Shown here: piece by piece, positions 1-34,663 of the stretch
How positions within the stretch are numbered: position 1 is the first letter of the stretch
Layout: every line of letters starts with the position of its first letter
Source: a virus
Virus record (IMG/VR): IMGVR_UViG_3300025168_000296
Coordinates: 1 to 34,663 of that record
Length of the DNA stretch: 34,663 bases
Reading direction: 5' to 3' (one strand)
Translations under genes and position numbers: made by a program
Notes under the pieces: generated by a model
Told to the model about the DNA's origin: nothing
Database searches by the model: none
The model's input: the letters and a program-made list of their open reading frames with translations, nothing else

Positions 1-7
1 AGGAGAT

Positions 8-355
8 ATGTCAAAGTCTACCAAGGCTGCAAGAGCAAGACACTTTGACAAAAAGAAGAAAGGGCCTGCTCCTGGCGATGCAACTGCAAAGACCAAAACT
101 TCTAAGTATACAAACAAATACAAACAGATGTATGGAGAAGAGAAACTTACAGGGTTAGTCAATAAAGCAGAGAAGACAGGAATATCATATGGTATTCTCA
201 AAAAAGTTTATGATAGAGGTTTGGCTGCATATAAGACAGGACACAGACCAGGCGCAACTTCTCAACAATGGGCATACGCAAGAGTGAATTCTTTTATTAC
301 AGGCGGTGGTGCAAGAAAATCGGACAATGATCTTTGGCAAAAGGCAAAGAAATGA
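8..355 (+). CDS. Conserved phage protein, DUF5824-like
   Basis: This 115-residue basic protein has a lysine-rich N-terminus (about residues 1-40) and a conserved C-terminal half containing VYDRGLAAYKTGHRPGATS and QWAYARVNSFITGG. From memory these match the DUF5824 family, which is widespread in T4-like marine phages and has no known function. The start at 8 is supported by AGGAGAT immediately upstream. Its stop overlaps the next start as ATGA, so the two genes are probably translationally coupled. The neighbours encode proteins with capsid-targeting-like N-termini, so a virion or head role is possible but not shown. The family call rests on recalled similarity. Confidence 0.75.
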   Translation: MSKSTKAARARHFDKKKKGPAPGDATAKTKTSKYTNKYKQMYGEEKLTGLVNKAEKTGISYGILKKVYDRGLAAYKTGHRPGATSQQWAYARVNSFITGGGARKSDNDLWQKAKK

Positions 356-567
356 AAACATTTTCACAGTATCTAGAAGAAGCAAATTCTAAGTATATTG
401 TTTCCATAAACCCTAACGATAAAAAATGGTATGTAATGGGTCTTGTGGGGAACAATAAATGGATGCCAGTTTCTAATGGATTTAAAAACAAAGCTCAGGC
501 TCAGAAGTGGGCAAAGAGTCAAGATAAGGTGGACATTGCTGCTCGTGGAGAAATAAGTGGTGCATAA
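352..567 (+). CDS. Small protein with capsid-targeting-like N-terminus
   Basis: The 71-residue product begins MKTFSQYLEEANSK. An upstream in-frame start exists at 334, but ATG 352 is preferred because it forms an ATGA overlap with the previous stop and because the MKTFxxYLxEA N-terminus recurs in neighbouring genes. In T4, internal head proteins carry a very similar N-terminal sequence (about MKTYQEFIAEA), which directs them into the prohead and is cut by gp21 after L/I-x-E. Here YLEE|A would be the cut site. The remainder (YIVSINPNDKKWYVMG, then FKNKAQAQKWAKSQ) looks like a small beta-alpha domain with no family I recognise. Packaging into the head is inferred. Confidence 0.7.
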   Translation: MKTFSQYLEEANSKYIVSINPNDKKWYVMGLVGNNKWMPVSNGFKNKAQAQKWAKSQDKVDIAARGEISGA

Positions 568-568
568 G

Positions 569-952
569 ATGAAAACGTTTAAACAATTCACAGAAGATGT
601 TTCTAAGAGTGACTTAGACCAAGTAGAGAAATATGCAGATAGGTTATTTGCGGCTGTGGGAATTGATATAGAGTTTACCAGACATTTCCTTGATAGAGTC
701 AATGATGAACGAAATAAGAAACCGATTACTTCTGCTGAACTCATTCGATTGTTTCGTTTGACTTACAAGAAATATGGTAAGAAAATTGCAAAGATGAATC
801 CAGATGCAGAAGCAGTCATAACTGACATGGAAACAGATGTTAATATGCCATTTGTTCTGAATCTTGATAGAAACAAAATGCTCGATCTTGTTGCAAAGAC
901 AGTTATGAGAAAAAAGAATTTTAAGACAAAAGATCAAAAGTTGGAAGTTTAA
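569..952 (+). CDS. Capsid-targeted-like protein of unknown function
   Basis: The product has 127 residues if it starts at ATG 569 (MKTFKQFTEDVSKS), one base after the previous stop codon. A GTG start at 557 is possible but would bury the recurring MKTFxxF motif. The leader ends FTED, a weaker match to the L/I-x-E protease consensus than its neighbours. The body carries a compact motif FTRHFLDRVNDERNKK with H39, R43 and R48, then a predicted helix (ELIRLFRLTYKKYGKK) and a beta-rich tail. The H-x3-R-x4-R arrangement loosely resembles small RNase-toxin folds such as DUF4258, but this is not a confident assignment. Confidence 0.65.
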   Translation: MKTFKQFTEDVSKSDLDQVEKYADRLFAAVGIDIEFTRHFLDRVNDERNKKPITSAELIRLFRLTYKKYGKKIAKMNPDAEAVITDMETDVNMPFVLNLDRNKMLDLVAKTVMRKKNFKTKDQKLEV

Positions 953-956
953 ATAA

Positions 957-964
957 AATAAATA
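957..964 (+). promoter_or_regulatory. Candidate T4-type late promoter (AATAAATA)
   Basis: AATAAATA matches the NATAAATA late-promoter element of T4-like marine phages. It lies just after the stop of the preceding gene and about 58 bases before the ATG at 1023. That is a plausible position for late transcription of the small gene at 1023 and the cargo-like genes beyond it. Confidence 0.5.
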
Positions 965-1022
965 GGTGTAAGAGATAATGTATTTAGCGACACAATTTAA
1001 TCTTCTTTAGGGAGAGTCTACG

Positions 1023-1190
1023 ATGTACTTTGTACAGTACGAGAAGACGCTTCCGCCTTGGTATTCTGGAATGGATAAAATCGAGGCGGAAACCTCAGAA
1101 GATGCTGTGAAGGAATTTTACAAACGCCACAATTCTTTTGAAGAGAGAATTCGGAGTGTTCGTAAAGTGCAAGACACCTACCAAAAATAA
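1023..1190 (+). CDS. 55-residue conserved-looking small protein
   Basis: The product begins MYFVQYEKTLPPWYSGMDK and ends KVQDTYQK. The start is supported by AGGGAGAG about 6 bases upstream. It reads as one small alpha/beta domain (YFVQYEK, IEAETSEDAVKEFYKRH), and the spaced aromatic and acidic residues look like real coding sequence. I do not recognise a family. The gene sits alone behind a candidate late promoter, between a capsid-targeted-like gene and a conserved acidic protein, so a late function is likely. Confidence 0.65.
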   Translation: MYFVQYEKTLPPWYSGMDKIEAETSEDAVKEFYKRHNSFEERIRSVRKVQDTYQK

Positions 1191-1207
1191 ATTATGTGAA
1201 TGAAGAT

Positions 1208-1237
1208 GTAGTGTCATTCGTTGATGGGTGACACTAC
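1208..1237 (+). other. Perfect 9-bp hairpin between genes
   Basis: GTAGTGTCA (1208-1216) pairs perfectly with TGACACTAC (1229-1237) around a 12-base loop. No T-run follows, so it is not a standard intrinsic terminator. It could be a processing or stability element, or a factor-dependent terminator, in the gap before the gene at 1269. Confidence 0.45.
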
Positions 1238-1268
1238 TGATTCTTGAGAATTTAATACTAGGAAAAAA

Positions 1269-1772
1269 ATGGCAGACGATTTCGATTTTGGGTTTAGTGC
1301 GGTATCTACCGATGAATTCAAAAAGACACAACCAGATACAGAATCAACTCCATCAACTGGTGTTTCATCAGATGAATTCGATGAGTTAAAGAAAAAGATA
1401 GATTCTATCTCAAGTTTAATACAAGCACTTGGCGATAAAGAAGATACCAGCCTGTTCGATGAGACAGGAGAAAAGATTTCCAGATTGGAAGGAAAAGTAG
1501 ATAAGATTCTCGAAATGGAATCTTCTCAAGCAGTAAATGCATTAACTGAACAAGGAAGTTCAATACGTGCAGTCATAGATGAAGTAGAAGAACGTAAAGG
1601 CGAATTGAATGAAAAATTTACGGGCAAACTCAAAGAATTAGAAACGCTGGTTATACCGATGTTAAAAGGTCTGATGAAAAATGCAGAAAAGGAATACATC
1701 TACTGGCCAGATCGAACTCCAATATTAGAAAAACAAATAGCAAAAGTATACAGCATAACGAGGCCAGAATGA
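1269..1772 (+). CDS. Conserved acidic coiled-coil protein of T4-like marine phages
   Basis: The 167-residue acidic protein starts MADDFDFGFSAVSTDEF, has a predicted coiled coil over about residues 38-130, and ends with EKEYIYWPDRTPILEKQI. Proteins with the same DFDFGF start and KEYIYWPNR-type ending are, as I recall, widely conserved in T4-like cyanophages with no assigned function. A CTAGGAAAAAA ribosome-binding region precedes the ATG. The stop overlaps the next start as ATGA, which ties it to the capsid-targeted-like genes downstream. A structural or chaperone role would fit the coiled coil but is inference. Confidence 0.7.
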   Translation: MADDFDFGFSAVSTDEFKKTQPDTESTPSTGVSSDEFDELKKKIDSISSLIQALGDKEDTSLFDETGEKISRLEGKVDKILEMESSQAVNALTEQGSSIRAVIDEVEERKGELNEKFTGKLKELETLVIPMLKGLMKNAEKEYIYWPDRTPILEKQIAKVYSITRPE

Positions 1773-1990
1773 AAAAATTTAAAGAATACTTAGGAGAAGC
1801 GTTCTTCAAAGTCAGGATTCCAGATGTCGCACCAACATTTGTAGAAGCAGATAGTGCATCTCAAGTCAAACAGAATATGAGAAAGATTCTAAAACCAGAA
1901 GTGGTTAAAGAGTTGGAAATCGAAAGGGTTACTCCTGCAAAAATGAAACAGATGTATCGTGACATGGCAAAAGAAAAAGAGGTTGAATAA
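1769..1990 (+). CDS. 73-residue capsid-targeted-like protein
   Basis: The product begins MKKFKEYLGEAFFKVRIPD, another MKxFxxYLxEA N-terminus, with YLGE|A a good L-x-E match for a prohead-protease cut. The remaining roughly 62 residues (VAPTFVEADSASQVKQNM, then a basic helix AKMKQMYRDMAKEK) are small and charged, like T4 internal proteins. The start overlaps the previous stop as ATGA and the stop lies one base before the next start, so it belongs to a tight cluster. Function is unknown; delivery with the phage DNA is inferred from the leader alone. Confidence 0.7.
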   Translation: MKKFKEYLGEAFFKVRIPDVAPTFVEADSASQVKQNMRKILKPEVVKELEIERVTPAKMKQMYRDMAKEKEVE

Positions 1991-1991
1991 A

Positions 1992-2510
1992 ATGAAAACT
2001 TTCAAAGACTATATTGTAGAATTTGACACACCAACCATCTATTGTGACATGGATGGAGTGATTGCTGATTTCATAACATTTACAAGAGAACATTTGGGAA
2101 AACCATTCAAGGATGAATACTGGACAGATCTTCCAGAAAATATGTTCTATTTGTTGCCACCTATGTCAGATGCACATCAACTTTGGAAGTTTATAGGAAA
2201 ATATAACCCCAATATTCTAACTGCTATACCAAGAAAATCGCCAGAAAGAGGTAATATTTCCGAAAGAGCTGCTGATGATAAGAAAAAGTGGGCGAAGAAA
2301 CACTTCAATGTTTCAGAAGATAGAATATATGCAGTATTACGAAAACACAAATCAAACTTTGCAAAAGATGGTAGAGATGGAAGACCAAACCTATTAATCG
2401 ATGACCATTCAAAGAATATAGCTGCATTCAAAAAAGCAGGAGGACTAGGAATAGTACATACTTCTGCAAGGAATACTATTAAAGAACTCAAGAAATTGGG
2501 ATACAAATAA
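1992..2510 (+). CDS. HAD-family 5'-(deoxy)nucleotidase-like enzyme with capsid-targeting-like leader
   Basis: The 172-residue protein begins MKTFKDYIVEFDTP and then enters a HAD fold. Motif I is YCDMDGVIADF with nucleophile D19 and D21, a motif II threonine is near T77, a motif III lysine is near K120, and LLIDDHSKN with D137/D138 is motif IV. The arrangement resembles cytosolic 5'(3')-deoxyribonucleotidases (NT5C type), which dephosphorylate nucleoside monophosphates; the substrate here is not shown. The leader ends YIVE|F, an I-x-E-like cut site, so the enzyme may be packaged in the head and injected. The leader could instead simply be the normal N-terminus. ATG 1992 is chosen over an upstream start because it follows the previous stop and restores the shared leader. 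Confidence 0.75.
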   Translation: MKTFKDYIVEFDTPTIYCDMDGVIADFITFTREHLGKPFKDEYWTDLPENMFYLLPPMSDAHQLWKFIGKYNPNILTAIPRKSPERGNISERAADDKKKWAKKHFNVSEDRIYAVLRKHKSNFAKDGRDGRPNLLIDDHSKNIAAFKKAGGLGIVHTSARNTIKELKKLGYK

Positions 2511-2512
2511 TT

Positions 2513-2520
2513 TATAAATA
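2513..2520 (+). promoter_or_regulatory. T4-type late promoter TATAAATA
   Basis: This is an exact TATAAATA element, the T4 late-promoter consensus, directly after the nucleotidase gene stop. The next ATG is at 2526, only 5 bases beyond the element, so a transcript starting there would have almost no leader for the gene at 2526 but a long one for the gene at 2688. Confidence 0.7.
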
Positions 2521-2525
2521 TTAAT

Positions 2526-2678
2526 ATGAAAACTTTTATAGAATATCTCCAAGAACGTATGACTGATGCGGAACATGACGATTTAGAACGCAGAAAAGAG
2601 CGCCATAAACGTGCAGCAGACAGAAACAAAGAAAATTTAAAAACTCGCAAAGCAAGATATAAAGATTCGCCAGAATAA
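2526..2678 (+). CDS. 50-residue capsid-targeted-like basic peptide
   Basis: The product begins MKTFIEYLQERMTDAEHD and continues as a highly charged, lysine- and arginine-rich helix ending YKDSPE. YLQE|R fits the L-x-E prohead-protease pattern, which would release a basic peptide of about 40 residues, comparable to a small T4 internal protein. No Shine-Dalgarno sequence is visible before the ATG, which sits 5 bases after an exact late promoter. A DNA-binding or internal-head role is inferred from the leader and charge. Confidence 0.6.
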   Translation: MKTFIEYLQERMTDAEHDDLERRKERHKRAADRNKENLKTRKARYKDSPE

Positions 2679-2687
2679 GGAACTATT

Positions 2688-3737
2688 ATGATTAATACAC
2701 AAAGTATGCAGAAAATGGCCGATATCCTAAGAAAGATACGGAATCCTTCTCTAACAGAAGCAACTGGTGATAAAGAAGAATATCAACGAAAACGCAAAGA
2801 AGTTGCGAAAAAGTTTGGTGTTGAATCTTGTTCTGCATTGAAAGATGAGAAAGAACGAAAAGCGTGTTATAGCGCACTTGATGCTGCTCATGTTGCCGAC
2901 CATGAAGAACAAGTTCAGACAGAAGCAAAAGTGAAGCACGAATGTCCAAAATGTAATGGTGAAGGTTGTAAACATTGTGATGGAAGGGGATATCACCTAG
3001 AAGATGAGAGTGAAGATCCAGTAGGAAAAAACGAAGAAGTTAAAGAGGCGGTTCTTGTTGACAGAGATTACAAGTATGATGGAAAAGTAATTAAAATTTC
3101 CAAAAAGAATTTTAGTAAAGTTCATAGAGATTTCAAGAACCCTACTAAGGGCAAAGAAACGATGATAACTTATGACAGTAAAGAAGGAACAGTTTTAGTT
3201 CCAGTTGAGTTTACTGAAGAAGTTGAGATCGAAGAAGAATTTTGGGCAGTTATAGACAAAGCAAAAGGTGGTGAAGTAATGGCCGTAACAACTGATGAGA
3301 AGGGTGCTAAGTCCTCTGTCAAAATGTCTAACTTTTCAAAACATGATTATCATTTTGGAAAAGATCCAAGAACTCTGAAGATTGTTAAAGTTATGGGGAA
3401 GCACAGTCAGAAAAAGGCTGAGAAAATGATTGGATCGAAATTGTCCTTCAAAGAAGAAGTTGATATTGAAGAGGGCGGACTTTATGCTGCAAAAGAACCT
3501 GCATATCCACCAACAATAGACAATCTTAAAAAGATAGTAAAAGATAAACAAAATCTTATGTTCATGTTCAAAGATGGAAGAGCAAGAGTAGATTTGTTTT
3601 CTGCATCTGCAATGACTCAGGTATATGATGCACTAAAGAAACCAGACCATAAAAAACATTTTGAAAAGATGATAGGAACTAAAGTAGGATTCCTTCAAGC
3701 ACAAGGATTTGCGATGAAAATGATTGGAGGAAAGTAA
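2688..3737 (+). CDS. Modular head-cargo-like protein with DnaJ-type zinc motif
   Basis: This 349-residue lysine/glutamate-rich protein has an N-terminal helix ending PSLTE|A (E24). It carries a four-cysteine CxxCxGxGCxxCxG motif at C86, C89, C94 and C97, like one repeat of the DnaJ zinc domain. Several acidic spacers resemble prohead-protease sites: VEIEE near residue 183 and VDIEE|G near residue 262. The spacers separate compact beta-rich modules at roughly 120-175, 184-250 and 263-349. The start is supported by AAGGAA upstream. The same spacer type recurs in the next gene. Processing into several peptides inside the prohead is inferred; I do not recognise a named family. Confidence 0.7.
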   Translation: MINTQSMQKMADILRKIRNPSLTEATGDKEEYQRKRKEVAKKFGVESCSALKDEKERKACYSALDAAHVADHEEQVQTEAKVKHECPKCNGEGCKHCDGRGYHLEDESEDPVGKNEEVKEAVLVDRDYKYDGKVIKISKKNFSKVHRDFKNPTKGKETMITYDSKEGTVLVPVEFTEEVEIEEEFWAVIDKAKGGEVMAVTTDEKGAKSSVKMSNFSKHDYHFGKDPRTLKIVKVMGKHSQKKAEKMIGSKLSFKEEVDIEEGGLYAAKEPAYPPTIDNLKKIVKDKQNLMFMFKDGRARVDLFSASAMTQVYDALKKPDHKKHFEKMIGTKVGFLQAQGFAMKMIGGK

Positions 3738-3738
3738 A

Positions 3739-5628
3739 ATGGATAAAGAATTTGCAAAATTTATAGAAACAAAAGAAGTGGATGTTGAACAGGCATTTGT
3801 GGAAGAATTTGAACTTGAAGAAGATAAGGATAATGAAGCGGCGGAATTAATGAAGCGAAGATTTGATGATGCAGGAATAAAAATGAAATCAAAGGATGGA
3901 AAAATAGTTATTGCTAAAAAAGATAAGAAAAAAGCAATGGATGCACTAACCAGATCTTTCCCAGCAACTCCTGTTATGCGGAAAACTCTTGATAAATTTA
4001 TGGATAAACACACGGATAAATTTTTCACATTTGAAGAATTTGAACTTGGTGAAGCAAGCACTTACAGAGACAAAGCAAAAGATGAGAAGAAAAAGAAACA
4101 GTTTGTTTTCGGAGGAAAAAAGAAAAGTCGTCATGGTGAGTCTGGATATGGTAAAGGAGAAGAAGTAAAGGTTGATGAAGCAAATAACCCTCTTGCAAAA
4201 GTCAAGAGAATGTTGGATGAAAAATACGTAAATCAAGATAAGTTTTTCCCTACAGTATTGTTAGATGGACTTAAAAAAGCAATTCCTGGCGTGAAGTTGG
4301 TTCGACATTCAATCAAACATCCAAGATCTAGTGAAACAATACCTGGCCTCGGATTACAATTGTCTGGTGATAAGGGTGTCAGGATTATGGTTCAGTATGA
4401 AAAAGAAGATTCTCCCCCTTCAAAAAGTTTTAAGCCGGGAGAAAAGATTATCGATATAGATCCAGAAACAGGGAAAAAAGAAGTTACTGATACATCTATA
4501 GTAGGTGGATTTGCTGTATGGATTAATGATGTAGGAAAAATATGGAAACCAAATGAAACTAGGTGGATTCAAGCAAAAGATTTCAGAGATCCTAAAAAGG
4601 TTGTCCAATTTCTTAAAACCAAAGTTAAGAGAATGTTGAAAGCAGGATATATGTATTCTTCTTACAATAAGGAAGAAGTTGAACTTGATGAAAGTGCTAT
4701 GTTACAGGCTAAAATGGCATTAGGTGATGCAGACATAAAACACAAAGAACATAATGGAAAAATAATAATCAATAAGAAAGATAAGAAAAAAGCACAGGAT
4801 GTTTTAATTAAATCTTTTTCTAAAAAAGGAAAACCTCCAAAATTAACTATTGCATCTGGTTCTTTTCAAGAAGAAGTTGAACTTGATGAAGCAAAGAGTA
4901 AGCTCCCACCTCATCTTGCGAAGTTCTTTGATAAAGACGGAAATTTGAAAAAGGATGCCGCAGCACGTGTTGCAAAAGGTAGAGAAAAAATAAACTGGAT
5001 AGATGTAACCCCTAAAGGTTATGGGCCAAAAGAAGAAGGTATCGATATTGAAAAAGCAAGTATGGGAGCAGTCATAAAAGATTTCCAAGATTCCGATGCA
5101 CCACAATTCAAAGGTAAGTCAGACAAGAAACGCAAAGAAATGGCCATTGCCGCAAAACTTTCCAAAGAAGAAAAAGAAGAGGATGATCCAAAATCCAAAA
5201 AGAAAGACAAGTTAAACTTCAAACCCAAAATGGACGAGAAACAAATGAAAAAATATAAAGAACTCTTTGCTGGGTTACGAGAAAAACGTGCTCAAGAAAG
5301 AACACTTAAAAAGACTGTTTCAGACTATCACAAAGAAGAAGTCAAAGAAGCAGTTTTAGATAACGGACTTGAAGTCGGAGAACAGGATTGGGATGGACAT
5401 TATAGACATTCTCATGCATATCCAAATCTTAATGTCAACTTTGCGAAGTACATAGATGAAGGTTTAGAAGGCCCATATGAACTTAGTGGAGAAGTGTATT
5501 TTTATGATAGAAAAGTACATATGTTTTACTCCGTTTCAGGGGAAGATTATGTCGATGAAGAAACGGCAAAAGATATTGCCTATAGACTCCATAAAGACGG
5601 TGCTTACAAACCAGAATTGGGTCGTTAA
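3739..5628 (+). CDS. Large polyprotein-like virion protein with repeated L-x-E spacers
   Basis: The 629-residue protein starts at ATG 3739, which has GGAGGAAAG upstream; a TTG start at 3724 is less likely. Acidic spacers recur: EFELEE (26-28), EFELGE|A (103-105), EVKVDE|A (145-147), EVELDE|S (316-318), EVELDE|A (382-384) and EVKE|A (535-537). Most fit the (L/I)-x-E rule of T4 gp21. Between them are modules. Residues 45-74 and 331-360 are an internal repeat with 19 of 30 identical positions; 418-430 contain the NWIDVTPKGYGP motif seen in other marine phage proteins; 540-629 form a separate acidic alpha/beta domain. A packaged precursor cut into peptides is inferred. Confidence 0.7.
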   Translation: MDKEFAKFIETKEVDVEQAFVEEFELEEDKDNEAAELMKRRFDDAGIKMKSKDGKIVIAKKDKKKAMDALTRSFPATPVMRKTLDKFMDKHTDKFFTFEEFELGEASTYRDKAKDEKKKKQFVFGGKKKSRHGESGYGKGEEVKVDEANNPLAKVKRMLDEKYVNQDKFFPTVLLDGLKKAIPGVKLVRHSIKHPRSSETIPGLGLQLSGDKGVRIMVQYEKEDSPPSKSFKPGEKIIDIDPETGKKEVTDTSIVGGFAVWINDVGKIWKPNETRWIQAKDFRDPKKVVQFLKTKVKRMLKAGYMYSSYNKEEVELDESAMLQAKMALGDADIKHKEHNGKIIINKKDKKKAQDVLIKSFSKKGKPPKLTIASGSFQEEVELDEAKSKLPPHLAKFFDKDGNLKKDAAARVAKGREKINWIDVTPKGYGPKEEGIDIEKASMGAVIKDFQDSDAPQFKGKSDKKRKEMAIAAKLSKEEKEEDDPKSKKKDKLNFKPKMDEKQMKKYKELFAGLREKRAQERTLKKTVSDYHKEEVKEAVLDNGLEVGEQDWDGHYRHSHAYPNLNVNFAKYIDEGLEGPYELSGEVYFYDRKVHMFYSVSGEDYVDEETAKDIAYRLHKDGAYKPELGR

Positions 5629-5664
5629 TAATAACAATTTTTAAATTTAATACAGGAGAATAAA

Positions 5665-6255
5665 ATGTCCTTATGGGGAAAAACCGCAGCTGGTACACAA
5701 GCACAAAAACCAAAGTGGTTGTCTACCGATGAAAACTCGGAATTCAAGAAACAAGATATATTTGCACAAACACCTGGCTGGGCTCAAAAGGCCGGAACTA
5801 AAGCATCTGGTAATGATAACTCATCTGCACAGGAAGAAATTCTTGCTTGTGTTGGTGGACTTTCTACTACACTTGGTGGTGCATCTGTTACAAGTGTACG
5901 CTGGACTACAACTGCAACCGCAGCAGGATCACGAACAGTTACTGCTCAAGTTACATTTGATGAAGAAGTCACAGTAACCGCTCCAAATGCAAGTAATGAA
6001 CCACGAATCGTATGTGCAGTCGCAAGTTCATTCCCTGCAACTACTTTATCATATACTGCTGGAACAGGAACAAACAGATTAACATTTGCAAAAGCAAGTG
6101 TTTCTGTTAATAACGGTGGAACTTGTTCAATTGGTGGTGGTTCAGGTGCAGCAATTACATATGCTGGTTCTGGTGCTATCGTAGATCAAGATGGTACTGC
6201 TGCTACTGTTGCAACAACTGGTACAACGATTGCAACGTATACTGGAACTGCGTAA
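5665..6255 (+). CDS. Beta-rich virion structural or decoration protein
   Basis: The 196-residue protein begins MSLWGKTAAGTQAQKPKWL, an N-terminus I associate with structural proteins of T4-like marine phages. It then becomes a threonine, glycine and alanine-rich beta domain (VTAQVTFDEEVTVTA), likely Ig-like or jelly-roll in type. ACAGGAGAATAAA precedes the ATG. It follows the head-cargo cluster and precedes adhesin-like genes, and a large hairpin lies after its stop. Virion location is inferred from composition and neighbours. Confidence 0.65.
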   Translation: MSLWGKTAAGTQAQKPKWLSTDENSEFKKQDIFAQTPGWAQKAGTKASGNDNSSAQEEILACVGGLSTTLGGASVTSVRWTTTATAAGSRTVTAQVTFDEEVTVTAPNASNEPRIVCAVASSFPATTLSYTAGTGTNRLTFAKASVSVNNGGTCSIGGGSGAAITYAGSGAIVDQDGTAATVATTGTTIATYTGTA

Positions 6256-6269
6256 CCTATATAATTTAA

Positions 6270-6320
6270 GCGTCTAGAGTAATTCCTTTGGGGAGATTAT
6301 TTCTCCCCAAACTCTAGCGC
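6270..6320 (+). terminator. Large two-tier hairpin, probable terminator or processing site
   Basis: An inner perfect stem TTTGGGGAGA / TCTCCCCAAA closes a 5-base loop. It sits inside an outer stem CTAGAG / CTCTAG extended by GCG / CGC, with a 7-base bulge on the left side. The element lies in the 115-base gap between two structural genes. No T-run follows, so it may act as a factor-dependent terminator or an mRNA end-stabiliser rather than a classical intrinsic terminator. Confidence 0.6.
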
Positions 6321-6370
6321 ATAATAATCCATAGGTGTTGAGTCCCAACATCTTAGCCTAGGAGATATAA

Positions 6371-6850
6371 ATGGCAGATAAAAAAATTAGTGCGTTGACT
6401 GCAACAGTAACAACTGCAGCATCGGACATCGCTCATGTCGTAACCGATATGGGAAGTACACCTGTTAATAAAAAGATTACAGTCGCAAATCTTTTTAATA
6501 CGATACCAACAACAATTGGATATGGAACTACTGCTGTTAGTTCAGTAACAGTTTCAACAACAACTCAAGCACTTGACGGAAAAGCATTGTTCCTTTGTAC
6601 TGGAACTGCATCCGCAGCCTGTGTTGCAACAATGACAGCAGGAGATCATGTTGGACAGACAATTACTATTGCTTTAATTGCAACTGCACCAACAAGTTTT
6701 AAAGTAACTCCAGCAAATTTCTTAGATCATACTGGTGGATCAAATACTAAAATTAGTATTCCAACAGTTGGTTCTAATGCTACCTTGTTGTGGACAGGGG
6801 CTAAGTGGATTGTAACATCATTGATAGGAAACGCTGTAACAAGCACATAA
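6371..6850 (+). CDS. Tail-fibre or virion adhesin-like protein with MADKKI docking module
   Basis: The 159-residue product starts MADKKISALTATVTTAASD, and residues 1-45 end in NKKITVANLFNT. The large fibre gene at 7088 has an equivalent N-terminus (MADKRITELNELT, then TKKISVANF), so the two proteins share an N-terminal module of about 40 residues. The rest is a beta-rich domain ending LLWTGAKWIVTSLIGNA, typical of small phage decoration or fibre proteins. CTAGGAGATATAA gives a strong ribosome-binding site. Exact virion position is unknown. Confidence 0.6.
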   Translation: MADKKISALTATVTTAASDIAHVVTDMGSTPVNKKITVANLFNTIPTTIGYGTTAVSSVTVSTTTQALDGKALFLCTGTASAACVATMTAGDHVGQTITIALIATAPTSFKVTPANFLDHTGGSNTKISIPTVGSNATLLWTGAKWIVTSLIGNAVTST

Positions 6851-6879
6851 TTGATAATCTCATTTGAAAGTGAAAAAAC

Positions 6880-7110
6880 ATGGCAAAGAATATAGGTCTT
6901 GAAAAAATAAAAGAAAAACGTGATACTCTTATAGAACAATTCAACAGTCTACAAGATAAGAAAAAAGAAATGTTGAAACAAATGGAACTTGTTGATACCG
7001 ATATAGTTACAGTAAGAGGAGCAATTCTCTTATGTAATGAATGGGTAACAGAAATAGAACCAGAACCTTCTAAAGAAGAAGAAACAAATGGCGGACAAAC
7101 GAATAACTGA
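6880..7110 (+). CDS. Small coiled-coil protein upstream of fibre gene
   Basis: The 76-residue product is largely one predicted alpha-helical coiled coil (IGLEKIKEKRDTLIEQFNS, then KKKEMLKQMELVDTDI), with an acidic C-terminal tail. It overlaps the fibre gene start by 23 bases, which suggests translational coupling. By position it could be a fibre assembly chaperone or a trimerising accessory, but no family is recognised. The ribosome-binding region (GAAAGTGA) is weak. Confidence 0.6.
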   Translation: MAKNIGLEKIKEKRDTLIEQFNSLQDKKKEMLKQMELVDTDIVTVRGAILLCNEWVTEIEPEPSKEEETNGGQTNN

Positions 7111-9097
7111 ATTAAATGAGCTCACCACTCTTGTAAATACAGATGAACTTTTAGTTTCTGATACTTCCGCAACTGAAACTAAAAAGATATCTGTAGCAAA
7201 TTTTAAAACAAATGTAGTTGGGTCTGCACATACTGTACAAAATAATGGAACTGGTCTTACACAACGGGCCAATCTTAATTTTGACGGAACTCATGTAGTT
7301 GCAACTGATGATTCGGGAAACAACCAAACTGATGTTGCATTAAGTGCAAACCTTCAAGCGGTATCGGGGTTGACATCAGCTGCAAACAAGGGAATACAAT
7401 TTACTGGTTCTGGAACAGCAGGTGTTTACGATTTAACTACAGCAGGAAAAGCATTATTAGATGATGCAAATGCGGCTGCACAAAGAACGACACTTGGATT
7501 GGGTGCATTATCGACAGAAGCATCAGTAACAACTTCTCAGATTGCAGCAGGAACTTTGGTTACTGAATCAGAGACTATTGGATCAAACGATAATGACACA
7601 ACAATACCTACATCGGCTGCTGTTAAAGCATATGCAGATTCGGTTGGTGGTAGTGGAAATAAATTTAGTACAATTGCGGTTTCGGGTCAAAGTAATGTTG
7701 TAGCAGATACTTCAACTGATACTCTTACATTTGCAGCTGGATCTAATGTAACACTTACAACTAATGCAGGAACAGATACAGTTACTATTGCATCTTCTGG
7801 TGGTGGTGGGGGATCTAAACACGTTATTCAAAATAATGGTACTGGATTAACTGCACGAGCTAACTTAAACTTTGATGGAGCTCATGTTGTCGCAACTGAC
7901 GATTCGGGAAATAATCAATCTGACATAACTCTTAGTGCAAATCTTCAGGCAGTATCGGGATTAACTTCTGCTGCAGATAAAGGTATACAATTTTCTGGTT
8001 CTGGAACGGCAAGTGTTTATGATTTGACTGCTGCTGGAAAAGCACTTCTTGATGATGCAAATGCAGCTGCACAAAGAACAACTCTTGGATTAGGAACAAT
8101 TGCAACAGTTGCAGCACCTACTGGAACTGTGGTTGGAACCTCAGATACTCAAACTCTTACAACCAAGTCTATTGATTCAGATAACAATACTATTACAAAT
8201 ATTGCCAATGCAGATATTAAAAATGCTGCTGGAATCGCACTCAATAAACTTGCGGCCGCAACTGCATCTCGAGCATTAGTTTCAGATGGTACTGGATTCG
8301 TATCTCCTGCCACAACAACCTCTACTGAGATTGGATATGTCAACGGAGTAACAAGTGCAATTCAAACTCAGATAAATGCAAAACAACCAACAATTAGTGG
8401 ATCTGCAAGAATAGATGCTGGCCATATTCATAATGGTAATGTATCAAATACTGAATATGGTTATCTGGATGGAGTTACAAGTAGTATACAGACTCAATTA
8501 AATTCCGCAGGAACTACTCTCGCAGGATTATCTGATACTGGAATATCTTCAAGTGCAGCAGGACAAGCACTTCTATATGATGGATCTAACAGTTATGATA
8601 ATAAGCAGATTAAAGTAATGCAAGACAACTCTGCATTTACTGCTGCATTTCCTATGATTGATAGTTCTCACATATACAGAGTTACAGGAGTTAGTGGATC
8701 AAGTCATTATACTTTTTCAAATTATAATTCTGATGGAACAGATCAAAATGATCCATCTTTATATCTTTTATGCAATCACACTTATGCATTTTATCTCAGT
8801 TGGGGCGGTGGACATCCTTTTGCAATTAGAACAGGAGCATCTAGTGGAGGTGCAGGAACTAATTTAGCTGCAAATAATGGTGGAGATAATCTAGTACATA
8901 TTGCTACGGATGGTACAGTAACAACAGGAACATCTGCAAATGCAAAATCTACTGGATGGTTAATTTGGCAAATACCAAATTTTACCACAAAACAAAATGC
9001 ATCTACTGGAAACTATGGATATCAATGTACTTCCCATGCAGCTATGTTTGGACAAATATACATAGGTAGAGTGCAAGACTTGTATGGTAGTTGGTAA
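7088..9097 (+). CDS. Repeat-built tail fibre with C-terminal cupredoxin-like domain
   Basis: The 669-residue protein has three parts. Residues 1-40 form the MADKRITEL docking module shared with the gene at 6371. Residues 45-139 and 242-336 are two near-identical copies of one domain containing ANLNFDG, HVVATDDSGNNQ and GKALLDDANAAAQRTTLGLG. Then come shaft repeats of the type EIGYVNGVTSAIQTQIN and EYGYLDGVTSSIQTQLN. The C-terminal roughly 130 residues contain GGGHPFAIRT (H576) and YGYQCTSHAAMFGQIYI (C647, H650, M653). That His...Cys-x2-His-x2-Met set is the type 1 copper ligand pattern of small cupredoxins such as amicyanin. A distal receptor-binding role is likely; copper binding is inferred. 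Confidence 0.7.
   Translation: MADKRITELNELTTLVNTDELLVSDTSATETKKISVANFKTNVVGSAHTVQNNGTGLTQRANLNFDGTHVVATDDSGNNQTDVALSANLQAVSGLTSAANKGIQFTGSGTAGVYDLTTAGKALLDDANAAAQRTTLGLGALSTEASVTTSQIAAGTLVTESETIGSNDNDTTIPTSAAVKAYADSVGGSGNKFSTIAVSGQSNVVADTSTDTLTFAAGSNVTLTTNAGTDTVTIASSGGGGGSKHVIQNNGTGLTARANLNFDGAHVVATDDSGNNQSDITLSANLQAVSGLTSAADKGIQFSGSGTASVYDLTAAGKALLDDANAAAQRTTLGLGTIATVAAPTGTVVGTSDTQTLTTKSIDSDNNTITNIANADIKNAAGIALNKLAAATASRALVSDGTGFVSPATTTSTEIGYVNGVTSAIQTQINAKQPTISGSARIDAGHIHNGNVSNTEYGYLDGVTSSIQTQLNSAGTTLAGLSDTGISSSAAGQALLYDGSNSYDNKQIKVMQDNSAFTAAFPMIDSSHIYRVTGVSGSSHYTFSNYNSDGTDQNDPSLYLLCNHTYAFYLSWGGGHPFAIRTGASSGGAGTNLAANNGGDNLVHIATDGTVTTGTSANAKSTGWLIWQIPNFTTKQNASTGNYGYQCTSHAAMFGQIYIGRVQDLYGSW
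7220..7504 (+). repeat. Fibre domain repeat, copy 1
   Basis: This codes for fibre residues 45-139. It is highly similar to 7811-8095 at protein level but clearly diverged at third codon positions, so the duplication is not recent. Confidence 0.75.
7811..8095 (+). repeat. Fibre domain repeat, copy 2
   Basis: This codes for fibre residues 242-336, the second copy of the domain at 7220-7504. A glycine-rich linker (SSGGGGGS) immediately precedes it. Confidence 0.75.
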
Positions 9098-9122
9098 TTG
9101 AAACTATGAACTAAAAAAATAA

Positions 9123-9521
9123 ATGAATTTATTTGATGATTTGAATGAAAAAAATTATGTTCATTTTGCAATGAAATACTACACAAATATTCAATGCACT
9201 TCAGTTGAAGAATTCAACGAGGATTTGAACAAGATAAAATATGTAAAGAGATTGTTTAATCGGTTTCTTGAAACTGGTGAATTGCGAATCAATTTGATCA
9301 TGAATCATTTGATTGTTATTTACAATGTATTTGAAACTGAAGCTGCAACTCGTATGTTGTTCTTTAAAGTGGAGAGAAAGTTTTATTCTATATTGAAACC
9401 ATTTCTCCTTTTCATGGAAAGATTGCCAAAAGTTGTAAAGGGTATTAATGGAAGTGATATTCACACCAATGACATTCCTTTGAATGAAACTACAATCAAA
9501 GAATTAAGAAAGATAGAATAA
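9123..9521 (+). CDS. Conserved T4-like marine phage hypothetical protein
   Basis: The 132-residue, mostly helical protein contains IKYVKRLFNRFLETGELRI and NHLIVIYNVFETEAATRMLF. I recall this pattern as a strongly conserved family in T4-like cyanophages (possibly DUF7207) with no assigned function. The stop shares a base with the start of the next gene, so the two are probably co-translated. No clear Shine-Dalgarno sequence is visible in the A-rich leader. Confidence 0.65.
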   Translation: MNLFDDLNEKNYVHFAMKYYTNIQCTSVEEFNEDLNKIKYVKRLFNRFLETGELRINLIMNHLIVIYNVFETEAATRMLFFKVERKFYSILKPFLLFMERLPKVVKGINGSDIHTNDIPLNETTIKELRKIE

Positions 9522-10402
9522 TGGGCATAATTGCATCAATAGGAAACATATACTTTGTCTATCAGTTTTTGAAGAAACTGGTAACTCCTTTTGAGAAGAC
9601 AAAAGCATTTGAATTGGGTATTATTGATGAGAAGGGTAAGATTCTCAAGAGGCGAAGAGATTTAGATACAAAAGAAGAGAAAGAAGCATATAACCTTTCA
9701 GACACTTTGGTATGGAATCTCAAGAAGATTTTAGGGAAGATTCCTTTTGGAAAATCCAAACTTGCATCTTATGCGGCCGCACTCTGGTTGATTAAAGAAC
9801 AAGGAAATGGAAAAGTATTTGTAGATGAAAAGGAAATGGAAAAACAGTTCTTTGATTATTTTGAAAAAATTCAAAGTGATGAGTTGACTGAGAGTGTATA
9901 TGATAATGTTACCGATAAGGTAGTCATAGGTATTCTTCAAGCATATGATGAAGAACAAGTCAGTCATGCAAAGTTCCTCACACTTGCAAATGAATATACT
10001 GGTCTGACAAAGAAGTATATACAAGAAGAATTTCTCACAATTACTCTTCCTTTTGATGAAACAATCAATAAGGAATTTGAACAGTATCTAAACGAAGATA
10101 CTCCTGTGAGTAATGCAGGAAGTGGAAATGTTGCAATGAGAGGAATTCCATTGGGAGAACCGCCCAAAGGTGTGGTGATGAAACGATTTGCAGGAATGGA
10201 TGTATTTGCTGTAAATCCCTCTCTTTATCCTAAGGCCAACAACAAGAAAAAGAAGTATGATCGTTACAGTCGTTATGTTGGTGAGGATGATGCTGGGAAT
10301 TATATTAGAATGTTCGCAAGAAAATATCCAAAAAAACCCATTATCGTAATGGACTCTGTTACAGGATGTATGCAGTTTTTAAGACATGGATTTGGAAAAT
10401 GA
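9521..10402 (+). CDS. Conserved T4-like marine phage protein, unknown function
   Basis: The 293-residue protein starts with a hydrophobic segment (IIASIGNIYFVYQFLKKL) and continues TPFEKTKAFELGIID. A central GKSKLASYAAALWLIKE motif and a C-terminal block RYSRYVGEDDAGNYIRMF with KKPIIVMDSVTG follow. I recognise it as a conserved hypothetical of T4-like cyanophages. QYLNEDTPVSNAGSG near residue 190 looks like a flexible linker. It is coupled to the gene upstream and overlaps the one downstream as ATGA. A virion role is plausible but unproven. Confidence 0.6.
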   Translation: MGIIASIGNIYFVYQFLKKLVTPFEKTKAFELGIIDEKGKILKRRRDLDTKEEKEAYNLSDTLVWNLKKILGKIPFGKSKLASYAAALWLIKEQGNGKVFVDEKEMEKQFFDYFEKIQSDELTESVYDNVTDKVVIGILQAYDEEQVSHAKFLTLANEYTGLTKKYIQEEFLTITLPFDETINKEFEQYLNEDTPVSNAGSGNVAMRGIPLGEPPKGVVMKRFAGMDVFAVNPSLYPKANNKKKKYDRYSRYVGEDDAGNYIRMFARKYPKKPIIVMDSVTGCMQFLRHGFGK

Positions 10403-10692
10403 TGAAATTTAAAGAATATCTGCAAATCAACGCAGATGATTCTATCGAACAAGTTATGAATGGCGAGTGGATACTTAAATCAAGAACTACATGGAAAGCC
10501 ACAGATGATAAAGACAATACATTAGAGATACATAATGATGGTCATGATCCAGAATTAAAGGGAGAATCATGGTCGGTGCATAATAATACTTTTGCACCAA
10601 AAGCTTTTGCTTTTTTCTGTAAACAGTTCATAAAAGAAGCAAAACCATCAGAGGTAATTCATGTCAGAACAAGAATCTTTCCTACTACTTAA
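10399..10692 (+). CDS. Small protein with diverged capsid-targeting-like start
   Basis: The product begins MMKFKEYLQINADDSIEQ; ATG 10399 overlaps the previous stop as ATGA, and ATG 10402 is an equally possible start. MKFKEYLQ resembles the leader seen near 2 kb, but the expected glutamate is replaced (YLQIN), so protease cutting is doubtful. The body (EWILKSRTTWKATDDKDN, then FAPKAFAFFCKQFIKEAK) has no family I recognise. Its 3' end overlaps the next gene by 32 bases. Confidence 0.55.
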   Translation: MMKFKEYLQINADDSIEQVMNGEWILKSRTTWKATDDKDNTLEIHNDGHDPELKGESWSVHNNTFAPKAFAFFCKQFIKEAKPSEVIHVRTRIFPTT

Positions 10693-11071
10693 ATCAGAAA
10701 TACAAGCTTTAAAAATCAAAGATGAGTATCGAACAAAAGAGTTAGATGCTCTGATGAAGAAGTTAGATAATTCTACCAGCAAACTTAACGATTTGTCGGA
10801 GAATATTGGTAGATTGTTGACTGCTCAAGATGTCAACAAGACTAATGATAATGAATTTCGGGATGAGATGAAAATACTGCATACTCGCATAGGTGATCTT
10901 CAAGATAAAATGAATGTAATGATTGAGAAAACAGAAACCAGAATGAATACTGATGTGAATTTGATATATACAAAATTAGAATCTCTTGAACGTTGGAGAT
11001 GGATTACCATTGGTGCGGCCACTCTAGTTGCATGGTTATTGACACACGTTATTCCGAAAATAATACCATAA
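10661..11071 (+). CDS. Coiled-coil protein with C-terminal membrane anchor (XhlA-like)
   Basis: The 136-residue protein is a long predicted coiled coil (about residues 8-108) followed by one membrane segment (WITIGAATLVAWLLTHVI, about residues 113-131). This architecture matches the haemolysin XhlA family of phage lysis accessory proteins, but many membrane-tethered phage proteins share it. It is the last gene before a strong early promoter. A lysis or membrane-scaffold role is inferred. Confidence 0.6.
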   Translation: MSEQESFLLLKSEIQALKIKDEYRTKELDALMKKLDNSTSKLNDLSENIGRLLTAQDVNKTNDNEFRDEMKILHTRIGDLQDKMNVMIEKTETRMNTDVNLIYTKLESLERWRWITIGAATLVAWLLTHVIPKIIP

Positions 11072-11078
11072 AAATGTA

Positions 11079-11107
11079 TTGACATTTTCCTTTGAGTATG
11101 TTATAAT
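11079..11107 (+). promoter_or_regulatory. Sigma70-type early promoter (TTGACA-17-TATAAT)
   Basis: TTGACA at 11079-11084 and TATAAT at 11102-11107 are separated by exactly 17 bases, a perfect consensus. It drives the primase and ribonucleotide reductase genes. The predicted start (about 11114) leaves a leader of roughly 25 bases with no obvious Shine-Dalgarno sequence. Confidence 0.85.
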
Positions 11108-11138
11108 AACACTATAACACTCAAACTAGATTTATATT

Positions 11139-12161
11139 ATGCCATCATATATCGATACAAAGTACGTAAACTTACTTGCTTTGAGACTCCCTCTATTTAA
11201 ACGTAAGAATCAAGGATTGTACAATTTTCGTTGTCCTTTCTGTGGTGATTCTCAAAAGAGCAAAACCAAGGCTCGGGGATACTTTTATCAAAAACGAACA
11301 GATCTTTTTTATCGTTGTCACAATTGCGGCCAAAGTTCTACATTTTCCAATTTTCTTAAACAGTTTGATGGAGAAATGTACAAGGACTATTCTTTAGAGA
11401 GATATAAAGAAGGAATTACAGGAAAGGGGCAAAATACACCTGACCCCGAATTTCAAGTAGAGAAACCAAAGTTTCACACGAAGATTGATTTACCAAGAAT
11501 AAGTGATTTAGATGACAATCACTTTGCAAAAAAGTATTTGGTTAATCGAGCAATTCCTAGTCAGTTTTTGAATTACCTATATTATACAGAGGACTTTAAA
11601 GGTTTTGTTGAAAAAGTTGCAGAACGTGATTATGACCTCGCAAAAAAAGAACAAAGAATTGTCATTCCCTTCTATGACTCAGATAAAAAATTAATTGCAT
11701 TTCAAGGTAGAGCATTTACAAACTCTCTGCTTCGTTATATCACTATAAAGGTTTACGAAGATTCCTCAAAAATATTTGGACTAGATAGGTTAGATATAAC
11801 GAAACCCTTTTATATTGTAGAAGGGCCATTCGATTCTATGTTTCTTCCAAATTGTATTGCGATGGCAGGATCAGATGTTAATTTAAGTGATCAGTCTGAT
11901 ATTGTAAATGCAATGAATGAAGGAACAGGAACAATGATATTCGATAATGAACCTAGAAACAAAGAAATACTTTCTAGAATGAATAAGGTTATTGATAAAG
12001 GTTGGAAAATTTGTATCTGGCCAGATTCGGTTGCTTGTAAAGACATCAACGATATGATTCTTGCAAGTATCCAAGAATCAAGATTAATTGAAATAATAAA
12101 TAAAAACACGTACAAAAGTCTATTCGCAAAAACACAGCTCGCCCTATGGAGAAGAACATGA
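11139..12161 (+). CDS. 61: T4-type DNA primase (gp61)
   Basis: The 340-residue primase makes RNA primers for lagging-strand synthesis with the gp41 helicase. An N-terminal zinc-binding domain has CPFCGDS (C32, C35) and YRCHNCG (C60, C63). The TOPRIM catalytic core follows, with YIVEGPFDSMF carrying the conserved glutamate, then AMAGSDVN and the acidic CIWPDSVACKDINDM. This order and the 340-residue length match T4 gp61. It lies directly behind a consensus early promoter, and its stop overlaps the reductase start as ATGA. Confidence 0.9.
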   Translation: MPSYIDTKYVNLLALRLPLFKRKNQGLYNFRCPFCGDSQKSKTKARGYFYQKRTDLFYRCHNCGQSSTFSNFLKQFDGEMYKDYSLERYKEGITGKGQNTPDPEFQVEKPKFHTKIDLPRISDLDDNHFAKKYLVNRAIPSQFLNYLYYTEDFKGFVEKVAERDYDLAKKEQRIVIPFYDSDKKLIAFQGRAFTNSLLRYITIKVYEDSSKIFGLDRLDITKPFYIVEGPFDSMFLPNCIAMAGSDVNLSDQSDIVNAMNEGTGTMIFDNEPRNKEILSRMNKVIDKGWKICIWPDSVACKDINDMILASIQESRLIEIINKNTYKSLFAKTQLALWRRT

Positions 12162-14128
12162 ATTCAAAAGATCCCATCACCCTGCCCACACAATACCAAC
12201 AATTCATACATTTATCACGTTATGCACGATGGGATTACGATAAAAAACGAAGAGAAACATGGGGAGAAACAGTTAATAGATTTTTTGGGTTTTTTCAAGA
12301 ACATCTTAAAGAGATGTGTAATTATGATTTGGACAATGGTATTTTAGAAGAATTGAAAAATGAAGTATTGTCGTTGAATGTAATGCCTTCTATGCGATGT
12401 TTGATGACTGCTGGAGATGCACTCCGCAAAGAAAATATTGCAGGGTACAATTGTTCTTATGTTAAAGTTGACACTCCACGTTCTTTCGATGAAATCCTTT
12501 ATGTTCTTATGAATGGAACAGGAGTGGGATTTAGTGTAGAAACAGAACACGTAAATCATCTTCCAGTAATTGCAGAAGAATTTCATCCAACTGACACAAC
12601 AATAGTTGTTGCAGATTCTAAACTTGGATGGGCAAAGGCATTCAAAGAATTGTTAAGTCTATTGTGGAGTGGCCAAGTTCCGAAATGGGATTTATCTAAA
12701 GTTAGAGAAGCAGGGAAACCTCTGAAGACATTTGGAGGTAGAGCATCGGGGCCAGAACCACTTGATGATTTATTTCATTTTTCAACTAAGATATTTCGAG
12801 ATGCAGCAGGAAGAAAACTCAAATCTATCGAATGTCATGATATTGTTTGTAAAATTGCTGAAATTGTTGTGGTTGGTGGTGTTCGTAGAAGCGCTCTTAT
12901 TAGCCTTTCTGATTTAAACGATGGAGAGATGAGACACGCAAAATCGGGTCAATGGTGGGAACACAATGTCCAGAGAGCACTTGCAAATAATTCAGTTAAT
13001 TACAAAGAAAAACCAGATACAGGAACTTTTATGAGAGAATGGTTATCTCTCTATGATTCCAAATCGGGTGAAAGAGGAATTTACAATGGAATGTCAGCAA
13101 AAAATCAAGTAGCATCATTAAACGAGAGGGAAAAAGATGGAAATGGAAAATATGTCACAAGAAGAGATCCTAGAGATGATTTCGGAACTAACCCCTGTAG
13201 CGAGATTATACTTAGAAGTAGAGAGTTCTGCAACCTTAGTGAGTGCGTTGTCAGAAGACATGACAGTATTGAATCTCTTAAAAAGAAAGTCAGAACTGCA
13301 ACAATCCTTGGCACTTTCCAATCCACTCTTACCAATTTTAGATACCTTACCAAAGAGTGGGAAAAAAATTGTACTGAAGAAAGGTTGTTGGGTGTCTCAC
13401 TTACCGGCATTTTAGATAATCCTTTAACAAATGGTAAGAAAAAAGGATTAGAAACTCTATTAGAAGATTTAAGAAAGGTTGCGTATGAAACAAACAAAGA
13501 ATGGGCAGACAAACTCGGAATCGAACGAGCAGCTGCAATCACTTGTGTCAAACCATCTGGTACTGTTAGTCAGCTTGTTGATAGTGCTTCTGGTATTCAT
13601 GCCAGGCATAATCCTTATTATATCAGAACTGTAAGAGCGGACAATAAAGACCCTCTTTGCAAATTCATGAAGGAGAAGGGATTTCCAAATGAACCCGATG
13701 TAACAAAACCAAAACATACAACTGTGTTCTCTTTTCCAATGAAAGGGCCAGACCAAGCAGTCTATCGACAAGATATGTCAGCGATAGACCAATTGAAACT
13801 ATGGATGACTTATCAGACTTATTGGTGTGAACATAAACCATCTGTCACTATTACTGTCAAAGAAGAAGAGTGGCCAAAAGTTGGTTCGTGGGTATGGGAA
13901 AACTTTGATTCTATTAGTGGAATTTCTTTCTTGCCTTTTAGTGAACATACATACAGACAGGCACCTTATCAAGACTGTACAAAAGAGGAATACAACAATG
14001 TATTGAAAACAATTCCTCAAGATGTAGATTGGAAGGATTTATCACAATATGAAGAAGTGGATTATACAGTCGCATCACAAGAACTAGCTTGTTCCGCAGA
14101 TGGTGGTTGTGAAATAGTAGACCTTTAA
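12158..14128 (+). CDS. nrdJ: Class II (B12-dependent) ribonucleotide reductase
   Basis: The enzyme reduces ribonucleotides to deoxyribonucleotides using adenosylcobalamin. ATG 12158 is preferred because GGAGAA lies 5 bases upstream and it overlaps the primase stop; a start at 12146 is possible. The 656-residue length, shorter than the roughly 740 of Lactobacillus RTPR, is that of a compact monomeric class II enzyme. Key residues from ATG 12158 are C99 in YNCSY, the thiyl cysteine C347 and E349 in NPCSEI, and C358 in REFCNLSE. The 11-residue spacing C347-C358 equals that in RTPR. A C-terminal redox pair is in ACSADGGCE. T4 itself uses class I NrdAB, so this is a marine-phage trait. Confidence 0.9.
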   Translation: MNSKDPITLPTQYQQFIHLSRYARWDYDKKRRETWGETVNRFFGFFQEHLKEMCNYDLDNGILEELKNEVLSLNVMPSMRCLMTAGDALRKENIAGYNCSYVKVDTPRSFDEILYVLMNGTGVGFSVETEHVNHLPVIAEEFHPTDTTIVVADSKLGWAKAFKELLSLLWSGQVPKWDLSKVREAGKPLKTFGGRASGPEPLDDLFHFSTKIFRDAAGRKLKSIECHDIVCKIAEIVVVGGVRRSALISLSDLNDGEMRHAKSGQWWEHNVQRALANNSVNYKEKPDTGTFMREWLSLYDSKSGERGIYNGMSAKNQVASLNEREKDGNGKYVTRRDPRDDFGTNPCSEIILRSREFCNLSECVVRRHDSIESLKKKVRTATILGTFQSTLTNFRYLTKEWEKNCTEERLLGVSLTGILDNPLTNGKKKGLETLLEDLRKVAYETNKEWADKLGIERAAAITCVKPSGTVSQLVDSASGIHARHNPYYIRTVRADNKDPLCKFMKEKGFPNEPDVTKPKHTTVFSFPMKGPDQAVYRQDMSAIDQLKLWMTYQTYWCEHKPSVTITVKEEEWPKVGSWVWENFDSISGISFLPFSEHTYRQAPYQDCTKEEYNNVLKTIPQDVDWKDLSQYEEVDYTVASQELACSADGGCEIVDL

Positions 14129-14138
14129 TTGGAGCGAA

Positions 14139-14294
14139 ATGGAAGTCGAATCGGATATAGAATGTAATAATTGCAATGCCACGTATACTATGAGATATGA
14201 GTCAGATGATATTAGGGAAGAAGATGCAGCATTCCATTGTGCATTTTGTGGCATCTTAATGGAACCATATTATGAAAACCTTGACGAATTTTAA
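14139..14294 (+). CDS. Small zinc-ribbon protein
   Basis: The 51-residue protein has two CxxC pairs: ECNNC (C9, C12) and CAFC (C34, C37), 22 residues apart, as in a small zinc ribbon. GGAGCGAA lies just upstream of ATG 14139. Its 3' end overlaps the resolvase gene by 23 bases, so the reductase, zinc ribbon and resolvase are probably co-translated. Nucleic-acid binding is the usual role of such ribbons; the target here is unknown. Confidence 0.75.
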   Translation: MEVESDIECNNCNATYTMRYESDDIREEDAAFHCAFCGILMEPYYENLDEF

Positions 14295-14844
14295 GTTTAT
14301 CGCAGGAGTGGATTATTCATTAACTTCTCCGGCCGTCTGTGTTTCTGAAATAATAAATAATAGTATTGAATTTGAAAATTGTAAATTTCATTATTTGAAA
14401 CAGAATAAATCACAAGAGACTTTTGATAAGTTTTTTGCATATGAGTATCCAGAATATACGGATGATATTGAGAGATTTACAAAACTAGCAAATTGGGTTA
14501 TTGAATGTATACGCTGGTATGATGGAAGAGTGGAACATATTTACTTAGAAGATTATGCATTTGCAGCGACAGGAAGAGTTTTCAATATTGGAGAGAATAC
14601 AGGAATACTCAAACAACATCTCAGAACAACTGGATTTCATTATACAACAATACCACCCACAGTAATTAAAAAACACGCCACAGGAAAAGGAAATGCTAAC
14701 AAAGAGTTGATGTACGAAACGTTTTTGTCAGAAACCAATGTTGATTTGCGGAGTCGATTATCTCCAAGATCAACTAAAATTGCCAACCCTGTTTCGGATA
14801 TCGTAGATTCATATTATATCTGCAAGACAGGATTTCAATTATAG
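14272..14844 (+). CDS. RuvC-like Holliday junction resolvase
   Basis: The 190-residue protein has the RNase H-like RuvC layout: first aspartate D14 in AGVDYSLTSPAV, glutamate E93 in IYLEDYAFAATG, the PTVIKKHATGKGNANKE loop typical of RuvC, and C-terminal acidic residues D176 and D179 in NPVSDIVDSYYI. Such enzymes cut branched DNA during phage recombination and packaging. T4 uses endonuclease VII (gp49) for that job, and a RuvC-type enzyme may replace it here. It overlaps the zinc-ribbon gene upstream. Confidence 0.8.
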   Translation: MKTLTNFKFIAGVDYSLTSPAVCVSEIINNSIEFENCKFHYLKQNKSQETFDKFFAYEYPEYTDDIERFTKLANWVIECIRWYDGRVEHIYLEDYAFAATGRVFNIGENTGILKQHLRTTGFHYTTIPPTVIKKHATGKGNANKELMYETFLSETNVDLRSRLSPRSTKIANPVSDIVDSYYICKTGFQL

Positions 14845-14850
14845 GAAAAT

Positions 14851-15042
14851 ATGTCTCCCCAAACATTAAATTACCCTTATTTGATTGAAACCAGTAAAAA
14901 ACAAATTCAGAAATATAGTAAAGTAGAAGCAGACAATGAAGCCGTAATCCTACAACAGTCTGGTGAAAATGTAGAAGTTCATCATAGAGGGTTTCTTCTT
15001 TATCGATTGAGTGGGCAGTTACAAGGAAATCTTTTCCAATAA
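14851..15042 (+). CDS. 63-residue hypothetical protein
   Basis: The product begins MSPQTLNYPYLIETSKKQI and ends SGQLQGNLFQ. A TAGGAAAAT region precedes the ATG, six bases after the resolvase stop, and a consensus early promoter follows it. The sequence reads like a small alpha/beta protein (EAVILQQSGENVEV, FLLYRLSG). No family is recognised. It is supported by operon position and ribosome-binding site only. Confidence 0.55.
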   Translation: MSPQTLNYPYLIETSKKQIQKYSKVEADNEAVILQQSGENVEVHHRGFLLYRLSGQLQGNLFQ

Positions 15043-15047
15043 AAAAC

Positions 15048-15076
15048 TTGACAATGTTGATAAAAATTGTTATAAT
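15048..15076 (+). promoter_or_regulatory. Sigma70-type early promoter (TTGACA-17-TATAAT)
   Basis: TTGACA at 15048-15053 and TATAAT at 15071-15076 are separated by 17 bases. The context AAAAAACTTGACA is identical to that of the promoter at 17898. It serves the glycosyltransferase gene and those after it. Confidence 0.85.
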
Positions 15077-15107
15077 TATAGTATAATTAAAATAGTGAAA
15101 GAAGATT

Positions 15108-16184
15108 ATGAGTTTAATGGTATTCGATGACTCTAAAATCGAACAGATAAAGAAACGGAACGAACAGGGCTCCGAAGAAAAATTTGATGTTGTAGAAGCC
15201 TCAGCAGAAGCAAAAGGCGGAAGTGAGTTAGTATATGCTCGAGTGAAGGAAAGAGTTCCAGAAGATGTTTGGAATTATTTTCAAGTCATACTTTCAAGAG
15301 TACGTGAATTAGAGGACAAACCAAAGATTCTCTGGTTTCAAGACACATCTCAAGATCCAGAAGTACAATTCCTAAAAAAGAAAGAAGAACGAGACAAATT
15401 TGAAAGATTTATATTTCCTTCTGATTGGTCGTTGGAAAAATATCATCTTGATTTAGGAGTTGAATATGAGAAAAGTGTTGTTCTCAAGAACGCAATCGAA
15501 CCAATTCCAGCACATACGAAACCTAAAGAAGGCCCAACCAGACTTGCATACATATCTACACCACATCGTGGATTGGATGTTCTCATTGCTGCATTTCGTG
15601 CGGCAAAATTTGAGAATGTTGAACTTGATGTATATTCAAGTTTTAAGATATATGGGTGGGAAGATAAAGATAAAGATTGGGAACCATTATATAATGCTTG
15701 TAAAGAAACACCTAATGTGAATTATCATGGGTCTGTTTCTAACGAAGAAATTCGCACAGCACTACAACAAACACACATACTTGCATATCCTTCTGTATAT
15801 AAGGAAACTGCTTGTATTTCTGCAATCGAAGCAATGAGTGCAGGGTGTGTCGTAGTATGTCCGAATCTTGCAGTCCTTCCAGAAACTTGTGCAAACTTTG
15901 CATGGATGTACGGATATTGTAAAGAAAAGTCCGATCATGCGAAGAAATTTGCATATGTACTGAAGGATGCAATTGACAACTTTTGGGAACCACCAGTTCA
16001 GGCTGGTCTTGGATTCCAGAAGCAATACTTTGATATGCACTATGACATTGATACTACTGCGAAGCAATGGACAATGATGTTAAGTACTATCAAAGATAAT
16101 CTTGAATCTCAAAAACAAAAAAAACATCATGATAAAGAAAGTGAAAGTAGAAAGAAAACCGATGAAGGTGAAACGAACTCGTAA
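15108..16184 (+). CDS. GT-B glycosyltransferase (family 4/group 1 type)
   Basis: The 358-residue protein has the C-terminal GT-B donor-binding domain: KSVVLKNAIEPI, RLAYISTPHRGLDVLI, NVNYHGSVSNEEIRTALQ, and the EX7E motif with E233 and E241 (KETACISAIEAM). The N-terminal half (ILWFQDTSQDP) is short. Group 1 enzymes move sugars from nucleotide donors. The acceptor could be modified DNA bases, lipopolysaccharide or a virion protein, and nothing here decides between them. Its last about 30 residues are lysine-rich and overlap the next gene. A strong early promoter stands before it. Confidence 0.8.
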   Translation: MSLMVFDDSKIEQIKKRNEQGSEEKFDVVEASAEAKGGSELVYARVKERVPEDVWNYFQVILSRVRELEDKPKILWFQDTSQDPEVQFLKKKEERDKFERFIFPSDWSLEKYHLDLGVEYEKSVVLKNAIEPIPAHTKPKEGPTRLAYISTPHRGLDVLIAAFRAAKFENVELDVYSSFKIYGWEDKDKDWEPLYNACKETPNVNYHGSVSNEEIRTALQQTHILAYPSVYKETACISAIEAMSAGCVVVCPNLAVLPETCANFAWMYGYCKEKSDHAKKFAYVLKDAIDNFWEPPVQAGLGFQKQYFDMHYDIDTTAKQWTMMLSTIKDNLESQKQKKHHDKESESRKKTDEGETNS

Positions 16185-16719
16185 GATTTCAGAAGAACAG
16201 CGAGAAGAGCTTCGGAAACGTATGTTAGAAATGCGTAAGAAAAGAAAGCCTGCGGAGTACAAGAATATAAGTAAAGTTGTTCTTGCACTACCAGATGATG
16301 ATACATATTCTTTCCAAAATGTAAAAGAATGGATCACTCATAATAAGGCGGTAATTTCTGGTTTGAATTCGCAGATAAGAAGTAGGGGTGTTGGTGAAAA
16401 AGAAAAAAGAATAGCAGAGATTGATGTGGCATCTCGAAAAGCATACATTCGTTACTGTGAATATTATCTGAAAACTGGTGATTGGATTTCTATGTTTTCG
16501 GGCCAAGATGAAGAACATAAAGTGGTTCCTAGATGTGTTGCGATGGCATATTACGCTGACGGAACTCCTAAGAGGTCTGTGGGGGTATTCTATCCCGATA
16601 TTGGTGCAGTATGGACAAAGAATATGAACGAGTCAGAATTCGGAATATCAGAAGATTATGTTCCAGAAATTAAAAAAACTGTTGCAATGACAGACAAACA
16701 ATTTACAGGAGATATGTAA
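16162..16719 (+). CDS. Conserved T4-like marine phage hypothetical protein
   Basis: The product begins MKVKRTRKISEEQREELRK, and its start overlaps the glycosyltransferase end by 23 bases; ATG 16129 is an alternative. A basic helix of about 35 residues is followed by SFQNVKEWITHNKAVISGL and KAYIRYCEYYLKTGDWISMF, patterns I recall from conserved cyanophage proteins. The C-terminal half contains a beta-rich segment (VVPRCVAMAYYADGTPKRSV). Function is unknown. The stop abuts the next gene start (TAATG). Confidence 0.6.
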   Translation: MKVKRTRKISEEQREELRKRMLEMRKKRKPAEYKNISKVVLALPDDDTYSFQNVKEWITHNKAVISGLNSQIRSRGVGEKEKRIAEIDVASRKAYIRYCEYYLKTGDWISMFSGQDEEHKVVPRCVAMAYYADGTPKRSVGVFYPDIGAVWTKNMNESEFGISEDYVPEIKKTVAMTDKQFTGDM

Positions 16720-17186
16720 TGCCAGAATTTAATGTGCGAGAAACTTTTGAAGTTATTGGGAAGGCCAAGACAAGAGAAGAGAAACGTGATCTTCTTAAAC
16801 AGAGAGAAAATTTTGCAACTAAAGCAATATTGCAATTGAATTTTCATCCAGCGGTAAAGTGGTTTTTGCCGCCAGGAAGTCCACCATACACTCCTTCAAC
16901 TGAAGGAGATATGACTTCAAATTCTCTTCATTATGAAATTAAGAAAATGGATTACTATACTGATCCTAGTCCTCATGACCTACCCATGCTTCGTAGAGAA
17001 AGTATGTTTGTTGGTTTACTTGAAAGACTTGATCCAGAAGATGCAAAATTGTTAATCGATGTCAAGGATGGTAAATTATCTTATAAGGGATTGACCTATA
17101 AATTAGTCAAAGATACTTGGCCAGACTTACTTCCAGAAGAAGAAGTAAAACAGACAATTAAAGAAGAAGTGTCGGTTGAACAATAG
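16719..17186 (+). CDS. DUF6433-family phage protein
   Basis: The 155-residue protein contains FEVIGKAKTREEKRDLLKQ, KAILQLNFHPAVKWFLPPG, SPPYTPSTEGD and ERLDPEDAKLLIDVKDGKL, which match my memory of the DUF6433 family of T4-like phages. No biochemical function is known. It is encoded directly after the previous gene with a shared-base stop/start, in a replication-side operon. The C-terminal tail is acidic. Confidence 0.7.
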   Translation: MPEFNVRETFEVIGKAKTREEKRDLLKQRENFATKAILQLNFHPAVKWFLPPGSPPYTPSTEGDMTSNSLHYEIKKMDYYTDPSPHDLPMLRRESMFVGLLERLDPEDAKLLIDVKDGKLSYKGLTYKLVKDTWPDLLPEEEVKQTIKEEVSVEQ

Positions 17187-17274
17187 AAACACCTAAATAT
17201 AACTACATTTGGTTGAAATTGATATATTATGTATTTTCTGTGAACTGATTTAATAACCAAAAAAAGGTACAAGT

Positions 17275-17892
17275 ATGGTAAAGACAGTAAGGGTGTTCCT
17301 TGCTCTGTTTGCTACACTATGGTATACTACTTCACCACTTAATAGTAATGCACCTTCTCAAGTATGGAAACCAACCATAGTTGTGAGTAAGGCTGCACCA
17401 GACTATTACAAACCTCTTGAATTTGATAAAGTAAAATATACAGCAGCAGATGTTCTCTGTTTAGCAAAAAATATTTACTTTGAGGCAGGAGTGGAGAGTA
17501 CAGCAGGAAAATTGGCAGTAGCGAATGTTACGTTAAATCGTACATTACGTGCAAATTATCCCAATACCATATGTGGAGTAGTGCATGAGGGCATACATCG
17601 TTATAATGCAAGAATAGAAGAATATGTTCCTGTGAGAGATAGATGTCAATTTAGTTGGTATTGTGACGGCCGGGTGGATACTCCAAACGAAGGTAGAACG
17701 TGGAAATCTGCACAAGAACTTGCAAAAAAAGTTCTTGTAAATCATTATGACAAAGCACTAATTGACATAACAGATGGTGCAACGCATTATCACGCAAATT
17801 GGATGGTGAAATATCCAAAGTGGAGTAAAAGGAAAAAAGTGATGGCTTCGATAGATAGACATATCTTCTATGGTGGCAAAAAAACTTTGTAA
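17275..17892 (+). CDS. Secreted cell wall hydrolase, SleB/CwlJ family
   Basis: The 205-residue protein starts with a basic-hydrophobic signal-anchor (VRVFLALFATLWYTT, residues 6-19), then a Hydrolase_2 (SleB/CwlJ) domain: NIYFEAGVESTAGKLAVANV with catalytic glutamate E70, TLNR (N88, R89), NTICGVVHEG and RCQFSWYCDG. The family cleaves peptidoglycan. The signal segment suggests Sec-dependent export of an endolysin, as in SAR endolysins, or periplasmic action. The hub protein gp5 in this phage lacks a lysozyme domain, so this may be the main muralytic enzyme. An early promoter for the next gene follows. Confidence 0.85.
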   Translation: MVKTVRVFLALFATLWYTTSPLNSNAPSQVWKPTIVVSKAAPDYYKPLEFDKVKYTAADVLCLAKNIYFEAGVESTAGKLAVANVTLNRTLRANYPNTICGVVHEGIHRYNARIEEYVPVRDRCQFSWYCDGRVDTPNEGRTWKSAQELAKKVLVNHYDKALIDITDGATHYHANWMVKYPKWSKRKKVMASIDRHIFYGGKKTL

Positions 17893-17897
17893 AAAAC

Positions 17898-17926
17898 TTG
17901 ACATTTCTGTGTAGTTTTGATATAAT
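17898..17926 (+). promoter_or_regulatory. Sigma70-type early promoter (TTGACA-17-TATAAT)
   Basis: TTGACA at 17898-17903 and TATAAT at 17921-17926 are spaced by 17 bases, with the same AAAAAACTTGACA context as at 15048. The leader to ATG 17982 is about 50 bases and carries AGGAGATAT. Confidence 0.85.
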
Positions 17927-17981
17927 ATAAGTAGAGAGTGAAAGAGTGTTAAAACTAACATTAATTGATAGGAGATATATT

Positions 17982-18344
17982 ATGAAACATTTATTGAGTT
18001 CGATTTTGATAGCGATGGCAATAAGTTCCGCATCTTATGCTGCAGTCACAAAGACAGAGATTATAGAAGAAAGAGTCTGTCATGCTGTAGCAGGATGTTG
18101 GATGAATCCCAAAACTGGTGAATGTCCAGATTGTGTTATCGAAACACGAAAAGTTGTTACAGAAGTAGAAGAATCAGTTGTTGAAGTTAAAATAAAATTA
18201 CCTATTAAAATTGCAAAAAAGAATTCTCCCATAAAGAATAAAAATGGTTGTTGGTTTGCAGAAGCAGGTTGGCCTAAAGGTGTAGATGAAAATTTCGAGC
18301 CCATTATGTCAGGTGGATATATGCCATGTTCTTGGAGAAGTTAA
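17982..18344 (+). CDS. Exported cysteine-containing protein
   Basis: The 120-residue product begins MKHLLSSILIAMAISSASYA, a classical Sec signal peptide with a predicted cut after SYA (residue 20). ATG 17982 is chosen for its AGGAGATATATT leader over a GTG at 17946. The mature part holds five to six cysteines (RVCHAVAGCW, GECPDCV, NGCWFAEAG, MPCSW), suggesting disulfides in the periplasm, and a charged middle. There is no lipobox. It follows the SleB hydrolase and has its own early promoter, so a superinfection-exclusion or envelope function is possible. No family is recognised. Confidence 0.7.
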   Translation: MKHLLSSILIAMAISSASYAAVTKTEIIEERVCHAVAGCWMNPKTGECPDCVIETRKVVTEVEESVVEVKIKLPIKIAKKNSPIKNKNGCWFAEAGWPKGVDENFEPIMSGGYMPCSWRS

Positions 18345-18357
18345 ATAAAGGATAATA

Positions 18358-18609
18358 ATGCCGTATTACGATTATGAGTGTGAAAATTGTGGTGAAATAT
18401 TTGAAGAATCATTGACCATTGCACGAAGAAATGAACCTACTACAAAACCTTGTCCACAAGAAAAATGTGAAGGTAGTGTAAAGATGAGATATGCCACACC
18501 TTATGTCGGTGATCCTTGGCACTTTGCAGGAAAGAAAATAGATGATGGATTTAAAGATAAACTCAAAGATATAAAAAGTAAGCATTTACATTCGACAATC
18601 AATGTCTGA
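18358..18609 (+). CDS. FmdB-type zinc-ribbon protein
   Basis: The 83-residue protein starts MPYYDYECENCGEIFEESL and continues KPCPQEKCEGSVKMRYATP. This is the FmdB/CxxC-CxxxxC zinc-ribbon arrangement, with C8, C11 and a second cysteine pair near residues 40-46. These proteins are common in T4-like marine phages and are called putative regulators without direct proof. It follows the exported protein with AAAGGATAATA upstream and probably shares its promoter. Confidence 0.75.
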   Translation: MPYYDYECENCGEIFEESLTIARRNEPTTKPCPQEKCEGSVKMRYATPYVGDPWHFAGKKIDDGFKDKLKDIKSKHLHSTINV

Positions 18610-18681
18610 AAATGATATATAAAAATAGAGTGAGAACATAATCTAAACACACTTTAGTCGAGGAAATAGTAGGGAGATATA

Positions 18682-18726
18682 ATGGTTCTACAATCCCGAT
18701 CCCTTGATGTCGAAATAATGGAATGA
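18682..18726 (+). CDS. Candidate 14-codon leader peptide
   Basis: An ATG with a strong GGGAGATAT ribosome-binding site opens a reading frame MVLQSRSLDVEIME. It ends 15 bases before an intrinsic terminator, which itself ends just before the nuclease gene. The strong signal on so short a frame suggests a leader peptide that controls the terminator. It may instead be chance or an RNA gene start. The 170-base gap from 18610 holds nothing else I recognise. Confidence 0.35.
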   Translation: MVLQSRSLDVEIME

Positions 18727-18741
18727 CTAATCTCATATTGT

Positions 18742-18773
18742 AACGGAGAGGCCTAATAAGTCTCTCCGTTTTT
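18742..18773 (+). terminator. Intrinsic (Rho-independent) terminator
   Basis: AACGGAGAG (18742-18750) pairs with CTCTCCGTT (18762-18770) around an 11-base loop and is followed by a T-run (18769-18773). It ends six bases before the next ATG, so it would terminate transcripts from the 17898 promoter unless read through. Confidence 0.8.
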
Positions 18774-18779
18774 ATAATA

Positions 18780-19490
18780 ATGAAAAAATTTAATTATGAT
18801 CTTCTTGAAAATCGAAAAGATCAATTAGTTCAAGATAACTCTGGCCCAAGTAGAGTGTATCATGTTCCTAATGGCACATATCCTTCTATCACCAGTTTGC
18901 TCTACCAAATCATTTCTAAAGCAGGAATTGAAAAGTGGAAAGCAAGTGTCGGAGAAGAAAAGGCGAAAAAGATTTCTGCCAAGGCTTCTAGAAGGGGAAC
19001 ACGAATTCATGGATATATTGAAAAGTATCTAGAAGGTAATGAAAATTATTTTGATAAAGCAGCACCAGATCACATGGAGCTTGTTAATCTTGCAATACCT
19101 CAAATAAACGAAAAGATAGATAACATTCGTGGAATTGAAATGGGAATGTGGTCTAATGGATTGAAGGTAGCAGGAACATCAGATTTGGTTGCAGATTATG
19201 AAGGAGAACTTGCAATAATAGATTGGAAAACCGCCACTTATATTAAAAAAGAAGAATACCTACTTTCATACATCTTACAAGGAACAGCGTACTGTATGAT
19301 GCTGTATGAGATGTATGGACTACTTCCAAAGAAAATTGTCATATGTTCGTTGATTAGGTTTGACCCTATGAAATACAATCCTCTATTGGATCAAGACATT
19401 CATATAGATTGGAAAGTATATAATCCCTTAGATTATATCCGTCAGTTAAAATCAGTATGTGACGCTTATCATTTCAGTAGAAAGAGATAA
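18780..19490 (+). CDS. PD-(D/E)XK nuclease (MGME1/RecB-like)
   Basis: The 236-residue protein has a RecB-like nuclease core: VPNGTYPSITSLL, RGTRIHGYIEKYL, E-containing IRGIEMGMWSNGL, then GTSDLVADYEGELAIIDWKT with the D...(D)xK catalytic residues, and a helix LLSYILQGTAYCMMLYEM carrying the conserved Q. These features match the phage exonuclease/MGME1-type group that degrades or trims DNA ends. No Shine-Dalgarno sequence lies next to ATG 18780; the closest GGAGAGG is inside the terminator stem about 25 bases upstream. A late promoter follows the gene. Confidence 0.8.
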   Translation: MKKFNYDLLENRKDQLVQDNSGPSRVYHVPNGTYPSITSLLYQIISKAGIEKWKASVGEEKAKKISAKASRRGTRIHGYIEKYLEGNENYFDKAAPDHMELVNLAIPQINEKIDNIRGIEMGMWSNGLKVAGTSDLVADYEGELAIIDWKTATYIKKEEYLLSYILQGTAYCMMLYEMYGLLPKKIVICSLIRFDPMKYNPLLDQDIHIDWKVYNPLDYIRQLKSVCDAYHFSRKR

Positions 19491-19498
19491 TATAAATA
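19491..19498 (+). promoter_or_regulatory. T4-type late promoter TATAAATA before tmRNA
   Basis: This exact TATAAATA is located one base after the nuclease gene stop and just before the tmRNA acceptor piece. Transcription would start near 19504. No convincing sigma70 promoter is visible here, so the tmRNA may be a late transcript. Confidence 0.7.
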
Positions 19499-19588
19499 TT
19501 TACAGATATACAGGAATTTGTTTGATGACCTGAGAGGGTATCTTATAAGACATCGGGGCAGTTCCGATCAGCTCCACCAAAGAGAGTT

Positions 19589-19681
19589 ATGGAAAAAAAA
19601 TTAATGTGGCTTGCAATTATGATATTGCTTGGATTGTGTTTAACTTATGCCACACTTTATATTGGATATGACTATCGTTGA
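19589..19681 (+). CDS. 30-residue membrane peptide inside tmRNA intervening segment
   Basis: An ATG with AGAGAG upstream opens a 30-codon frame starting MEKKLMWLAIMILLGLCL and ending YIGYDYR. It has two lysines, then about 20 hydrophobic residues, then a polar tail: a single predicted membrane helix with N-in orientation. The frame fills almost the whole segment between the tmRNA CCA end (19579) and GGGGCTG (19683), and its TGA ends two bases before the mature coding piece. Such small hydrophobic peptides include phage holin-like and anti-holin proteins. Translation is inferred; this segment would be removed from the mature tmRNA. Confidence 0.55.
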   Translation: MEKKLMWLAIMILLGLCLTYATLYIGYDYR

Positions 19682-19762
19682 TGGGGCTGAAATAGATTTC
19701 GATTGTAAGAGATAGTATCAGAGAGAACAGATAGGGTGATGACCAACATCGAAACCATAATC

Positions 19763-19810
19763 GCAAATAATTCCGATTATACTGCATACTCTTACGCACT
19801 CGCTGCGTAG
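19763..19810 (+). other. tmRNA proteolysis-tag reading frame
   Basis: From the GCA resume codon the frame reads ANNSDYTAYSYALAA followed by TAG. The C-terminal ALAA matches the ClpXP-recognised end of bacterial tags such as E. coli's (A)ANDENYALAA. Alanine as the resume residue and the A-rich region upstream (GAAACCATAATC) also fit known tmRNAs. Fifteen residues is within the usual tag range. Confidence 0.9.
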
Positions 19811-19902
19811 AGTATAGCTGAGTTAGAGGGTAGTCCTCCGGCCGGTCGCTTGGAAACAGAAGAACCGGCCACTACACACAAACACACACATAAAGGAAAC
19901 AT

Positions 19903-20130
19903 ATGTCAAATCCATATGAATTAAGATTTAGACTCTTAGAGATGGCACAGGGTTATCTCCAAGATGAATACTCAAGAAAAGAAAACATTGCCATTGATGC
20001 ATGGAATTTTGCACAAGAACAAGGTGATGCAACTACGAGGTTACGAACAGACCTTCAGCCAGAATCTTATACCATTGAGGATATTAAGAAAAAGGCAACT
20101 GAACTCTACGAATTTGTAGAGAATAAGTAA
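19903..20130 (+). CDS. Conserved small T4-like marine phage protein
   Basis: The 75-residue protein begins MSNPYELRFRLLEMAQGYL and ends EDIKKKATELYEFVENK. I recall cyanophage homologues with the same NPYxLRFxxLxMAQ start and KKAxELYxFV end, function unknown. AAAGGAAAC precedes the ATG. It is the first gene after the tmRNA and may be carried on the same late transcript. A 7-bp hairpin follows its stop. Confidence 0.7.
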   Translation: MSNPYELRFRLLEMAQGYLQDEYSRKENIAIDAWNFAQEQGDATTRLRTDLQPESYTIEDIKKKATELYEFVENK

Positions 20131-20141
20131 CAAATAAAATT

Positions 20142-20162
20142 GGGGAGTAAATTTAACTCCCC
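20142..20162 (+). terminator. Hairpin, possible terminator
   Basis: GGGGAGT pairs with ACTCCCC around AAATTTA, which is itself self-complementary. It lies 12 bases after a stop codon. Only TT follows, so termination efficiency is uncertain. Confidence 0.5.
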
Positions 20163-20179
20163 TTCATGGACAACGAAAC

Positions 20180-20563
20180 ATGAATAAAAAAGTTCATAAA
20201 AGACTAGGGGATGGTAAAATCAATACCTCTGTCGAAATGATTGATGCACAAGAAGAAAAATTATGGGAGCAAAATCCAATGGAAGCATTACGTTATGAGA
20301 AAATTGAAACAAGAAAGAAATTAAATTGGATGGCAAGATATATCTTGTCAATGATTATAGTTTTAACTTTTTTGTTTTTAATATGGTTACTATTTTATGG
20401 TTCATTACCTGCCGAATCAAGAGATCTGGTGAATATCATGGTGGGCGCCTATGTGGCCGTCCTCGCCAAGTCAACTGATTATTGGTTCAAAGATAAAGAT
20501 GATCCAGAACAAAAAGAAGGAGAGGCTGTAGGGAATACAACAAATAATAATGATACGATTTAA
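20180..20563 (+). CDS. Holin-like membrane protein
   Basis: The 127-residue protein has a soluble N-terminal helix of about 50 residues, a strong membrane segment (YILSMIIVLTFLFLIWLLF, about residues 54-73), and a second weaker one (VNIMVGAYVAVLAKSTDYW, about residues 84-102), with a charged, asparagine-rich tail. The second segment resembles the LLGAxxAxxxxxxxYWFG end of the 3TM phage holin families. A holin role beside the SleB hydrolase module is plausible. Alternatives are an inner-membrane exclusion protein or other small membrane protein. The start has only weak ribosome-binding signals. Confidence 0.55.
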   Translation: MNKKVHKRLGDGKINTSVEMIDAQEEKLWEQNPMEALRYEKIETRKKLNWMARYILSMIIVLTFLFLIWLLFYGSLPAESRDLVNIMVGAYVAVLAKSTDYWFKDKDDPEQKEGEAVGNTTNNNDTI

Positions 20564-20564
20564 C

Positions 20565-20593
20565 TTGACAATGATGTCATAATTTGTTATAAT
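20565..20593 (+). promoter_or_regulatory. Sigma70-type early promoter of gene 33
   Basis: TTGACA at 20565-20570 and TATAAT at 20588-20593 are spaced by 17 bases. Sequence around both boxes resembles the promoter at 15048 (TTGACAATG and TTGTTATAATTATA). The ATG at 20605 lies only 11 bases after the -10 box, giving a leader of about 3-5 bases. Confidence 0.85.
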
Positions 20594-20604
20594 TATAAAA
20601 TACA

Positions 20605-20835
20605 ATGGAAGAAATACTTAATTTGTTTACATCAGAACGTTATAATTCTGAGATTGAAGAAATCGTTACTAGAACAAGGATGAGTTATCTAGATGCGATG
20701 CTATATCATGCAGATGAAAATGGTCTTGAAGCAGAAACGTGTGCTGGGCTGATAAACGTTAAAACTAAAACCAAATTAAGGGAAGAGGCAGAGATATTGA
20801 ATTTTATGCCAAAGACATCAAAACTCCCTATATGA
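20605..20835 (+). CDS. 33: Late transcription coactivator gp33
   Basis: The 76-residue protein has the gp33 pattern of T4-like marine phages: IEEIVTRTRMSYLDAMLYH, then ADENGLEAETCAGLIN, a basic helix KTKTKLREEAEILNFM, and the C-terminal KTSKLPI. In T4, gp33 bridges RNA polymerase and the sliding clamp to activate late promoters. Its place directly before genes 59 and 32 also matches T4 order. It has its own early promoter, almost no leader and no Shine-Dalgarno sequence. Confidence 0.85.
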   Translation: MEEILNLFTSERYNSEIEEIVTRTRMSYLDAMLYHADENGLEAETCAGLINVKTKTKLREEAEILNFMPKTSKLPI

Positions 20836-21446
20836 TATATCAAGTGACTCCTTATGAAGTGTACCAAAAGTATCTGTCGTTGAAACAACACTTCAACAAG
20901 AAGGAATACGATTATTTTAAATTTCATGGAAAGGTTCGTGCAAGTGAATCTTCTTTTGAGAAACGAAAAGACAAACACCATTTTATCCGTTTGTCGAAAA
21001 TTTATAAGGATGAAGAACTCACCAAGTTTCTTGTTTCCAATTTTGTTAAGGGAAGAGAAATGTGGGTAGGTAATGTAACTTCACCAGAAGGTAGAAGTAA
21101 CTACATTGCTTGGAAGACAAAGATTCAAAGTCTTCCTTATGTATTTGAGAATGAAGTAGGAGAGATGTTCGATGAGAACGAAAACTTCAATGTCATTTTC
21201 AAAGTTGAGGATGGTCAACATCCTCCAATAGTTCGCCATGTATTTGGTGAAGAAGTTTCATTGGAAACCTTTGTAATACTGGATTCCATTTTAAACTTCA
21301 CCTCTAAGTTCAATGAGAGCATAGAGGAAACGGTCATTTGGCCGGAATTGTATAGTATGTGTAATAATTATGCCCCATTCGTGGTTGTGAATAAGCAGAA
21401 ATACGTAGACATACTTAGAAAACAAGTAGAATTACATTATGCATAA
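20832..21446 (+). CDS. 59: Helicase loader gp59
   Basis: The 204-residue protein starts MIYQVTPYEVYQKYLSLKQ and has KEYDYFKFHGKVRASESSF, KRKDKHHFIRLSK, and a C-terminal NYAPFVVVNKQKYVDILRK, all typical of T4 gp59. In T4 this protein loads gp41 helicase on gp32-coated DNA at forks. Its start overlaps gene 33's stop by four bases. The order 33-59-32 is conserved with T4. Confidence 0.9.
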   Translation: MIYQVTPYEVYQKYLSLKQHFNKKEYDYFKFHGKVRASESSFEKRKDKHHFIRLSKIYKDEELTKFLVSNFVKGREMWVGNVTSPEGRSNYIAWKTKIQSLPYVFENEVGEMFDENENFNVIFKVEDGQHPPIVRHVFGEEVSLETFVILDSILNFTSKFNESIEETVIWPELYSMCNNYAPFVVVNKQKYVDILRKQVELHYA

Positions 21447-21484
21447 AGTGGATAATCTGAAACACGTAGAACAAGGAGAATACG

Positions 21485-22366
21485 ATGGCAAATACATTTG
21501 CATCCCTCAAGAAAAGTCGGTCAAACGATCTTCAGAAACTTCAGACAGAAGTTGAGAAGATAAACAATCCTAAAAACAATTTCAGTCGAGAAGATGAACG
21601 TTTCTGGAAAGCGGAACTCGACAAGTCAGGTAACGGATATGCCGTTATTCGATTTCTTCCCCCACCCAATGATGAAGAGATGGCATGGGCCAAAATCTTC
21701 AATCATGGTTTTCAAGGGCCGGGTGGATGGTACATTGAGAACTCTTTGACCACTATTGGTCAGAAAGATCCATTGGCAGAGTATAACTCTACTCTTTGGA
21801 ACTCAGGTATCGAAGCGAACAAAGAGATCGCTCGTAAACAGAAACGAAGACTGACATACATCTCTAACATCTTTGTCGTTGAAGACAAGGCGAATCCACA
21901 AAACGAAGGTAAGAATTTTCTTTTCCGTTATGGGAAGAAGATTTTTGATAAGGTCAGTTCGATGGCCAATCCAGAGTTTGAAGATGAGAATGCAGTAGAT
22001 GTTTTCAATTTTTGGGATGGTGCGAACTTCAAGTTGAAGATTCGTAAAGTCGATGGTTTCTCAAACTATGATAAGTCGGAGTTTGTAACTGCGGCACCAT
22101 TGTTTGAAGATGATACCAAGATGGAAGAAACTTGGAACGCTCAATATTCCCTTACAGAGTTTGTCGGGGAAGATAAGTTCAAGTCCTATGATGATTTAAA
22201 GTCTCGTTTGGATATTGTTCTTGGAAACGTTGCAACACCAACAATGACTGCACCTACTACTGTAGAATCAGTAAAGGTTCCGTTTGATGGTGGTGAACCA
22301 ATCACACCCTCTACATCTTCTGATGAAGAGAATCTTGATTACTTCAAGAAACTTGCGGAAGCATAG
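21485..22366 (+). CDS. 32: Single-stranded DNA-binding protein gp32
   Basis: The 293-residue protein has the basic N-terminal LAST-type region (LKKSR, residues 8-12), the OB-fold core (ELDKSGNGYAVIRFLPPPND, NHGFQGPGGWYIEN, FLFRYGKKIFDKVS, FWDGANFKLKIRKVDGFSNY), and an acidic C-terminus for protein contacts. The T4 zinc finger region (H-x12-C-x2-C) is replaced by LTTIGQKDPLAEYNSTLWN with no cysteines, so the zinc site is lost. AAGGAGAAT precedes the ATG. Its stop lies two bases from the stop of the convergent tape-measure gene. Confidence 0.92.
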   Translation: MANTFASLKKSRSNDLQKLQTEVEKINNPKNNFSREDERFWKAELDKSGNGYAVIRFLPPPNDEEMAWAKIFNHGFQGPGGWYIENSLTTIGQKDPLAEYNSTLWNSGIEANKEIARKQKRRLTYISNIFVVEDKANPQNEGKNFLFRYGKKIFDKVSSMANPEFEDENAVDVFNFWDGANFKLKIRKVDGFSNYDKSEFVTAAPLFEDDTKMEETWNAQYSLTEFVGEDKFKSYDDLKSRLDIVLGNVATPTMTAPTTVESVKVPFDGGEPITPSTSSDEENLDYFKKLAEA

Positions 22367-22368
22367 TC

Positions 22369-24462
22369 TTACGCAGCGTGTCTAAAGTGTGACACAGCAT
22401 GATCTCGTCCAGCTCCTGGCAACATTTGGCCTTGGGGTTCGGGCGAGTTTATGATTGTATTATTAGTAATTACTTGTTGCGAACTTGTATCAATCACAGT
22501 CGGTGCAGAACTCGTTCCACCAGCACCACTCATTCCCACTCTATCCATTGCTAAATTATTCATTACTTGTCCTGCAATAGATGCAGCAATAGGTTGAATA
22601 AATCCTTGAGCTCTACTTCCAGATAATGGGATAATTGCTTCCGGGCCACCATCCATTGGAATACCACCACGAGCAGCACCCCTTCCTGTAAATGTTCCAT
22701 GTTCTCCAACAACTGTTCCAGATGATGGAAGATAAGATGGTCGATTTACAATAATTCCGCCTCTTGCCAAAGGAGTTACAGGAGCATCGGTACGTTGCAG
22801 AGCTTTCAACTCATCTTTCATTTTTTTGACTTCATCTTTTTTTGCTTGAAGTGCTCTACTTGCCGCTTCTTTATTACGTTCTGCCATGGGGCCACTAAAC
22901 GTTCTTCTGTCGAATTGTTCTTGTTTTACTCTCAATTCTTCTTCTGCTTCTGCAATTCCATATCCACCAAACATAGTTTCAGTTTCTTCTCTGGAAGCAG
23001 ATAATTGTGTAATTCTTTTTTCTTTCTCTTTGTCTGAAATATCAAATCCAGTTATTTTAATATTTTTTTCTCTCTCAGAAACTGCTGACTGAGCTTTTCT
23101 TTTTCTATCTAAGTTTCCTTTATCAAAACGAGACAGTTTTCCTTCTTTTTCTTTTTTCTCAAGGTCGGAAATTTCTTTATCAAGTTTAGCTTTATCTTCT
23201 GATATATCATCTATTTTTTTGGATTTAGAACGTTTGTCTATTCCAAAAATACTCAGAAAACCATTCCATTTATTCTCAAACCAATCTGAAATTGCATCTA
23301 CTGCTTTTGCAATTTTCTCACCACCAAACCAACCCAAAATACCACCAAGTAATGCACCGGCAGCAAAACCTATTCCAGTTCCAATAACAGGAACGATACT
23401 TCCTAATCCTGCACCAATTAATCCCCATTTAAGAGCATTTCCAGATACATTTCCAAAACTTCCTGCTTCGCCAGTTCCTCCAAAAATACCACCTATTGAC
23501 CCTGCAATTTTGGACACACCCCATTCATCCGATTTAAAATATCCATTAATTCCATCTTTGACTGCTAATGCAAGTCCGGCTATTAAAGCAGCAGGCCCTA
23601 CAAATTTCATTAATTGGGGGCCTAGTGTTGAGGTAAATGTTTTTCCTATTCCTGCAAATGCTGTTCCAAAACCACTCATTAAAGTTCCACCAAGAGTAGC
23701 GATTATTTTTTTAATTCCACCTTTTTTAAATAAATCACCAAACTTGAAGTCTCCAAATAATCCTCCCTTTTTCTCTCCTGGCATTACCCCACGAACTGTC
23801 TCTCCTCCTTTATCTCTGAGTCTTTCTCTTCTAGTTTCAGAAGTTTCTTGATTCCCAGCCATGAAGTTAAGATGAGATTCTATATCAGTCAACAATCGAT
23901 TGGTAGTATTGAGTCCTTCATCAACTTCTTGAATACCTCCAGCAGTTTCTTCTGCGGATTCGGAAGTTTTTTGTTCAACCTTACCTCCGTCTGTTTTTAT
24001 CTTATCCTTTTTCGCATCTTCTGCATTTTCTTCTAAAGTATCTGCAACATCTTTTGATGTTTCTTCTTGTAATATATCTGACTCTAAATTTTTCTTTGCT
24101 TCTATTTTTCTTCTTACTAAACCAGTAGTAAGAGTAGAAGCAATACCACCTAATGGGCCGAATGCTTCACCAAGTATTCCATCAAATCCACCCAATAAAG
24201 AATTGCCTATATTTCCAAATTCTTTTTTTACTGCACCAGTAGTCGTCAGGTCTGCTTTCTGAAGAGTAGCTAATTCTTTAGAAGCTTTGGTAGCAGCTTT
24301 TAAGTTCTTTTTTCTTTCCTCTGGGTCTGAAGCAATCTTTGCAAGTCTGGTGTTTGAGTCTGCAATGTCTTTGAGCCTAGCAATGGTGTCTTCACGATCC
24401 TTTTTCAACTGTTCGGACATCATTTTAAAATTTTCTTTTTGGGTTACTTCTACTTCTGCCAT
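22369..24462 (-). CDS. Tail tape measure protein (gp29-like)
   Basis: The 697-residue protein has coiled-coil N-terminal regions, a central glycine- and alanine-rich hydrophobic stretch (about residues 255-390), long charged helices (about 415-570), and the RGGIIVNRPSYLPSS...GGPEAIIPLSGSRAQGF ending typical of tape measures. Such proteins fix tail length and reach the host membrane. It lies directly downstream of gp26 and the gp51-like frame, as in other phages where tail chaperones precede the tape measure. It is convergent with gene 32, with a two-base gap and no terminator between them. T4 gp29 is about 590 residues. Confidence 0.8.
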   Translation of the reverse strand: MAEVEVTQKENFKMMSEQLKKDREDTIARLKDIADSNTRLAKIASDPEERKKNLKAATKASKELATLQKADLTTTGAVKKEFGNIGNSLLGGFDGILGEAFGPLGGIASTLTTGLVRRKIEAKKNLESDILQEETSKDVADTLEENAEDAKKDKIKTDGGKVEQKTSESAEETAGGIQEVDEGLNTTNRLLTDIESHLNFMAGNQETSETRRERLRDKGGETVRGVMPGEKKGGLFGDFKFGDLFKKGGIKKIIATLGGTLMSGFGTAFAGIGKTFTSTLGPQLMKFVGPAALIAGLALAVKDGINGYFKSDEWGVSKIAGSIGGIFGGTGEAGSFGNVSGNALKWGLIGAGLGSIVPVIGTGIGFAAGALLGGILGWFGGEKIAKAVDAISDWFENKWNGFLSIFGIDKRSKSKKIDDISEDKAKLDKEISDLEKKEKEGKLSRFDKGNLDRKRKAQSAVSEREKNIKITGFDISDKEKEKRITQLSASREETETMFGGYGIAEAEEELRVKQEQFDRRTFSGPMAERNKEAASRALQAKKDEVKKMKDELKALQRTDAPVTPLARGGIIVNRPSYLPSSGTVVGEHGTFTGRGAARGGIPMDGGPEAIIPLSGSRAQGFIQPIAASIAGQVMNNLAMDRVGMSGAGGTSSAPTVIDTSSQQVITNNTIINSPEPQGQMLPGAGRDHAVSHFRHAA

Positions 24463-24468
24463 CTTTAC

Positions 24469-24653
24469 CTAATTGTTTTGTTGTTTAATTCTTTCATTCT
24501 CTTCTTCAATCCATTTGGTCAGCATAGTCATGTAAATGTCTCTTTCGTAGGGCAACATATCCTCGATTTCCGTCAAACTCCACTTATGATGTTGTATCAT
24601 TGCAAAAGTGCTCAAGTAATAATTCTCAAGCGAGTTATGACTTAGGCTTAGCC
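24469..24653 (-). CDS. 51: gp51-like tail chaperone domain in -1 frame after gene 26
   Basis: After the slippery site at the end of gene 26 the -1 frame is open for 61 codons to TAG (24469-24471). It starts RLSLSHNSLENYYLSTFA, then MIQHHKWSLTEIEDMLPYE, RDIYMTMLTKWIEEENERI. An internal ATG at 24600 would give a 43-residue protein but has no Shine-Dalgarno sequence, and the 18 codons before it look like coding sequence. Cyanophage gp51-type proteins, as I recall, show the same HHKWSL...MLPxERD pattern. Expression as a gp26 fusion of about 302 residues is inferred. It ends six bases before the tape measure start. Confidence 0.75.
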
Positions 24654-25376
24654 GAAAAAAGAGTTAAGTCCCTGTACTATTGTTTCCTTGTCTTCTCCGC
24701 AAGTTGTACATTTGTATTTCACAGTATGTTTCAGTTGCGGCATAGTTTCAAAAAAATTCCTAATCATTAAAAATTGATCAGAAGTTAAATTATCAAAAAA
24801 TTCATCCAATTCCTCAGAAGTAAAGGAATCTTTTTCATGAGTTTCTTCTTGTGTAAAAATCATTGAAACAGAATCTTTAACCACATTTAGACTCTGCTCT
24901 GTAGAAGTATCTCCCATCATAATAGCCTGAACATTTTCAATGTTCGGATATTCCATTATGATTCCTATATCATCAGTCAACATAATTTTATTTGTATGTT
25001 TTCCGTCTTTTATAACTTTCACTTCTTCTAGGTTAATTTTTACATCAGATGTTTTTTCACAAAGTTCTCCATTATTTTGAGAACAGGGAAATGGTTTCAA
25101 TCCGATAGTAACTTCTTCTCCTACTGACTTAGCACGAAGTCTCAAAAATAAATATTCGATATCAAAAGTAGGCAATCGTTCTACATCAAGGTTTTCTTGA
25201 ACACAATTATTAATGATTTGTTTAACTGCATCAGAGATTGATTTCTCATCTTCTGACTCCATTGCAGTCAATAATATTTTTTCTTCCTTGACCAAAAATG
25301 GTCGATATTTAATAACACTCTCAGTCGATGGCAGAATTGCCTCATATACTGGAACGTTCAGTTTAGGTAATGCCAT
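24648..25376 (-). CDS. 26: Baseplate hub/tail chaperone gp26
   Basis: The 242-residue protein begins MALPKLNVPVYEAILPSTE and contains RPFLVKEEKILLTAMESED, YLFLRLRAKSVGEEVTIGL and a C-terminal YKCTTCGEDKETIVQGLNS, the pattern of gp26 in T4-like marine phages. In T4, gp26 takes part in baseplate hub assembly. AAAGGAAC precedes the ATG. It lies before the tape measure gene and ends in a slippery site that opens the gp51-like frame, which fits a role as tail-assembly chaperone. Confidence 0.8.
   Translation of the reverse strand: MALPKLNVPVYEAILPSTESVIKYRPFLVKEEKILLTAMESEDEKSISDAVKQIINNCVQENLDVERLPTFDIEYLFLRLRAKSVGEEVTIGLKPFPCSQNNGELCEKTSDVKINLEEVKVIKDGKHTNKIMLTDDIGIIMEYPNIENVQAIMMGDTSTEQSLNVVKDSVSMIFTQEETHEKDSFTSEELDEFFDNLTSDQFLMIRNFFETMPQLKHTVKYKCTTCGEDKETIVQGLNSFFG
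24654..24660 (-). promoter_or_regulatory. -1 ribosomal frameshift slippery heptamer T TTT TTC
   Basis: On the minus strand, gene 26 reads TCT TTT TTC GGC TAA. The heptamer T TTT TTC is a canonical X XXY YYZ slippery site in the zero frame, two codons before the stop. A -1 slip reads TTT TTT CGG CTA AGC and continues through the gp51-like domain. No strong downstream pseudoknot is obvious. Confidence 0.65.
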
Positions 25377-25411
25377 AATAAGTTCCTTTCATGACGGTTA
25401 ATAATAATTCA

Positions 25412-26023
25412 TTATGGAGTTCCGGGCGGGCCTCCTGTTGAAGCAGGCACTCTTGGTGATACTGATTGACCAATGCTATTTGTTAAAATATCATCAGATT
25501 CCCAATATGCATATTGCATTTCTACAGTCATTCTTGCAGGAGAATTTTGTGTTGAATGATTTAATTCAATTGCTGATATTGTTTTCGGCCAACATTCTTT
25601 ATATGACAATTTAAATGCAGGATTCCCCGATCTATCAAGAGCAGTTACTTGCATTTCTCCAATATAATCTTTATAATATGCAACATCATATCCCTTACTT
25701 ATATCTACCACCATATTATTCCATCTATCAAATATTCTTTTTTCTATATAATTTGAAGAACATAAAAACGAAAGTGAAATAGGTGTATATACTGGCCCAT
25801 TATATGCAACTTCTCTATTAAGTCCGTATTGTCTATCTAACAAACTCTGTAGGGATCTTCCTGCAAGAGCCACACTTTCACACATCAAGTTTAAGTCCTT
25901 AACAGAAGTGCCTCCTACAAGACAAGCTGCAGGAACACTTGTAAATTGTACTTGAAATTTATTTGGAGATGCAACTCCTCTTGCTGCAATTTGAGCAGCA
26001 AAATCATTTACATTGTAAGCCAT
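25412..26023 (-). CDS. gp19/gp54-family tail-tube-type protein
   Basis: The 203-residue protein has the tail-tube fold pattern: SPNKFQVQFTSVP, LMCESVALAGRSLQSLLDR, REVAYNGPVYTPISLSFL, and the C-terminal CWPKTISAIELNHS with MTVEMQYAYWE. The WP...L..D/N......Y..WE ending is a hallmark of the T4 gp19 family. Given its place among baseplate genes 26, 4 and 48 it is more likely the tube initiator gp54 than the main tube protein gp19, but the sequence alone does not settle this. GGATGGG gives a good ribosome-binding site. Confidence 0.7.
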   Translation of the reverse strand: MAYNVNDFAAQIAARGVASPNKFQVQFTSVPAACLVGGTSVKDLNLMCESVALAGRSLQSLLDRQYGLNREVAYNGPVYTPISLSFLCSSNYIEKRIFDRWNNMVVDISKGYDVAYYKDYIGEMQVTALDRSGNPAFKLSYKECWPKTISAIELNHSTQNSPARMTVEMQYAYWESDDILTNSIGQSVSPRVPASTGGPPGTP

Positions 26024-26025
26024 TT

Positions 26026-26619
26026 TTAACCCATCCTTTTTTTACTGTCTGCCCATACTTTGGACTTTGATGCTTTCTTAAATCTTTCCAATGGTAAGAA
26101 TATTGCAATTTCATTTTCATTTTCTTCTATCGGAATTACTTTCCTCACAATGTGATCATATCTATATCGTTTTACACATGGTTCAACTTGTGGGATCTTT
26201 GCAATTTTATTCCACTTAATAATCCCTCCACCTACCTTAGCCGACACTCTATCTAAAAGGATTGCACGAAGTTTGGGGTTAAGATAATGAAAATTCAAAC
26301 CCAAAAATGTATCGGATTCATATCCTATTAACATAATTAAAGGAAATGTATCATAATAAGGTAAAGTCATTTTGTGTTTAGGATTATAATAATATGCATA
26401 TAAATCCCCTAAATTTGCTCTCAGTTTAAGAATTTTTGGACTTACCTTAGTTTCTGCTTCCCGATAAAATTTTGGTGCATTTGTTTGTGTCCATTGATTT
26501 CTCAATGATCCTTCCAATCCCTTGATTTTTGTTTGAAACCATTTCGCAGATCTTTTTACTTCCGCTCCAACTGTTCCTGTACGAATTGCATCGGACACTT
26601 TATCTAATAAACTTGCCAT
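26026..26619 (-). CDS. Conserved T4-like protein, possibly gp2 DNA end protector
   Basis: The 197-residue basic protein contains YAYYYNPKHKMTLPYYDTF, PLIMLIGYESDTFLGLNFH, YLNPKLRAILLDR and CVKRYRYDHIV. I recall this PxYYDxFPLI...GLNxHYLxPKLR pattern from T4-like phages, where it is sometimes called gp2 (DNA end protector). In T4, genes 2 and 4 are adjacent, and here the gene lies directly after gene 4, which supports gp2. The ATG has no Shine-Dalgarno sequence but follows a GATAAATA element by eight bases. Confidence 0.5.
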   Translation of the reverse strand: MASLLDKVSDAIRTGTVGAEVKRSAKWFQTKIKGLEGSLRNQWTQTNAPKFYREAETKVSPKILKLRANLGDLYAYYYNPKHKMTLPYYDTFPLIMLIGYESDTFLGLNFHYLNPKLRAILLDRVSAKVGGGIIKWNKIAKIPQVEPCVKRYRYDHIVRKVIPIEENENEIAIFLPLERFKKASKSKVWADSKKRMG

Positions 26620-26626
26620 AGTATTA

Positions 26627-27079
26627 TTATTTATCTGGTATTAAGTGCTTTTCTGACATGATTGACCATTTCCATCCGTTCACTTCACAAACCTTTTCTG
26701 CAGCCTTCCACTTTGCTTCATTAACTAACCAAGTCTTAACCGCTTTAACATAACGCCTTTTCTTCTTCAATGTCACTTTTTCTATTAGTATTTTCTTAGG
26801 GGGTTTGGTCTGGACTAGAGGTTTGACTTCTATGAGAGTCCACCCTTTGTTTGTCTGGATAAGAAAGTCGGGAAAATATCTATGTCTCTTCTTATCCATA
26901 GGGGAAATGTAAGGTATCACAACCTCTTCACTATTCCATTTTAGAACCTTTTCGCTCTTTTCACACCATTTCATAAAGTTAAGTTCCATTAAACTCCTAT
27001 AAATAACATTAGTACTATCTCCGATGTATTTTTGGGGGTTTTTAACTTTAAATTTACCTTTATAGCGTTTTCTTCTCAT
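26627..27079 (-). CDS. 4: Head completion protein gp4
   Basis: The product begins MRRKRYKGKFKVKNPQKYI and contains DSTNVIYRSLMELNFMKWC, KWNSEEVVIPYISPMDKK and YFPDFLIQTNKGWTLIEVK. The pattern matches T4 gp4 (gp50), a head-completion protein with an endonuclease-like PD-(D/E)XK/TnsA fold; D and E-x-K of that fold are visible in PDF and IEVK. ATG 27079 is preferred over a TTG two codons upstream. Its start codon overlaps the gene 48 start on the other strand. Confidence 0.85.
   Translation of the reverse strand: MRRKRYKGKFKVKNPQKYIGDSTNVIYRSLMELNFMKWCEKSEKVLKWNSEEVVIPYISPMDKKRHRYFPDFLIQTNKGWTLIEVKPLVQTKPPKKILIEKVTLKKKRRYVKAVKTWLVNEAKWKAAEKVCEVNGWKWSIMSEKHLIPDK
26628..26635 (-). promoter_or_regulatory. 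Candidate late promoter (GATAAATA) on minus strand
   Basis: Read on the minus strand, GATAAATA matches NATAAATA. It overlaps the end of gene 4 and lies eight bases before the ATG at 26619, so a transcript from it would have almost no leader. Confidence 0.45.
26998..27005 (+). promoter_or_regulatory. T4-type late promoter TATAAATA for gene 48 operon
   Basis: An exact TATAAATA on the + strand lies inside gene 4, which runs the other way. It points at gene 48, whose ATG is 72 bases beyond the element. It would drive 48, 53, the hub gene and 5. Confidence 0.7.
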
Positions 27080-27962
27080 GGCCAATGTTCCAAAACTTTT
27101 AAGTTATCCTGCAACACTTGGTAAAGATGTTGCACAGGGTCAACATTATATGCTCATTGATTCATATGAATCTTCTAGTGCAGTAGACAGGGAAGGTCAA
27201 GGCACAAGAATGTCTTCTATTGCATTATATATTCCTCCTGCCGCATTGACTACAACAATAGGTCAAAATTATGAACCACTTAAAGGTGGATCAAGGTTGG
27301 CAGCAATGGGTGCAAGTGAAGGTGCAGGAACAAGTGCTGTTCTTATCGATGCAATGACTTCTGCTTTCACCAAACCACAAATTGTAAATGATTTTAGAGC
27401 TGCAGGGTTTGGACTTGCAAGAAATGCACACATGGCACTTGTTTATCGTGGCCCATCAGATTTTAGAACACATACTTTTACTTTTCAATTCTGGCCAAAA
27501 AGTGCAGATGAATCAAATATTGTTGATGATATAATTAAAGATTTTAAGTCTGGATCTACTCCAAGAATGGGAGCATCTATTGGCGATGTGAATAAATTAA
27601 CTGCTCCGTATTTTCATGCACCTAGACAATGGGAAATAAAATTTTGTAAGGGGAAAACTATCGAAGCCGATCGCCAAGCACAGGCGGCAACTGGTGCAGG
27701 GGGAACTAATCCTTATCTATTCCAAGTTCAAAGATCTGTGATAACAACTATGACTATCAATCACGATCCAGATGGTGTAGTTGGATTTCACCAAGATGGT
27801 TCTCCTGTTCATACATCTCTCGCTATTACTTTCCAAGAAATTCAATATGTGACAAGTTCAGATACAGTTTCAGATAAACAGAATGATGATACTTCTGATA
27901 TTTTAAGGCGAGATAGAGTCGAAGCAAATAAAAAAACAGACCCAATGAGAAATAAAAGATAA
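27078..27962 (+). CDS. 48: Baseplate tail tube cap gp48
   Basis: The 294-residue protein contains SIALYIPPAALTTTIGQNY, RNAHMALVYRGPSDFRTHT, FTFQFWPKSADESNIVDDI, and ITFQEIQYVTSSD near the end. These match gp48 of T4-like marine phages, which caps the baseplate and starts tube assembly. No Shine-Dalgarno sequence is visible because the upstream DNA codes for gp4 on the other strand. The next gene starts on the base after its stop codon. Confidence 0.85.
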   Translation: MANVPKLLSYPATLGKDVAQGQHYMLIDSYESSSAVDREGQGTRMSSIALYIPPAALTTTIGQNYEPLKGGSRLAAMGASEGAGTSAVLIDAMTSAFTKPQIVNDFRAAGFGLARNAHMALVYRGPSDFRTHTFTFQFWPKSADESNIVDDIIKDFKSGSTPRMGASIGDVNKLTAPYFHAPRQWEIKFCKGKTIEADRQAQAATGAGGTNPYLFQVQRSVITTMTINHDPDGVVGFHQDGSPVHTSLAITFQEIQYVTSSDTVSDKQNDDTSDILRRDRVEANKKTDPMRNKR

Positions 27963-28541
27963 ATGGCAAATTATTTTAAATCAATACCAAATGTCAAGTA
28001 TGACATAAACGGCAACGCACCGAATACGTTTCAGAAAGTGACAAATATAATGAAGCGGCCAAAGTTCAAACCAGCAGTTGTTAGTGAAATTACTGATTAC
28101 TATCCTTATCGTATAAAGGACGGATATCGCCCAGATATGGTTTCACAAGAAGTATATGGGACTCCTTCTTTTGCATATTTGATTCTGATGTTTAACGACA
28201 TTTATGATCCTGTATTCGACTGGCCATTGGGACTTACTCAATTCGATAATTATATTGTTTCCAAATATGGAAGTATGGATTCTGCTGTTAATACAGTTAA
28301 GTACTATTATCAAATAATACGTGCAGAAGTTGCAAAAACTGGAATTGCTGAAAGAATTCCAGCAGTTAAATACATCATAGATTCAACTGCATATGCACTT
28401 TTGGGAGATGATGATAAAACTACTATTTCTCAATATGATTGGGAATTTGAATTAAATGATGAAAAAACCGAACTGCAATTAATAAATGCATCTGTTATTC
28501 AAGATGTAGATTATGAAGTAAAACGTATGTTCGCAGCATAA
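27963..28541 (+). CDS. 53: Baseplate wedge subunit gp53
   Basis: The 192-residue protein begins MANYFKSIPNVKYDINGNA and contains YYPYRIKDGYRPDMVSQEV, YGTPSFAYLILMFNDIYDP and VFDWPLGLTQFDNYI. The Y-x-x-P..W.I...N.IxDPxxDWPLxxxxFxxYI pattern is diagnostic of the gp53 family. In T4 it joins the wedge late in baseplate assembly. It sits between gene 48 and the hub gene with minimal spacing. Confidence 0.88.
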   Translation: MANYFKSIPNVKYDINGNAPNTFQKVTNIMKRPKFKPAVVSEITDYYPYRIKDGYRPDMVSQEVYGTPSFAYLILMFNDIYDPVFDWPLGLTQFDNYIVSKYGSMDSAVNTVKYYYQIIRAEVAKTGIAERIPAVKYIIDSTAYALLGDDDKTTISQYDWEFELNDEKTELQLINASVIQDVDYEVKRMFAA

Positions 28542-28548
28542 TAATGAT

Positions 28549-30237
28549 ATGGCAGATAACTCACTTGATAGAAAAATTAAAAAGGTAGACAACACTTCTC
28601 CAATGGGGGGTGGTTCTTTTATTTTAAGAGAATTGTCTATAATGTCTCCTTCTTCTCCCAATGTAGTACATTTAAATTCACCTGGCGTCTTTGAAGAATT
28701 AAACATTTATGAAGATTTATTTTCAAATGTTTTACGTGGAACATTTACCTTTATAGACAATCAAGGTTTAGCAGAAACTATACCAATCATTGGAGATGAA
28801 ACATTAATTATTTCATTTTCAACCCCAGGCGCAGGAAGTAAACAAGATTCTGTAGGAGAAACTTTAGAGTCTGGCACCAGTAGTGAAGAAGTATTTGAAC
28901 AAACATTTAGAGTATATGATTGTATAGAAGATACGACAGGAGAAAGAACGAAAATATATAAATTGTTTTTCGTGAGCCCAGAATATATAGTAAATACCAA
29001 ATCTAAAATAAGTAAAGGATATAAAGGGAGATTTTATCATCAAATAGTTAAAGATGCATTGAACAAAATTAATAAAAAAATAAGTCTTCCATGGCAAAAA
29101 AAAGTTTTTATAGAAAAAACTGGAACGCCCCAAAACGTTATTGTTCCAAACTGGACTCCATTTCAAGCAATAAATTTCTGTGCATCACGTTCTCTTTCTT
29201 CTAATATAGAGGATTCGGAAATTGAAGATCCAGAAAAAAATCAAGCACCATTTGCGCCCGGCTCTCTTTTTGTATTTTATGAGAAATTAGGAACAGGATT
29301 TTTTTATGAATCGATTGAAACTATGATAGTTAAACAATCTACAAAAAAGAATATTCCTTTATATCAATATGTCCCTAAAACTGCCGGAAAAGATCAAAGT
29401 TCTATAGGAATGGAATTTTTTGGAGTCGAAAAATTTGAATTTAAAGGTTCATTTAAAGCACTAGAAAATCTTGGATTTGGAATGTATGGTTCTAAGTTAA
29501 TCGCATATGATCCGATTAGGATGAAATATGATGAAGTCAAATATGATTATTATGAGAAAAAAGAAAATCCAACAACAAGTTATGAAGATCCAGACACAGG
29601 AGCTACGGTTGAAGAATCAGACCCTTCACAAGCAAAAGATGATTCTCAGAGAATATTTGCAGATTTCATATCAACTGATATTCATCCAACAGACAAAACT
29701 CAGAACAAATTGATAAGCGATTCTTCTGATTTACTTGGTTCAAATGAAGCGTCTATTAAATTAGCAACAACAACAAAGTCGCACGATGCAATGTTTGTAG
29801 CACCTATGTTGTTTCCCCCTGCATTTGAATCCACAAATACTTCAATAGGGGTAAATGCAAAAACATTTAAGGACAACGAAGCAAAACCAAATCAAATAGA
29901 AAATTGGTTATTGCAAAGAGAAATGCAACTTCAAGAATTTGGAAATATTGTTGTAACTTTTAATGTTGCAGGAAACTCGGCCAGACACGTAGGAGATTTG
30001 ATAAGATTTGAAATACCATCATCGATTGCTCCCGATGAAATAGGTTCTGTTGATTTAGGACATCAACTTTATAGCGGATATTATGTTGTGTCAAAAATTA
30101 GACATATAATTACTGTAAATGAATATAAAACTGATTTAGAATTAATAAAGAATTCTTTTGCAAAACGAATTCCAGGCCAGGCAACCAAACAAGAAGCAGC
30201 TGCAGATGAAACCATATTAACTTCAGGGATGCCATAA
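28549..30237 (+). CDS. Baseplate hub protein, gp27-like
   Basis: The 562-residue protein has an N-terminal beta barrel (FEELNIYEDLFSNVLRGTF, FIDNQGLAETIPIIGDETL) and a hub-type second domain (YKLFFVSPEYIVNTKSK, YHQIVKDALNKI, VIPNWTPFQAINFCASRS). The NWTPFQAINFxASR motif is shared by gp27 and related hubs. A long acidic insert (about residues 335-385) makes it larger than T4 gp27 (391 residues). The C-terminal part includes NVAGNSARHVGDLIRFEIP. It precedes gp5, its expected partner, and its stop overlaps the gp5 start. Confidence 0.7.
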   Translation: MADNSLDRKIKKVDNTSPMGGGSFILRELSIMSPSSPNVVHLNSPGVFEELNIYEDLFSNVLRGTFTFIDNQGLAETIPIIGDETLIISFSTPGAGSKQDSVGETLESGTSSEEVFEQTFRVYDCIEDTTGERTKIYKLFFVSPEYIVNTKSKISKGYKGRFYHQIVKDALNKINKKISLPWQKKVFIEKTGTPQNVIVPNWTPFQAINFCASRSLSSNIEDSEIEDPEKNQAPFAPGSLFVFYEKLGTGFFYESIETMIVKQSTKKNIPLYQYVPKTAGKDQSSIGMEFFGVEKFEFKGSFKALENLGFGMYGSKLIAYDPIRMKYDEVKYDYYEKKENPTTSYEDPDTGATVEESDPSQAKDDSQRIFADFISTDIHPTDKTQNKLISDSSDLLGSNEASIKLATTTKSHDAMFVAPMLFPPAFESTNTSIGVNAKTFKDNEAKPNQIENWLLQREMQLQEFGNIVVTFNVAGNSARHVGDLIRFEIPSSIAPDEIGSVDLGHQLYSGYYVVSKIRHIITVNEYKTDLELIKNSFAKRIPGQATKQEAAADETILTSGMP

Positions 30238-32093
30238 TGAGTAATTATTTTCAAGGTAAAGATGGATTTATCTGGTGGCATGGTGTAGTAGAAGACCGCA
30301 AAGACCCTTTGTTTTTGGGCAGATGTAGAGTTCGGATACTAGGATGGCATACTGCCGACAAATCAGAACTACCTACTGAAAATTTGCCTTGGGCATTTCC
30401 AGTAATGCCAATTACTTCTGCAAGTCAATCGGGTGCAGGAGAAGCACCAGTTGGCCCAGTCGAAGGTACGTGGGTAATGGGGTATTATCGTGATGGTGAA
30501 CTTGCACAAGAACCTGTGATGATGGGAACTATGCATGGTATTCCAGAAAACTATGCAAAAATAAACACAGGATTCAACGATTCACGTTTAGATGTTGAAG
30601 ATGCAGACCGCCATACAATCACGATTCAAGGTGGTGCAAAGTCAGGTGGTGGTGCAATCAGTCTTGTGGGTTGGCCGTTTCCACCTAAAACATTTAAAGC
30701 AAAAGCAGGAAAAGAAGTTACGATTACAGAGTACACGAATGAAGAACGACAAGCATTATCGAGTAAATCATTATATCCAAGAAATATAAACGAACCAACA
30801 ACTTCTCGTTATGCTCGTGGAGAGGCTGATGCATCTGCAAAGACAGAGACAGAAGGAATCATTGCATCGAAGAATAAAAATTTAGGTAAAGGGTCAATTA
30901 CTTCACAATTCGCACCAACGGAAAATTTAACTAAAAATGTTCCAAACATGACGGTTGCACCATTTGCGAAACTTGTTGATACTTCTTTGTTTACAGTTAA
31001 TACGACAACCGAAATAAAACAACCACCATCTGCATATGCGGCCGTCTATCCGTTCAATCACGTTTACGAGTCGGAAAGTGGACATTTAATTGAGATCGAT
31101 GATACTCCAACAAAAGAAAGATTACATTGGTATCATCGTTCTGGTACATTTACAGAATTTCATCCAAAGGGAATACGTACAGATAGAACAAATGCCCACA
31201 GATATAATATTGTCATGGGTAATCAAGAATCGATTATAAGTGGGACAGAAAAAAAGGTAGTCGAGAATGATTCTTTTACAAAAGTAACAAAGGGAAAACA
31301 TTTAGTTCTTGGTAATGATTTTGTTGTAACATCAGATAATGGTGATATCATTCTTGGAGCTCCTTCTGGTCATGTGGTTCTTTCTGGTCAAACTACTGTG
31401 ATTGATGCAAAAAATACTTTAATGTTAAATGCACCAACTATAGTTCGGAGTAATGCAACAGCAGTTGATGTATTCAAAGGTAATCAAACGATATCTGCTC
31501 AGGGTGAATTTAATGTTCAATCTGGAAAGATGACTTTAGGTTCTATGGGTGCAATGAACATCACATCATTCGGTGCAATGTCACACGTAATTGGTGGTAG
31601 TTCAGAAGAGACAATTGCAAATGCACCGATTCCTGCAACAAATGCAAAAACTATTAAAGCAGCAATAGGAAAAATTGTATTAGAAACTATAGATGCAATA
31701 GTTACAGGAGGAATTGACTTAAACATGGGGCCATTTGGTGCGGCTGCTCAAATTGCACTCAAAGCACCTTTGGGAGATATAGATATAAAATCAAATTCAG
31801 GCCCATCGGGAATCAATATTCAAGCAACAACGACAGCAAAACTTAAAGGAATGGTTAAAGCCGCAATTGAAGGTGCATTGATAGACATTAAAGCAGATGC
31901 GGCAGTTCAAATTGATGGTGCGGTGATTACTTTGGGTGGTCAAACAGAACCTATGATTCTTGGAAAAACATTTTTGATGGATATTTTTAAAGATCACCAA
32001 CATCCAAGTTCAGTTGGGCCGACTGGGCCAATTATGCCCCAGTATGCAGCAAAATTGATGAAAGCAATGTCTAAAAAATGTTTTCTAGGATAA
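30237..32093 (+). CDS. 5: Baseplate central spike gp5, lysozyme domain absent
   Basis: The 618-residue protein opens with the gp5 OB-fold: FIWWHGVVEDRKDPLFLG, RCRVRILGWHTADKSELP, TENLPWAFPVMPITSASQS, GPVEGTWVMGYYRDG. A linker leads to YPFNHVYESESGHLIEIDD and WYHRSGTFTEFHPKGIRT, the start of the gp5C needle, then a beta-helix. The T4 lysozyme domain that normally lies between OB-fold and needle is missing. The C-terminus has DHQHPSSVGPTGP with H587 and H589, like the iron-binding HxH tip of P2 gpV-type spikes. Membrane puncture is the expected role. Confidence 0.85.
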   Translation: MSNYFQGKDGFIWWHGVVEDRKDPLFLGRCRVRILGWHTADKSELPTENLPWAFPVMPITSASQSGAGEAPVGPVEGTWVMGYYRDGELAQEPVMMGTMHGIPENYAKINTGFNDSRLDVEDADRHTITIQGGAKSGGGAISLVGWPFPPKTFKAKAGKEVTITEYTNEERQALSSKSLYPRNINEPTTSRYARGEADASAKTETEGIIASKNKNLGKGSITSQFAPTENLTKNVPNMTVAPFAKLVDTSLFTVNTTTEIKQPPSAYAAVYPFNHVYESESGHLIEIDDTPTKERLHWYHRSGTFTEFHPKGIRTDRTNAHRYNIVMGNQESIISGTEKKVVENDSFTKVTKGKHLVLGNDFVVTSDNGDIILGAPSGHVVLSGQTTVIDAKNTLMLNAPTIVRSNATAVDVFKGNQTISAQGEFNVQSGKMTLGSMGAMNITSFGAMSHVIGGSSEETIANAPIPATNAKTIKAAIGKIVLETIDAIVTGGIDLNMGPFGAAAQIALKAPLGDIDIKSNSGPSGINIQATTTAKLKGMVKAAIEGALIDIKADAAVQIDGAVITLGGQTEPMILGKTFLMDIFKDHQHPSSVGPTGPIMPQYAAKLMKAMSKKCFLG

Positions 32094-32097
32094 CGAT

Positions 32098-32589
32098 ATG
32101 CCATTAGTAGCAGCAGGATTACAGGGTGAATTAATAGACATATATGAGAAGGGCCCAAAAGGGAATCCTTCTCCTCAGATAGTTGGATTAAAAACTTCAA
32201 AAGCTTATATGAATTTTTGTTCAGGAGGAATGAACGCAGGAGGACATCCATTTACTGCAATGCCCGGAGTAGCTGCATTGGGTCAGGATTTGGGAAATAT
32301 TTATAGTTCAGTCAGTCCTGCACCTGCTTTGACTGCACAAAAAATGGCAAAGGCATTTGATTCGTGTCTTGCAACGTGGTTGAGTCTTTTTCAAAGTACA
32401 ATAATTACTGCACCTGGCTTGCCGGGGCTGATTGCTGGGTTAATAGATGTACTCAGTAAACCCAATCCATCTACAACTCTTTTTGCAAACAAACTTGCAA
32501 AAGAATTAAATACTTATACTCTTTCTGCAATAGTCATAGGAGTAACACCAGATACGCCAGGAGTTCCATTTACGGGGCCTATAAGTTAA
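32098..32589 (+). CDS. Conserved protein after gp5, unknown function
   Basis: The 163-residue protein begins MPLVAAGLQGELIDIYEKG and contains FCSGGMNAGGHPFTAMPGV and LIAGLIDVLSKPNPSTTLF. It is rich in glycine, proline and small residues. The position after gp5 is where T4-like marine phages often carry a conserved structural or spike-associated protein, and T4 itself has the PAAR tip protein 5.4. It lacks the length and repeat pattern of a PAAR protein, so I leave the function open. Confidence 0.65.
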   Translation: MPLVAAGLQGELIDIYEKGPKGNPSPQIVGLKTSKAYMNFCSGGMNAGGHPFTAMPGVAALGQDLGNIYSSVSPAPALTAQKMAKAFDSCLATWLSLFQSTIITAPGLPGLIAGLIDVLSKPNPSTTLFANKLAKELNTYTLSAIVIGVTPDTPGVPFTGPIS

Positions 32590-32598
32590 AGAAAAATT

Positions 32599-34663
32599 AT
32601 GGATGTAGAACAAAAGAAAATCGATGTTAAAGAGGATATTGCAAGAGGGCCGAGTAATGTAATTTTTGCAAGAATTGGTATATGTGATGAGGTGCAACTT
32701 GCAGATCTTATGAAAGTAAGTTTTACTCCTTTCTTTCGTGGAGCTGCAAATACATCTCATTCCAATTCTGATCCATTGCCAACTGTATGTGAGAAACTTG
32801 CACAACAACGAGCATTGTTACACGGAGCATCTGTTTCAGGAATTATGAAATTTAACCTTGCGCCTGGAACTGCTTATACTTCTACTGGAACATTGACTAT
32901 GCCAGTATTAGAAGACAGTTCTCAAAGTAATAAAACCACGTTGCCATTCATTACTTTACATGATTTTAATGAAGATGGAGGACAACTCACTCTTTCAACT
33001 ACTACAAATGCAAATACTTCTATTGTAAATGATGAGGGAACCAGCATTAAGTATTTTACTGATTTTTCAAAATACTTTATGACACGAGGCAGAGCAAATG
33101 GAGAAATAATTTCAGTAGATGAAAATACTGCACCTTATGCAACACCAACTGCTTCTGAACCATTTATTCCTGCAAATACGATTAATGGAACAACTTTTCG
33201 TGGAGTAGCAGTAGACCCAACTGCAAATTCAGATGTGAGATATGAATATGCATTAGTTGCAAATACTGATGCAGTTGCAGGGGGTCACATTGGAGGAGGA
33301 TATGATCTTGCAGAGGATTTATACACAGGAAATACTTATGTTTGGATGGAGATTTCAAATGTCTCAGGTTCATTCTCTGCAGCGGAAACTCTTACAGATT
33401 TTGCAAACAATACATCTACTATCAAATCGGCCGCAAATACATCAACGGTGTTGTTAGAAACATTCGATACAGTAGGTACATTTGTTGCAGGAGAATTACT
33501 AACTGATAGAGGAACTAACGCATCTGTTTTCTCTACAGAAATTGGTTCTAATACAGAAGTCAACATAACACTTACAGGAAGTACTTTTGATACAGGATCA
33601 AGCACCGATATTACTCTTGGATTTCCAACATCAGATACTATTGCATTAGATACTAATTCTATTTCTAGAACAGGAAGTACAGTAACAGTCCAAACCACAG
33701 ATGAACATGGTATTCTCTCAGGGGAACGAATTGTACTTAAAGGTGCAGATGATATTCACGATGAATTTAATGGTATATTTGAAGTAGGAGATACAACCGC
33801 AAATACTCTAACCTTTACTACAACAAATTCGGGATCAGTCAATCCAACTGGAAATTTTTCAATGGTTAAGGGTGTTGTTTTTGGAAGAACAAGTAATGCC
33901 GCAGGAGCAGTAAGAGCAAGAACAGTAAATGCAACTGCAAATATTGTATTTCAATCAAATGATCTTTCTGTAGGATTTGCAATTGGTAATACGGTTTCTG
34001 GTGGAACAAGTGGTGCGACAGGAGCAATTGATAGTCGAACTACACAGGGGGAATGGTATCAAACAAGAGATAATGCAGTAAAAGTTTTTAATACTGCAAC
34101 TGGAACATGGACAATAGATGCGGCCGCAAATACAGGAGAATTCTGGAACAAGAATTTTGAACCAGTTCGTATTTCAAATATTGTTCCTGCCTCTGGATCT
34201 GGAACAGGTGCAGTTGCGGCCAAAATGATTTTGACAAAAGCACTTGCAACTGCTGGTGATGCAACAGGAGGTTACGATGGTACTGCTCCAACTAAATTGC
34301 CTGGAGTTTATCTTGCATATCCACTAAAAACATGGGAAGACCAGACACATGATGGGTCGGTTACTTTAGAAGCATTCGATAATTTTGCAAATATTGTCAT
34401 TGCACCAGAAGGATTAGAAATTGATTATGATACTTGGAAACCACTTGGTGCAGGAAATGACGGAACAGATCTCAACCAGAATGGAACAGTACAGACCGCA
34501 GCACACAATGCAGAAGAATGTACCATATTAAACAAGTCAGAATTTCAATCAAAACTCGGGCCTTATAATACTGCGATAGCAAGTCCGGCCGATGATGTGT
34601 TTCGTTCTTCAAATCCCGATTTAAGATCTAGTGCAAAGAAAACATCTGCAACATCTGGTGCAG
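32599..34663 (+). CDS. Large baseplate or fibre structural protein (3' end outside window)
   Basis: An open frame of 688 codons starts at ATG 32599 and runs off the window. The N-terminus (MDVEQKKIDVKEDIARGPS, NVIFARIGICDEVQLADLM) is charged. The rest is threonine, alanine and glycine-rich beta structure, with adhesin-like units such as VGTFVAGELLTDRGTNASVF and VGFAIGNTVSGGTSGATGAI. Such units are common in phage tail and fibre proteins. It lies in the baseplate operon after gp5, so a baseplate-wedge or fibre-network role is likely. No specific family is recognised. Confidence 0.7.
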   Translation, partial: MDVEQKKIDVKEDIARGPSNVIFARIGICDEVQLADLMKVSFTPFFRGAANTSHSNSDPLPTVCEKLAQQRALLHGASVSGIMKFNLAPGTAYTSTGTLTMPVLEDSSQSNKTTLPFITLHDFNEDGGQLTLSTTTNANTSIVNDEGTSIKYFTDFSKYFMTRGRANGEIISVDENTAPYATPTASEPFIPANTINGTTFRGVAVDPTANSDVRYEYALVANTDAVAGGHIGGGYDLAEDLYTGNTYVWMEISNVSGSFSAAETLTDFANNTSTIKSAANTSTVLLETFDTVGTFVAGELLTDRGTNASVFSTEIGSNTEVNITLTGSTFDTGSSTDITLGFPTSDTIALDTNSISRTGSTVTVQTTDEHGILSGERIVLKGADDIHDEFNGIFEVGDTTANTLTFTTTNSGSVNPTGNFSMVKGVVFGRTSNAAGAVRARTVNATANIVFQSNDLSVGFAIGNTVSGGTSGATGAIDSRTTQGEWYQTRDNAVKVFNTATGTWTIDAAANTGEFWNKNFEPVRISNIVPASGSGTGAVAAKMILTKALATAGDATGGYDGTAPTKLPGVYLAYPLKTWEDQTHDGSVTLEAFDNFANIVIAPEGLEIDYDTWKPLGAGNDGTDLNQNGTVQTAAHNAEECTILNKSEFQSKLGPYNTAIASPADDVFRSSNPDLRSSAKKTSATSGA

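What the first reader, a model, noticed from the sequence alone, without database searches (positions are those of the whole stretch)
1992..2510. A nucleotidase that may be packaged and injected
A HAD enzyme with YCDMDGVIADF and LLIDDHSKN motifs carries the same leader as the internal-protein-like genes, with YIVE|F before the catalytic domain. An injected 5'-nucleotidase could alter host nucleotide pools before phage transcription begins, or act on a nucleotide signal such as one used in anti-phage defence.
Basis: partly seen in the sequence, partly recalled or inferred. Interest (0 to 1): 0.7.

Follow-up and report, generated by a model that had tools for sequence, protein, structure and literature searches.

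The report
Capsid-targeted nucleotidase in marine T4-like phages
This phage gene encodes a phosphate-removing enzyme of the deoxynucleotidase family that carries the short, cleavable tag T4-like phages use to load proteins into their heads, so it is probably shipped inside the virus and injected into the host, though what it does there has not been tested.

Summary
Window 1992-2510 encodes a 172-aa HAD enzyme of the NT5C (5'(3')-deoxyribonucleotidase) family, preceded by MKTFKDYIVE|F. This leader matches the T4 internal-protein capsid-targeting sequence (ipII/ipIII MKTYQEFIAE|A) at positions 4, 7, 8 and 10, which T4 genetics assigns to targeting and processing. In the window and ~88 related marine contigs the motif starts 112 unique ORFs, all on the cluster strand (0.65 expected), in about 34 families.

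Packaging has indirect experimental support. In cyanophage S-CREM2 the ATG-start motif occurs on three genes, all published MS-detected virion proteins; S-SM1's virion cytidylyltransferase also carries it. The nucleotidase itself has no proteomics.

The leader is disordered in the model. In seven contigs the nucleotidase is fused behind a leader-bearing kinase, always with [LI]xE|FD at the junction. Seven of ten relatives tested carry a gp21-type protease. Homologues in other phages lack the leader.

Packaging and trimming are likely, ejection plausible, substrate and role open. New variant of a known kind.

The parts
1992..2021 (+). Leader MKTFKDYIVE: predicted capsid-targeting sequence, predicted cleavage after Glu10
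   Evidence: Matches T4 ipII/ipIII leaders; motif statistics; mean pLDDT 48
2022..2507 (+). Mature part, residues 11-172: NT5C-type HAD phosphatase
   Evidence: Pfam and PHROGs, PDB profile, fold
2046..2072 (+). HAD motif I, DMDGVIADF, with nucleophile Asp19 and Asp21
   Evidence: D19, M20, D21, V23, D26 invariant in 30 homologues
2349..2351 (+). Invariant Lys120, probable HAD motif III
   Evidence: Invariant in 30 homologues
2391..2417 (+). HAD motif IV, LLIDDHSKN, with Asp137 and Asp138
   Evidence: Invariant in 30 homologues
352..567 (+). Neighbouring gene with the same leader, MKTFSQYLEE|A
   Evidence: Strict motif
569..952 (+). Neighbouring gene with an Asp10 leader, MKTFKQFTED
   Evidence: Sequence; Asp10 blocks processing but not targeting in T4 IPIII (PMC9026906)
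1769..1990 (+). Neighbouring gene with the same leader, MKKFKEYLGE|A; body matches a major-head-protein PHROG
   Evidence: Strict motif; phrog_696 E 5e-11
2526..2678 (+). Neighbouring gene with the same leader, MKTFIEYLQE|R
   Evidence: Strict motif

Best explanation
The gene encodes a virion cargo enzyme. Its first ten residues act as a T4-type capsid-targeting sequence: aromatic residues 4 and 7 bring it into the prohead core, and the gp21-type prohead protease cuts after Glu10 (I-V-E|F), leaving a 162-residue NT5C-type HAD phosphatase in the head. The enzyme is ejected with the DNA and removes phosphate from nucleotides or nucleic-acid ends before phage genes are expressed. Shown here: enzyme family, intact catalytic motifs, the leader and its use by many unrelated genes, the protease in most relatives tested. 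Shown in published work on other proteins: the T4 CTS mechanism, and virion presence of leader-bearing proteins in two cyanophages. Inferred: packaging of this protein (about 0.85), cleavage (0.8), ejection (0.75), substrate class and early role. I rate nucleotide-pool and end-healing roles about equally.
For: Leader matches the T4 CTS at the mapped positions; 112 against 0.65 expected, one strand only; enrichment at positions 4, 7, 8 and 10 over 55 families chosen only by an MK start and ribosome-binding site; motif hits only ipII, ipIII and gp61.1 in T4. S-CREM2: 3 of 3 ATG-start leader genes are MS-detected virion proteins (p about 0.013), and a fourth with a GTG start too; S-SM1 T4-GC190 likewise. 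Seven fusions keep [LI]xE|FD, in a segment modelled as disordered. gp21 family in 7 of 10 relatives. NT5C fold Z 13-15.
Against: No proteomics of this protein or of any homologue. About a fifth of homologues have a short leader (MKTLLE|F, MKLTE|F) that keeps the cut site but not the 4/7 spacing. HTVC008M has no strict leader and Melnitz's nucleotidase N-terminus diverges. The window holds no gp21 gene of its own. Virion counts are small and co-purification cannot be excluded.
Confidence: 0.72

Rival explanations
1. Packaged end-healing enzyme: the HAD domain removes 3' phosphates from broken RNA or DNA ends while the co-packaged kinase phosphorylates 5'-OH ends, a virion-delivered analogue of T4 Pnkp that counters tRNA- or DNA-cutting defences.
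For: Fused to, or next to, a leader-bearing P-loop kinase in several contigs; kinase fold closest to C. thermocellum polynucleotide kinase (Z 16.2) and PSTK (16.0), and T4 Pnkp aligns over both domains in the same order; a leader-bearing tRNA nucleotidyltransferase-like protein occurs in the same cluster.
Against: The HAD domain is NT5C-type; the polynucleotide-kinase PHROG match is weak (E 0.045). Kinase rows within 1 Z are tied and adenylate kinases and zeta toxin follow closely. The window itself shows no kinase; its cluster is cut at base 1.
Confidence: 0.3
2. Packaged nucleotide-pool enzyme: it dephosphorylates (d)NMPs of the host at the moment of entry.
For: NT5C profile and structures; a leaderless homologue in Cr30 lies beside ribonucleotide reductase and dCMP deaminase.
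Against: A few hundred packaged copies would act on a large host pool; no reason is known why this must precede transcription; a nucleotide-kinase partner would undo it (inference).
Confidence: 0.3
3. Packaged anti-defence phosphatase that destroys a nucleotide alarm signal.
For: Known CTS cargo is counter-defence: IPI inhibits a restriction enzyme (PMC3012670) and IPIII is needed on a wild E. coli strain (PMC9391042).
Against: NT5C enzymes act on phosphomonoesters, whereas most known alarm nucleotides are cyclic or diphosphate-linked (established knowledge). No defence link was seen in the contexts read.
Confidence: 0.12
4. Not packaged: the leader is a common N-terminus in this lineage and the enzyme works late in the cell, recycling nucleotides.
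For: Short-leader forms and leaderless homologues exist.
Against: The leader fits the mapped T4 CTS positions and predicted virion proteins correctly in S-CREM2 and S-SM1.
Confidence: 0.13

Closest known systems
T4 internal proteins IPI, IPII, IPIII
   Same: Ten-residue N-terminal leader with aromatic 4 and 7, L/I at 8, E at 10; gp21-type protease in relatives
   Different: Cargo is a recognisable enzyme; leader is on about 34 families; some cargo is fused in tandem. Packaging not yet shown for this protein
T4 Alt, packaged ADP-ribosyltransferase
   Same: An enzyme carried in the head and ejected (PMC9026906)
   Different: Different enzyme; Alt is not hit by the motif in T4
Cyanophage virion cytidylyltransferase (S-SM1 T4-GC190, S-CREM2 gp154)
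   Same: Same leader and T4-like relatives; detected in virions; family neighbours the nucleotidase in HTVC008M and Melnitz
   Different: Different enzyme family; no NT5C hit was found in cyanophages
5'(3')-deoxyribonucleotidases, NT5C (human mdN/cdN, S. epidermidis 3bwv)
   Same: Fold and all catalytic motifs
   Different: Capsid-targeting leader; substrate unknown
T4 Pnkp
   Same: In fused relatives, N-terminal P-loop kinase and C-terminal HAD domain in one chain
   Different: NT5C-type HAD, apparent protease site between the domains; stand-alone in the window

Membership tests
NT5C 5'(3')-deoxyribonucleotidase family | Profile match above the curated cut-off | tested here: met
   PF06941 27.4 bits against 24.8
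NT5C 5'(3')-deoxyribonucleotidase family | HAD motifs DxDxV and LIDD with a conserved Lys | tested here: met
   Invariant in 30 homologues
NT5C 5'(3')-deoxyribonucleotidase family | Same fold as solved deoxyribonucleotidases | tested here: met
   Z 15.3 and 13.3-14.1, above other HADs apart from 3cnh at 13.1
NT5C 5'(3')-deoxyribonucleotidase family | Hydrolysis of (deoxy)nucleoside monophosphates | not testable with these tools
   Needs enzyme assay
T4 CTS-bearing internal proteins | N-terminal ten-residue CTS with the mapped positions 4, 7, 8 and 10 | tested here: met
T4 CTS-bearing internal proteins | A gp21-family protease in the same phage | tested here: inconclusive
   Not in this fragment; present in 7 of 10 relatives
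T4 CTS-bearing internal proteins | Presence in the virion, trimmed after Glu10 | not testable with these tools
   Only other leader-bearing proteins are covered by published MS
T4 CTS-bearing internal proteins | Ejection into the host | not testable with these tools
   Needs infection experiment
T4 Pnkp (kinase-phosphatase) | Kinase and HAD phosphatase in one chain | tested here: not met
   Stand-alone in the window; fused in seven related contigs only
T4 Pnkp (kinase-phosphatase) | HAD domain closest to the Pnkp phosphatase | tested here: inconclusive
   NT5C structures rank first; Pnkp is not among the rows shown for the HAD alone

The most novel reading that the evidence does not exclude
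Marine T4-like phages carry a virion-delivered nucleic-acid end-healing kit: a leader-bearing polynucleotide-kinase-like kinase, this HAD phosphatase and a tRNA nucleotidyltransferase-like protein, made in some phages as fusions cut by the prohead protease, and injected to repair defence-cut tRNA or DNA before transcription starts.
Probability: 0.2. Interest if true: 0.85.

Novelty: new variant of a known kind. Interest (0 to 1): 0.62.

Why it matters
T4's capsid-targeting sequence is known from a handful of coliphage proteins, few with known functions. The same motif marks about 34 protein families in uncultured marine relatives and correctly points to proteins already found in cyanophage virions, so it could be used to predict injected cargo in marine T4-like genomes. 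A nucleotidase cargo, sometimes fused to a kinase through an apparent protease site, makes the question of what these phages deliver before gene expression directly testable. In the held library I found no paper that applies the CTS to marine phages beyond T4 reviews; most subscription literature is not held.

Tried and rejected
Chance leader: rejected. DNA-level repeat: rejected, codons differ. Polynucleotide-kinase phosphatase as the HAD's own family: weak match (E 0.045) against NT5C (6e-26). NCBIfam gave nothing for the window protein. DUF6267 as a packaged ligase: no PDB sequence match and no literature, left open. Two leader-bearing families without Pfam or PHROG hits (L063, L062) looked ADP-ribosyltransferase-like by eye only and were not pursued. 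Paper searches found no injected phage nucleotidase. The strict motif does not occur in HTVC008M, so it says nothing about that phage. Several phage homologues have long branches and cannot be placed reliably.

Full report
The window is a 34,663-bp IMG/VR record of a T4-like phage. The gene order around the nucleotidase, running on to DNA primase and ribonucleotide reductase, matches HTVC008M and Melnitz. Gene 1992-2510 encodes a 172-aa protein with intact HAD motifs. Profiles assign it to NT5C. The nearest solved structures by profile are human 5'(3')-deoxyribonucleotidases. The AlphaFold model (mean pLDDT 92.6) is closest to deoxyribonucleotidases (3bwv Z 15.3; human and mouse enzymes Z 13.3-14.1). 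The first ten residues have mean pLDDT 48 and lie outside the fold.

The leader. T4 ipII and ipIII begin MKTYQEFIAE|A and ipI begins MKTFKEFT. According to PMC9026906, ten residues of IPIII suffice for packaging, residues 4 and 7 serve targeting, residues 8 and 10 serve processing, and Asp10 blocks processing but not targeting. I wrote the motif M[KR]x[FYLI]xx[FYHL][LIVMT]xE after seeing the window and T4 leaders. In the window plus ~88 marine loci it matches 112 unique + strand starts and none on the - strand; shuffling predicts 0.65; shifting the hydrophobic positions gives 0-2; replacing Glu10 gives 1 (Q), 5 (D) or 3 (K); position 8 is L or I in 103 of 112. Glu at position 9 or 11 gives 15 and 26, including leaders of slightly different length. 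Strict and looser matches together form about 34 families. Conditioning only on an MK start and a ribosome-binding site, 55 families show enrichment of F4 (10.5-fold), F/Y/H7 (3.7-4.9), L8 (2.2) and E10 (3.4). In T4 the motif hits only ipII, ipIII and gp61.1. Codons for the shared residues differ between genes.

Independent check on virions. S-CREM2 was scanned after the motif was fixed. Its ATG-start matches are gp6 (SAM hydrolase), gp13 and gp154 (cytidylyltransferase), all three in the published virion proteome of 52 proteins (PMC10665884; hypergeometric p about 0.013). Allowing GTG starts adds gp14, also virion-detected (p about 0.003), but that extension was post hoc. In S-SM1 the cytidylyltransferase T4-GC190, reported in purified virions (PMC3037559), begins MKKFSAFLNE|A. 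With GTG and TTG starts allowed, the 60 kb of S-SM1 scanned also gave two short, unannotated - strand frames inside genes, taken as chance. The cytidylyltransferase family shares the gene cluster with the nucleotidase in HTVC008M and Melnitz, and leader-bearing copies occur in related contigs.

Cleavage site. In L040, L044-L048 and L050 the nucleotidase is fused in frame behind a P-loop kinase with its own leader. The junction reads ITE|FD, LDE|FD, LKE|FD or LNE|FD. On the tree the fused label needs three changes, but fully supported branches force only one, so several origins are likely rather than proven. Across kinase copies with different upstream sequence the domain is preceded by [LIM]xE in 11 of 11, and another domain (EYQGK) has Glu within two residues upstream in 14 of 14 (counted by eye). 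In the fusion model the leader (1-12) and the junction (224-234, cut predicted after residue 233) have pLDDT below 50, while most of both domains is above 75. A gp21-family protease (PF03420) is present in 7 of 10 relatives tested; the three without are records of 24-44 kb.

Homologues. My script labelled 46 of 92 sequences leader-bearing, 19 short (MKTLLE|F or MKLTE|F), 7 fused and 20 other or none; L043, L067, L078 and L082 fell in the last group only through regex limits. Homologues in Cr30, phiM12, Atu_ph07, Phosso, phiXF1, RAS14 and Atu_ph04 start at or just before the catalytic strand, and that of phiM5 follows another domain. Cr30's lies beside ribonucleotide reductase and dCMP deaminase. 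HTVC008M and Melnitz have divergent N-termini. Short leaders keep the cut site but lose the 4/7 spacing, so packaging is less certain for those.

Function. The kinase partner is closest in fold to C. thermocellum polynucleotide kinase (Z 16.2) and PSTK (16.0), followed by adenylate kinases and, at 13.6, zeta toxin; T4 Pnkp aligns over both domains in the same order. By profile it matches Zeta_toxin and AAA_33 and, more weakly, a polynucleotide-kinase PHROG. This does not fix the substrate. Nucleotide-pool, end-healing and signal-nucleotide roles all remain possible. T4 precedent favours early counter-defence for CTS cargo in general (PMC3012670; PMC9391042).

Limits. There are no virion data for this protein, the window lacks its own head genes, the virion counts are small, and the chance statistics on the marine loci are partly post hoc.

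Noticed in passing
window 2688-3737 and 3724-5628 (+): Two long acidic proteins contain repeated EEVELDEA-type motifs between short segments, which look like gp21-type sites in a polyprotein.
   Followed up: no
window 569-952 (+): Leader with Asp at position 10 (MKTFKQFTED), the change that in T4 IPIII blocks processing but still allows targeting.
   Followed up: no
L119:3837-5081, 10310-10546, 10579-12846 (-): S-CREM2 virion proteins gp6 (SAM hydrolase), gp13 and gp14 (APH-like kinase) carry the leader; gp12, annotated as a Cas9-like endonuclease and also virion-detected, has LRFASFMAE|A near its N-terminus.
   Followed up: partly
L111:18966-19130 (-): T4 gp61.1, a 54-aa protein of unknown function, begins MKTFKEFIKE|D and may be an overlooked internal protein.
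   Followed up: no
L045:2440-4080 (+): Leader-bearing protein (MRKFKNYIIE|S) with poly(A)-polymerase/tRNA nucleotidyltransferase domains (PF01743, phrog_2244).
   Followed up: partly
L037:172-1398 (+): Leader-bearing DUF6267 protein with a KWDG motif that resembles nucleotidyltransferase or ligase active sites by eye; no PDB sequence match.
   Followed up: partly
L014:7974-9005 (+): A leaderless NT5C homologue is fused to a domain with a Nudix-like box (by eye).
   Followed up: no
L054:6231-7369 (+) and L009:6280-7367 (+): Genes resembling iron-sulphur cluster assembly proteins (by eye) lie among the leader-bearing genes upstream of the nucleotidase.
   Followed up: no

Follow-up and report, generated by a model that had tools for sequence, protein, structure and literature searches.

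Phage tmRNAs are known, but the segment between the two pieces of a permuted tmRNA has so far been treated as waste. The locus described here, which lies in a 34,663-nucleotide stretch of viral DNA (IMG/VR record IMGVR_UViG_3300025168_000296; this whole stretch is referred to as the window), raises the question of whether that segment can instead be a gene. From sequence comparisons, we conclude with a probability of roughly 0.75 that a working-looking permuted tmRNA and a small protein gene nested in its intervening sequence (IVS) share one transcript, that a covarying stem encloses the start codon of the gene, and that the transcript would give rise to three products. The nested gene is the novel part of this locus, the phage tmRNA itself being already known.

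A cmscan search of the whole window matched the model RF04321 (tmRNA_permuted) at positions 19517 to 19810 (+) with 84.5 bits (E value of 5.4e-15), which is above the gathering cut-off of 47. A preliminary description of the locus had proposed a permuted two-piece tmRNA with the acceptor piece first and had pointed to covariance models as a check; its coordinates and features were right, and positions 19517 to 19810 are confirmed, as far as sequence can tell, as a permuted, two-piece, alpha-type tmRNA of a T4-like phage. The model RF01849 (alpha_tmRNA) scores 43.2 bits over positions 19468 to 19873, which is under the cut-off of 50 for that family, and the window tmRNA is for this reason classed as alpha-like only; elsewhere, RF01849 scores 63.5 bits in the relative L025, 51.6 bits in L005, and 106.7 bits in phage Melnitz. 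ARAGORN found no tmRNA in the window. The 7-bp acceptor stem with its G3·U pair and the frame that opens at a GCA resume codon, encodes the tag ANNSDYTAYSYALAA, and ends at TAG had also been described beforehand; both can be read in the window, and the acceptor pairing and the tag are kept in related phages. The predicted precursor fold includes the acceptor stem (z = -2.6). With all tmRNA domains and a conserved tag present, the window tmRNA looks functional. Its possible roles, as put forward in the preliminary description, would be to free ribosomes on decaying host mRNA or to redirect proteolysis. The lack of the usual TTC in the T-loop, which had been put forward as an anomaly, is ruled out as such by the alphaproteobacterial consensus, since the T-loop of alpha_tmRNA is GGCgGUA. 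The features of the locus are collected in Table 1.

Table 1. Features of the tmRNA locus and its nested ORF (window coordinates)
Feature	Position	Strand	Remarks
Candidate late promoter, T4 type, TATAAATA	19491-19498	+	Exact octamer, directly after the exonuclease stop codon
Acceptor piece	19517-19579	+	RF04321 match starts at 19517; expected fold obtained
T-arm	19552-19568	+	Part of acceptor piece
Acceptor 3' strand (CAGCTCC)	19569-19575	+	Part of acceptor piece
Discriminator A	19576	+	CAGCTCC-A-CCA at 19569-19579
CCA	19577-19579	+	3' end of acceptor piece
IVS stem, 5' arm	19578-19591	+	CA of CCA, leader, start codon of nested ORF
IVS (103 nt)	19580-19682	+	Between CCA and G1; removal from mature tmRNA expected
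Shine-Dalgarno-like leader of nested ORF	19580-19585	+	AAGAGA in the window, directly after CCA
Nested ORF, 30 aa, MEKKLMWLAIMILLGLCLTYATLYIGYDYR	19589-19681	+	Stop TGA at 19679-19681, 1 nt before G1; predicted single-pass membrane protein
IVS stem, 3' arm	19667-19680	+	End of nested ORF; pairs covary across relatives
Coding (mRNA-like) piece	19683-19873	+	RF04321 and RF01849 matches; 3' limit approximate; ends with alpha-type 3' hairpin
5' acceptor strand (GGGGCTG)	19683-19689	+	Pairs with CAGCTCC over 7 bp, with G3·U
Tag reading frame, ANNSDYTAYSYALAA	19763-19810	+	Resume codon GCA at 19763, stop TAG at 19808-19810; conserved in relatives
3'-terminal hairpin (GGCCGGT..ACCGGCC), loop motif GGAAACAGAA	19840-19870	+	From alpha_tmRNA alignment and sequence; as in alphaproteobacterial tmRNA

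The nested ORF nearly fills the IVS. Its peptide has a maximum 19-residue hydropathy of 2.18, a hydrophobic segment that suggests a membrane location, and the protein probably has a late role in infection, at the inner membrane. Searches of Pfam and PHROGs gave no match for the 30-aa and 55-aa ORFs, and tblastn of both against annotated phages gave no credible match. Because blastn of the tmRNA region against annotated phages also gave no match, relatives were drawn from IMG/VR (114 viral stretches sharing the DNA pattern of the 5' piece) and pooled with loci fetched earlier. IVS lengths among the relatives range from 13 to 205 nt, and the pooled set contains 64 distinct IVSs, of which 55 are at least 80 nt long and 9 are short slots of 13 to 42 nt. 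All 55 distinct phage IVSs of at least 80 nt contain an ATG ORF of at least 20 codons that lies wholly inside, starts 4 to 15 nt after CCA, and stops 1 to 16 nt before G1, frequencies in this set being biased since the collections were searched by DNA pattern. A Shine-Dalgarno (SD)-like sequence right after CCA is usual in these 55 IVSs (variants among the relatives include AAGGAA, AGGAAT, and AGGAGA), and the leader in the window is a weaker SD than that of most relatives. Dinucleotide-preserving shuffles gave a similarly placed ORF in 8.5% of trials, even though the shuffle test was looser than the real count, accepting GTG or TTG as start codons and end distances of up to 24 nt. In contrast with the phage IVSs, none of 109 alphaproteobacterial IVSs (median length, 36 nt) has an ORF in the same placement or a nested gene, and across a larger sample, 385 genomes from the class Alphaproteobacteria, the listed tmRNA spans are mostly 190 to 250 nt, i.e., their IVSs are short.

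The slot is occupied by at least three unrelated protein families, its occupants being membrane peptides of 26 to 32 residues (several sequence groups), basic proteins of 50 to 59 residues ending in DLWD, the Melnitz type, and others. For family 1, that of the window ORF (37 distinct ORFs), pN/pS is 0.42 and the median dN/dS is 0.33, compared with 0.81 and 1.76 in the other frames; for the Melnitz-type ORFs, pN/pS is 0.27, compared with 0.96 and 1.52; and for the DLWD family, it is 0.41 from four close sequences only. These figures are descriptive, the sequences being related and not statistically independent, but the contrast between frames is consistent. Judged by these substitution patterns, the nested ORF is under frame-specific purifying selection, as is expected of a protein-coding gene. 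The alignment of family 1 is too variable, and a single 30-aa peptide too short, for a scan of the collections. Free-standing DLWD-family phage genes are found outside any tmRNA (e.g., in L295, L298, L310, and L313), and since DLWD genes occur both there and in the slot, genes seem to have been moved into or out of it. Some related phages have empty slots of 13 to 42 nt, which indicates that the tmRNA does not depend on the nested gene; the short slot of L038 appears to have arisen by internal deletion, with both ends kept.

In the lineage of the window, a stem of 10 to 14 bp, stacked on the acceptor stem, pairs the leader and start codon with the end of the IVS. The IVS stem is stronger than that of shuffled sequences at P ≤ 0.05 in 54 of the 55 IVSs (mean z, -4.0). 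Across 37 distinct stems, canonical pairs number 12.6 of 14, compared with 10.9 after partner swapping (2,000 swaps; maximum, 11.7), and one pair of the stem is found as G-C, C-G, A-T, and T-A with no exception. The stem of the window itself has two mismatched pairs, yet it is present in the predicted fold (z = -4.0). The leader and AUG are predicted to be unpaired with a probability of 0.11 in the precursor and 0.17 once the IVS has been excised, compared with 0.42 as long as the 3' arm has not been transcribed.

These predictions suggest how a single late transcript might yield three products. Processing by RNase P and 3' nucleases is established for two-piece tmRNAs in general. In the folded precursor, RNase P would cut before G19683 and 3' processing would end at the CCA (19579), leaving a two-piece tmRNA. 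Access of ribosomes to the nested ORF would be confined mostly to the time before the 3' arm exists and to molecules with an open stem. Since a ribosome at the start codon would sit over the acceptor strand, any one molecule could either yield the protein or mature into tmRNA, but not both. Nested-gene translation and precursor folding thus look mutually exclusive. Translation from the excised IVS may be weak, since its start region is mostly paired. Not every phage fits the exclusion model, because the SD of Melnitz-type phages is unpaired and located immediately inside the stem, and processing alone may be the role of the stem, since it is found without an ORF in L038 and L045.

The placement of the SD and start codon within a stem stacked on the acceptor stem, together with a stop codon that adjoins the RNase P site and protein families that vary freely, would also fit a cis-acting regulatory ORF, in which the act of translation and not the peptide controls tmRNA maturation. 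We consider this unlikely, as both the pN/pS values, which are well below 1, and the recurrence of membrane segments point to peptides that matter in themselves. Less probable still is an ordinary phage permuted tmRNA in which the IVS serves as a noncoding spacer hairpin and the ORF results from conservation of the stem: alphaproteobacterial IVSs are mostly short noncoding hairpins, related phages with empty slots exist, and the ORF is constrained at either end by the stem, but the constraint is frame specific across the ORF, ORFs of 26 to 59 codons from unrelated families share the same start and stop placement, and DLWD homologs are also found as free-standing genes outside any tmRNA. It is very improbable that the phage RNA acts on host trans-translation as a decoy or inhibitor, in the manner of the tag-less form of phage DS6A cited in PMC11915505, and is not a working tmRNA, since, despite a score of 84.5 bits compared with about 145 to 167 bits for tmRNAs of the best-scoring alphaproteobacterial genomes, the tag frame is complete, the ALAA tag end and the resume GCA are conserved in nearly all relatives, and the G3·U pair, the CCA, and the acceptor pairing are all kept.

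The reading that we prefer, a protein gene nested in a working-looking tmRNA, can be carried a step further. We suggest tentatively, and with rather less than even confidence, that the phage IVS is a slot for exchangeable small-protein cargo, that translation of the cargo excludes tmRNA maturation, and that the RNA is in this way a switch coupling ribosome availability to two products. If the stem does enforce exclusivity, a single RNA would set whether ribosomes are rescued or a membrane protein is made. The nested genes, which appear to be under selection in the IVSs of many marine phages, cultured Melnitz included, lie in records annotated only as ssrA, and they may help to explain why tmRNA genes are retained by phages and why the permuted form predominates in marine ones.

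The virus in the window is a marine phage that is T4-like by its gene content, and the tmRNA lies between its exonuclease and replication genes. The upstream neighbor is the exonuclease (family phrog_298); downstream is a 75-aa ORF in the place where relatives have gp33, and the T4 core genes on the same contig are gp59 (Pfam), which comes next, the T4-type single-stranded DNA-binding protein that follows it, and, farther off, a gp5-type baseplate hub. The exact octamer reported upstream of the tmRNA, a candidate late promoter, is present. Of 76 distinct tmRNAs, mostly relatives, 44 have it at a distance of 64 to 81 nt before the acceptor strand, but in the window alone TATAAATA is not above chance (4 copies compared with 2.8 expected). 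A search for SmpB in the records covered, among them the complete Melnitz genome, gave no match, and the mature phage tmRNA would therefore work with host SmpB. Puniceispirillum phage HMO-2011 provides the best matches (about 63% identity) to the ribonucleotide reductase of the window (positions 12146 to 14128; phrog_367), and these are annotated as adenosylcobalamin dependent. These matches hint at an alphaproteobacterial host for the window phage.

A tmRNA in a T4-like phage, which the preliminary description had regarded as unusual, has several precedents. PMC9004378 puts the number of two-piece tmRNAs in phage genomes at 53, of which 50 are marine or aquatic, and is also the source for the two-piece ssrA genes of the OM43 phage Melnitz (MZ577097) and the pelagiphage Mosig (MT647606). 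In Melnitz and Mosig, where ssrA is annotated, and in HTVC008M (NC_020484), which has an RF04321 match, a permuted alpha-type tmRNA lies between the exonuclease and gp33, the same place as in the window. Unlike the 103-nt IVS of the window, those of Mosig and HTVC008M are 46 to 49 nt long and have no comparable ORF. The Melnitz IVS is 142 nt long and holds an unannotated conserved ORF, with an unpaired SD, that reads 42 nt into the coding piece; this ORF (MFKWLSKTRLVVITRDYFRERNRKADAKIPKYLSG..., at L171:5297-5480) has a GGAG leader and is conserved in L323 to L340. No nested gene is mentioned in the tmRNA passages of PMC9004378 or in the Melnitz annotation, and we found no report of a nested ORF in a tmRNA IVS in the open-access literature searched.

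Alphaproteobacterial permuted tmRNAs (RF01849 and RF04321) likewise have two pieces with the acceptor piece first, an IVS hairpin, and a 3' hairpin with ACAGAA. A second gene in the removed part of a tmRNA gene has been described in two other forms, group I introns with LAGLIDADG genes inside tmRNA genes and a tRNA-Ala inside one permuted IVS (PMC11915505). Those cases are a homing endonuclease in a self-splicing intron and a tRNA, whereas the window has a small protein gene in a processed IVS, with its start codon in a stem of the precursor.

Several loci depart from the usual arrangement. In L293 (positions 2649 to 2900), a DLWD-family ORF directly precedes the tmRNA coding piece and the contig has no acceptor piece upstream; we regard this as a broken or rearranged tmRNA. 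In L306 (positions 2935 to 3150), an acceptor piece and a DLWD-family ORF are present, and no coding piece was found downstream. A different group of permuted tmRNAs is represented by L136 (positions 5454 to 5795, minus strand), with a 149-nt IVS, identical in 8 loci and so uninformative on conservation, and a 47-codon ORF (MNWDWHWISWFKG...) that ends in the coding piece; this long ORF and others that run into the coding piece were not counted as nested genes. An alphaproteobacterial MAG (L200) has a 166-nt IVS with a 44-codon ORF that starts 28 nt after CCA and ends 3 nt before G1. Other structured RNAs were also seen: glutamine riboswitches at L171:5618 and L173:381, and manA RNA motifs in T4-like marine phages at L174:6385-6585 (164 bits) and L172:8414-8621 (64 bits).

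Follow-up and report, generated by a model that had tools for sequence, protein, structure and literature searches.

Permuted tmRNAs that mature into two pieces are a known family, reportedly going back to Keiler in 2000 and to Sharkady and Williams in 2004. Among dual-function RNAs, SgrS/SgrT and RNAIII are familiar cases. Another is VcdRP, which encodes the 29-aa protein VcdP (PMC8672173). RNase P and tRNase Z have been proposed as the processing enzymes of permuted tmRNAs (PMC3985003). A 2025 survey of 97,179 tmRNAs records a tRNA-Ala in one spacer and a repeat element in another, with no mention of an ORF, and the same source describes ORF-bearing group I introns of tmRNA genes that encode homing endonucleases (PMC11915505). 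Among cultured phages, Melnitz has a two-piece tmRNA together with a glutamine riboswitch (PMC9004378).

The window, that is, the whole stretch of DNA analysed here, is the 34.7-kb IMG/VR virus record IMGVR_UViG_3300025168_000296 (34,663 nt). A cmscan search places a permuted tmRNA of Rfam family RF04321 at 19517-19810, with 84.5 bits against a gathering threshold of 47 and with model positions 1-213 complete. The CCA of the acceptor piece ends at 19579 and the coding piece begins with GGGGCTG at 19683, giving a 7-bp acceptor stem (GGGGCTG with CAGCTCC) in which G3-U70, A73 and the encoded CCA are all present; the U-G pair of this stem is invariant across 39 sequences. The tag frame starts with the Ala resume codon GCA and closes on a hydrophobic AA end, the tags of the relatives having been taken from ARAGORN. 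That program did not detect the tmRNA of the window, but the call stands because Rfam, the acceptor stem, G3-U70 and the tag agree, and by its sequence the RNA is a member of the RF04321 family for which two-piece processing and trans-translation are predicted. ARAGORN is also blind to several ORF-bearing relatives (L202, L255, L258), those tested being detected by Rfam, and genes of this kind are therefore probably under-annotated. The features to which the text refers are as follows.

18780-19490, plus strand: PD-(D/E)XK exonuclease, upstream neighbour (PHROG 298, Pfam PF12705).
19491-19498, plus strand: TATAAATA, a T4-like late-promoter motif located 89 nt upstream of the end of the CCA (motif definition from PMC9004378).
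19517-19579, plus strand: tmRNA acceptor piece, with T-arm, 3' acceptor strand CAGCTCC, A73 and encoded CCA (cmscan RF04321, sequence).
19580-19682, plus strand: tmRNA intervening spacer, 103 nt, predicted to be cut out as the tmRNA matures (same boundaries in 57 of 57 peptide-encoding relatives).
19580-19591, plus strand: 5' arm of the extension helix, including the ribosome-binding region and start codon (folding, covariation).
19581-19586, plus strand: purine run AGAGAG resembling a ribosome-binding site, just after the CCA (AGGA or AAGGA in most relatives; sequence, relatives).
19589-19681, plus strand: nested ORF of 30 aa, MEKKLMWLAIMILLGLCLTYATLYIGYDYR, with stop TGA at 19679-19681 and one predicted membrane helix (sequence, relatives, synonymous test).
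19667-19678, plus strand: 3' arm of the extension helix, ORF codons 27-30 (YDYR; folding, covariation).
19683-19872, plus strand: tmRNA coding piece, with 5' GGGGCTG, tag frame and downstream hairpin, the 3' end being approximate (cmscan for 19683-19810, the rest from sequence).
19763-19810, plus strand: tmRNA tag frame, ANNSDYTAYSYALAA followed by TAG (sequence, cmscan).
20605-20835, plus strand: gp33-type late-transcription coactivator, downstream neighbour (PF16805).

The T4-like genes for gp33, gp59 and a gp32-type protein lie shortly downstream of the tmRNA. A 127-aa membrane protein at 20180-20563, likewise downstream, has weak matches only, to PHROGs of unknown function, and was picked out by eye as a holin candidate. 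Of 63 relatives, 22 also have the late-promoter motif, 75-91 nt upstream of the end of the CCA, and some relatives have a sigma70-like TTGACA-TATAAT that overlaps it. The motif, carried by about one third of the relatives, points to expression in the course of infection, with late timing in the relatives that have it.

The first-pass annotation had pointed out that the segment between the two tmRNA pieces is almost filled by a 30-codon frame preceded by AGAGAG, and both the coordinates and the purine run proved right; a single base (T19682), not two, separates the TGA from the mature coding piece. Upstream of the ATG the window reads AAGAGAG, where most relatives have AAGGAAG or AGGA. The presence of an ORF within the tmRNA spacer is thus confirmed. 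The single membrane helix that had been predicted for the peptide is borne out by a best 17-residue hydropathy of 2.26, and spacers of at most 120 nt encode peptides of 26-30 aa that carry a membrane-helix-like stretch (hydropathy at least 1.6) in 50 of 50 distinct cases, against 21% of shuffled ORFs. The peptide of the window has no PHROG or Pfam match.

A profile search with this peptide returned 57 IMG/VR loci, in every one of which the ORF lies exactly between CCACCA and GGGG, and it was found nowhere among the viral contigs as a free-standing gene. Isolate phages gave no match to the peptide or to the tmRNA DNA, and the cyanophages tested gave no match to RF04321. The one match in bacterial genome bins is likewise inside a tmRNA, on a 4.5-kb contig that is probably a misbinned phage contig. 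The Flavobacteriales MAG bin of this match (G003, the bin of L204; L274-L276) holds three permuted tmRNAs above the cut-off, two of them with phage-type spacers that encode membrane peptides, one of these being a different peptide, and phage contigs have for that reason probably been misbinned there.

Whether the frame is coding was assessed from the substitutions on a tree of 42 distinct 30-codon ORFs, compared with the same substitutions placed on random sites in 500 draws. There were 88 synonymous changes against a null of 44.6±5.8, a count reached in 0 of the 500 draws, and the other two frames gave no synonymous excess in the same test; pN/pS in the main subfamily is 0.32. Two other classes of spacer ORF, which are described below, behave alike, with 103 synonymous changes against 65.9±7.2 for the class named after its DLWD motif and 25 against 12.7±3.0 for the Melnitz type (0 of 500 draws each). 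Frameshifts, stops or a lack of synonymous bias in related phages had been named in advance as evidence against the frame; 39 aligned relatives show neither indel nor internal stop and the synonymous excess is twofold. One membrane-peptide ORF does carry an internal deletion (L094/L192), which reflects decay or sequencing error, as do the frameshifted long-spacer ORFs of L115, L253 and L264. Dinucleotide shuffling yields a comparable ORF by chance in 4-13% of cases for single spacers of the 30-codon family, and one spacer ORF taken alone is weak evidence; for 25 dissimilar long spacers the chance is 0.003-0.14 each and the product about 1e-39. A chance ORF is ruled out by the synonymous test and the shuffles together, and comparative sequence analysis thus shows that the spacer of the window encodes a protein under purifying selection, a 30-aa peptide with one predicted membrane helix.

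When the precursor of the window is folded, the acceptor stem runs on into the spacer. Across 32 dissimilar spacers, pairing of spacer base i with base -5-i is canonical in 87.5% of cases for i=0-9, compared with 39-49% after a register shift of 1-4 and 60.7±2.5% (maximum 69.1% among 2000) when the 5' flank of one spacer is matched with the 3' flank of another. All of A-T, T-A, C-G and G-C occur at several helix positions, and the flank duplex energies have a mean z of -2.9, with 26 of the 32 spacers below -1.5. Within the family of the window 98.5% of cells pair, with compensatory changes at three pairs. The covariation in these alignments shows that the first ~12 nt of the spacer pair with the last ~12 nt before the TTGAT flank in a fixed register, extending the acceptor stem. 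In most classes the ATG stands at spacer index 7-11, that is, inside the helix, and the purine-rich ribosome-binding region follows directly after the CCA; Melnitz-type ORFs start at index 19-20, just past the helix. This link between the translation start and the acceptor stem is absent from the first-pass annotation. Since a helix of ~12 bp pairs the ribosome-binding region and start codon with the end of the ORF, translation and tmRNA folding should compete, a step that we infer from static pairing.

The reading that we prefer, with a probability of roughly 0.7, is that the spacer is a nested small-protein gene, one transcript serving both as pre-tmRNA and as mRNA, with translation and maturation mutually exclusive. 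The same helix could be taken to mean that the spacer is only a structural pre-tmRNA hairpin and its frame an untranslated by-product of RNA constraint in AT-rich DNA. The extension helix is indeed conserved, the spacers of the cultured phages HTVC008M and Mosig hold a hairpin only, and a comparable chance ORF arises in 0.3-14% of single-spacer shuffles. Such an account is nevertheless highly improbable, as it is largely refuted by a synonymous bias that is confined to the ORF frame in three unrelated classes, and has to contend also with the gap-free alignment of the 39 relatives, the membrane-helix-like character of all 50 short-spacer ORFs, and a protein that is kept in the middle of the spacer, outside the helix. 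Pure RNA constraint was rejected on the ground that the strong helix, although real, leaves unexplained why selection in mid-spacer is specific to one frame.

Among 25 relatives found through the upstream exonuclease, the spacer encodes the same peptide or a very different 52-aa ORF, or is short and without an ORF. A scan with a motif of the tmRNA only, with no ORF criterion, gave 117 matches on 113 contigs and 66 distinct spacers. Long spacers (at least 85 nt) have an ORF in 55 of 55 distinct cases on 79 contigs, and in 54 of these it almost fills the spacer, the remaining one being intact with a longer tail; short spacers of 13-42 nt have an ORF in none of 11 distinct cases (34 of the 113 contigs). 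The ORF, missing from 11 of the 66 distinct spacers, is therefore dispensable. With all loci pooled there are 97 distinct spacers, and those longer than 120 nt encode soluble proteins. The largest long-spacer class is a basic soluble family with a DLWD motif at its end, and members of this family are encoded by free-standing genes away from tmRNAs as well. The loci with the free-standing gene for the small basic protein (L207-L212, L216 and L221) may be a source of spacer cargo; elsewhere (L213/L179), through recombination or misassembly, a DLWD ORF is fused to a tmRNA coding piece and the 330 nt upstream contain no acceptor piece. One further ORF class, MWIYKCDAGTYTEDSFFKLLYVIFSHRFSHLVKGEGFID, was seen once (L258, 1245-1400). 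In L011, L012, L015 and L022 an inserted ORF, MSMIKLYVKTHNKTGLKYLGKTVRED..., which by eye resembles a GIY-YIG homing endonuclease, follows the exonuclease, and in L011, L015 and L022 the tmRNA lies downstream of it.

Exchange of spacer contents can be seen directly in pairs of loci: L214 carries the DLWD protein and L002 the membrane peptide between nearly identical tmRNA flanks, and L205 differs in cargo from the window on a nearly identical acceptor piece. Because the slot holds varied small proteins, or none, across marine T4-like phages, the sequence comparisons show the tmRNA spacer to be an exchangeable cargo site, a point that the first-pass annotation had missed. It might be argued that such a site is no more than a neutral, moron-like landing place, where the protein has a function of its own and is expressed without any regulatory link to the tmRNA. 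The cargo swaps would suit this argument, as would the DLWD copies outside tmRNAs and the many tmRNAs that carry no cargo; yet the membrane-peptide family is found only within tmRNA spacers (57 of 57), and the start codon lies in the covarying acceptor-stem helix in nearly every class, a coupling beyond what a neutral site needs. We regard a neutral site as doubtful, though still worth considering, and keep to the nested gene whose translation and tmRNA maturation exclude each other.

The tmRNA slot between the exonuclease and gp33 is common to the window, the Pelagibacter phages HTVC008M and Mosig, and the Methylophilales phage Melnitz. In Melnitz (L236, MZ577097) the spacer, within 46013-46345, contains an unannotated ORF, MFKWLSKTRLVVITRDYFRERNRKADAKIPKYLSG..., that represents a third spacer class. 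Its ATG is preceded by GGAGAAG, and a terminal helix of ~9 bp encloses the ORF; the type is conserved, with synonymous bias, in 18 IMG/VR loci. The Melnitz ORF extends 13 codons into the mature coding piece, and its counterparts in L255-L257 end within the spacer. The Melnitz tmRNA (PMC9004378) is thus like that of the window in its locus, its permuted form and the possession of a spacer ORF; its ORF is, however, unrelated to the peptide of the window, runs into the mature piece, and is absent from the published account.

As for mechanism, it can be proposed that in the nascent RNA the start region would stay free until the 3' arm is made ~90 nt later, so that a ribosome may load in the meantime. 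Ribosomes would then translate the spacer ORF once or a few times, and on ribosome exit the acceptor stem and extension helix would close; the closed helix would hide the start codon, block initiation, and commit the RNA to the tRNA-processing cleavage that yields the two-piece tmRNA. Because an initiating ribosome masks the CCA side and a terminating one the GGGG side, any single molecule should be either translated or matured at a given time, and this exclusion would limit the dose of membrane peptide and tie it to tmRNA output. The helix over the ribosome-binding region and start could also keep translation very low. That a pre-tmRNA might double as an mRNA, as the first-pass annotation had ventured, fits all the data and appears well supported by the evolution of the sequences. 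A more specific version, to which we would give somewhat less than an even chance, is that of a self-switching mRNA, in which each pre-tmRNA either carries a ribosome making the cargo or folds to tmRNA, the availability of ribosomes sets the trade-off, and the cargo is exchanged between phages. It is also conceivable that the act of translation is what matters, the frame serving as a leader-peptide-like sensor through which ribosome occupancy controls tmRNA maturation while the peptide itself is unimportant. The occurrence of unrelated peptide sequences in the same slot agrees with this, and since the ORF starts and ends within the extension helix, no ribosome can occupy either end without opening it; but the amino-acid sequence is conserved (as the pN/pS value attests), and this conservation, together with the free-standing DLWD genes, indicates that the products matter, which makes a mere sensor rather unlikely.

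Returning to the gene product of the dual transcript, the peptide is most likely an inner-membrane accessory peptide, with lysis timing as one option. A stronger proposal is that it is a holin, pinholin or antiholin, with the tmRNA locus belonging to a lysis cassette. The peptide is small with one helix, a late-promoter motif lies upstream, and in the window a CwlJ-like endolysin (PF07486) is encoded 1.7 kb upstream of the tmRNA and a membrane protein just downstream. A lysis cassette was rejected as an explanation, the endolysin being near the tmRNA in the window and not in L053/L222, a 177-kb relative whose tmRNA encodes a peptide of the same family and adjoins glycosyltransferase-like and nuclease-like genes. 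The peptide lacks the database matches that might have favoured a holin, and in many relatives it is missing or replaced by a soluble basic protein. Because the slot is empty or holds soluble proteins elsewhere, and because the tmRNA of the 177-kb relative lies away from lysis genes, the peptide was not filed as a holin or antiholin; the holin- or antiholin-like role first assigned to it was set aside, the lysis-gene neighbourhood not being conserved and other phages filling the slot with soluble basic proteins, and we consider it distinctly improbable.

The wider meaning is that tmRNA spacers, treated as waste, hold protein genes under selection in many marine T4-like phages, and that small proteins can hide there from gene-calling and tmRNA-finding programs alike. 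The cultured phage Melnitz has such a spacer gene, skipped by annotation, which makes the question testable. With this arrangement dual-function RNAs gain a further class, and it suggests that translating a transcript is directly coupled to maturing it into an RNA that rescues translation; if the self-switching version is true, cargo output and rescue capacity would be set against each other. The claim that the arrangement is new agrees with the open-licence literature searched, in which no earlier report of a spacer ORF in a permuted tmRNA was found; the spacers surveyed here are phage-type.

Set beside the known systems, the locus shares with the permuted tmRNAs of RF04321 the order of acceptor piece, spacer and coding piece, the G3-U70 stem, the encoded CCA and a tag ending in ALAA, and differs from them in that its spacer is a protein gene. 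As with group I intron endonucleases, the protein gene sits in a segment that the tmRNA precursor loses; in contrast to them, the locus appears to have neither a self-splicing intron nor an endonuclease, its proteins are of 26-59 codons, and the slot is the natural spacer of the permuted gene. In a Pfam scan for endonuclease motifs that covered the 30-aa peptide of the window and one DLWD protein, neither gave a match. As with VcdRP and VcdP, a single transcript would act as RNA and encode a protein of ~30 aa, an ORF under protein-level selection being found between the two tmRNA pieces and its translation being predicted; the known dual-function cases, however, are base-pairing sRNAs, whereas here the RNA is the precursor of a ribosome-rescue tmRNA and the ORF lies in the part that is cut away on maturation. 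Permuted tmRNAs and dual-function RNAs are thus kinds already known, and it is the protein gene in the excised tmRNA spacer that appears to be new.
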